Of a DNA stretch of 36,255 nt, positions 1 to 36,255 are shown in pieces. How positions within the stretch are numbered: the first letter of the stretch is position 1; the number at the start of each line of letters is the position of its first letter. The position numbers were made by a program, and so were the translations under genes. The notes under the pieces are model-generated. The model worked only from the letters and a program-made list of their open reading frames with translations, did no database searches and had not been told where the DNA came from. The DNA lies in assembly GCA_035652535.1 (NCBI GenBank), contig DASRDP010000163.1, positions 1 to 36,255 of the forward strand, given 5' to 3'. The stretch comes from Chloroflexota bacterium (lineage in GTDB: Bacteria > Chloroflexota > UBA6077 > SHYK01).

Positions 1-207
1 CCAAATGAAGTGTTCTCGCGCGACGAGCTGGCGCAACGCGTGTGGGGCTACCGCGACGCCAGTAGCGGACGCGCCATCGACGTCCACATCCGACGATTAC
101 GGGTCAAGCTGGACTCTGTTTCCGCCGCCCCGCCGCCCATCATCTCCGTGCGTGGATTCGGGTACAAGCTCGTATCGGGCCACCATGGAGTTTCTTCCGT
201 CGCCTGA
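1..207 (+). CDS. Response regulator, C-terminal winged-helix DNA-binding domain (5' end outside window)
   Basis: Only the last 68 codons are present, open from base 1. The peptide contains the RDELAQRVWG helix, the RAIDVHIRRLRVKL recognition-helix region and the closing ISVRGFGYKL hairpin. These are hallmarks of the OmpR/PhoB-type winged-helix output domain. The usual order is receiver then winged helix, so the receiver domain should lie to the left of the window. The protein would bind promoter DNA after phosphorylation by a partner histidine kinase, which is not visible here. A GC-rich hairpin follows the stop codon by about 20 bases, so this is probably the last gene of its transcript. Its targets cannot be inferred. 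Confidence 0.9.
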   Translation, partial: PNEVFSRDELAQRVWGYRDASSGRAIDVHIRRLRVKLDSVSAAPPPIISVRGFGYKLVSGHHGVSSVA

Positions 208-226
208 GCCTCGACAATCTCTTTTT

Positions 227-248
227 GGCGCCCCCGAACGGGGGCGCC
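227..248 (+). terminator. Strong GC hairpin after the response regulator gene
   Basis: A perfect 10-bp inverted repeat (GGCGCCCCCG / CGGGGGCGCC) with a 2-base centre lies 20 bases after the response regulator stop codon. Only a short T-rich stretch follows on the + strand, while a run of five T precedes the stem, so termination would not be classical. It could also work in part from the other strand. Confidence 0.6.
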
Positions 249-330
249 TTACTTGTGTTCGCCGAGCATCGGGCCGTTCGCGCCGTGTAGATGCTTGGAG
301 TATTCTTGAAACTGGCTCGGAGAGTGCGCG

Positions 331-1242
331 GTGAAAATTGTCATCGCAGGCGGCACCGGCTGGCTGGGGTCCGCGCTGTCACAATCGCTGGTGAGGGACG
401 GGCACGACGTCGTCGTCCTCTCCAGATCGACGCGGGATCCGTTGACGAGCACATTTCCGCGTGTCGTTCGGTGGGATGGCCAAACCGTCGGCTCCTGGAA
501 GGGCGATCTCGACGGCGCCGACGCGGTCGTAAATCTCTGCGGCGAATCCATCGCCTCCGGTCGCTGGAACCTGGAGCGCAAGCGCCGTCTGCTCACCAGC
601 CGAACGGAGCCAACCCGCGCACTGGTCGCGGCAATCGCCGAAGTCTCGCGGAAACCCGCAGTGCTCCTCAATGCATCCGCTGTCGGCTACTACGGCGACC
701 GCGGCGACCACCTCATCACGGAAGATGATCCGTCTGGAACCGATTTCCTCGCGCGACTGGTCGTGGAGTGGGAATCCGCTGCGCGCGAGGCGGAGGCGCT
801 CGGCGTACGCGTCTGCCTGATGCGCCAGGGCATCGTCGTCGGCCGGGGAGGGTTCATCGGGCACATGGCGGTACCGTTTCGCTTCTTCCTGGGCGCATAC
901 CTGGGCAGTGGCCGACAATGGGTTTCATGGGTCCACGTTGACGACGTGGTCGGGCTGTTTCGCCTCGCCCTCGAACGAATGGACGCGGTGGGGCCGATCA
1001 ACGTGACGTCGCCAGAGCCGGTTACGAATCGCGAGCTGGCCCAAACGCTGGGCGCGGTCCTCGGGCGTCCCGTCTGGTTTTCAATCCCTGGAATCATGGT
1101 CCATGCAGCCGTCGGCGAGATCGCCGATCAGCTGCTCACGGGACAGCGCGTCGTCCCGGCAGCGGCGCGCCGCCTCGGCTACGCGTTTCGGGCGCCCCAG
1201 CTCGGGATAGCGTTGCGTCAAGCCCTTTGCCCTGCCGCGTAA
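331..1242 (+). CDS. TIGR01777 family NAD(P)-binding epimerase-like protein
   Basis: 303 residues with a GTG start. The N-terminus carries the dinucleotide-binding motif GGTGWLGSAL (residues 7-16) of extended short-chain dehydrogenases. The C-terminal 50 or so residues (LGRPVWFSIPG through LLTGQRVVPAAARRLGYAF) match the small DUF1731 domain that closes TIGR01777/YfcH-type proteins. The family is built like a sugar-nucleotide epimerase, but no substrate is established for most members. The next gene starts 4 bases after the stop, so the two are probably co-transcribed. The family call is firm; the function is not known. Confidence 0.88.
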   Translation: MKIVIAGGTGWLGSALSQSLVRDGHDVVVLSRSTRDPLTSTFPRVVRWDGQTVGSWKGDLDGADAVVNLCGESIASGRWNLERKRRLLTSRTEPTRALVAAIAEVSRKPAVLLNASAVGYYGDRGDHLITEDDPSGTDFLARLVVEWESAAREAEALGVRVCLMRQGIVVGRGGFIGHMAVPFRFFLGAYLGSGRQWVSWVHVDDVVGLFRLALERMDAVGPINVTSPEPVTNRELAQTLGAVLGRPVWFSIPGIMVHAAVGEIADQLLTGQRVVPAAARRLGYAFRAPQLGIALRQALCPAA

Positions 1243-1246
1243 GACG

Positions 1247-2536
1247 ATGGAACTCGAGCTCGCCACCATCCATCTACCGGGAATATCCGATCATCTGCGC
1301 CGCCAGTGCCATCTCATCGCCGAGCACGCGCGCGCGGTGACCGGAGCTCCGCGCGCCATCCTGCTCCTGTACGACGAGACCATTCGTCGCCTCGTCACGG
1401 TCGCGACGCCGGGGTCCGAGATCGCCCTGCAGCAGATCGCGGTCGACCTGGTTCGGCGCAACTACCCCGGCCTCGATCCGCTCGCCTTGTCGTACCGTCC
1501 GACCATCAACGACGCCGTCGCGGCGGCGTTTGTCGGCCAGCGGACCCAGGTCAACACGATGGAGGAGGCCTTCGCCAACATCATGCCGGCGCCCGTCTCG
1601 GCCATCGCACGGGGGCTTGTGGGCATCACCCACGTGGTGTCGACGCCGGTCGTGGCGGAGGGCCGGGCCCTTGGCCTGATCCGCTTCCTGGTCGCCGGGC
1701 CCCCGAGCGCTGCTCAGCAGGCGCTCATGGAGGCGGCCGCCAGCCAAATCGGTCTGACGCTCGCGAACGCCGAGCTGGCGGAGCAAGCCCGCCGCCAGCT
1801 CGCCGCGACGCGCGCTATGGGCGAGGTCGCCCGGCTCAGCGCGAGCGCCGGCCTCACCGTGACCCTCGATGCGCTCGTCGGTCGAGCCCGCGACATCACG
1901 GACGCCGACGCCGCCACCGTGTACCTCGTCGACGATGATGGCGCAACCTTCTCCCCCGCCGCCGAAAGCCTCTCGGATCAGGGTCGCGCGGCCGACATCG
2001 GCCGCATGGCGACGCCCAGGCGCGAGATCGGCACCGGGCTCGTGGGTTGGGTCATCGCGGCCGGCGAGGCCGCGTTCGTCCCCGACGTGCGCCGCGACCC
2101 GCGCACGCAGACCCGCCACACCGCCATCCGCGAGGGCGCGATTGCCGTTCCCATGCGCGTGGGGAGCACCGTGGTAGGTTGTTTTCGCATAAGCGTGCTG
2201 GGCAAGCGGCGCTTCGCCGAGGGCGATCTCTGGGTAGCCCAGACGCTGGCGGATGAGGCTGCCGTTGCGCTGCAGAACGCCCGAGAGATGGAGCGAATCG
2301 AGGCGCGAGCCCGAGCAGAGGGCGAACGCGTGGCGGCCGCGCGCACGGCGCGCGAGATAGACGCGGCGCTGGCCGAACTGTTACGCTGCCTCGGTACACG
2401 CGACCTGCGCACGGAGGGCGAGCTGCGCGCCATTGTCGACGATGCACGCGCGCTGGCGCAGAGACTCGAAACCGCCGTCCAACGGCTCAGCTCCTCGGAC
2501 TCAGCTCGTGAGCCCGACGGCCCACTCCCCGCGTAA
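1247..2536 (+). CDS. Tandem GAF-domain protein
   Basis: 429 residues. Two GAF-like units can be traced: about residues 15-175 (ending in the LTLANAELAEQA helix) and about 190-345 (with REIGTGLVGWVIAAGE and DEAAVALQNAREME). Each ends in the long helix typical of GAF sensor modules. An Ala/Arg/Glu-rich, probably coiled-coil tail follows (about 345-410). There is no histidine kinase, GGDEF, PAS or output domain, so it is a stand-alone cytosolic sensor or an accessory that binds a small ligand or a partner. It follows the epimerase-like gene by 4 bases and precedes the flavoprotein genes by 16, suggesting one transcript. Ligand and partner are unknown. Confidence 0.8.
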   Translation: MELELATIHLPGISDHLRRQCHLIAEHARAVTGAPRAILLLYDETIRRLVTVATPGSEIALQQIAVDLVRRNYPGLDPLALSYRPTINDAVAAAFVGQRTQVNTMEEAFANIMPAPVSAIARGLVGITHVVSTPVVAEGRALGLIRFLVAGPPSAAQQALMEAAASQIGLTLANAELAEQARRQLAATRAMGEVARLSASAGLTVTLDALVGRARDITDADAATVYLVDDDGATFSPAAESLSDQGRAADIGRMATPRREIGTGLVGWVIAAGEAAFVPDVRRDPRTQTRHTAIREGAIAVPMRVGSTVVGCFRISVLGKRRFAEGDLWVAQTLADEAAVALQNAREMERIEARARAEGERVAAARTAREIDAALAELLRCLGTRDLRTEGELRAIVDDARALAQRLETAVQRLSSSDSAREPDGPLPA

Positions 2537-2552
2537 TTCGGGAGCACCTCGT

Positions 2553-4214
2553 ATGCCCGCAACGGAGACCATCTCCGCGGACGTCCTTGTCGTCGGCGCC
2601 GGAGTTGCCGCGCTGCGCGCGGCGATCGCCGCGCGCGAGGCCGGCGCGGAGGTTGTCCTCTGCTGCAAGGGAATCGCCGGACGAAGCGGGAACACAGTCG
2701 TATCGACGGCGGACATCAGCGCGTACGTGCCACAGCTCGGAGTGGACGATTCAGAAGGCGTTTTCGCCACCGACACCCTGCAGACCGGAGGGAGCATCGC
2801 CGACGACGATCTGGTGCAACTGCTGGCGGAGCGCTCTGGGGAGGCATTGCTCGACCTCGAGCGGCTGGGCATCACGCTCCTTCGATCCGAGGGGCAGATC
2901 GACCGAACGCGGGCGGCGGGACACAGCCGCGCTCGTACGTATCGCGCGGATTCCAAGGGTCTCGGGCCAAACAAGGGCCTCGCCTTATCGGTTCCCCTCG
3001 CCCAGCGCGCGGGCGCGATCGGCGTGCGCTGCCTCAGTCGCACACCCGTGGTCCGGATCGCCACGGGCGACGGCCAAATCGCCGGGGCCGTGGCCGTCGA
3101 CATGGAATCCAGGGATTTTGTGCGCATTGCGGCGCCCGCCGTCGTCGTCGCGGCCGGTGGCGCTTCCCACCTCTTTGCGCGGACGAACGGAACGGCCGAG
3201 GCGACCGGCGACGCCATCGTCTACGCGCTGCGGGCAGGCGCGAAAGCACGCGATCTGGAGTTCGTCCAATGGCATCCGACGCGCATGGACGAACCCGTAC
3301 CCCTCTTTCTCACAAATGGCCTGCTGGCAGACGGCGCGGTGTTTCGTGATGCTCAGGGGCGCCGCTTCATGCCCGACTACGACGAACGAGCTGACCTGGC
3401 GCCTCGAGACGTCCTCTCCAAGGCTGTGTACCTGGAAGGAAAGGGAGGCCGCGGGGTGGGCGGTGGCGTCTACCTCGACTGCTCCGCGATCCCAGCCGAT
3501 CGCATCGCGCTTCGCCACGCATACCTCGCGAGCGTCCTTCGGGAGCGCGGCGTGGATTTTCCGAACCAGTGGCTCGTCGTGAGTCCGGCCACGCATTTTC
3601 TCATGGGCGGCATCGCCATCGACCGGCAGGCCTCGTCCACGGTGCCGGGGCTGTTCGCGGCCGGCGAGAGCGCGGGAGGCATTCACGGCGCGAACAGGCT
3701 CGGCGGCAACGCCTTCTGCGAGGGGCTCGTTTTCGGCACCATTGCCGGAGCTGCCGCGGCCCGATACGCGGCCGACCGCACAAGTCCGCGGTTCGACTCG
3801 GACACGGAGGCCTTGATCTGCACGTCGGTCGATGCCGGACACGCTGACCCACGTCCGGCCATCGCGTCAGCGTGGAGAGAGCTGCGCCAAACGATGTGGG
3901 ACCACGTGTCGTTGGTACGAACGGAGGCGGGGCTCGACGAAGCCGAAGCCATCCTGGCTGCGCTTGCAGGCGCGGCTGGAGAGCTGCGCGGCCGCGACCC
4001 GTCCGAGGCCGCGCGTATCCTGGAGCTGCGCGCCAGTATCGATTGCGCGCGGTTGATCACTTCGGCTGCGCGCTGTCGGGAGGAGAGCCGAGGCGCACAC
4101 TGGCGTGTTGATTTCCCGGAAACCAGGCCTGAATGGCTCGGCTCGATCTACGCGAGCTGGCCGCTCGCGGCCGACAGTCCAGTCCTGACATTTCGCCCGA
4201 AAATCGTGAGGTGA
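2553..4214 (+). CDS. FAD-dependent oxidoreductase of the fumarate reductase / L-aspartate oxidase family
   Basis: 553 residues from an ATG with GGAG 8 bases upstream; an upstream in-frame extension would overlap the GAF gene and has no homologous look. The N-terminal FAD site reads VVGAGVAALRAAIAAREAG. RSGNTVVSTADIS follows, then the substrate-side block HPTRMDEPVPLFL, the APRDVLSKA segment containing the family's catalytic arginine region, and the C-terminal FAD signature GLFAAGESAGGIHGANRLGG. This is the SdhA/FrdA/NadB flavoprotein family. No iron-sulfur or membrane subunit lies nearby, so it is more likely a soluble dehydrogenase or oxidase than part of a respiratory complex. The stop codon is 2 bases from the next flavoprotein gene, which implies tight co-translation. 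NadB is possible, but no nadA or nadC is present. Confidence 0.87.
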   Translation: MPATETISADVLVVGAGVAALRAAIAAREAGAEVVLCCKGIAGRSGNTVVSTADISAYVPQLGVDDSEGVFATDTLQTGGSIADDDLVQLLAERSGEALLDLERLGITLLRSEGQIDRTRAAGHSRARTYRADSKGLGPNKGLALSVPLAQRAGAIGVRCLSRTPVVRIATGDGQIAGAVAVDMESRDFVRIAAPAVVVAAGGASHLFARTNGTAEATGDAIVYALRAGAKARDLEFVQWHPTRMDEPVPLFLTNGLLADGAVFRDAQGRRFMPDYDERADLAPRDVLSKAVYLEGKGGRGVGGGVYLDCSAIPADRIALRHAYLASVLRERGVDFPNQWLVVSPATHFLMGGIAIDRQASSTVPGLFAAGESAGGIHGANRLGGNAFCEGLVFGTIAGAAAARYAADRTSPRFDSDTEALICTSVDAGHADPRPAIASAWRELRQTMWDHVSLVRTEAGLDEAEAILAALAGAAGELRGRDPSEAARILELRASIDCARLITSAARCREESRGAHWRVDFPETRPEWLGSIYASWPLAADSPVLTFRPKIVR

Positions 4215-4216
4215 CG

Positions 4217-5692
4217 ATGGAGTCGTATGACGTCGTGGTCGTCGGCGCTGGCAACGCCGGGCTCTGCGCGGCGCTCTCCGCGCGTGAGGCTGGCGCTCGC
4301 GTGGCAGTGCTCGAGAAGGCCCCGCGCGCTGAGCGCGGGGGAAACACCGCCTTCACCGGCGGCCTGCTCCGTTTCCCCTTCCAGGGCATCGAGGAGATCA
4401 AACCCCTTATTCCCGACTACACGGCCGACGAGCTGTCCAACGTCGACGTGGGACGCTACACCCAGCACGACTACGCCAGCGACCTCGAGCGCGTCACCGA
4501 AGGCCTTTCCGATCCGGCGCTCGTCGAGACGCTCGTCGGCAACGCCTACCCCACGATGCGTTGGATGCGCGACCGGGGCGTTCGATGGCTCCTCGCCCTC
4601 GGGCGCCAGTCGTACAAGGTCGGGGAGACGTATCGCTTTTTCGGCAACCTCATCCTTGAAGCCCATGGCGGTGGGCAGGGGCTGTCTGATCGCCTGTTCG
4701 AGATCGCCGAGGGCAGCGGCATCGAGATTCGGTACGACACGAAGGCCACCGGCCTCGACACGAACGCCAACGGCGCTGTGACAGGTGTCCGTATTCGCGA
4801 TCAGGACGGCGTTCACAACCTGTCGGCTCGCTCCGTGGTCCTCGCCTCCGGGGGGTTCGAGGCGAATCGCGAGATGCGCACCCGCTACCTCGGCCCCGAC
4901 TGGGAGCTGGCCAAGGTGCGCGGCACGCGTTTCAACACGGGTGATTCCATCCAGATGGCGCTCGCGATCGGCGCGCAGTCATACGGGCACTGGAGCTGTT
5001 GCCACGCCGTGGCGTGGGACCTCCTCGCCAACGAGGTCGGAGACCTCCGGATCGGCGACCTGCACCAGAAGCATTCGTATCCCCTCGGAATCGTCGTGAA
5101 CCGACTCGGGCAGCGATTCGTCGACGAGGGGGCGGACTTCCGAAACTACACCTATGCGAAGTACGGCCGCGAGATCTTGAAGCAGCCCGGTCGCCAGGCG
5201 TTTCAGATCTTCGACAGCAAGACCGTCCCCATGCTCCGCGATGAGTACCGGATCAAAGAGGCCACACGAGGCCGCGCGAACACGATCGCCGAGCTGGCCG
5301 ACCAGCTCACCATCGACCAGGACGGCCTCTCCCGAACGGTCGCGGAATTCAACGCTGCAATCCGGCCGGGCGAGTTCAATCCCTCGATCCTCGACGGCAA
5401 GCATACCGAGGGGATCACGCCGCCCAAGTCCAACTGGGCAATCCCCATCGACGAGCCGCCCTTTGAGGGCTACGCCGTCACCTGTGGGATCACCTTCACC
5501 TTCGGCGGCCTGCGCATCAATCCACGATGCCAGGTCCTCGATACCGAGAACCGCCCCATCCCCGGGCTCTTCGCGGCCGGCGAGCTGGTTGGCGGCCTGT
5601 TCTACTACAACTACCCCGGCGGCTCCGGGCTTATGGCAGGGGCAGTCTTTGGCCGCATCGCCGGCATGAGCGCGGGGGAGCATTCCGCATAG
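4217..5692 (+). CDS. tcuA: FAD-dependent tricarballylate dehydrogenase-like flavoprotein (TcuA type)
   Basis: 491 residues; ATG 2 bases after the preceding stop. The N-terminus carries the FAD motif VVVGAGNAGLCAALSAREAG followed by ERGGNTAFTGG. Later blocks include the RFFGNLILEAHGGGQGL segment, GGFEANREMRTRYLGPDW, and the C-terminal GLFAAGELVGG and YNYPGGSGLMAG. This layout is that of TcuA and its close relatives in the fumarate reductase flavoprotein family, which oxidise tricarballylate to cis-aconitate. TcuB, the usual electron-transfer partner, and the transporter TcuC are absent, so the true substrate may be another dicarboxylate-like acid or steroid-like ketone. The pair of flavoproteins may act in sequence or share an acceptor. 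Family call strong, substrate uncertain. Confidence 0.82.
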   Translation: MESYDVVVVGAGNAGLCAALSAREAGARVAVLEKAPRAERGGNTAFTGGLLRFPFQGIEEIKPLIPDYTADELSNVDVGRYTQHDYASDLERVTEGLSDPALVETLVGNAYPTMRWMRDRGVRWLLALGRQSYKVGETYRFFGNLILEAHGGGQGLSDRLFEIAEGSGIEIRYDTKATGLDTNANGAVTGVRIRDQDGVHNLSARSVVLASGGFEANREMRTRYLGPDWELAKVRGTRFNTGDSIQMALAIGAQSYGHWSCCHAVAWDLLANEVGDLRIGDLHQKHSYPLGIVVNRLGQRFVDEGADFRNYTYAKYGREILKQPGRQAFQIFDSKTVPMLRDEYRIKEATRGRANTIAELADQLTIDQDGLSRTVAEFNAAIRPGEFNPSILDGKHTEGITPPKSNWAIPIDEPPFEGYAVTCGITFTFGGLRINPRCQVLDTENRPIPGLFAAGELVGGLFYYNYPGGSGLMAGAVFGRIAGMSAGEHSA

Positions 5693-5700
5693 CCCGTCGG

Positions 5701-5716
5701 TGTGATTCGTGTCACA
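5701..5716. promoter_or_regulatory. CRP/FNR-type operator candidate
   Basis: The stretch matches TGTGA-N6-TCACA exactly, the consensus half-sites of CRP-family regulators. It lies 8 bases after the tcuA-like stop and about 206 bases upstream of the tyrosine-rich protein start. A TAATAT element at 5740-5745 could serve as a -10 box, but no good -35 box stands before it, as would suit an activator-dependent promoter. No CRP-family gene is in the window. Confidence 0.45.
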
Positions 5717-5922
5717 GCTACGCAACAGATCGATTCGTGTAATATCAACCAGGAGCCGCCCGTCGGTCTGGCACCTTGGTGATCCTGACCGATTGGGACG
5801 CGTATCAGGCAGGGATGGGCCTGGGTCAGACCTGCGTGTGCGTCGTCTCACGCTCGTCATCGGCGCGGTGAGCGCAGACGAGCCGCGAGCACCACTCATC
5901 ACCAAGAGGGGAGAACGAAGGT

Positions 5923-6417
5923 ATGAAGGTCCGTCTCGCATCCCTGCGTTGGCGCGTGCTTCCCGTCCTGGCGCTTCTCGTCCTAGCGAGCGTCGCAGCT
6001 CTGCCGGCAAGCGCCCAGTACGGATACTACCCGTATGGCTATGGCTACTACGGGTCGTACTACCCGTATTACAGTAGCTACAACTACGGCTATTACCCCT
6101 ACAACTACGGCTACTACAACGGGTATTACAATGGCTACTACCCGTACTACAACAACTATAGTTACTACCCCTACTACAGTAACTACAACTACGGCTATTA
6201 CAACTATCCGTATTACAATTACAGCAGCTACTACTACCCATATTCCGCGAGCTACTATTACCCAGGCACGAACTACGCATACTACGGCTTCCCGGGATAC
6301 TACGGCAGCTCATATTACGGCGGATACCCGTACTATGGTGGATATGGCGGGTATCCGTCCTACTATGGGGGATATGGAATGTACGGGTACGGATACCCGT
6401 ACTACTACGGCTACTGA
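5923..6417 (+). CDS. Exported tyrosine-rich low-complexity protein
   Basis: 164 residues. A positively charged N-terminus, a hydrophobic core (LPVLALLVLASVAAL) and an ASA|Q cleavage site around residues 31-32 make a clear Sec signal peptide. The mature part, about 133 residues, is roughly half tyrosine (67 by my count). The rest is Gly, Pro, Asn and Ser, arranged as YYPY, NYGYY, GGYPYY and similar units. I see no charged residue and no cysteine after the signal peptide. The codons keep the frame through the repeats, so it is a real protein and not a simple DNA repeat. Such proteins suggest an extracellular or envelope structural material, possibly cross-linked through tyrosines. A purine-rich ribosome site precedes the ATG and a strong terminator follows. 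A second tyrosine-rich protein lies at 31015-32109. Confidence 0.85.
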   Translation: MKVRLASLRWRVLPVLALLVLASVAALPASAQYGYYPYGYGYYGSYYPYYSSYNYGYYPYNYGYYNGYYNGYYPYYNNYSYYPYYSNYNYGYYNYPYYNYSSYYYPYSASYYYPGTNYAYYGFPGYYGSSYYGGYPYYGGYGGYPSYYGGYGMYGYGYPYYYGY

Positions 6418-6438
6418 CACATCAACGAGCGTACGGGC

Positions 6439-6474
6439 AAGCGGGCCGGAGCTTCTCCGGCCCGCTTCGTTTTT
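6439..6474 (+). terminator. Rho-independent terminator
   Basis: A 12-bp perfect stem (AAGCGGGCCGGA / TCCGGCCCGCTT) with a 5-base loop is followed by CG and TTTTT. It sits 21 bases after the stop of the tyrosine-rich gene and ends that transcript. Confidence 0.93.
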
Positions 6475-6583
6475 CAGACAAACGGCCCCCTGATCGCCGC
6501 GATCTCGGACACGCGTGAGCGCGAGAGACGGCTTCGCGTTATGATGGCCGACGGAACCGAAAGCACGAAACACGGGGTGCACG

Positions 6584-8398
6584 ATGGCCACAACTGAGTC
6601 GCGAACTCGAGTCGACGTGCCGGTCGGAGTCGACGATGCCGCGGGGCGGCCCGCCTGGGGCTCCGACCTCGTCATGGACATGCTGCGGCTTCTCGACGTC
6701 GAATATGCCGCGATCCTGCCTGGCTCGTCCTTCCGGGGAATCCACGATTCGGCCGTCAACTACACGGCAAATCGGCGCCCGCAGCTCGTGCTCTGCAACC
6801 ACGAAATGATCACTGTCTCCTTGGCCCGGGGCTACGCAAAGGTCACCGGCCGGCCGATGGCGGCGATCGTCCATGATTTCGTCGGGCTGCTGAACGCCGC
6901 GATGACCATCTACGACGCGTGGTGCGATCGCGTGCCGGTTCTGATTCTCGGCGGAACCGGCCCCATGGACGCGACGAAGCGGCGTCCCTGGATCGACTGG
7001 ATCCACACCGCCAACCTGCAGGGCGTGGCGGTCCGCGATTTCACCAAATGGGACGACCAGCCTAGCTCGGTGGCTGCCATCCCCGACTCTCTCCTCCGCG
7101 CACACCGTATCGCGACCACGGAGCCGGCCGGGCCGGTCTACGTGTGCTTCGATGTCAGCCATCAGGAGGAAGCCATCACCGAGCCCATCCCGCTTCCGGA
7201 CGCGGCGCGGTTTCGCGCGGCGCCGCCCCCCGCCCCGGACGCGGGCGCCCTCCGTGAAGCTGCGCGGTTGCTCGTCGAAGCGGAGCTTCCGCTTTGCCTC
7301 GCCGACCGGGTCGGTCGGTCAGCAGAGGCGGTCCGCCAGCTTGTCGAGCTGGCGGAGCTCCTCGCGATGCCCGTCGTGAATCTGGGTACGCGCCACAGCT
7401 TCCCGACCCCTCATCTTCTCGACTTCGCCGGGCTTGCGCGGGAGTTGTCCGCCGAGGCGGACGTCGTCCTCGGGCTCGAGCCGGTGGACTTGGGCGGCTC
7501 CCTGCGCCCCATGACCAACGCAGCCGGACGGTCCGCCCCCGACCGGAGCGGCCGAGTGCAGCGCGTGATCAACGTGTCGCTGGACGAGCTGATCCATCGC
7601 GCCCTGACGACCGACTACCAGGCGCTGCCGGCCGTCGACGTGCCGATTCTCTCCGATTCAGCGGCCACGCTGCCCTACCTCATTGAAGAATGCCGATCGC
7701 GAATCAACGACGCCGCACGCGTTCGGATCGAGCGGCGCAGGCAGGCCCTCGCGCCGAGGCAAGAGCAGATGCGCGAGCGGCAGCGACGACAGGTGGACGC
7801 GCATCTTCGCCAGCCCGGCATCACGGAGGCCCGGTTGGCGACCGCCGTGTGGGGCGCCGTGAAGGACGAAGACTTCGTCTTCACGTCGGGTCGGCTGAGC
7901 CGCATGGCGCCGGGCGTGTGCGCGATTCCGGGGCCCGAGCGCAACGTGGGCGGCGGAGGCGGCGGCGCAGTTGGCGCCGGTCCCGGCGCGGCGCTTGGCG
8001 CGGCCCTCGCCCTGCAGGACACGGGCAAGCTCCCCGTCGCAGTCCTCGGAGATGGCGAGTTCCTGTCTTCCATCCAGGCGCTCTGGACGGCTGCGCACCA
8101 TGGCATCCCATCGCTGTGGGTCATCAACAACAACCGCTCGTACTACAACGACGAGGCGCACCAAAAGCACATCGCGCAGGTGCGCGAGCGGCCGCTGGAG
8201 AACGCGTGGGTGGCCCAGCGCATCCAGAATCCGGAGATCGATTACGCGAGCGTCGCGCGCGACTTCGGCGTGGGAGGCGAGGGCCCCATCACGGACCCAG
8301 CGGACCTCGAACCGGCGCTCCGTCGAGCGGTCGAGGAGGCCAAACGCGGGCAGCTCGTCGTCGTCGATGTGCGGACGGAGACCCGCGAAGAAGCGTAG
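6584..8398 (+). CDS. Thiamine pyrophosphate-dependent enzyme (acetolactate synthase / benzoylformate decarboxylase-like)
   Basis: 604 residues with the three domains of the TPP decarboxylase/synthase family. The N-terminal pyrimidine-binding domain carries the cofactor-activating Glu at about residue 74 (CNHEMITVSLARGYAK). A central domain follows, then a C-terminal pyrophosphate domain with GDGEFLSSIQALW starting near residue 489 and ending in VINNN, the metal and diphosphate site. The Gly/Ala-rich loop NVGGGGGGAVGAGPGAALG replaces the usual substrate-side loop and is odd for the family. There is no small regulatory subunit, so it is not a biosynthetic acetolactate synthase. A 2-oxoacid decarboxylase or carboligase is more likely. 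It stands alone after a terminator; the ATG is preceded by a GGGGTG ribosome site. Substrate unknown. Confidence 0.85.
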   Translation: MATTESRTRVDVPVGVDDAAGRPAWGSDLVMDMLRLLDVEYAAILPGSSFRGIHDSAVNYTANRRPQLVLCNHEMITVSLARGYAKVTGRPMAAIVHDFVGLLNAAMTIYDAWCDRVPVLILGGTGPMDATKRRPWIDWIHTANLQGVAVRDFTKWDDQPSSVAAIPDSLLRAHRIATTEPAGPVYVCFDVSHQEEAITEPIPLPDAARFRAAPPPAPDAGALREAARLLVEAELPLCLADRVGRSAEAVRQLVELAELLAMPVVNLGTRHSFPTPHLLDFAGLARELSAEADVVLGLEPVDLGGSLRPMTNAAGRSAPDRSGRVQRVINVSLDELIHRALTTDYQALPAVDVPILSDSAATLPYLIEECRSRINDAARVRIERRRQALAPRQEQMRERQRRQVDAHLRQPGITEARLATAVWGAVKDEDFVFTSGRLSRMAPGVCAIPGPERNVGGGGGGAVGAGPGAALGAALALQDTGKLPVAVLGDGEFLSSIQALWTAAHHGIPSLWVINNNRSYYNDEAHQKHIAQVRERPLENAWVAQRIQNPEIDYASVARDFGVGGEGPITDPADLEPALRRAVEEAKRGQLVVVDVRTETREEA

Positions 8399-8399
8399 A

Positions 8400-8446
8400 G
8401 GGTGGACCTGAGGGGATTCGAACTCCTGTCGTCGCGGATGCGACCC
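8400..8446 (-). repeat. Decayed copy of the 3' half of tRNA-Ala (att-like repeat or tRNA pseudogene)
   Basis: The 47 bases match 10531-10577, the 3' half of the intact tRNA-Ala gene, at 43 positions and in the same orientation. The first 24 bases are identical. The match covers the acceptor 3' strand, T arm and 3' side of the anticodon arm, then stops. Further out, a GGCCT-containing hexamer at 8473-8478 lies where the tRNA 5' end would be, so a full but decayed tRNA pseudogene is also possible. Duplicated tRNA 3' ends are typical of integration sites of elements that enter tRNA genes. Confidence 0.75.
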
Positions 8447-8626
8447 CGGGTCGCCCACACCGCACCTTCGATAGGCCCACGAGCCCGCCAGGAGTCTCTC
8501 TCAGGCCGGAAGACCGCCCGGGAGAAGACTGGCCGCCGACGACAATGAGAATTGCCGCTCGGAGGCTCCCGGGATGAGAGACACTGGCCTCTCGCCGTGT
8601 CGCTGCTTCGCCCTCCCTGTCTCCCG

Positions 8627-9454
8627 CTAGGCACGCCGCGAGGAGCGCGTGTGGTGAAAGATCCGGAGGGCTGACACGTTGAGGATGACCCCGAGGCCGA
8701 TCTTCAAGATGCCGGCCGGGATGACCCCCACGATGGCTCCGCCGATCAGCGCCCCGATGATCGAGCCCACCCCCATTGGGGCGACGGTGTCGAGCCACGG
8801 CTGTCCGTCGGCAAAGGCTCCCAGCCGCGCGTAACGGACGAGTCCCACGAACACGGTTGGGAGACTGACGAGCAGGCTCCCGGTCCCGGCCGTCTTGATA
8901 TCCGCGCCGAATGCGAACACGAGCGTGGGGATGATCAGCTCCCCGCCAGCCACGCCCAGCAGGCTGCTTACGAGCCCGATCGCCAGCCCGAACCCGACAC
9001 CCGCCAGCACCTGCCCGGCGAGAACCAGCGGGATCAGCCCACCGCTCTCCTTGGCCACTAGCCCCTCCACGATGAGCGCCAGGCCGATGCCCACGAGCAG
9101 TACCAGAATCACCCGTTCGAGCTGCTCGTTGGACAGCCGTCCGGCGAGGGCTGGTCCGATGAAGGCCGTCACCATCGCTCCTGCGATAAGCGCCGGAAGG
9201 ACTGGTGCCAATGGCGCGAGGGGAGCCAGGGAGAGCGTCGTCCCCCGGATCGCCAGCGAGGCTGCGAGCGTCACCATGCTCACGGCCAGATTCAGGGATA
9301 CCGCTTGCCGCGCCGCATAGCCCAGCACCCCGGCCAGGACCGGCAAGCGGAACTCCGCTCCCCCCAGGCCGATAAGCCCACCCAGAACCCCGATCGGCAC
9401 CGCGAACAGGAAGGCCACCCCCGGACGCGATGGTCGGACACCCGATTCAATCAC
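8627..9454 (-). CDS. TauE/SafE (TSUP) family membrane permease
   Basis: 275 residues with a GTG start; its first bases overlap the stop of the upstream IstB-like gene (GTGA overlap), and GAGGAG lies 6 bases before the start. The protein is almost wholly hydrophobic, with seven or eight likely membrane spans. It shows the family's repeated glycine-rich motifs: VPIGVLGGLIGLGGAEFRLP near the N-terminus and the related IGLVSSLLGVAGGELIIP in the middle, the two inverted halves of the TSUP fold. Members export or import sulfite, sulfonates, sulfoacetate or other organic anions. No sulfur-metabolism gene is adjacent, so the substrate is open. The gene lies between the two tRNA-Ala repeats and may be cargo. 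Confidence 0.85.
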   Translation of the reverse strand: MIESGVRPSRPGVAFLFAVPIGVLGGLIGLGGAEFRLPVLAGVLGYAARQAVSLNLAVSMVTLAASLAIRGTTLSLAPLAPLAPVLPALIAGAMVTAFIGPALAGRLSNEQLERVILVLLVGIGLALIVEGLVAKESGGLIPLVLAGQVLAGVGFGLAIGLVSSLLGVAGGELIIPTLVFAFGADIKTAGTGSLLVSLPTVFVGLVRYARLGAFADGQPWLDTVAPMGVGSIIGALIGGAIVGVIPAGILKIGLGVILNVSALRIFHHTRSSRRA

Positions 9455-10038
9455 ACCGCTTGCTCCTCACCCATTGATCGTCGCTGCTCGATGGCCTCCT
9501 TGGCCCGGTAGCGTTCCATCCCCTTGGGGTCCAGGGTCACTGAATGGTGCACGACCCGGTCAATTGCTGCCATCGTCGTCATGGGATCCCTGGAGATCCG
9601 ATCCCACTCGGAGAACACGAGGTTCGTCGTGATCGCCACACTTCGCCGCTCGCAGCGTACTGCCAGGAGCGTGAAGAGCACGTCCATCTCGTCCCGGTCG
9701 TGCTGCACGTAGCCAATGTCGATCACGCAGGCGAACCGGTCGAGCTGCGCCAGGAGCTGCGGCAGCCGCAGGTCCCCCTTCGCGGCCAGGAGGCGCTGCA
9801 CGAGCATCGATGTCGGGGTCCAGAATAGCGCATGGCCTTGCGTGATCAGCTCGTGGCCGATTGCCTCCAGCGGATGGGAGTTGCCGACCCCCGGCTTCCG
9901 GGCGGCCACGATGTTGACCGCGTTCGCAAGGAATGTACCGCTCCGCAGCCGCTCCACCTGGTGCTGGATAGCTGGTGGGAAGCGCGTGGGATGGAGCGTG
10001 TCGTCCCACGAAGTCCCGGCGAACGCCCCCGGTGACAT
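9451..10038 (-). pseudogene. istB: IstB-like ATPase of an IS21-family element, truncated and motif-defective
   Basis: 195 residues against about 240-260 for intact IstB. The IstB signature is clear: VFSEWDRISRDPMTTMAAIDRVVHHS, ERRSVAITTN and a Walker-type loop. The Walker A site reads RKPGVGNSH where the family has GPPGxGKTH or GPPGxGKSH, so the essential lysine is replaced by Asn (about residue 53). The Walker B IDDLGY has become VIDIGY. The N-terminal DNA-interaction helices are missing and no istA transposase gene is nearby. It is best read as a dead IS21 remnant. Its GTGA overlap with the permease means it may still be translated as the first gene of a two-gene unit. Confidence 0.7.
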
Positions 10039-10096
10039 AGCTCTCGCTGAGCGGCGCTATCAAGAATTTCTGAGGAGTACGAAGGGTGACGGATGA
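10031..10096 (+). pseudogene. Probable C-terminal stump of a HigB/Gp49-like toxin
   Basis: The reading frame that ends in TGA at 10094-10096 gives DIALAERRYQEFLRSTKGDG just before and overlapping the GTG of the antitoxin-like gene. The alternating Ala/Arg helix (IALAERRYQEFL) resembles the final helix of RelE/Gp49-type toxins, and toxin-before-antitoxin with a short overlap is the HigBA order. Left of about 10030 the sequence is IstB-derived, so the rest of the toxin gene would have been removed. The peptide is short and this reading is tentative. Confidence 0.35.
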
Positions 10097-10388
10097 TCCC
10101 GACCGTGATGTCGAGAAGCGCAAGGCAAACGACGCTGAATTCGCGCAAGCCTGGGACGCGGCCGGTAGCGAACTCGCCGTCCAGAAAGCAGTGATCGCGG
10201 CCCGGCTCGCGGCCGGGCTGAGCCAGCGGCAGCTCGCTGATCGGATCGGCACCAGCCAGTCAGCGATTGCCCGAATGGAGGCGGGAACGTACCACCCAAG
10301 GGTTGAGACGCTGTTGCGTCTGGCTGACGCGCTGCACAATACGTTCGAGATCGACGGAACTGGGGTGCGCGTGAGACCAGCTGCCTGA
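10086..10388 (+). CDS. XRE-family HTH protein, probable orphan antitoxin (HigA type)
   Basis: 100 residues with a GTG start and GAGGAG 8 bases upstream. A helix-turn-helix of the HTH_3/Cro-C1 class spans about residues 35-90: AVIAARLAAGLSQRQLADRIG, then TSQSAIARMEAG and VETLLRLADAL. The N-terminal extension EFAQAWDAAGSELAVQKAVI is typical of antitoxins that pair with RelE/HigB toxins. Only a probable toxin tail remains upstream, so this would be an antitoxin without an active toxin, or a plain repressor. It would bind its own promoter. It lies inside the tRNA-Ala repeat-bounded patch, consistent with mobile-element origin. Confidence 0.85.
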   Translation: MTDDPDRDVEKRKANDAEFAQAWDAAGSELAVQKAVIAARLAAGLSQRQLADRIGTSQSAIARMEAGTYHPRVETLLRLADALHNTFEIDGTGVRVRPAA

Positions 10389-10533
10389 GATGTTGAGTTG
10401 CAGGGGGTCCGCACCTTATCAACAGCGGGCCATTCCCCTAAAATTTCCCCTGCAGTCGTTTTCGCGGGAAGGGTCAGTGGACAATACGCGCGCTGGTGGT
10501 CCGGATCGGCCTACAAGCGGACGACACACTGGG

Positions 10534-10606
10534 TGGACCTGAGGGGATTCGAACCCCTGACCTCGCGGATGCGAACCGCGCGCTCTCCCGACTGAGCTAC
10601 AGGCCC
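10534..10606 (-). tRNA. tRNA-Ala (anticodon CGC)
   Basis: Read on the minus strand, the gene folds as a complete cloverleaf of 73 bases: acceptor GGGCCTG / CAGGTCC, D arm GCTC...GAGC, anticodon arm CGCGG-TTCGCAT-CCGCG, and T arm AGGGG-TTCGAAT-CCCCT. The loop gives anticodon CGC, reading GCG (Ala). The acceptor stem has the G3:U70 wobble pair that marks alanine tRNAs, which confirms the call. The discriminator is A; the next bases read CCCA, so a proper CCA end is not encoded. A TATACT -10-like element sits about 35 bases upstream (10641-10646). Part of its 3' half is repeated at 8400-8446. Confidence 0.96.
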
Positions 10607-10733
10607 GTTCGACAAAAAACAGCCCTGGCGGGCCGCCCAAAGTATATCACGCCCCTCGCCGGGCACGGTCCGACGGCGACCGGCGCCGGTGGCGTCGCCC
10701 GCGCGACCCACATCACGACCGCGGAGAAGAGCA

Positions 10734-11528
10734 ATGGACCTCGAGCTGGCCGGGAAGGCCGCGGTTGTCACCGGCTCGTCCCGGGGAATCGGCAAGCACA
10801 TCGCCATCGCCTTGGCGCGCGAAGGCTGCAACGTGGCCCTCTCCGGTCGCGCCCGCGATACGCTCCTCGTGACCGGGCAAGAGATCCGCGACCTCGGTGC
10901 GCGGTGCATCGAAGTGGAAGGGGACCTGTCTATTCCGGGCGCGCCGGAGCGCCTGATCGATGCCGCGCGCCAGGCGTTCGGCCGCCTCGACGTCCTGGTC
11001 AACTGTGTTGGAGGAGGCCGCGGGCGCACGTTTCTCGAGACGAGCGACGAAGATTGGCAGGGAACCCTCGACGCCAACGTCTTTCCCGCCATTCGCTCCA
11101 GCCGCGCCGCGATCCCGATCATGAGAGAGCATGGCGGCGGCTCCATCATCATCATCTCGTCCATCTACGGCCGCGAGGTCGCGCCCCTGCCCGACGAGGC
11201 GCCGGCCTACAGCGCCGCCTACCATCTCGCGAAGATGGCGGAGATCAGCCTTTCAAAGACGATGGCGCGCGAACTTTCCCCCATGGGAATCCGCGTCAAC
11301 GTCGTAGCGCCCGGCTCGATCCTCTTCCCGGGCGGCACCTGGGACCGACGTCTGAACGCGGATCCGGAGCGGATCCAGCGCTTCGTGCGCCAGGAGATGC
11401 CCCTCGGCCGCTTCGGTCGGCCGGAGGAGGTCGCGGCCGTTGTGGCGTTCCTCGCCTCGCCGCGTGCGAGCCTGGTAACCGGCGCGTGCATACCGGTGGA
11501 CGGCGGCCAGACGCGATCCGCGATTTAA
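10734..11528 (+). CDS. Short-chain dehydrogenase/reductase (SDR)
   Basis: 264 residues; ATG chosen because GGAG lies 8 bases upstream and the dinucleotide-binding fold begins at once. The classical SDR motifs are all present: TGSSRGIG (13-20) for NAD(P) binding, the NCVGG variant of NNAG (90-94), Asn115, Ser142/143, and the catalytic Tyr163-x3-Lys167 (YHLAK). The end VTGACIPVDGGQTRSAI is the usual C-terminal dimer segment. It would oxidise or reduce a secondary alcohol/ketone or 3-oxoacyl group in the cytosol. Similar proteins are annotated FabG or generic 3-oxoacyl-ACP reductase, but no fatty acid synthesis genes are adjacent. It is transcribed away from the tRNA gene and is convergent with the nifS-like gene. 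Confidence 0.9.
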   Translation: MDLELAGKAAVVTGSSRGIGKHIAIALAREGCNVALSGRARDTLLVTGQEIRDLGARCIEVEGDLSIPGAPERLIDAARQAFGRLDVLVNCVGGGRGRTFLETSDEDWQGTLDANVFPAIRSSRAAIPIMREHGGGSIIIISSIYGREVAPLPDEAPAYSAAYHLAKMAEISLSKTMARELSPMGIRVNVVAPGSILFPGGTWDRRLNADPERIQRFVRQEMPLGRFGRPEEVAAVVAFLASPRASLVTGACIPVDGGQTRSAI

Positions 11529-11557
11529 CGCCTGCCGATCATCGGCCGCCGACCGGC

Positions 11558-12721
11558 TCACGATGCGCGCAGCGCGCGCATCCGCTCGATGATCGACGGC
11601 AGCACGGCGAGAACTTGGTCGATATCACCCTCGGTGTTCTCGACGCCGAGGCTGAGTCGAAGATTGCCCTCCGCCAAAGCCGACGGGACGCCCATCGCCC
11701 TCAGCACGTGCGACGGCTCCAGCGTGGCCGATGTGCAGGCTGATCCGGCAGCAGCCGCGATTCCTCTCAAGTCGAGCTGCTGGAGCAGCGCCTCTCCATC
11801 CACACCCTCAAAACAGAAGCTCGCCACGTGCGGCACGCGCTGGGTCGGATGGCCGGTCAACACAGCTCCGGGGATTGAGGCGAGGATCCCATCGATGAGC
11901 TTGCGCGCCAGAACCCCCGCGGCGGCCGAGCGCTCGGAGCACGACGGCAGCGCCAGCTCCAGCGCCTTCACCATCCCCATGATGGCAGGCACGTCCTCTT
12001 GGCCGGCGCGCCGACCGCGCTCGCGATCGTCGCCGGTGAGGATCGGCTGAAGCAGCACGCCCCGCCGTGCCCACAGCAGACCAGCGCCTTTCGGACCGCC
12101 GATCTTGTGCGCCGAGATCGAGAGAAGGTCCACGCCAAGCGAAGTAACCTCGATGGGAAGGTAACCAGCAGCGGCCACGGCGTCCGTGTGGACGACCGCC
12201 ATCGGCTGGGCGGCCTTCACGGTGCGCACGATCGCGTCGAGCGGCTGGAGCGAGCCGACCTCGTTGTTGGCCATCATGACCGAGACCAGCACCGTCTCGT
12301 CATCGAGCGCGGCGGTCAGAGCATCGAGCTGAACCACGCCGGCGCCATCGACGGGAAGATAGGTGACGCGCCAGCCCTGCTTCTCCAGCTGGCTCGCGGT
12401 ATCCAGCACCGCGCGGTGCTCCACCTGCGTGGTGATAAGATGGCGGCCGCGATGCTGGGTCGCGAGGGCGACGCCGCGAAGGGCGAGGTTGATGGACTCC
12501 GTGCCGGAGCTGGTGAACACCACCTCCGCGGGCTCGCCGCCGAGGACCGTCGCCGCGCGTCTCCGCGCATCCTCCAGCTCGCGCTTCATCGCACGACCGG
12601 CGCGGTAGAGCGCACCAGGGCTGCTCCAACGCTCGGTGAAGTACGGGAGCATCGCCTCCCATACCGACGGATCGATGGGCGCGGTGGCCGTGTGGTCGAG
12701 ATAAACACGGGGAGATTGCAC
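11558..12721 (-). CDS. Cysteine desulfurase, NifS/IscS family
   Basis: 387 residues with a GTG start. It is a fold-type I PLP enzyme with the schiff-base lysine in SISAHKIGGPKGAG (Lys206), the ring-stacking histidine EHRAVLDT (His102), Asp180 for the PLP nitrogen, and the sulfur-accepting cysteine in GSACTSATLEPSHVL (Cys329). It takes sulfur from L-cysteine for Fe-S clusters or tRNA thiolation. The PLP-contact glutamine that normally follows two residues after the Asp (DAVQ or DATQ) is alanine here (DAVAAAG), an uncommon change. No iscU, sufBC or mnmA is beside it. It ends 29 bases from the convergent SDR gene. NifS-like selenocysteine lyase activity cannot be excluded. Confidence 0.92.
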   Translation of the reverse strand: MQSPRVYLDHTATAPIDPSVWEAMLPYFTERWSSPGALYRAGRAMKRELEDARRRAATVLGGEPAEVVFTSSGTESINLALRGVALATQHRGRHLITTQVEHRAVLDTASQLEKQGWRVTYLPVDGAGVVQLDALTAALDDETVLVSVMMANNEVGSLQPLDAIVRTVKAAQPMAVVHTDAVAAAGYLPIEVTSLGVDLLSISAHKIGGPKGAGLLWARRGVLLQPILTGDDRERGRRAGQEDVPAIMGMVKALELALPSCSERSAAAGVLARKLIDGILASIPGAVLTGHPTQRVPHVASFCFEGVDGEALLQQLDLRGIAAAAGSACTSATLEPSHVLRAMGVPSALAEGNLRLSLGVENTEGDIDQVLAVLPSIIERMRALRAS

Positions 12722-12858
12722 GGAACCGCCTTGTTGCAGATGGGGCCTGCGTTATCGGGCCCGGTCCGCCTTGGCGCGGATGCCCCTGTGATAATAAGGA
12801 GATGCCACCCCGCCGTGTTCTCGGGGGCGCGGATGCCGAGCCGGTCGGCTGAGGAAGG

Positions 12859-13077
12859 CTATGAGATCCGGCGTTCGCGTTCGGTGAATCGGTCCTGGTC
12901 CAGGGCGTCCAAGAGCTGGCTTCCCAACACGCGATAGGCCCGGCCCACACGAGCCGCGCGCAGCTTTCCGGCTTTCAGCCACCTGCGTGCTGTGGCGTCG
13001 CTGATACGGAGGATCTGGCAAACTTCCGCCAACGTGTAGACAGCATTCGGGCGAATCTCGATATTTGAGCCAACCAA
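12859..13077 (-). CDS. Small MerR/Xis-type helix-turn-helix DNA-binding protein
   Basis: 72 residues from a TTG start, chosen because a GGAGG lies exactly 7 bases upstream (13085-13089). The alternative ATG at 13107 has no ribosome site and lies at or before the start of a TAGAAT -10-like promoter (13108-13113). The core YTLAEVCQILRISDATARRWLKAGKLRAARVGRAYRV is a helix-turn-helix with a wing of the BldC/excisionase/HTH_17 class, where the last Arg-rich strand enters the minor groove. No integrase is near, so it is more likely a small transcription regulator than an excisionase. A palindrome at 13144-13161 lies in the divergent promoter region shared with the aldolase operon and is a possible target. 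Confidence 0.82.
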   Translation of the reverse strand: MVGSNIEIRPNAVYTLAEVCQILRISDATARRWLKAGKLRAARVGRAYRVLGSQLLDALDQDRFTERERRIS

Positions 13078-13143
13078 TTGCGTGCCTCCGCGCGCGCTGA
13101 TACGCATATTCTATCAAAAGCGGTTTCGCGCCAACGAATTTGT

Positions 13144-13161
13144 GATCGTCATGGGACGATC
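13144..13161. promoter_or_regulatory. 18-bp palindrome, candidate operator
   Basis: GATCGTC-ATGG-GACGATC is a perfect 7-bp inverted repeat around 4 bases. It lies in the 188-bp gap between the divergent HTH gene and the class II aldolase gene. Its place fits an operator for the neighbouring HTH protein. It could instead be a weak hairpin; no T run follows. Confidence 0.4.
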
Positions 13162-13265
13162 GGGGACCTTGCCGTCCGTTGAGTCACGCATTTGCCCACG
13201 TACTCCGGCATCTATTGGCCGGCATTCCGTAGAATTAGGCCGCCCACACCGCACGAGGAGAGGAC

Positions 13266-13988
13266 ATGCCCTTCGATACCTCTGATCTCGACGTGCGCGA
13301 AAAATTGGCCCTCGGGTGTCGCATCTTGGCCATGGAGGGCCACGGCGACGTCATCTGGGGCCACATGTCGCTGCGCGATCCGGAGGACCCCACACGCTTC
13401 TGGATGAAGGCCAACAGCGTCGGACTCGAGGAGATCACCCCCGACGACCTCGTGCTCATCGACTTCGACGGCAACAAGATCGCCGGGATGCGCCAGCGCC
13501 ACAACGAGTTCCCGATCCACGCGGAGATCATGCGGCGCCGACCGGAGGTCAACGTCGTCGTCCACACCCACCCAACCCTGCCGACGGTCCTCGGGTCGAG
13601 CGGCAGGACGATCCTTCCCGTCACCCATGAAGGGTGCTTCTTCTACCCGCCCGCCATCCCGGTGTTCACGGAGATGACGGACCTCATCGTGACGCGAGAA
13701 CAGGGTGAGTCCGTCGCGGCGGCGCTCGGTTCGCACCGCGCCCTGTTCATGAAGAACCACGGCATCGCCATTGCTGCGGAGACGATCGAGGAGGCGGTGG
13801 TAGCATCGATGCTGCTGGAAAAGGCCTCGCGCGCGCAAATCGCCGCCATCAGCCTGGGCGACGTGCCAGCCTCGCCGGACGAAGAGGCGCTGGCGAAGCG
13901 CCAGCACATCTATCACCCGGAGGCGATCGTTCGGGCGTGGCATTATTTACTGCGCAAGACACAAAAGTGGGACGGCATGCCCCGCTGA
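13266..13988 (+). CDS. Class II aldolase/adducin family protein
   Basis: 240 residues, with a GGAGAGG ribosome site just before the ATG. The zinc site typical of the fuculose-1-phosphate/ribulose-5-phosphate aldolase fold is complete: His100 and His102 in VVVHTHPTLP and His165 in FMKNHGIA. Glu81 in the RHNEFPIHAEI segment sits where the catalytic acid of this family lies. The enzyme would cleave or epimerise a hydroxy-acid or sugar phosphate, or decarboxylate a 3-keto acid. It comes 71 bases before the CoA ligase and aldehyde dehydrogenase genes on the same strand and probably shares their transcript, so a role in breakdown of a carboxylated aldol-type intermediate is more likely than sugar metabolism. 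Confidence 0.87.
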   Translation: MPFDTSDLDVREKLALGCRILAMEGHGDVIWGHMSLRDPEDPTRFWMKANSVGLEEITPDDLVLIDFDGNKIAGMRQRHNEFPIHAEIMRRRPEVNVVVHTHPTLPTVLGSSGRTILPVTHEGCFFYPPAIPVFTEMTDLIVTREQGESVAAALGSHRALFMKNHGIAIAAETIEEAVVASMLLEKASRAQIAAISLGDVPASPDEEALAKRQHIYHPEAIVRAWHYLLRKTQKWDGMPR

Positions 13989-14059
13989 GCCATCGACGCG
14001 TCCCCGCTCCGCGCGAGGCGACGCGCCGGGGGCATCTCGGCCGAGACGGGAGTGGGCGT

Positions 14060-15679
14060 ATGGAGTTCGACCTGAGCCTCGACGTTCCAGAAACCTTCAA
14101 TATGGCGAGCGTACTCGTCGATCGCCACGTCGCGGAGGGGCGCGGCAGCCGAGTGGCCATCCACTACCAGGACGACTCCATCACGTACGCGGATCTGCTC
14201 AAACGCGTCAACAAAGCCGGCAACATGCTGCGCGACCAAGGGATCGAGATCGAGGACCGCGTCCTCATCCTTACGACGGACCGGCCGGAATTCATCGAGA
14301 GCTTCGTCGGCGCCATGAAGATCGGAGCGGTCCCCGTCCCGATTAACACCCTCTCGGAGCGTGACGACCTCGCTTACTACATCGAGGACTCGCGCGCCGC
14401 CGCCGTCATCGCCGACGACCAATTTCTGCGCCGCCTCGAAGGCTTTCCGGGCACATTTCGCTACCTGAAGCGCGTGTTCGTGCTCCCCGACGCAGACAGC
14501 AGCCAGACGTCCGCCTCGATCGCCAAGTCGCTCGGCCCACGGGCCGCCGAGCTTTCGTACCGCGACGCCTTCGCAGCCGCCTCCGATGAGCTGGAGGTCG
14601 AGCCGACCAGCCGCGACGATCCGTCGTACTGGCTGTACAGCTCGGGCACGACGGGTCCGGCGAAGGGAACGGTGCACCTGCACCAGGACATGGTCTACTG
14701 TACGAGCACCTGGCTCCGTGAGGTGTCGAAGCCCACGCCAGACGATCGGAACTTCACGGCCTCGAAGCTCTTCACCTCGTACGGCCTCGTCAACGGGCTC
14801 TATCAGCCCCTCATGGCCTGCAACGCGACCGTCCTCATGCCGGGCCCGCCCACCACGCAGGCTGTGGTCGACACGATCGCCCGTTATCGGCCGACGATCT
14901 TTTTCACCGTGCCCGCGTTGTACAACAACATCTTGAACGACCACGCGGCGGGCAAGCTTCAGGTCGACCTCTCGTCCGTGCGGTTGTGCATCTCCGCGGG
15001 GGACGCGCTGCCGCCGGTGATCTACGATCGCTGGCTCGAAACCTTCGGGATCGAGCTGCTGGACGGCATCGGGTCGACAGAGTTCGGATACATCTACATT
15101 CAGAACCTGCCGGGCAGGGCCCGGCCCGGCTCGAGCGGCCAGCTGCTGCCCGGCTATAACGCCAAGATCCTCGACGAGGACGGCCACCCCGTGCCCCAGG
15201 GTGAGGTGGGAGAGCTGTACGTGCAGTCGCCATCCTTCGCCTTCGCGTACTGGAAGAAGCGGGACCGAAGTCGGGACACGTTCCGCGGGCCCTGGCTCAA
15301 GACGGGGGACCTTTACACCCTCGACGCCGACGGCTACTACCACTACGAGGGCCGGGCGGATGACATGTTCAAAGTAAACGCGCAGTGGGTCTCCCCTATC
15401 GAGGTGGAAGGGGTGCTGCTGCGCCATCCCAGCGTCGCCGAGGTCGCCGTGGTCCCGTACAAGCAGGCGGACGGGCGGATCAAACCTCGAGCGCACGTCG
15501 TGCTGCGCGACGGGAGCGCGGGCGGGTCCGAGCTGGCTGACGCCCTCGTGCGGTTCTGCGCGGAAGGGCTCGATCGCGACCATCTGTACAAGTGTCCACA
15601 GGAGATCCGGTTCGAGTCCGATCCGCTCCCGAAAACCGCGAGCGGCAAGATCCAGCGTCACAAGCTTCGACAGAGGTAG
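14060..15679 (+). CDS. Acyl/aryl-CoA ligase, benzoate-CoA ligase type (ANL superfamily)
   Basis: 539 residues; start ATG follows a GGGAG site. The adenylation motifs are in order: P-loop YSSGTTGPAKG (from about residue 193), DGIGSTEFGYIY in the substrate pocket region, the hinge TGDLYTLDADGYYHYEGRADDMFK, and the C-terminal catalytic lysine in LPKTASGKIQRHKL (Lys530). The GIGSTE and GRADDMFKVNAQWVSPIEVE segments are those of benzoate- and 4-hydroxybenzoate-CoA ligases. It would convert an aromatic or related acid to its CoA thioester with ATP. The aldehyde dehydrogenase begins 6 bases after its stop. That order (aldehyde oxidised to acid, acid activated) suggests a short peripheral catabolic route. 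The exact acid is unknown. Confidence 0.9.
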   Translation: MEFDLSLDVPETFNMASVLVDRHVAEGRGSRVAIHYQDDSITYADLLKRVNKAGNMLRDQGIEIEDRVLILTTDRPEFIESFVGAMKIGAVPVPINTLSERDDLAYYIEDSRAAAVIADDQFLRRLEGFPGTFRYLKRVFVLPDADSSQTSASIAKSLGPRAAELSYRDAFAAASDELEVEPTSRDDPSYWLYSSGTTGPAKGTVHLHQDMVYCTSTWLREVSKPTPDDRNFTASKLFTSYGLVNGLYQPLMACNATVLMPGPPTTQAVVDTIARYRPTIFFTVPALYNNILNDHAAGKLQVDLSSVRLCISAGDALPPVIYDRWLETFGIELLDGIGSTEFGYIYIQNLPGRARPGSSGQLLPGYNAKILDEDGHPVPQGEVGELYVQSPSFAFAYWKKRDRSRDTFRGPWLKTGDLYTLDADGYYHYEGRADDMFKVNAQWVSPIEVEGVLLRHPSVAEVAVVPYKQADGRIKPRAHVVLRDGSAGGSELADALVRFCAEGLDRDHLYKCPQEIRFESDPLPKTASGKIQRHKLRQR

Positions 15680-15685
15680 GGCATC

Positions 15686-17146
15686 ATGGCTGTTGCACAA
15701 GCGGTGAAGACGTATCAGAACTACATCGGCGGAGAGTGGCGAGCCGCGACCAATGGCGCCACCCTCGAGGTCCACGACCCGGGCAATGGCGAGCTGGTCT
15801 ATCGCGCGCCCAACTCACCGGTCGAGGACGCGCGCACGGCCGTCGCCGCGGCGAAGCACGCGATGGAGACGACGGACTGGGGTGAGAACCCGCGCAAGCG
15901 CGCCACAGCCCTCTACAAGCTCGCGCAGGCGCTCAAATCGAGCATCGACTGGCTGGCGCCGCTCCTGACCAGGGAGGGTGGGAAGCCCCTTTCGGTCTCG
16001 CGAGCGGAGGTGACGCGCGGGGCGGACGCCATCGAGTACTACGCCGGCTTGGCGCGCAACGTCTACGGCCGCTCGACGATGCTGGAGCCGGACTCGCTGG
16101 CGATCCTGATCCGCGAGCCCATCGGTGTGGTGTCCATCGTCGTGCCGTGGAACATGGCCCTGTCGCTCTTGACCCGCTCCCTAGCGCCTGCGCTCGCCGC
16201 GGGAAACGCGGTGGTGATCAAGCCCTCCAGCGTGACCCCGGGCGCCACGGCCGAGTTCATCCAGATGATCGACGCGATCCCGGAATTCCCCAAGGGGATC
16301 GTGAATTTCGTGGTGGGTCCGGGCAGCACCACCGGCGCCGAGCTGGTGCGCCACCCCGACGTCGACATGGTCGCCTTCACCGGTGATACGAGCACCGGCA
16401 AGGAGATCATGAAGATGGCGGCGGACACGCTGAAAAAGGTAGGACTGGAGCTGGGTGGGAAGAGCCCCAACATCGTGTTCGAGGACGCCAACTTCGACCG
16501 AGCCGTGCGCGGAGCGCTAAACGGCGCCTCGATGTTCCACGCGGGCCAGGTGTGCGTCGCGGGCTCGCGCGTGCTCGTGCAGGAGTCGATCCACGACCGC
16601 TTCGTCGAGAAGCTCGCCGAAATGGCGAACCGCCTGCGGGTCGGCTACGGCCTCGACGAGGGCGTCCAGGCCGGACCGGTCATCTCCGAGGGCCAGCTCA
16701 ACCGCGTGTTGGGCTACGTCGAGACGGGGAAGCAGGAGGCCGAGCTGGTGACCGGGGGGAAGCGGCTAACGGAGGGGAAGCTGGCCCAGGGGTACTTCGT
16801 GGCCCCCACCATCTTCGACCACGTCCCGACCAACGCCACCATCGCTCAGGAGGAGATCTTCGGCCCGGTCCTGACCGTGCACACCTTCAAGGATGAGGCG
16901 GAAGCGGCCGAGATCGCCAACGCCACCGTGTACGGACTCGCGGGCGCCGTATGGACGAACGACATGTCAAAGGCGCTCCGCATCGCGAAGAAGGTGAAGA
17001 GCGGCATGGTGTGGGTGAACACCTTCGGGAAGCTCTTCCCCGCCGGCGAGATGGGCGGTTACAAGCAGAGCGGAATCGGGCGCCAGTACGGGCTCGAGGG
17101 GCTTTGGGAATATACCGAGATGAAGCACATCAACGTGCAGCTCTAA
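15686..17146 (+). CDS. NAD(P)-dependent aldehyde dehydrogenase
   Basis: 486 residues, full length for the family. Catalytic residues are in place: Asn156 (VPWNMAL), the general base Glu255 (LELGGKSPNIV) and the nucleophile Cys290 (HAGQVCVAGSR), spaced as usual. The nucleotide-binding GDTSTGKEI and the C-terminal KQSGIGRQYGLEGLWEY are typical. It oxidises an aldehyde to the acid, which the CoA ligase just upstream could then activate. The last seven residues, KHINVQL, lie in a 22-base stretch that is repeated exactly at 30300-30321. About 260 bases without a gene follow, with no clear terminator. Confidence 0.94.
   Translation: MAVAQAVKTYQNYIGGEWRAATNGATLEVHDPGNGELVYRAPNSPVEDARTAVAAAKHAMETTDWGENPRKRATALYKLAQALKSSIDWLAPLLTREGGKPLSVSRAEVTRGADAIEYYAGLARNVYGRSTMLEPDSLAILIREPIGVVSIVVPWNMALSLLTRSLAPALAAGNAVVIKPSSVTPGATAEFIQMIDAIPEFPKGIVNFVVGPGSTTGAELVRHPDVDMVAFTGDTSTGKEIMKMAADTLKKVGLELGGKSPNIVFEDANFDRAVRGALNGASMFHAGQVCVAGSRVLVQESIHDRFVEKLAEMANRLRVGYGLDEGVQAGPVISEGQLNRVLGYVETGKQEAELVTGGKRLTEGKLAQGYFVAPTIFDHVPTNATIAQEEIFGPVLTVHTFKDEAEAAEIANATVYGLAGAVWTNDMSKALRIAKKVKSGMVWVNTFGKLFPAGEMGGYKQSGIGRQYGLEGLWEYTEMKHINVQL
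17121..17142 (+). repeat. 22-base exact repeat, copy 1 (aldehyde dehydrogenase 3' end)
   Basis: The last bases of the aldehyde dehydrogenase gene, coding for KHINVQ and part of the final Leu, recur without mismatch at 30300-30321. The second copy lies at the 3' end of the receiver-domain gene, where a plus-strand frame also reads KHINVQL. Confidence 0.8.
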
Positions 17147-17408
17147 CAAAGACGAAACTGCCGCCATGTAGGCACTCGTTACTCGTGAGACTCTCGATCA
17201 TTGACTCCCTTTCGCTGAGGAGCTTCAAGTCACCCGCCCTGATCTGCACTGGTGCGATCAGTAAGATGCGTACGCACAACGTCCCAAGGGCGACGAACGC
17301 GACTCCCCGGTTGGTGCGTCATCATGCGGGCGGATCGGTTCTCTCGGTGTCCCGTTCGGATGGCGCGACTTTCCCGGCCTCCCGATCGGCACATCGCAGC
17401 CGGTAGCC

Positions 17409-18611
17409 TTATGGGATGCTGATCAAGCCGACGGGGCGCGTTCCGAGACGCTCGCCGCCGTTCGCAGTCACTCGCACGCTGTCGCCGAAGCGGCCCCAGA
17501 GATCCTTGCCATCGCGAATGATGCCTGGCTTGATGTCCATGACCATGTTTGTCTTGAGCTCCTGGCGGAGCAGGGCCGGATCAGGCTGGGTGAGCAGGGG
17601 CCAGTCCTCGCCCAGGCCGCGCCCGTGGGCGATGAGCCTCGCCTCGTAGGTCATTCCTTTCGCGGAAGCAGCGCACGCGTTGGCGACATCGCCCAAGGTG
17701 TTCCCTGACCTCATAGCCGGAAGCGCCGCAGCGAACGCGTCCGCCTGCGCCCTCGCCATGTCTCGGATAAGCTGGGGGACCGTGCCGATGGTAAACGTCT
17801 GGTCCATCTGCGACAGGTAGCCTTGCCACTTCCCCTCGATCTGGCAGTACACGATGTCGCCCTCTTCGATGACGCGCGTCGGCGTTGCCTGGGTCAGGCG
17901 CGTGTAGGGCATACCCGCGCGGCTCGCGTGCCAGGCCAACATGAATGGCACTTCGCCGCCGTCCTCGATCTCGGCGGCCACCATGCGCGCGTAGACTACG
18001 CGGTCTTTCACCCCAGCGCGCGCCACCTCCGAGAAAGCGCGAACCGCGGCCTCCGCGATCCGGACCGCCTTGCGCACGAAGGCAATCTCCTCGTCGCTCA
18101 TGACCGAGCGCACGCGGTACATGAGAGGAGTCGCGTTCACAATCTCCGCCCGGGGAAAGGCCGCCCGGATCTTCGCGATGACGGCCGCCCCGACGATGCC
18201 ATCGGGGGCGCGAATCAGCCCGGCCAGCCCAGCGATGCCGATTCGCTTTCCATCCGCTCCAAGCTCTCCGAGCCGATCAACGATCCCGTCCACCTCGTGT
18301 CGCGCGTACTCTCGGACATCCGCCACCCACCCGGGCTTGGCTCGCGCGATGAGTGTCACCTCGCCCTGTAACGGCAGGATCGCATGCGGATCAATGTCGT
18401 TGCCCCCGTGCTGTGTGATGTAGCGGGCATCGGCGGTATGATGGCCGTAGCGACCGGTGTTACCGGTTGCCACAAGGATGTCGATGGCCTCGGCCCGCAT
18501 CTCATCCCGAATCGCCTTCCAGCGGCGGTCGCGCTCCGCGAGGGAGAAGGTCAGCGGCGCATCAGGGCTGGAATCATCAATCGCTCCGCTCACCGGGCGT
18601 TGGCCCGGCAC
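17409..18611 (-). CDS. M24 (aminopeptidase P / creatinase) fold protein with degraded metal site
   Basis: 400 residues with a GTG start. An N-terminal creatinase-like domain (about 20-160) is followed by a pita-bread domain. The family's five metal ligands (Asp, Asp, His, Glu, Glu) are mostly gone. The first Asp is Glu259 (VYCQIEGKW). The SD of GYxSDxTRT is Ser-Gln (GYLSQMDQTF). His329 is kept (IAHGRGLGED). The EPG glutamate is Lys361 (DIKPGI). The last Glu is Gly (RFGDSVRVT). Creatinase also lacks metal, so this is probably a hydrolase or lyase of the metal-free kind, or uses a different metal scheme. It is the last gene of the VOC-Rieske run and overlaps the three-domain VOC gene by 22 bases, so it is probably part of that pathway. 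Confidence 0.82.
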   Translation of the reverse strand: MPGQRPVSGAIDDSSPDAPLTFSLAERDRRWKAIRDEMRAEAIDILVATGNTGRYGHHTADARYITQHGGNDIDPHAILPLQGEVTLIARAKPGWVADVREYARHEVDGIVDRLGELGADGKRIGIAGLAGLIRAPDGIVGAAVIAKIRAAFPRAEIVNATPLMYRVRSVMSDEEIAFVRKAVRIAEAAVRAFSEVARAGVKDRVVYARMVAAEIEDGGEVPFMLAWHASRAGMPYTRLTQATPTRVIEEGDIVYCQIEGKWQGYLSQMDQTFTIGTVPQLIRDMARAQADAFAAALPAMRSGNTLGDVANACAASAKGMTYEARLIAHGRGLGEDWPLLTQPDPALLRQELKTNMVMDIKPGIIRDGKDLWGRFGDSVRVTANGGERLGTRPVGLISIP

Positions 18612-19936
18612 ACAAGCTGCAGGAAGTTCCCCGCCGGGTCACGTACGTAGACGTCATCCCCCTCCCGCGTGCACGCGAGCCCAATGCCCACAAGAGCGGT
18701 GACTGCATCTCCGGCGGCCACTCGCGCCTGGAAAATCAACCGGGGCGTCCCCTCGGCCTGATCTTCGGGGGGCTCCTGGCGATGCTCCTTCGCCAACACC
18801 ATGTCGAGCATGGTCGAGCCGTACCGAACGAAGAGCTGCTGGTTGGGACCGGGCTTGCCGCCCTTCCGCTCTGTGTAGCGCTTTTCCGTCAACCGGGTCC
18901 ACGGGGCACACGGATCGCCGTCGGCCGCCCGCTTCGCTTCGAGGATGTCCTCCACGGCGCGGCCAAAGCAATGATCAACTGTCCCACCCAGGATGCGCGT
19001 GTAGAAGAACTCCATCGGGTCCATGTCGAACACTTCAATCGCACCGTGGTCCAGCAATACCCCGCCGGGTTCGCCGCTCACGAGCTGCACCTGGTTGCCG
19101 CTTGGGTCGACGACGTATGCCGTGGCCTGTTTCTCTGCCGGATGATCCTCGCGCCACCAGCTCACCCTGTGGCCTCCTTGCTCAAGCTCCGCCACCAGCG
19201 CAGGCAGGCGATCCGGTCCGACGCGGTACGCGACGTGGTGCCCGCTGCCGGGGAGCGTTCGGGGTTCGGTGCACGCGACGAAGTAGACGCTCTGCAATCC
19301 GTGGTGGTACGCAAGTCGGTCAGCGGCCGCTTCCCACTCACCTTCGCCGTCGCCGAATATCCTCGCGTAGAACGCACGGGTCGCGGCAAGATCTCTCACC
19401 TCTACTACCGCACCAGCAAGAAGATCGAGGGGCACCAGGCCTTCGACCGGCGGCTCCGGCCGAAACACTGTGGCTCGCGCGGGGAGCCGCACCGGCCGGT
19501 ATTGCTCTAACTCGTCCCGTCTCCAGCAGATCTCCTGGAAGTTCCCACCCGGGTCCTGGAAGTAAATGGATTCCCCGAGCGGCCCGTCTGGCGGATGGAC
19601 GACCGGCCCCTCGAATGGAATCCCGTTTCTCCGGAGATGCTCGATGACCTCGGCGAATCGGCTTCGGGAGACGGCGAACGCCGACCGGAAATTGTTGATG
19701 CCCCGCTGCAGGTCCGCAGGCGGCGAAGGAATCACGTCGAACGGCAGCATTGGGGTAAACATGTAGTCGGCGACCGTCATGACCGTGTGGAGCGAGCGGC
19801 CGCGAGGCGCGTTGTCCGTGTCAAAGTGGTTTCGGTTCACGAGCCGCGCGCCCAGCGCTCGCCCGTAGAACTCCTCGCTTTCCATGAGGCTCAATGCCAC
19901 GGGCCCGGTGTGGGTCAGTCCCTCGACTTCGGCCAT
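18590..19936 (-). CDS. Three-domain VOC (glyoxalase/extradiol dioxygenase fold) protein
   Basis: 448 residues; AGGAGG lies 8 bases before the ATG. Three VOC-type units follow each other at about residues 5-140, 170-290 and 295-445; each ends with a DPxGNxxQ or DPxGNxxE strand. Domain 1 closely resembles the one-domain protein at 21822-22298; domains 2-3 resemble the two-domain protein at 20845-21801 (shared WWREDHP, CAPWTRL, PNQQ and HRQEPPE blocks). Domain 1 keeps His9 and Glu135 but has Ser85 where the one-domain protein has His85, so one putative metal ligand is missing. VOC proteins bind divalent metal and act as dioxygenases, isomerases or lyases, or bind ligands. The gene starts 30 bases after the VOC-Rieske gene and overlaps the M24 gene. 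Confidence 0.88.
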   Translation of the reverse strand: MAEVEGLTHTGPVALSLMESEEFYGRALGARLVNRNHFDTDNAPRGRSLHTVMTVADYMFTPMLPFDVIPSPPADLQRGINNFRSAFAVSRSRFAEVIEHLRRNGIPFEGPVVHPPDGPLGESIYFQDPGGNFQEICWRRDELEQYRPVRLPARATVFRPEPPVEGLVPLDLLAGAVVEVRDLAATRAFYARIFGDGEGEWEAAADRLAYHHGLQSVYFVACTEPRTLPGSGHHVAYRVGPDRLPALVAELEQGGHRVSWWREDHPAEKQATAYVVDPSGNQVQLVSGEPGGVLLDHGAIEVFDMDPMEFFYTRILGGTVDHCFGRAVEDILEAKRAADGDPCAPWTRLTEKRYTERKGGKPGPNQQLFVRYGSTMLDMVLAKEHRQEPPEDQAEGTPRLIFQARVAAGDAVTALVGIGLACTREGDDVYVRDPAGNFLQLVCRANAR

Positions 19937-19966
19937 GATCGATCCCTCCTTGGATCCAGAACGTGT

Positions 19967-20827
19967 TTAGGGCGCTGGGCTCGCCTGTGCCGGCTCGTAC
20001 GTCGCACGGTCGATGACCCGGTCCGTGTCGACGAGCACGTGCCCGTCCGCACTAAAGCTAATAGGGTTGAGCCGGAGCGCGGGAAGATTGCGGAAGCGCC
20101 CACTCCAGCGTGTAAGAACGGTCGGCGCCCCGCACCGGTCGTAAGTCGCATGGTGGAAGGGGCAATAGAAGTGCCAGTGCTCCTGTCGCCAGATGACCCG
20201 TCCGTTGAAGTGACGGCACCAGCGGGAGAGTGCGAGGAAGCCCTCAGGCACGCGAACGAGAAAGAACTCACCGTCCTTGAACAGCTTCACGTCGCCCACC
20301 TGATAGCTGTCCACCGGGCCGCAGTCGACCACGCCGACTCCTGGGAAGATCACCTCCGTCGCCTGTACGGGGTCGAGCGTCTCAATCTGGACGTGGTGCC
20401 CGTCAGGATCGTAGAGCTCGATCGAGTAGTCGCCGCGCGTGATCTCGCGGTCGCAGAGCATCTCGATCCCCAGATCACGAAGTCGGTCCATCGCTCGCCG
20501 CATCTGGCTCGGCGTGAGGATGAACCCGTGGTGGAGCCCCACGCTCCCCGGTCGCGGGACAACTACGCTCTCCCGCTCAACGAGGATCAGGAGCTGCCCC
20601 GTGTTCATGCGCAGGACCGAGTGGGGCCGCTCCTCGTTTGTCAAGTTGCGGCCCAACACGTCCAGGCCAATGATGTCGCGGTACCAGGCTTCGCTCCGAT
20701 CGAGATCGCTCGTCTCCAGCACGAGGTGGCTGAATCGCTCGACGACATCCCCGGGCTGGAAAGCTTTGCCGAAGAACTCCGGCGGCTCATCCGATTCGGT
20801 TGGGACTGTCTCGATCCTATATGGCAC
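19967..20827 (-). CDS. VOC-Rieske fusion protein, copy 2
   Basis: 286 residues, GTG start with AGGAGG 4 bases before it. Residues about 30-155 form a VOC domain with a putative His-His-Glu metal triad: His34 (RFSHLVL), His99 or His100 (GLHHGFIL) and Glu149 (HHVQIET). Residues about 168-270 form a Rieske [2Fe-2S] domain: Cys204-x-His206, 15 residues, Cys222-x2-His225 (WCRH and YCPFHH), ending in FSADGHVLV. The Rieske box normally ends CPxHG; here Gly is His. An oxygenase-like metal centre and an electron-transfer cluster on one chain suggest a self-reduced iron dioxygenase or an enzyme whose iron is kept ferrous by the cluster. Copy 1 lies at 22328-23197. No ferredoxin reductase is near. Domain calls strong, function inferred. 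Confidence 0.87.
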   Translation of the reverse strand: MPYRIETVPTESDEPPEFFGKAFQPGDVVERFSHLVLETSDLDRSEAWYRDIIGLDVLGRNLTNEERPHSVLRMNTGQLLILVERESVVVPRPGSVGLHHGFILTPSQMRRAMDRLRDLGIEMLCDREITRGDYSIELYDPDGHHVQIETLDPVQATEVIFPGVGVVDCGPVDSYQVGDVKLFKDGEFFLVRVPEGFLALSRWCRHFNGRVIWRQEHWHFYCPFHHATYDRCGAPTVLTRWSGRFRNLPALRLNPISFSADGHVLVDTDRVIDRATYEPAQASPAP

Positions 20828-20844
20828 GGACCCTCCTGTGATCG

Positions 20845-21801
20845 CTAAGATCGGCCGCTCGCCCGATGCTCCATGGTGTCGGCGCCGTCGACCTGTACAA
20901 AGTTCCCCGCGGGGTCGCGGAGGTAGACGACCGGCCCATCAACCCGGAACGTGAGGGGCAGACGATCCTCCGGCGTAAGCGGAAAGGGGGTCGAGGAAAG
21001 CCGTGCGCCGATAGTCGCGACGGGGAGCCGGCTACAGAAGACGATCCGCGGTGTCCCCTGCGCCTGCTCCTCCGGCGGCTCCTGCCGGTGCTTCCCAGCG
21101 AGAACAACGGCCAGGCGTGTCTCGCCGAATCGAAAGAACACCTGCTGATTGGGATGGGGCACACGCGACTTATGCCGTAGATCTGTCGACAGGCCGGCGC
21201 CCGGCCAGAGTCGCGTCCACGGCGCGCACGGGTCCCCGCCGCCCTCCCAGGCTAGCGCCTCCTGGTAATCGCGGGCTCGACGGCCATGGTAATAGTCGAC
21301 CTGCCCGCCCAGCACCTTGCCGTAGAACACTTCAGCGCTCTCCAGATCGTGCACCTCGACGCCGACATGGTCGAGGAATCCGAACTGATCCAGATCCGCA
21401 GCTGCGGACTCAACGAGCTGGACGCGGTTGCCGTCCGGGTCGAGCAGATACGCCGAGACCTGGCGCTCTGAAGGATGATCCTCGCGCCACCAGTCGACCA
21501 CGTAGCCGAGTCCAAGCAATTCCCCGATGATTCCCCTCAGCGATTCCGCAGGGACCCGATAGGCCTGGTGGCGTCCCGTCTCCTCGGTGCCTCGCGGGTG
21601 CTGTCGCTGACGGAACCGCAGGGATTGGCCGACGGACCGAAAATTCAGCGTGTCTCGCTCTCGCCCCCATTCGCCGGCGGCGTGCCGGAGGATCGGTTCG
21701 TAGAACGCCCGCGCGGCGGCAAGGTCCTCCGCGTCGGAAACGACGCCGATGATTTCGCTCGCCTCGACGAGCGAACGGAACTGAACTTCCGATCGAGCCA
21801 T
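20845..21801 (-). CDS. Two-domain VOC protein
   Basis: 318 residues from the ATG at 21801. A TTG eight codons upstream (21825) overlaps the stop of the preceding gene and is an alternative start by translational coupling. Two VOC units follow (about 10-130 and 138-305), with DPDGNRVQLVE and DPAGNFVQVDG closing strands. By eye it aligns along its length with residues 160-448 of the three-domain protein at 18590-19936 (WWREDHP, CAPWTRL, PNQQVFFRFG, HRQEPPEEQAQGTPR). It is followed after 17 bases by the second VOC-Rieske gene. With the one-domain protein before it, it makes up the unfused form of the three-domain protein. A binding or catalytic role in the same step is inferred. Confidence 0.86.
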   Translation of the reverse strand: MARSEVQFRSLVEASEIIGVVSDAEDLAAARAFYEPILRHAAGEWGRERDTLNFRSVGQSLRFRQRQHPRGTEETGRHQAYRVPAESLRGIIGELLGLGYVVDWWREDHPSERQVSAYLLDPDGNRVQLVESAAADLDQFGFLDHVGVEVHDLESAEVFYGKVLGGQVDYYHGRRARDYQEALAWEGGGDPCAPWTRLWPGAGLSTDLRHKSRVPHPNQQVFFRFGETRLAVVLAGKHRQEPPEEQAQGTPRIVFCSRLPVATIGARLSSTPFPLTPEDRLPLTFRVDGPVVYLRDPAGNFVQVDGADTMEHRASGRS

Positions 21802-21821
21802 CTCTGTCTGGCGTGCAGCAG

Positions 21822-22298
21822 TCAATGCTCCGCCAGCTTACCGGTCGTGATCACCGGGTGGAAGGGACGGTCCCGGTCCCGCCTCCAGCAGATCTCGAGG
21901 AAGTTTCCAGCTGGATCGCGCAGGTAGATCGATTGCCCGAGTGGACCTGACTCGGGATGGGTCACTGGCCCGTCGAACGACACGCCCCTCGTCCCGAGCT
22001 CTTTCAACACTTCTTCGAACCGCACCCGTGAGACCCAGAATGCGTGGCGCAGCGGGTTCGCGCCCCTGCGCTCGTCGGAGCTCGGCTGCGGCAGCAGGTT
22101 CTTCGGCACCATCAAGGCCAGCAGATAATCCGCCAGTGCCACGACGGTATTGAGCGACCGACCCCGCACGACCTTGTCGACGTGGAAGCCGCTCCGATTG
22201 CTGAATGTGGCGCCCAGGCGTTCGACGTAGAACTCCTCCGACTCCGGGAGATCGAGGGCGCAAATGCCGCTGTGGGTGATTCCTTCGACTGCCGCCAT
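21822..22298 (-). CDS. One-domain VOC protein with intact putative metal triad
   Basis: 158 residues; GAGGAG lies 6 bases before the ATG. A single VOC unit, with His9 (GITHSGI), His85 (LRHAFWV) and Glu135 (GNFLEICW) in the places of the family's metal ligands. It is the counterpart of domain 1 of the three-domain protein (shared GRSL, LADY, GPLGxSIY and EICWRRD), but that domain has Ser at position 85. If both forms dimerise with the two-domain partner, this copy would be the metal-active version. It sits between the first VOC-Rieske gene (29 bases upstream) and the two-domain VOC gene. Confidence 0.86.
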   Translation of the reverse strand: MAAVEGITHSGICALDLPESEEFYVERLGATFSNRSGFHVDKVVRGRSLNTVVALADYLLALMVPKNLLPQPSSDERRGANPLRHAFWVSRVRFEEVLKELGTRGVSFDGPVTHPESGPLGQSIYLRDPAGNFLEICWRRDRDRPFHPVITTGKLAEH

Positions 22299-22327
22299 GG
22301 CAATCTCCTCAAACTGGATCTGGGCGC

Positions 22328-23197
22328 TCAGGATGCGCTCACTGGCGGTGACGCGATGCTCGCGAGCTGCTCTGGCGCGAACGCGGCACGCTCGACGACC
22401 TCGTCAGTATTCACCAACACGTGGCCGTCCGCGCTAAAGCTCACGGGGTGAAGGCGCAGGGCCTTGAGATCCGGGAAGCGATTCGACGAGCAGGTCGGAT
22501 TCCCGCGCCGGTCGTAGGTCGCCGTGTGCATCGCGCACCAAAACCGCCAGTGCTCCTTCTGGTATACGAGGAGGCCATTCAGGTGGCTGCACCAGCGGGT
22601 GAGCGCCAGAAACCCGTCATCGATCCGTACCAAGAAAAAGTTGGCATCTCGGAAGAGCTTGACCTCGCCACTCTCATAGGAGTCCGCGGGACCGCAATCG
22701 ATCGTGCCCTTATTCGGCAGCAGGACCTCATGCGACTGAATCTCGTCCATCGTCTCGATCTGGTAGTGGTGTCCGTCCGGGTCATACACGTCGATGCTGT
22801 ACTGACCCCGGGCGATGAACTCCTCACGCTGGGCCACCACGTCGATTCCGGCTGCCCGCAGCCGATTGACCGCCTGACGATACTGGTTCTGGGTGAGGGC
22901 AAAGCCGTGGTGAACGCCCTGGGCGTTCTGGCGCACGGTATCGATCTCGTCGTACTGGACGAGAATGATGAGCTGCCCAGTGTTCATTTGCAGGACGGCA
23001 TGTGGCTGCGGCTCCGCGGTCAACCCGCGTCCCAAGAAGTCCAACCCGATCACATCACGGTACCAGGCCTCGCTCCGATCGAGATCGGTCACGGCGACGA
23101 CGAGGTGGCTGAAGTGCTCCACGACCGCGTCCGGCTCGGGCTCGCAGCCATAGAAGATCGGAAGCTCATCCGATGGATTCGGCAACTCCTCTTTCAT
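22328..23197 (-). CDS. VOC-Rieske fusion protein, copy 1
   Basis: 289 residues; ATG chosen for the GGAG five bases upstream and alignment with copy 2, since a much longer in-frame extension overlaps the binding-protein gene. The VOC domain (about 27-155) carries His31 (HFSHLVV), His96/97 (GVHHGFAL) and Glu148 (HHYQIET). The Rieske domain (about 167-270) has Cys203-x-His205 and Cys221-x2-His224 with 15 residues between (WCSH, WCAMH), and the closing FSADGHVLV. By eye, about half of all residues equal those of copy 2 (19967-20827), so the two arose by duplication. It is the first gene after the substrate-binding lipoprotein gene. The substrate is unknown; an aromatic diol or a related ring would suit the fold. 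Confidence 0.87.
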   Translation of the reverse strand: MKEELPNPSDELPIFYGCEPEPDAVVEHFSHLVVAVTDLDRSEAWYRDVIGLDFLGRGLTAEPQPHAVLQMNTGQLIILVQYDEIDTVRQNAQGVHHGFALTQNQYRQAVNRLRAAGIDVVAQREEFIARGQYSIDVYDPDGHHYQIETMDEIQSHEVLLPNKGTIDCGPADSYESGEVKLFRDANFFLVRIDDGFLALTRWCSHLNGLLVYQKEHWRFWCAMHTATYDRRGNPTCSSNRFPDLKALRLHPVSFSADGHVLVNTDEVVERAAFAPEQLASIASPPVSAS

Positions 23198-23226
23198 TCC
23201 AGCTCCGTTCACAGCTCCATTTAGAG

Positions 23227-25002
23227 CTAACGGACGTCCCACTCGCCGGCGTTCCAGGTCATGGCGGTGCGGGGCTGCGTGTCTCCCCTGATGCCGACGA
23301 CGCCCTCCCGGAAGATCATAGCTTGGGGATTGAAGTAGAGCGGAAACACTGGCAGGTCCTCCGTCTGGATTCGTACCAGCGACCGGTAGAGCGCACGCTG
23401 ATCGTTCGGTTCGATCGCCGACTGCAGCCCGTCGAGCAGCCGATCGAACTCCGGGTTCTGGTAGCAGCCATGGTTGGGACCGGTCCACCTGTTGGCGTCT
23501 CCAGGGCAGCTGGCCGAGTGCAGGCGCGTCGACAGGTGCTCGAACGTCAGCGGTCCAGCCGAGGCGCTAAACCCAGGAAAGATAGAGTTGAGACGGTTGT
23601 CCCGCGCCTCCGCGGCGGTGCGAACATGTTGGTCCACAGCGAAGCCAAGGTCGCGCCAGTTCGCGGCGATGATCGACAATTCCTGTTCCGACTGAGCGCC
23701 AGCGGACGTCTCGACCGGGATGGACACCTGCTTGCCGCTTGCGTCAACAATCGAACCGCTGGGCCCACGGACCCAGCCGACGGCACTGAGCGAGTCCACT
23801 GCTTTCCGCAGGTCAAACTCGTATTTGACGACGACATCCTTCACCCAGTCCCATTTCGCGTCCTCAGGGAAGAAGAACGTGTCCGACACCGGAAGCGTGC
23901 CGTCAAGCAGCGTATCCACGAGCGCCTGGCGGTCGATTGCGGAGAGGAGTGCGCGCCGAACGCGCACATCTAGAATCTCTGGCGGGTTGGCGAGCTGCCG
24001 GCGTAATTGCGGCTCGAATACGCGCCAATGGGTTGGCTGAATGATCGCGAGCGGCTTTCGGCCAGCCTGTTCCCATTGGCTCTTCACTGAGCTAACGTCG
24101 CTGAAATCGAGCGCACGCGGGATTGCTCCATCTATAGACCCAGCAAGCAAATTTGCGACGGTCGTTTGTGGATCCGGGATGAACTGGAAAACGAGAGCGT
24201 CAATTTTGGGTCGGCCGGCATAGAACTGGTCGTAGGCTCGTAGGGTGAGATGGCTCCCAGCCTCCCAGTCTTGAAGCCGATAGGGCCCGACGCCGACAAA
24301 CTGCCTGGTCCAGTACGGGAGATCCGCGAAATGCTCTTTGTTCTCCGTGTATTGCTGCTCCAGGAGGTGCCGCGGCATCGGGCCAATCTGATCGTCGACG
24401 AGGGCGTTTGCGAACGGGTACGTGGTATCCCACTCGATGACCAGCGTGCGGTCGTCAGGGACGTCTATGCCGGTGATCCGCCGAGCGATGTTCCGGTTCC
24501 GCATGGGGACGTCAGGATCCTTCGTAACTTGCCAACCGAAGACGAAATCGGCACTCGTGAGAGGAGTTCCGTCATGCCAAGTCACACCCGGCCGGAGACG
24601 GTACGTCGTGGTCATGGTCCCATCACTCCGGACGACCCAGCTCCCATCGTCCCGGGACGGAAGGGACTCAGCGAGCATGGGGTGGAGGCCGCCGCGGTCG
24701 TCGTAGTTCGCGAGCGATTGATGGACGGCGAGCTTCAGATTACCGGCGATCGTACCCGCGCCCCCAGACATACTGCCCACGAACGGATCCAGGGGCTCAC
24801 CCTCCAATGCGAGGACGAGGGTCTTGGCGCGTTCCCCCTGCGGGCTGGGGACGGACTGCGCTGGGGCGGAACTGCTGGGGCCTCTCGAACCAGCGACGCC
24901 CGCGTTGCTCATGCAAGCGGATGCCACCAAAGGAAGCAACAAGAGGACCGACAAAAGTCGCCAGGATGCCAAGTCCGGCCACCCCCATGAGATCCGGTCC
25001 AT
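23227..25002 (-). CDS. ABC transporter substrate-binding lipoprotein, family 5 (DppA/OppA-like)
   Basis: 591 residues. A hydrophobic N-terminal segment (LLSVLLLLPLVASAC) ends in a cysteine that can serve as lipoprotein anchor, then a Ser/Pro-rich linker. Family 5 traits are clear: LVLALEGEPLDPF, the YRLRPGVTWHDGTPLTSADFVF block, the GVGPYRLQDWEAG strand and repeated lobes. These bind peptides, sugars or other organic solutes outside the membrane. No permease or ATPase genes follow, which is odd. It leads the VOC-Rieske run and ends 29 bases before it, so its ligand may be the substrate of those enzymes. A TTG start at 24972 is possible and would leave a shorter, typical signal peptide. Confidence 0.9.
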   Translation of the reverse strand: MDRISWGWPDLASWRLLSVLLLLPLVASACMSNAGVAGSRGPSSSAPAQSVPSPQGERAKTLVLALEGEPLDPFVGSMSGGAGTIAGNLKLAVHQSLANYDDRGGLHPMLAESLPSRDDGSWVVRSDGTMTTTYRLRPGVTWHDGTPLTSADFVFGWQVTKDPDVPMRNRNIARRITGIDVPDDRTLVIEWDTTYPFANALVDDQIGPMPRHLLEQQYTENKEHFADLPYWTRQFVGVGPYRLQDWEAGSHLTLRAYDQFYAGRPKIDALVFQFIPDPQTTVANLLAGSIDGAIPRALDFSDVSSVKSQWEQAGRKPLAIIQPTHWRVFEPQLRRQLANPPEILDVRVRRALLSAIDRQALVDTLLDGTLPVSDTFFFPEDAKWDWVKDVVVKYEFDLRKAVDSLSAVGWVRGPSGSIVDASGKQVSIPVETSAGAQSEQELSIIAANWRDLGFAVDQHVRTAAEARDNRLNSIFPGFSASAGPLTFEHLSTRLHSASCPGDANRWTGPNHGCYQNPEFDRLLDGLQSAIEPNDQRALYRSLVRIQTEDLPVFPLYFNPQAMIFREGVVGIRGDTQPRTAMTWNAGEWDVR

Positions 25003-25113
25003 TATCGTCGCGTGCCGACTTCAGTCAAGCACCGCGAACTGCAGGGTGGACAGGTTTAAGGTTTCTCATTGTTGTCGGTGCGGCGTCGCCCCTCATCACC
25101 CGGCCCACTTCGA

Positions 25114-25827
25114 ATGGAAATCGCGTCCGGCATTCACCAGCTCCGCGCGATCGCCTGCCAGGTGTTCGCCCTCCTAGAGGACGATGGCGTCACACTGATC
25201 GATACGGGCGCGCCAGGGAGCGGGTGGCTCATTCTTCGCCAGCTCCGCCAATCGGGCAGGTCGCCCTCCGACATCAAGCGCATCGTCTTGACGCACTACC
25301 ACATCGATCACCGCGGGACGGCTGCAGAGTTGCGTCGAGCATCCGGGGCCGACGTGTTGATCCATACGAGTGAGGCGACCTACCTGCGCGGCGAAATGGC
25401 GTATCCCAATCCGATCCAGACCCAGCCCCTCGCCATGCTCACGACCCCACTCTTTTCCCTCATGCGAGGCAGACCGGTTCCAGCCATCGAATTGCACGAC
25501 GGCGAGGTCCTTCCGGTGATGGGCGGGCTCCGGGTGATTCACGCTACCGGGCACACGCGGGGCAGCATCACGCTCTCCCTCCCCGGGCAGGGGCTGTTGT
25601 TCGCAGGCGACGTCATGGGCTTTCATCGACAAGAATTGCAGGAGCCGGATGCACGGGTTACGGAGAATCCCACCCACGCCCGGGCATCGCTGGAGCGGCT
25701 TGCCGCCCTGGACATCGAAACCATCTGCTTCAGCCATTTCCCTCCGCTCCGGGAGCATGCCCGGACCCGCCTTGAGCTGCTGGTCGCCACGTGGTCGCCA
25801 GAGTTTGGTGAGCGCACCTGGCGTTGA
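25114..25827 (+). CDS. Metallo-beta-lactamase-fold hydrolase
   Basis: 237 residues from the ATG. The metal-binding motif HxHxDH is present as HYHIDH, with the further His in HATGHTRGSI, the Asp of LLFAGDVMG and a final His in CFSHFPP. The strand TLIDTGAPGSG before it is typical. The fold covers glyoxalase II-like thioesterases, lactonases and nucleases; the short length and missing extra domains favour a glyoxalase II-like or lactonase-type enzyme. Divergent from the VOC-Rieske operon with a 111-bp gap, and 161 bases ahead of the ligase-acyltransferase fusion. Substrate unknown. Confidence 0.87.
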   Translation: MEIASGIHQLRAIACQVFALLEDDGVTLIDTGAPGSGWLILRQLRQSGRSPSDIKRIVLTHYHIDHRGTAAELRRASGADVLIHTSEATYLRGEMAYPNPIQTQPLAMLTTPLFSLMRGRPVPAIELHDGEVLPVMGGLRVIHATGHTRGSITLSLPGQGLLFAGDVMGFHRQELQEPDARVTENPTHARASLERLAALDIETICFSHFPPLREHARTRLELLVATWSPEFGERTWR

Positions 25828-25988
25828 TGCGCCACGGGTCTCTCCGATGTGCTTTGATCTCGGCGGATTGGTTCGGCACTGCCCGCCGGGCACTACCTAG
25901 AGCTGCAACGATGGGCTATCTTGGACCCGCTCGCCGGCGGGGTCGCGCGGGACTTCGAGAACCGTGGTTCTTCGGACAGGAGCGGGGG

Positions 25989-28583
25989 ATGGAGAGCAAG
26001 ACGCCGGGCCAGCTGTTAGCCGTGGCAAGGGATCCCAGGACCACGCATGAATCCGGACCTCCTGGGACCCTGGGACACTTCCTCTCCGACGAAGCCACTC
26101 GATATGGGGCCAACCCCGCTCTGGCCATCAAGCTCGGGTTCCGAACCCAGACCATCAGCTATGCGGAGCTCGACCGGCTCGCCCTTCGTGTGGGGCGAAT
26201 GCTGCAGGAGCGGGGCGTGCGCGAGGGCGACCGGGTCGTTCTCTGGGGGCCGAACATGCCCGCCTGGGTCGCGGCCTTCTTTGGCTGTCACAAGACGGGT
26301 GCCGTGGCAGTGCCGTTGGATGTCCGAAGCAGTCCCGACTTCGTGGCATCCGTCGTTCGGCAGACCGACGCTCGCTTCGCGTTCCTCTCCCGTGCAACCA
26401 AACGGATCGGCGGGGATCAACTCCCGCTGCATGTCGAGCTCGAGGAGCTGGACAGCGCGCTGACCGAAGATGATCGACTCCTGGACCCCGTGGAGCCTTC
26501 ACCGGATGACCTGGCAGAGGTCATGTTCACCTCCGGCACGACGGGCGATCCCAAGGGCGTCATGCTGACCCATCGCAACGTGCTCGCCAACGTCGAGGGG
26601 GTGGGCCAGGTGATCGACATCCGCCCCGATTTCCGCCTCCTCTCGCTTCTCCCCTTGAGCCACATGCTGGAACAGACGGTCGGCCTTCTGGCACCCCTCT
26701 CCGGCGGGTGTCGCATCACCTACCCTGTGAGTCGCCAACCGGCCATGCTCTTCCGTGCGATTGCCGAGAACCAGGTCACCATGCTGGTGCTTGTCCCCCA
26801 GGCACTCCAGCTCTTTCTCAACGCAATCGAGCGGGAAGTCAAACGCCAGGGGCGAGAAGCGGCCTTCGAGCGTCTCTTCGTCCGCGCCCGGCACCTCCCC
26901 ATGCACCTGCGACGGAAGCTGTTCCGCAGGGTGCACAGGCGGTTTGGAGGAAACCTAGAGATCGTCATCAGCGGCGGGGCCCATCTGGATCCGGACCTGG
27001 CCCGGCGGTGGGAGCTGATGGGCGTCACGGTGCTCCAGGGCTATGGAGCCACGGAAGCCTCGCCCATCATCTCCTGCGACCGGCCCGCTGAGCGCCGGGC
27101 CGGCGCTGTGGGGCGGCCGTTCCCGGCCGTGGACCTCCGGATCAACGACGATGGCGAGATTCTCGCCAAAGGACCGAACATCTTCCGCGGCTACTGGAAC
27201 AATCCGGCAGCGACCCAGGCGGTCCTGCGCGATGGCTGGTATTTCACCGGCGATCTGGGGCGCATCGACGCCGACGGCTTTCTCTACCTGAGCGGACGCA
27301 AGAAGGACCTGATTGTCCTCGCCAACGGCCAGAACGTGTACCCGGAAGACATCGAGCAGTGCCTCATTCGAGAGCCGGCGGTCACGGACGCCGTCGTGAT
27401 CGGCCTCGAAGGCCCGGGCGGCGGGGTACAGGTGCACGCGGCGCTCCTGTTGACTGACCCGAGCCTGGCAGCTGCAGCGGTGCGCGCGGCCAACGCGCAG
27501 CTTGCCGCCCACCAGCAGATCCAGGGCTTCACGGTGTGGCCGGATGTGGATTTCCCCCGGACCCACACGCTGAAAGTCAAGAAAACAGAGGTCGCCACGC
27601 GGCTCCGCGAGCTGCAATCGGCGCACGAGGGCAGCCCAGCGTCAGCGCTGCTAACACACGGGTCCCAGGATCCCATGTCGACTGATCCACTGAGGCGCCT
27701 GATTGGCGAGGTGAGTGGCGTCGCCACGTCGCGGATTCAGCCGGGAAATGTCCTCGGTGCGGATCTGGGTCTGGATTCCCTGATGCGAGTCGAGCTCCTC
27801 TCCGCCATCGAGGAGGAGCTCGGCGTCTTCGTGGATGAGGCGGTCGTGACCCCGGAGACGTCGGTGGCCGACCTGGCGCGATATGTGGCCGAGGCCGAGC
27901 CTCGGGCAGAGGCGCAGGGGATTGTGACCTGGCCGCTCACGCCAGCCGCCGGTATCGCTCGGGAGCTGTTCCTGCAAGGCTTGGTCTTCCCCCTCTACCA
28001 TGTGTTCTGGCGCGTCCGGGTGGAGGGGCGGGAGCGGATCCAGCACCTGCCTGGGCCAGTCATGGTTGCGGCCAATCATCATTTCGCGGCCGGCACCTTT
28101 GGGATGGACCCGGCCGCGGCCTGGATGGCGCTCCCGCGTCATCTTCGACGGCGCACCTGCACGGCGGGCGAAGAGCACGCGGTGTTCGATCCGAAAATCG
28201 GTGGCGCCATTGCGCGCCTGTGCAACGCCTTCCCGCTCTCGAAGCAGGGCAATGTGCGAGGCAGCCTCGAGTACATTGGGCGGCTCCTGGATCTGGGCTG
28301 GTCGGTGCTGATCTTCCCGGAGGGGAACCTCTTCGATGGCGGTCCAATGCGGCCCTTCATGGGCGGCACCGGGCTCATGGCGGTCGAATGCCGAGTGCCG
28401 GTGGTACCCATGTGGATCGAGGTCAAGCGACGTAGCGTGCTCCAGACGGGCCACGACGCATGGCGCGGTGCCTTCACGGTGCGCATCGGTGAGCCGCTAA
28501 TGTTCGCCCCGGGCACACCGTATGGGGAGGCCACCGCCGAAATCGAAGCGGCTGTGCGCGCCCTATCGATGGACGGGTATTGA
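25989..28583 (+). CDS. AMP-dependent acyl ligase - ACP - acyltransferase fusion
   Basis: 864 residues from an ATG with AGGAG 6 bases upstream; longer in-frame starts lack a ribosome site. Domain order: acyl-AMP ligase (about 1-560) with MFTSGTTGDPKGVMLTHRN (from about 180), YGATEAS and SGRKKDLIVLANGQNVYPED; an acyl carrier domain (about 565-645) with the 4'-phosphopantetheine site LGADLGLDSLMRVEL (Ser597); and a PlsC-like acyltransferase (about 670-864) with IFPEGNLFDGG (776-). The family HX4D box is unusual: NHHFAAGTFGMD has no Asp five residues after His697, but one at +10. The enzyme would activate a fatty acid, hold it on its own carrier and pass it to an acceptor, as in AAS-type lysophospholipid acylation. 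Its end overlaps the convergent brkB-like gene by 21 bases. Confidence 0.87.
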   Translation: MESKTPGQLLAVARDPRTTHESGPPGTLGHFLSDEATRYGANPALAIKLGFRTQTISYAELDRLALRVGRMLQERGVREGDRVVLWGPNMPAWVAAFFGCHKTGAVAVPLDVRSSPDFVASVVRQTDARFAFLSRATKRIGGDQLPLHVELEELDSALTEDDRLLDPVEPSPDDLAEVMFTSGTTGDPKGVMLTHRNVLANVEGVGQVIDIRPDFRLLSLLPLSHMLEQTVGLLAPLSGGCRITYPVSRQPAMLFRAIAENQVTMLVLVPQALQLFLNAIEREVKRQGREAAFERLFVRARHLPMHLRRKLFRRVHRRFGGNLEIVISGGAHLDPDLARRWELMGVTVLQGYGATEASPIISCDRPAERRAGAVGRPFPAVDLRINDDGEILAKGPNIFRGYWNNPAATQAVLRDGWYFTGDLGRIDADGFLYLSGRKKDLIVLANGQNVYPEDIEQCLIREPAVTDAVVIGLEGPGGGVQVHAALLLTDPSLAAAAVRAANAQLAAHQQIQGFTVWPDVDFPRTHTLKVKKTEVATRLRELQSAHEGSPASALLTHGSQDPMSTDPLRRLIGEVSGVATSRIQPGNVLGADLGLDSLMRVELLSAIEEELGVFVDEAVVTPETSVADLARYVAEAEPRAEAQGIVTWPLTPAAGIARELFLQGLVFPLYHVFWRVRVEGRERIQHLPGPVMVAANHHFAAGTFGMDPAAAWMALPRHLRRRTCTAGEEHAVFDPKIGGAIARLCNAFPLSKQGNVRGSLEYIGRLLDLGWSVLIFPEGNLFDGGPMRPFMGGTGLMAVECRVPVVPMWIEVKRRSVLQTGHDAWRGAFTVRIGEPLMFAPGTPYGEATAEIEAAVRALSMDGY

Positions 28584-29501
28584 TGAAGGTGACGCCGTGC
28601 GGTTCCGATGCCCAGCGACCACGGCGTTGATCTCGCCGCCCACCAGAAGGATGGTGCTCACCGCGTACATCCAGACGAGCAGCACGATAGCGACGCCCAC
28701 GGTCCCGTACGTCAGATCGAACTGGGTGAAGTGCACCAGGTAGAAGGTGAAACCATTGGTGACCACTATCCACGCAGCCATAGCAAATGCGGCGCCCGGC
28801 ACGCACCGCCAGAGTGGCAGGCGCACGTTCGGCAAGATGACGTACAGCGCCAGGAGCACTACGAACAGGCCTCCGGCGAGCCCCGGTCCGTGGAGAATCG
28901 ACCAGGTGGTGAGAAAACGTTCGTCAAGCGATAGGCGGCCTGGCATGCGCTGTCCAACCCACTCGCCGGCCGTGTAGACGCTCAGCCCAAGGAGCATCAC
29001 GGTGGCGACCACGGCGGTGATCGCGATCGACAGGATCTGTCCGAGCCAGAACGGGCGGTCGGCTTCCACCCGGTGCGCGCGATTCAACCCCTTGACCAGC
29101 GTCGCGACGCCGACGCTGGAGCCGAAGAGGGAAAAGACGGCACCAAGGGTCAAGAGCTTCGGGGAGTGGATGTAGACCCCGCTATAGAGCCATTCCCGGA
29201 CGACCTGCTGCACGGCTGGGGGCGCAAGAAGCTCGACGTTCTGCATAACGAGGGCGAACAAGTTGTCTCGTCCGACCATGGCGCCGATCACCCCGACCAG
29301 AGCAGCCATAAAGATGAAGAACGGGAACAACGCGAAGAGGAATTGGTACGCCATCTCGGCCGCGAGCCCGGGAATGTCGTCGGCGCAGCTGGCGCGCGCT
29401 ACCTGGATTGCAAAGTCCACGGGTGGCAGGTCAGCGGCGAGCGCAAGAGCAGGCCGAAGCCCCCGCACGAGCCGACGTCGGAGCGCCACTGGCGGAGGCA
29501 T
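28563..29501 (-). CDS. YihY/BrkB (UPF0761) family membrane protein
   Basis: 312 residues from the chosen ATG, preceded by a GGTGGGA site; the frame stays open further upstream but overlaps a gene remnant. Six hydrophobic spans are visible, starting with FLFALFPFFIFMAALVGVIG. The family blocks GLAAEMAYQFLFALFPF, SSVGVATLVKGLNRAH, PNVRLPLWRCVPGA and YGTVGVAIVLLVWMYAVS are plain. Members were once called ribonuclease BN in error; they are inner-membrane proteins of unclear transport or virulence-related function. It converges with the ligase fusion gene. Confidence 0.9.
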   Translation of the reverse strand: MPPPVALRRRLVRGLRPALALAADLPPVDFAIQVARASCADDIPGLAAEMAYQFLFALFPFFIFMAALVGVIGAMVGRDNLFALVMQNVELLAPPAVQQVVREWLYSGVYIHSPKLLTLGAVFSLFGSSVGVATLVKGLNRAHRVEADRPFWLGQILSIAITAVVATVMLLGLSVYTAGEWVGQRMPGRLSLDERFLTTWSILHGPGLAGGLFVVLLALYVILPNVRLPLWRCVPGAAFAMAAWIVVTNGFTFYLVHFTQFDLTYGTVGVAIVLLVWMYAVSTILLVGGEINAVVAGHRNRTASPSSIPVHR

Positions 29502-29617
29502 TCGGCGTCCCACCCCCGGGATGAGTCGGCGCGTTCTGTGCTGGCCAGCAGTCTGACTCCCGACCAACCGCTCACGACCGCCGACGGGAGGGCGAGGGAC
29601 GTCGGAGTCCGCGGCAT

Positions 29618-30174
29618 TCACGAGACGAGCATCCATTCCAGTTCGATGTGGAAACTGGGCAGCTCCTCGCGCTGGAGGAGAAGCGAGCGGTAGTGCTCAT
29701 CTGGCAGTTCCGCCCCGGGGAAGGCCAGGTCCTGGGATGGATAGTACCTTGCAACCCTGAGCTTGACGTAGTGGCCCTCCGCCGGGACCCATGAGGGTCG
29801 GCTTGGAGACGAACGGGGTAGATTTGCCCTTCCTGCCCCAACCGGTGCTCAGCCCAAATGCGGCGCTGAAAATGGAGGTCCTGGAGACTCCACCAAAGGT
29901 CTCGGCTGCCGAGCCCTCTCCGGAGATCCCACTGCGCAGCGGGCGAGTCGACGTCGCCAGCGAGGGTGGTCTGCTCGGTCATCTCGTCGTAGGTCAGATG
30001 AGCGGGCCACTCGACATGGGCGTTCTCAAACGCTTCGATGAAGCCAAGATCCTGGGAGGTACGTAGGTCGTACGCATTTAGCATTCGCCCGCGGTGGAAC
30101 TCCTCGTTCCATCGACTGTGCTCATCACCATGGATGACTCTTGTCGTCGCGATAACCTTGCGAGAGTACATCAT
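29618..30174 (-). pseudogene. Disrupted hypothetical gene, probable frameshift
   Basis: Two open frames on the minus strand seem to belong together. From 30174 to about 29800 one frame reads RKVIATTRVIHGDEHSRWNE and on to LHFQRRIWAEHRLG. From 29848 to the TGA at 29618-29620 another frame reads WVPAEGHYVKLRVARYY and EELPSFHIELEWMLVS, with good GC-rich third positions. The likely shift lies between about 29849 and 29790. I do not recognise the family. No convincing ribosome site precedes the start. An antisense plus-strand frame (29791-30066) has similar composition, so the 5' part is less sure than the 3' part. The stretch from 29502 to 30308 holds nothing else I can support. Confidence 0.4.
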
Positions 30175-30299
30175 CTGGCGAGGTGAGCAATGGGGTGTGC
30201 AACGCCGTTGCGGCGCGTGCGTTTCCTGCGGCGCGAAGGGCCCCGCCGAAGGGGCGGGCCAGTACGGCATATTCCGGTCGTTCCATGCGTACCCGTGTC

Positions 30300-30321
30300 T
30301 GAAGCACATCAACGTGCAGCT
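30300..30321 (+). repeat. 22-base exact repeat, copy 2
   Basis: These bases equal 17121-17142, the 3' end of the aldehyde dehydrogenase gene. Here they overlap the last codons and stop of the receiver-domain gene on the other strand, and the plus strand has a frame reading KHINVQL. A gene-end remnant or chance similarity are the options. Confidence 0.8.
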
Positions 30322-30725
30322 GAAGGAGCCTCCCCCGGTCCGTCGACGACGAGCCGCTGCACCGCGGCGAGAAGATCGGTCATGTCAAACGGCTTCGCCA
30401 GATAACCATCCGCCCCGATCTCCTGGGCCCAGCGCTGCGCGTTCGACGCGCCGGTGATGACGAGGAGCGGGATCCGCATGCCGCGATCTTTGAGGGCCTG
30501 GGCGAAGCCGGACCCATCAAGGACGGGCATGCGGGAGTCCAGAATCACGAGCGACGGGCGCTCCCGCTCGACAGCGTCGAGCGCCTCCGCTCCATTGCGC
30601 GCGGTCATGACCGGATACCCCAGGATCTCCAGCATCCCGGACACGAGCTGAACCAGGTCGGGGTCGTCGTCCACGACCAAAACGCAACTCTCGCTCACCG
30701 CATTTCTCTCATCCGGCGCTCTCAC
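30309..30725 (-). CDS. Stand-alone response regulator receiver domain
   Basis: 138 residues (GTG start; a second GTG at 30698 is possible). It is a CheY-like receiver only: acidic pocket VVDDDPDLV, phospho-acceptor Asp in VILDSRMPVLDG, switch threonine in VITGAS and conserved Lys in YLAKPFD. No output domain is attached. It would be phosphorylated by an unknown histidine kinase and act through protein contact. Its neighbours give no hint of a partner. Its final codons coincide with the second copy of the 22-base repeat. Confidence 0.92.
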   Translation of the reverse strand: MRAPDERNAVSESCVLVVDDDPDLVQLVSGMLEILGYPVMTARNGAEALDAVERERPSLVILDSRMPVLDGSGFAQALKDRGMRIPLLVITGASNAQRWAQEIGADGYLAKPFDMTDLLAAVQRLVVDGPGEAPSAAR

Positions 30726-30900
30726 CCACCGTCTTCCTCACACGCCACGCTCTGGTTCGGCTGGCCTCTGGCCACGCCCCGTGATGCTGGGATCGGCACA
30801 ACCGCGCGTCGGCGGATACGCCGATATCCAGCCAGTGTACCGCCGTGGCCAAGGATCCGCTAGGTTGCCACCAGCGGGCAGGACAGACCGCGCAGGCGGG

Positions 30901-30929
30901 TTGATTCTGCACGCGACACCCGCTATTCT
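30901..30929 (+). promoter_or_regulatory. Sigma-70-like promoter of the cupredoxin gene
   Basis: TTGATT (30901-30906) and TATTCT (30924-30929) are separated by 17 bases. The expected start of transcription falls within the palindrome next to it. The gap back to the receiver-domain gene (30726-30900) holds nothing else I can see. Confidence 0.5.
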
Positions 30930-30948
30930 GTGACAGGCTCACTGTCAC
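30930..30948. promoter_or_regulatory. Perfect palindromic operator candidate at the transcription start
   Basis: GTGACAG-N5-CTGTCAC is a perfect 7-bp inverted repeat that begins right after the -10 box. A protein bound here would block start of transcription, so a repressor site is the simplest reading. A T run is lacking, so it is not a terminator. Confidence 0.55.
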
Positions 30949-31014
30949 CGGTGCGTGGCGTGGAGTTTGTCTCGGTCGTGCGCCGTTGACCCATCTCGTC
31001 GAGGAGGTATGAAC

Positions 31015-32109
31015 GTGTCCTATCGCGCAGGCATACCTATCACGCGAGCGGTGCGAATCGCCCTTGGGCTGGCCGCCATGATGGCGTTCGCACTCATCGG
31101 CGTGGCAAAGGCGGAGAGCACCGAGGTCGACGTCCCCACCAGCCCAGATGCACGAATCACGGTGAATGATTCCACCGCAACGCAGTCCGAGCCAGCCGTC
31201 GTCGCGGTGGTGCAGCCACAGGTCCAACCCGCAATCCAGGCGACGCCTACGCCGGCGACGAGCTCTAGCCTCGCGGCGACACCGGGACCCAGTAGCGCCG
31301 CGGCGGCCGCGCCCGCCGCAACCCCCACCGCCACCGCGACCGTCACGATCGCCGACTTCTCATTCACACCCTCCAACCTGAACATCACCGTGGGCGACAC
31401 GGTCGTGTGGACAAACAACGGGCCCTCGACCCACTCGGCAACGAGCGTCATGGGCCTCTGGGACACCGGTGGGCTGGATAAGGGCCAGTCGTCCTACTAC
31501 ACCTTCAACCAGCCCGGCCGCTACGCCTACTACTGCACGTTCCACCCGCGAATGCGGGGCACCATCACCGTCTCGCCACCGGGCGCGCAGGGGATGGGCA
31601 CCTATGGTCAAGCCTTTGATTACGGCTACAGCATGGGCTACGGTCCGGCCTACGGCTACGGCGGCTACGGCATGGGCTACGGCGGCTACGGCGGCTACGG
31701 CGGCTACGGCATGTCGTACTACTACAGCCCGCTGAACGGCTACTACTACGCGGCCCCGTACGCCGGCTACCCGTACAACTACGGCTATGGGCTCTACAAC
31801 TCGTACTACCCGTATTCGTACTACCCGTATTCGTACTACTCATACTCCTACTACCCGTACTCCCTCTACGGCTACGGCTATAGCAGCTATCCCGGCTACT
31901 ACGGCTACGGCGTCTTTCCGTACTCGTACTACGGATACGCTCTCTCTGGCTACGGCGCCTATCTGTATCCGTACTCCGGATACGGCTACTACGTGTACCC
32001 GTACCAGTCGTATGCCGCGTACCTCAACCCCTACTCCTACGGTGGCTACTACGGCGGGTACTACGGCTACCCCTACTACTTCGGCTACGGGTACCCGTTC
32101 GTCTACTAG
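31015..32109 (+). CDS. Exported cupredoxin with a long tyrosine/glycine-rich C-terminal tail
   Basis: 364 residues from GTG. GAGGAGGT ends one base before an ATG at 31009, too close for use, but is well placed for the GTG two codons on. A signal peptide ends near AKA|E (33). An Ala/Thr/Pro linker (about 40-105) leads to a plastocyanin-like domain (about 108-187) with the full type 1 copper set: His140 (STHSATS), Cys174, His177 and Met180 (CTFHPRM). The rest (about 195-364) is nearly all Tyr, Gly, Pro and Ser (YYPYSYYPYSYY, GYGGYGMGYGGY). A copper centre tied to a tyrosine polymer suggests an envelope electron-transfer or cross-linking role; this is inference. A promoter with operator precedes it and a hairpin follows. 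Confidence 0.88.
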   Translation: MSYRAGIPITRAVRIALGLAAMMAFALIGVAKAESTEVDVPTSPDARITVNDSTATQSEPAVVAVVQPQVQPAIQATPTPATSSSLAATPGPSSAAAAAPAATPTATATVTIADFSFTPSNLNITVGDTVVWTNNGPSTHSATSVMGLWDTGGLDKGQSSYYTFNQPGRYAYYCTFHPRMRGTITVSPPGAQGMGTYGQAFDYGYSMGYGPAYGYGGYGMGYGGYGGYGGYGMSYYYSPLNGYYYAAPYAGYPYNYGYGLYNSYYPYSYYPYSYYSYSYYPYSLYGYGYSSYPGYYGYGVFPYSYYGYALSGYGAYLYPYSGYGYYVYPYQSYAAYLNPYSYGGYYGGYYGYPYYFGYGYPFVY

Positions 32110-32146
32110 AAGATCCTAGCGGGCCGCGAGCCCGCATCCACGCACC

Positions 32147-32179
32147 GAGGGGCGCTCCGGACCATGCGGAGCGCCCCTC
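32147..32179 (+). terminator. Terminator hairpin after the cupredoxin gene
   Basis: A 13-bp perfect stem (GAGGGGCGCTCCG / CGGAGCGCCCCTC) with a 7-base loop, followed by TCTTC. It lies 37 bases after the stop. The T tract is weak but the stem is very stable. Confidence 0.75.
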
Positions 32180-32218
32180 TCTTCACCTGGACTTTGTTAC
32201 ACTATCGCCTTAACTAAG

Positions 32219-32247
32219 TTGCGAACCTTTTACAGACTTGATATACT
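32219..32247 (+). promoter_or_regulatory. Sigma-70-like promoter of the LysM gene
   Basis: TTGCGA (32219-32224) and TATACT (32242-32247) are 17 bases apart. A leader of about 160 bases would follow before the LysM-glucosaminidase start; I see no structure in it that I can name. Confidence 0.55.
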
Positions 32248-32412
32248 CCGCCGTCGATTCGAAAACCTGACTCGCGCGCGCGGACGCGCCGAGCCCGGCC
32301 CACGGGCTCGCGCAACGTCCCTGTCCCGTCCAACCCCTCGCTCCTCGAATCTGGGCTGCCTGTGGGCGCGAGCGGAGCGGGCCATGCGCCAACCATCTCC
32401 CGGAGTATGTCC

Positions 32413-33693
32413 GTGTTGCACCGCGTCCTTCTCTTCGCGCTCGCCTATTTCGGCATCCTCGGCGTTCGGTTGTTCGGGCCGCGTGGCCGACGCCAACCAC
32501 CGCAGCCCCGCCCAACTGCCCCGCACACGCCCGCCACGGCAGAGCCCGCGATCGCGCTCGCGACGTTACGCCCGATCGCGCCGGCGCGGGCCCCGAGGCG
32601 CAGTGGCGCGTGGCAACGCGGCGTGGCCCACGGCGCAGTCCTCCTGGGCGTGCTTGCCGTCTCACCGTCGCTCACCGCCGGAAGGGCCCATCCTCCGGCT
32701 GATCCCGCGCCAACGGAAGTCAGCGCCATCAGGGTCGGCCTTGCCTCCGAGCCCCTCGAGGCTTCGTCCGCCAACGCGCAGTTGCCGGTTCCGGCACGCC
32801 CCACCGACGAGCAGCCCGCCGCCGATGCATCGGGCGATGAAGACCGGCCGGACGCACCAGACACCTCAGACCGCGGCGAACAGCATGCGGAGTCGCGGCC
32901 TCCCAACGACTCGGTGGACGCGACGGCACTCACCTCCGCCGACCTGGACGCGGATGGCCTTGGTCCAGACGGTGCTCCGGACAGCACAGATGACGCACCA
33001 ATTCCGGCCGCCGAAGGCGCCGATGGCGACGCCGCCAGCGTCGATCCGCCCACCTTCTACACCGTTGCGCCGGGCGACACCGTGAATCGAATCGCCGCGG
33101 CCTACGGCGTGAGCGCGGATGTGATCGCCTCCCTGAACGCGTTGGTGCGCCCGGACCACATCGAGATCGGCCAGCGCTTGCTGCTGCGCGAGCCACCGGG
33201 CGTAGACGGCCGGATACCCGCGGATTCGCACGAGGCGTTCATCTTCAGCCTCGTTCGCGGCGCCCGCGAGTCGCAGCGCCTCACGGGCGTGCCGGCCTCC
33301 GTGACCCTCGCCCAGGCCATCCTCGAGACGTACTGGGGCACGAGTTTCCTGGCTCGGGACGCAAATAACTACTTCGGCATCAAGGCCTACGAGAAGCCGG
33401 GAACCGCCGGCGTCGTCTGGATCGACGCCTGGGAGGTCGATGCGAATGGGAGAGACGTGAACTATCCCGCGCCCTTCCGCCGCTATGCCGACCCGGCCGA
33501 CTCTCTCGTGGATCACGGTCGATTCTTCCTCGAGAACTCACGCTACGCGTATGCGCTCCAAGCGACGAGCGATCCGAAAGAGTTCGCCCGTCGCATCAAC
33601 GCCGCCGGATATGCCACGGATCCGAACTACGCCACGAAGCTGATTGCGTACATGGACCGCTACAATCTGTATCAGTGGGACGTGCCCTTCTAG
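32413..33693 (+). CDS. LysM domain plus glucosaminidase-type peptidoglycan hydrolase
   Basis: 426 residues from a GTG that lies 7 bases after GGAG; an ATG two codons earlier (32407) is an alternative but too near the ribosome site. An N-terminal membrane span (VLLFALAYFGILGVRLF) and a second hydrophobic stretch near residue 75 precede a long Pro/Asp-rich, disordered linker. A LysM domain (about 215-262, FYTVAPGDTVNRIAAAYGVS) binds glycan. The C-terminal part (about 272-426) is a FlgJ/GH73-like glucosaminidase with the likely catalytic Glu305 in LAQAILETYWG and the block ANNYFGIKAY. It would cut peptidoglycan outside the membrane, in growth or division. QueF follows 168 bases on. Function call good; linkage specificity not. 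Confidence 0.9.
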   Translation: MLHRVLLFALAYFGILGVRLFGPRGRRQPPQPRPTAPHTPATAEPAIALATLRPIAPARAPRRSGAWQRGVAHGAVLLGVLAVSPSLTAGRAHPPADPAPTEVSAIRVGLASEPLEASSANAQLPVPARPTDEQPAADASGDEDRPDAPDTSDRGEQHAESRPPNDSVDATALTSADLDADGLGPDGAPDSTDDAPIPAAEGADGDAASVDPPTFYTVAPGDTVNRIAAAYGVSADVIASLNALVRPDHIEIGQRLLLREPPGVDGRIPADSHEAFIFSLVRGARESQRLTGVPASVTLAQAILETYWGTSFLARDANNYFGIKAYEKPGTAGVVWIDAWEVDANGRDVNYPAPFRRYADPADSLVDHGRFFLENSRYAYALQATSDPKEFARRINAAGYATDPNYATKLIAYMDRYNLYQWDVPF

Positions 33694-33861
33694 CAGAATG
33701 CTGACAAACCGTTCGCCCCGAGCCCGCCGAAGGGGGTGGCGCGCTTCGACGCTCCTGCCCCGAGCGAAGCCGAACGGCTCGGCACGATCGGTATACATCC
33801 GCTCATCAGCACCCTGCTCGGTCTCGGCCCACGCGCCAGCTCAGCGGTTCGGAGCGCGTGC

Positions 33862-34221
33862 ATGCCGTCGGCGCACCAGGCGACGCTCGAGGTCTTCCCC
33901 AATCCGCATCCCAGTCGCGCGTACGAAATCGAGCACGTATGCCCCGAGTTCACGTCCGTCTGCCCGATCACGGGCCAGCCGGATTTCGCGACCATCCGGA
34001 TCGTTTATGTCCCGGATCGAACGTGCGTCGAGCTGAAATCGCTCAAGCTCTATCTCTGGGCGTTCCGCAACGAGGGGCACTTCTATGAGGATGTGACCAA
34101 TCTGATACTTGACGACTTGGTCGCCGTCCTCGATCCTCTACGCATCGATGTCACCGCCGAGTTCAACGTGCGCGGCGGCATCCATTCCGTCATCCGGGCG
34201 TCGCACCAGAAGCCGATCTAG
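33862..34221 (+). CDS. queF: NADPH-dependent 7-cyano-7-deazaguanine reductase (preQ0 reductase)
   Basis: 119 residues, the short one-domain type. The ATG at 33862 was chosen because GGAG lies 7 bases upstream and alignment with the family begins at once ([22 protein letters not shown]). A GTG at 33736 would add 42 residues that look unlike QueF. The catalytic cysteine and aspartate lie in [14 protein letters not shown]. The substrate and NADPH site is in [21 protein letters not shown]. It reduces the nitrile of preQ0 to preQ1 in queuosine synthesis, in the cytosol as a homo-oligomer. No other queuosine gene is in the window and I see no preQ1 riboswitch upstream. Confidence 0.95.
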
Positions 34222-34364
34222 AGGACTCGCCCATCGGTCCGCGGTCGTCGCCCGCGCAATGACGCAACGGAGGCTGCGTATAAGCCTACCTCGCGGGATA
34301 TTGACATAATTCGGCGTATAACGTCGGTAAGTGCCGTTGTTTTGTCATCAGCGGGCTATACCTA

Positions 34365-34395
34365 TTGACTTTGCTACGGTCGTAGCGACTATACT
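34365..34395 (+). promoter_or_regulatory. Promoter with an internal palindrome
   Basis: TTGACT (34365-34370) and TATACT (34390-34395) are separated by 19 bases. Inside the spacer is the perfect repeat GCTACG-GT-CGTAGC (34373-34386). A 19-base spacer with a dyad between the boxes is the layout of MerR-type activated promoters, although a simple repressor site is also possible. Start of transcription would lie about 25 bases before the TTG start codon of the next gene. The preceding 34222-34360 stretch holds no gene I can support. Confidence 0.5.
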
Positions 34396-34427
34396 AGACC
34401 GTCCAAAACTACGTGCGGAGGTGCGAG

Positions 34428-34991
34428 TTGGAACGAGTAAGTCGTAGGCGTCTGTTGGCCGCCGGGGGCGGCGCAGTCCTGGCAGGGGCCGTCGTCGGCC
34501 AGACCGTTGCGAACGCCCAGGCAGACAGGCCGGAGCGAAGCCCGTGGGGCCTCACCTTTGATGTCGTATTGGAGGCCGCCCCGGCGGCGGCCGCGCCTGC
34601 GGCCGGTGCCCCCGCCGCCGCCGCGCCAGCGGCTGAGATGGCCATGCAGGCGGGCGCCTTCTACATGAGCGGCGCCGTCTACGAGGCCGGCTCTCTCGGC
34701 GCAGATGGCACGCCTGGGGCCAACTCGAAGCGGGTCGGCACGCTTCGGGTCTGGGGCTGGAACTTCGACCCGTCCCGGCCCGGTGCGACGGGATCCGTTG
34801 CCAACGCGTCCCTCGAGCTGACCCGACGCGGCCAGTTCGTCTTGGGCGGCGGCGTAGTGGCGGACCACGTCGGAATCCTGGCCGGCACCGGCGAGTTCCG
34901 GGGCGCCAATGGCCAGGCCGCGCTGTATATGATCTCGGCGAACGCCGCGCGCGTCGTCCTCGACTACTCATCCCCTTACGCGGGGACCTGA
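34428..34991 (+). CDS. Tat-exported protein with dirigent/allene-oxide-cyclase-like barrel
   Basis: 187 residues from a TTG with GGAGG 7 bases upstream; a GTG at 34413 lies before the ribosome site. The N-terminus is a twin-arginine signal: SRRRLLAAGGGAVLAGAVVG with cleavage near ANA|QAD. An Ala/Pro-rich linker follows. The rest is rich in beta strands (GAFYMSGAVYEAG, GTLRVWGWNF, SLELTRRGQFVLGGGV) and contains GILAGTGEFRGANGQAAL, which looks like the GGTGxFxGAxG motif of dirigent and allene-oxide-cyclase barrels. A folded, possibly cofactor-bearing extracytoplasmic barrel is inferred; no reaction can be assigned. Preceded by a promoter with a palindrome and followed by a terminator. Confidence 0.82.
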   Translation: MERVSRRRLLAAGGGAVLAGAVVGQTVANAQADRPERSPWGLTFDVVLEAAPAAAAPAAGAPAAAAPAAEMAMQAGAFYMSGAVYEAGSLGADGTPGANSKRVGTLRVWGWNFDPSRPGATGSVANASLELTRRGQFVLGGGVVADHVGILAGTGEFRGANGQAALYMISANAARVVLDYSSPYAGT

Positions 34992-35071
34992 GGTTTCCGA
35001 CCGCCGCGCGCCATCGGCACGCTCGGCCGTGAATCGAGAGGGGTTTCTCTCACCCGCGCTCGTAGTGACCG

Positions 35072-35108
35072 CGAGGAGGCCCTCACACCAAGAGTGAGGG
35101 CCTCCTCG
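35072..35108. terminator. Bidirectional terminator hairpin
   Basis: A perfect 15-bp stem (CGAGGAGGCCCTCAC and its complement) around a 7-base loop lies between the convergent barrel-protein gene and the HD-domain gene. TATTTC follows on the + strand. The position fits termination of both transcripts. Confidence 0.85.
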
Positions 35109-35124
35109 TATTTCGTGGACCCCC

Positions 35125-35757
35125 TTACGCTTCGGATTTCCGCGATGGTCGCGATGCGAGGTACCGCTCCAACTCCGCGAGCAGCTCGACCAGAAGCGGA
35201 TGCTGGACCGATTCACGGGCGCTGAGCAAGAAGTTTTCGACGTCGGCTGGATGGCCCGCGTCTCGATACTCGATGGCTTGCAGCAGCGCTTCCAGCTTGT
35301 CGATCTCCGCAGCGAAGCGCGCCTCCGGCGTGCGACGCTCTGAATACTCGGCCCAGAGGTCCAGAAGCTCGTCCCCGAGCGACCCGGGGAGACTGGCGCA
35401 GATCCTGGCAAGCCCATCTGCCTCCAGCGCATGCTTTCGCATTTTCGCTTCGGCTCGCTCCTCCGGCGACAAGAGGTCGCGCCACCGTGCGACGGCGTCC
35501 TCTACCCTGACGCCAGTCTCCACGATCCCCACATAGGGCGTGGCGTCCCCCGCTTCCGCCTCCGGCAGATCGTGGACCAGCACGATCTTGACGAGCCGGG
35601 CCGTATCGAGCCCGGCCGCCTGGCCCAGCGCCCATGCCATCATCGCGCTCCGGTACGTGTGATCGGCGACCGATTCCGGATCGGGAATCCGGCGGTCCAC
35701 CCACCCCTGGCGTGGGATGGTCTTGAGCACGCCGACGGCTCGCAGAAATTCCAGCAT
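35125..35757 (-). CDS. HD-domain 5'-deoxynucleotidase-like protein (YfbR/HDDC2 family)
   Basis: 210 residues. The HD metal site is complete: His33 (ESVADHTYRS), His62-Asp63 (VLVHDLPEAEAGD) and Asp153 (AAEIDKLEALLQ). Glu66 and Asp71 in LPEAEAGD are those of YfbR/HDDC2 enzymes, which remove phosphate from deoxynucleoside monophosphates. It therefore probably acts in nucleotide-pool upkeep in the cytosol. It starts 33 bases after the stop of the carboxyltransferase gene and may share its transcript. Confidence 0.9.
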   Translation of the reverse strand: MLEFLRAVGVLKTIPRQGWVDRRIPDPESVADHTYRSAMMAWALGQAAGLDTARLVKIVLVHDLPEAEAGDATPYVGIVETGVRVEDAVARWRDLLSPEERAEAKMRKHALEADGLARICASLPGSLGDELLDLWAEYSERRTPEARFAAEIDKLEALLQAIEYRDAGHPADVENFLLSARESVQHPLLVELLAELERYLASRPSRKSEA

Positions 35758-35790
35758 ACGGAGATTGTCGACCGAAAATGCGGCCCGGCG

Positions 35791-36255
35791 CTACACGGGC
35801 ATCACGGAGTGCTTCTTCGCCGGCTGCGATTCGGATTTGTCTGCAAAGGCTTCCAGGGCGCGGATGAGTCGTTGGCGGGTCTCGCCGGGGCGAATCACAG
35901 CGTGGGCGAACTGCTTGGCCAGAGCATCGAAGGGCCCGGAGAAGCGCTGGGTGAATTCGGCGATCTTCTCGCGGCGCATGGCGCCGGGGTCCGCGGCAGC
36001 TTCGATCTCCCGTCGATACAGCACGTCCACGGCGCCCTCGGCCCCCATCACCGCGAGCTCCACGCCCGGCCACACAAAGACCTGGTCCGCGCCCATCTCG
36101 CGCGTGCACATCGCCTGCTTCGCGCCCCCGTATCCCTTTCGAAAGTACACCGTGATCTTTGGAACGGTCGCCTCCGAGTAGGCGAAGAGCATCTTCGCGC
36201 CGTGGCGGATGATGCCGTTTCGCTCCTGGGCCACGCCGGGCATGAAGCCGGGCAC
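35791..36255 (-). CDS. Acyl-CoA carboxylase carboxyltransferase (beta) subunit, C-terminal part (5' end outside window)
   Basis: The last 154 codons of a gene that runs out of the window on the right. The block PGFMPGVAQERNGIIRHGAK, the AYSEATVPKITVYFRKGYGGA strand and the WPGVELAVMGAEGAVDVLYR segment are those of propionyl/acetyl/methylcrotonyl-CoA carboxylase beta subunits and of methylmalonyl-CoA decarboxylase alpha subunits. It moves CO2 from carboxybiotin to an acyl-CoA. Which acyl-CoA cannot be told from this part. A biotin carboxylase gene could lie beyond the edge. Confidence 0.93.
   Translation of the reverse strand: MPGFMPGVAQERNGIIRHGAKMLFAYSEATVPKITVYFRKGYGGAKQAMCTREMGADQVFVWPGVELAVMGAEGAVDVLYRREIEAAADPGAMRREKIAEFTQRFSGPFDALAKQFAHAVIRPGETRQRLIRALEAFADKSESQPAKKHSVMPV

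Follow-up and report, generated by a model that had tools for sequence, protein, structure and literature searches.

VOC–Rieske fusion proteins with conserved VOC partners in a Chloroflexota operon: candidate redox subunits of heteromeric VOC enzymes

Two genes in a 36,255-nt stretch of Chloroflexota DNA, called the window below, encode fusions of a VOC domain with a Rieske domain (VR_A and VR_B). We tentatively propose, at a probability of roughly 0.45, that they belong to heteromeric VOC enzymes in which a built-in Rieske electron relay would feed the VOC metal site for the oxidation of organic substrates. The VOC–Rieske architecture itself is real. Two paralogous proteins of this kind had been described here in a first-pass annotation, and this description holds: the proteins are 59% identical in alignment and both domains score above the Pfam cut-offs, PF00903 with 37.3 bits (4e-9) in VR_A and 43.8 bits (4e-11) in VR_B against a cut-off of 20.6, and PF00355 with 20.4 and 23.9 bits, respectively, against a curated cut-off of 20.3. 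Profile scores and fold matches together place both in the VOC superfamily (PF00903), while the PF00355 score and the cluster ligands discussed below mark the second half as a Rieske domain. Structure prediction, proposed in the same annotation as a check, was run for VR_B with AlphaFold and gave two folded domains (mean pLDDT 78.7, pTM 0.64), with pLDDT mostly above 80 except in the N-terminal 28 residues. Foldseek hits were to FosA/FosX folds on the one hand and to a Rieske protein on the other, with single-domain matches only among those listed. Sequence searches of solved structures likewise led from the N-terminal half to fosfomycin-resistance VOC proteins and from the C-terminal half to Rieske proteins, no single chain among the matches listed spanning both. 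An NCBIfam fosfomycin-resistance identity for the fusions was rejected, the score being at most 37.7 bits against cut-offs of 170-310.

Both genes lie in a seven-gene operon (Table 1) whose members are separated by gaps of 17-30 bases or overlap slightly; the first-pass annotation, given for 19967-23197, leaves out five genes of this operon. The solute-binding protein gene, first in order, lies 29 bases upstream of VR_B and has relatives adjoining VR cassettes at many other loci, and the M24 hydrolase gene at the other end overlaps VOC3 by 22 bases. VOC3 is a natural fusion of VOC1 and VOC2 and is the partner of VR_A; its model gave Foldseek matches to tandem-VOC proteins. The window thus contains two paralogous units of VR with VOC1/VOC2. 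No dedicated reductase gene was found in the operon. On the plus strand, outside the operon, are genes for a benzoate-CoA-ligase family protein and an aldehyde dehydrogenase. Elsewhere in the window, 25824-28583 encodes a 919-aa protein with an AMP-binding ligase, a phosphopantetheine carrier domain and an acyltransferase, and a plus-strand 415-aa ORF at 10496-11743 has no Pfam match at 1e-5.

Table 1 Genes of the operon, in operon order
Feature	Coordinates	Strand	Evidence
ABC transporter substrate-binding protein, SBP_bac_5 (PF00496)	23227..25002	-	Pfam 3e-57
VR_B: VOC (residues ~28-150) and Rieske (~165-265)	22328..23197	-	Pfam, alignment, AlphaFold model
VOC1, single VOC protein	21822..22298	-	Pfam, residue table
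VOC2, tandem VOC protein	20845..21825	-	Pfam, residue table; 4-base overlap with VOC1
VR_A: VOC and Rieske	19967..20827	-	Pfam, alignment, residue table over relatives
VOC3, three VOC domains	18590..19936	-	phmmer to VOC1 and VOC2, AlphaFold model, Foldseek
M24 hydrolase (creatinase/prolidase/DoeA-like)	17409..18611	-	PF00557 2e-22, PF01321

Thirty loci, spread over five Chloroflexota genomes, carry the unit of VR and VOC1, with or without a tandem VOC2: G177 has 15, G047 seven, the window's genome four, G013 three and B78T1L10 one. Setting aside one G177 locus with a broken frame leaves 29 intact VR relatives, 20 in clade I, to which both window copies belong, and nine in clade II. VR is followed by VOC1 on the same strand at 25 of the 29 intact loci. 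In clade I the tandem VOC2 or its fusion comes next at 18 of 20 loci, the remaining two being cut at contig ends, and in clade II VOC2 was found at none of the nine. The distance matrices of VR and VOC1 are correlated (r = 0.85, with none of 5000 permutations as high; 0.69 within clade I). This shows a cassette diverging as a unit; the correlation is also compatible with a complex, and would be expected merely from travelling in one cassette. It had been suggested that two copies in one operon imply either different substrates or a heteromer. The former is consistent with two old, separately conserved paralogues. A main heteromer of VR_A with VR_B was rejected, since each has its own VOC partner genes; because the two copies read better as paralogous VR + VOC1/VOC2 cassettes, a neighbouring VOC protein is the likelier partner of each.

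The Rieske half carries the C-x-H, 15 residues, C-x2-H motif noted at first reading (C204/H206/C222/H225 in VR_A and C203/H205/C221/H224 in VR_B). The motif is intact and is not a chance occurrence, because the four ligands are invariant in all 29 intact relatives. By profile search, fold search and tree, the domain groups with the cytochrome bc/b6f type. Its best PDB match is the soluble domain of kuste4569 (9rk4; profile 3e-19, TM 0.81 on the target), and the branch parting it from a comparison set of three ring-hydroxylating oxygenases from these genomes is supported at 97/92, with a long-branch warning attached. In contrast to bc1/b6f Rieske proteins such as kuste4569, the VR proteins show no visible membrane anchor and are fused to a VOC domain, and the window's clade is without the disulphide cysteines of that type (CTHxxC, CxCH). 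These are missing from all 20 clade-I members, which also lack the Gly-Ser after the last Rieske histidine, and both cysteines are retained in seven of nine clade-II members; judged by these cysteines, neither window copy is a bc1/b6f Rieske subunit. Missing disulphide cysteines in Rieske proteins are associated with a lower cluster potential, which suggests, by analogy, that a cluster assembled in clade I would have a lower potential.

At the VOC metal site the picture is less classical. In FosA of Klebsiella (FosA-KP) manganese is bound by His7, His67 and Glu113 (PMC10779102). Alignments to FosA-type proteins bring His34 and His99 of VR_A onto FosA His7 and His64/67, and place Gln147 of VR_A and Gln146 of VR_B at the position of FosA Glu110/113, three residues past a conserved DPDGH. 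The corresponding residues of VR_B are His31, His96, Gln146 and Glu148. Among the 29 intact relatives (VR_A numbering), His99 is kept in every one and His34 in 27 of 28 readable cases, while position 147 is Gln in 24, Glu in four and Arg in one. On these counts, two histidines with a glutamine make up the usual pattern of the family. The His-His-Glu set first annotated was thus right in its residue numbers and in both histidines and wrong in taking Glu149 (Glu148 in VR_B) as the canonical ligand: this residue sits two positions beyond the canonical one and is found in only five of 29 members, namely the two window copies and the three relatives nearest to them, which form the window's own subclade. 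The other 24 have Gln, Thr, Cys, Asp or Ala there. Glu149 could nevertheless contribute to the site in the two window proteins. Neither the FosA-type His-His-Glu site nor the type I extradiol triad at canonical VOC positions is present in them, and an extradiol-type 2-His-1-Glu site is unsupported for the family because the canonical glutamate is so predominantly Gln.

These residues bear directly on whether VR might be a self-reactivating dioxygenase of extradiol type, with Fe(II) on His34/His99/Glu149 cleaving a diol and the Rieske cluster serving only to re-reduce oxidised iron, much as the ferredoxin XylT re-reduces catechol 2,3-dioxygenase. Such an enzyme would account for the two conserved histidines and for the retention of Glu149/148 in the window's subclade, and a LigB ring-cleavage gene and bicupins do lie near some other copies. 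However, Glu149 is off the canonical position and replaced in most of the family, the canonical position is itself mostly Gln, the closest structural matches to the VOC domain of VR are FosA/FosB/FosX and not extradiol dioxygenases, and the conserved VOC1/VOC2 partners would be left unexplained. The missing canonical glutamate and the partner proteins therefore lead us to consider self-reactivation unlikely in general; for the window's subclade it is possible, and not favoured.

The partner proteins depart from the classical site as well. In all readable members of VOC1 the three metal positions are His (β1), Arg (β5) and Glu (β8). At these positions, VOC2 of the window has Gly/His/Gln in domain 1 and His/Arg/Gln in domain 2, and its relatives have mostly Gly, then His and Gln, in the first and His, Arg (one Ser) and Glu or Gln in the second. 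A classical His-His-Glu set within one domain occurs in neither VOC1 nor any VOC2 domain. The second module carries His/Gln in VR and in domain 1 of VOC2, and Arg/Glu in VOC1 and in domain 2 of VOC2; we hypothesise that these halves would be complementary if modules exchange between domains in the fashion of the FosA dimer. Alternatively, VR could serve in electron transfer, with a non-catalytic VOC part for docking or for holding substrate and a Rieske cluster that feeds another enzyme such as VOC1/VOC2 or a nearby Rieske oxygenase. This would fit the stricter conservation of the Rieske ligands than of the VOC glutamate, which is missing from its canonical position, and the Rieske genes found close to four other copies. 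Yet His34 and His99 are kept although docking would not need them, and no domain of VOC1 or VOC2 has a full His-His-Glu set either; we regard this reading as rather unlikely.

We tentatively favour the following account of how a heteromeric enzyme with a built-in relay might work. The operon would specify two related VOC enzymes, each heteromeric, with VR_A and VR_B as their redox subunits. The VOC domain of VR may form a domain-swapped pair like that of FosA, either with a second copy of itself or with VOC1, and this pairing would yield a mononuclear metal site of two histidines and Gln/Glu. Single electrons would pass from a cellular reductase to the Rieske cluster and on to the VOC metal, where they would enable a bound organic substrate to be oxidised with O2. 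Import of this substrate could be the task of the solute-binding protein, with the M24 enzyme acting on the substrate or its product. The many paralogues would differ in the compounds they act on, which are probably aromatic or phenolic. A bolder extension, which we consider doubtful, makes these proteins a new class of oxygenases: heteromeric VOC enzymes with a two-His + Gln/Glu site that draw electrons from a fused bc/b6f-type Rieske domain, that arose separately from the ring-hydroxylating family and that have since branched into many paralogues, each specific for its substrate.

The genes near other copies may point to the catabolism of aromatic or similar compounds. Rieske oxygenases lie near VR at L039, L042 and L043 and a further Rieske protein at L013, a LigB ring-opening dioxygenase at L015, bicupins at L042 and L044, a luciferase-like monooxygenase at L017 and a siderophore-interacting-type FAD reductase at L044; M24 enzymes and several kinds of solute-binding protein also recur. 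The oxygenase and ring-cleavage neighbours vary by locus and may be common throughout these genomes. The Rieske oxygenase at L039 (14749-16065), in the window's own genome, is of LigXa type and lies about 5 kb from a clade-II copy. Non-oxygenase VOC chemistry, as in an isomerase, hydrolase or thiol transferase, with the Rieske cluster as a redox switch or sensor rather than a catalytic donor, would be in keeping with the nearest folds, the thiol transferases FosA/FosB and the hydrolase FosX, and with the M24 hydrolase and peptide-type binding protein in the operon. We think it quite improbable, as a sensing or structural role does not obviously need such strict ligand retention in 29 paralogues, and oxygenase genes recur nearby.

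Although its VOC and Rieske domains are each familiar, we did not find the fusion, its conserved VOC partners or its bc/b6f affinity described. The fusion as a unit has no matching entry among those searched in Pfam, NCBIfam and the PDB, and the open-access literature searched gave no description of it, of its VOC partners or of its bc/b6f-type affinity, though one may exist elsewhere. Nothing relevant on Rieske ferredoxins reactivating extradiol enzymes, on XylT or on a 2-His-1-Gln site was found in the same literature. The single-VOC, dimeric FosA/FosB/FosX proteins are the best-matching solved VOC fold, with aligned histidine ligands in β1 and β5, but VR has Gln for the Glu ligand and an added Rieske domain. 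Type I extradiol dioxygenases (BphC, catechol 2,3-dioxygenase) share the VOC superfamily and have folds resembling the tandem VOC partners, whereas the VR and partner domains are without the canonical His-His-Glu and VR has a cluster. A parallel in working would be the Rieske non-haem iron oxygenases, in which a Rieske cluster feeds a mononuclear metal. VR differs from these in that its catalytic domain is VOC, with no PF00848- or LigXa-type domain detected by Pfam, and its Rieske domain comes from another subfamily; by this measure it is not one of them. To our knowledge, only one catalytic fold is known in which a Rieske cluster drives catalysis by non-haem iron. If our proposal is true, the pairing with the VOC fold would be a second, independent case, meaning that evolution arrived at this redox solution at least twice, and uncultured Chloroflexota would possess a large group of so far unstudied enzymes that might contribute to the breakdown of aromatic carbon. 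The SAR202 pangenome records expanded ring-hydroxylating dioxygenases, and its main text makes no mention of glyoxalase or vicinal-oxygen-chelate proteins (PMC6946804).

The distribution of the family is patchy. It is present in three of five genomes sampled from the window's taxonomic family, and no VOC–Rieske fusion was found in other genomes of the class, where Rieske-only matches (L053-L062, L066) look like bc-type subunits and were set aside. In a phylum sample that leaves out the window's genome it appears in three of 399 genomes. The scan of the genome collection relied on exact 8-residue patterns and would miss distant relatives, so that other phyla may have the family. A tblastn search of a plasmid collection returned FosA8-type VOC matches only and no fusion. 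Other genera contain orthologues of VR_A and, separately, of VR_B, with dN/dS between orthologues of 0.06 and 0.11-0.13; the two are old paralogues kept by purifying selection. At one locus (L017/L087, 3927-5411) the Rieske part (4501-4917) is out of frame with the sequence around it, whose own frame continues into VOC1, possibly through assembly error or decay. At L040 (10161-13277, G047:C277), three clade-II VOC–Rieske genes stand near-tandem with one VOC1, on a contig that also bears three clade-I cassettes.
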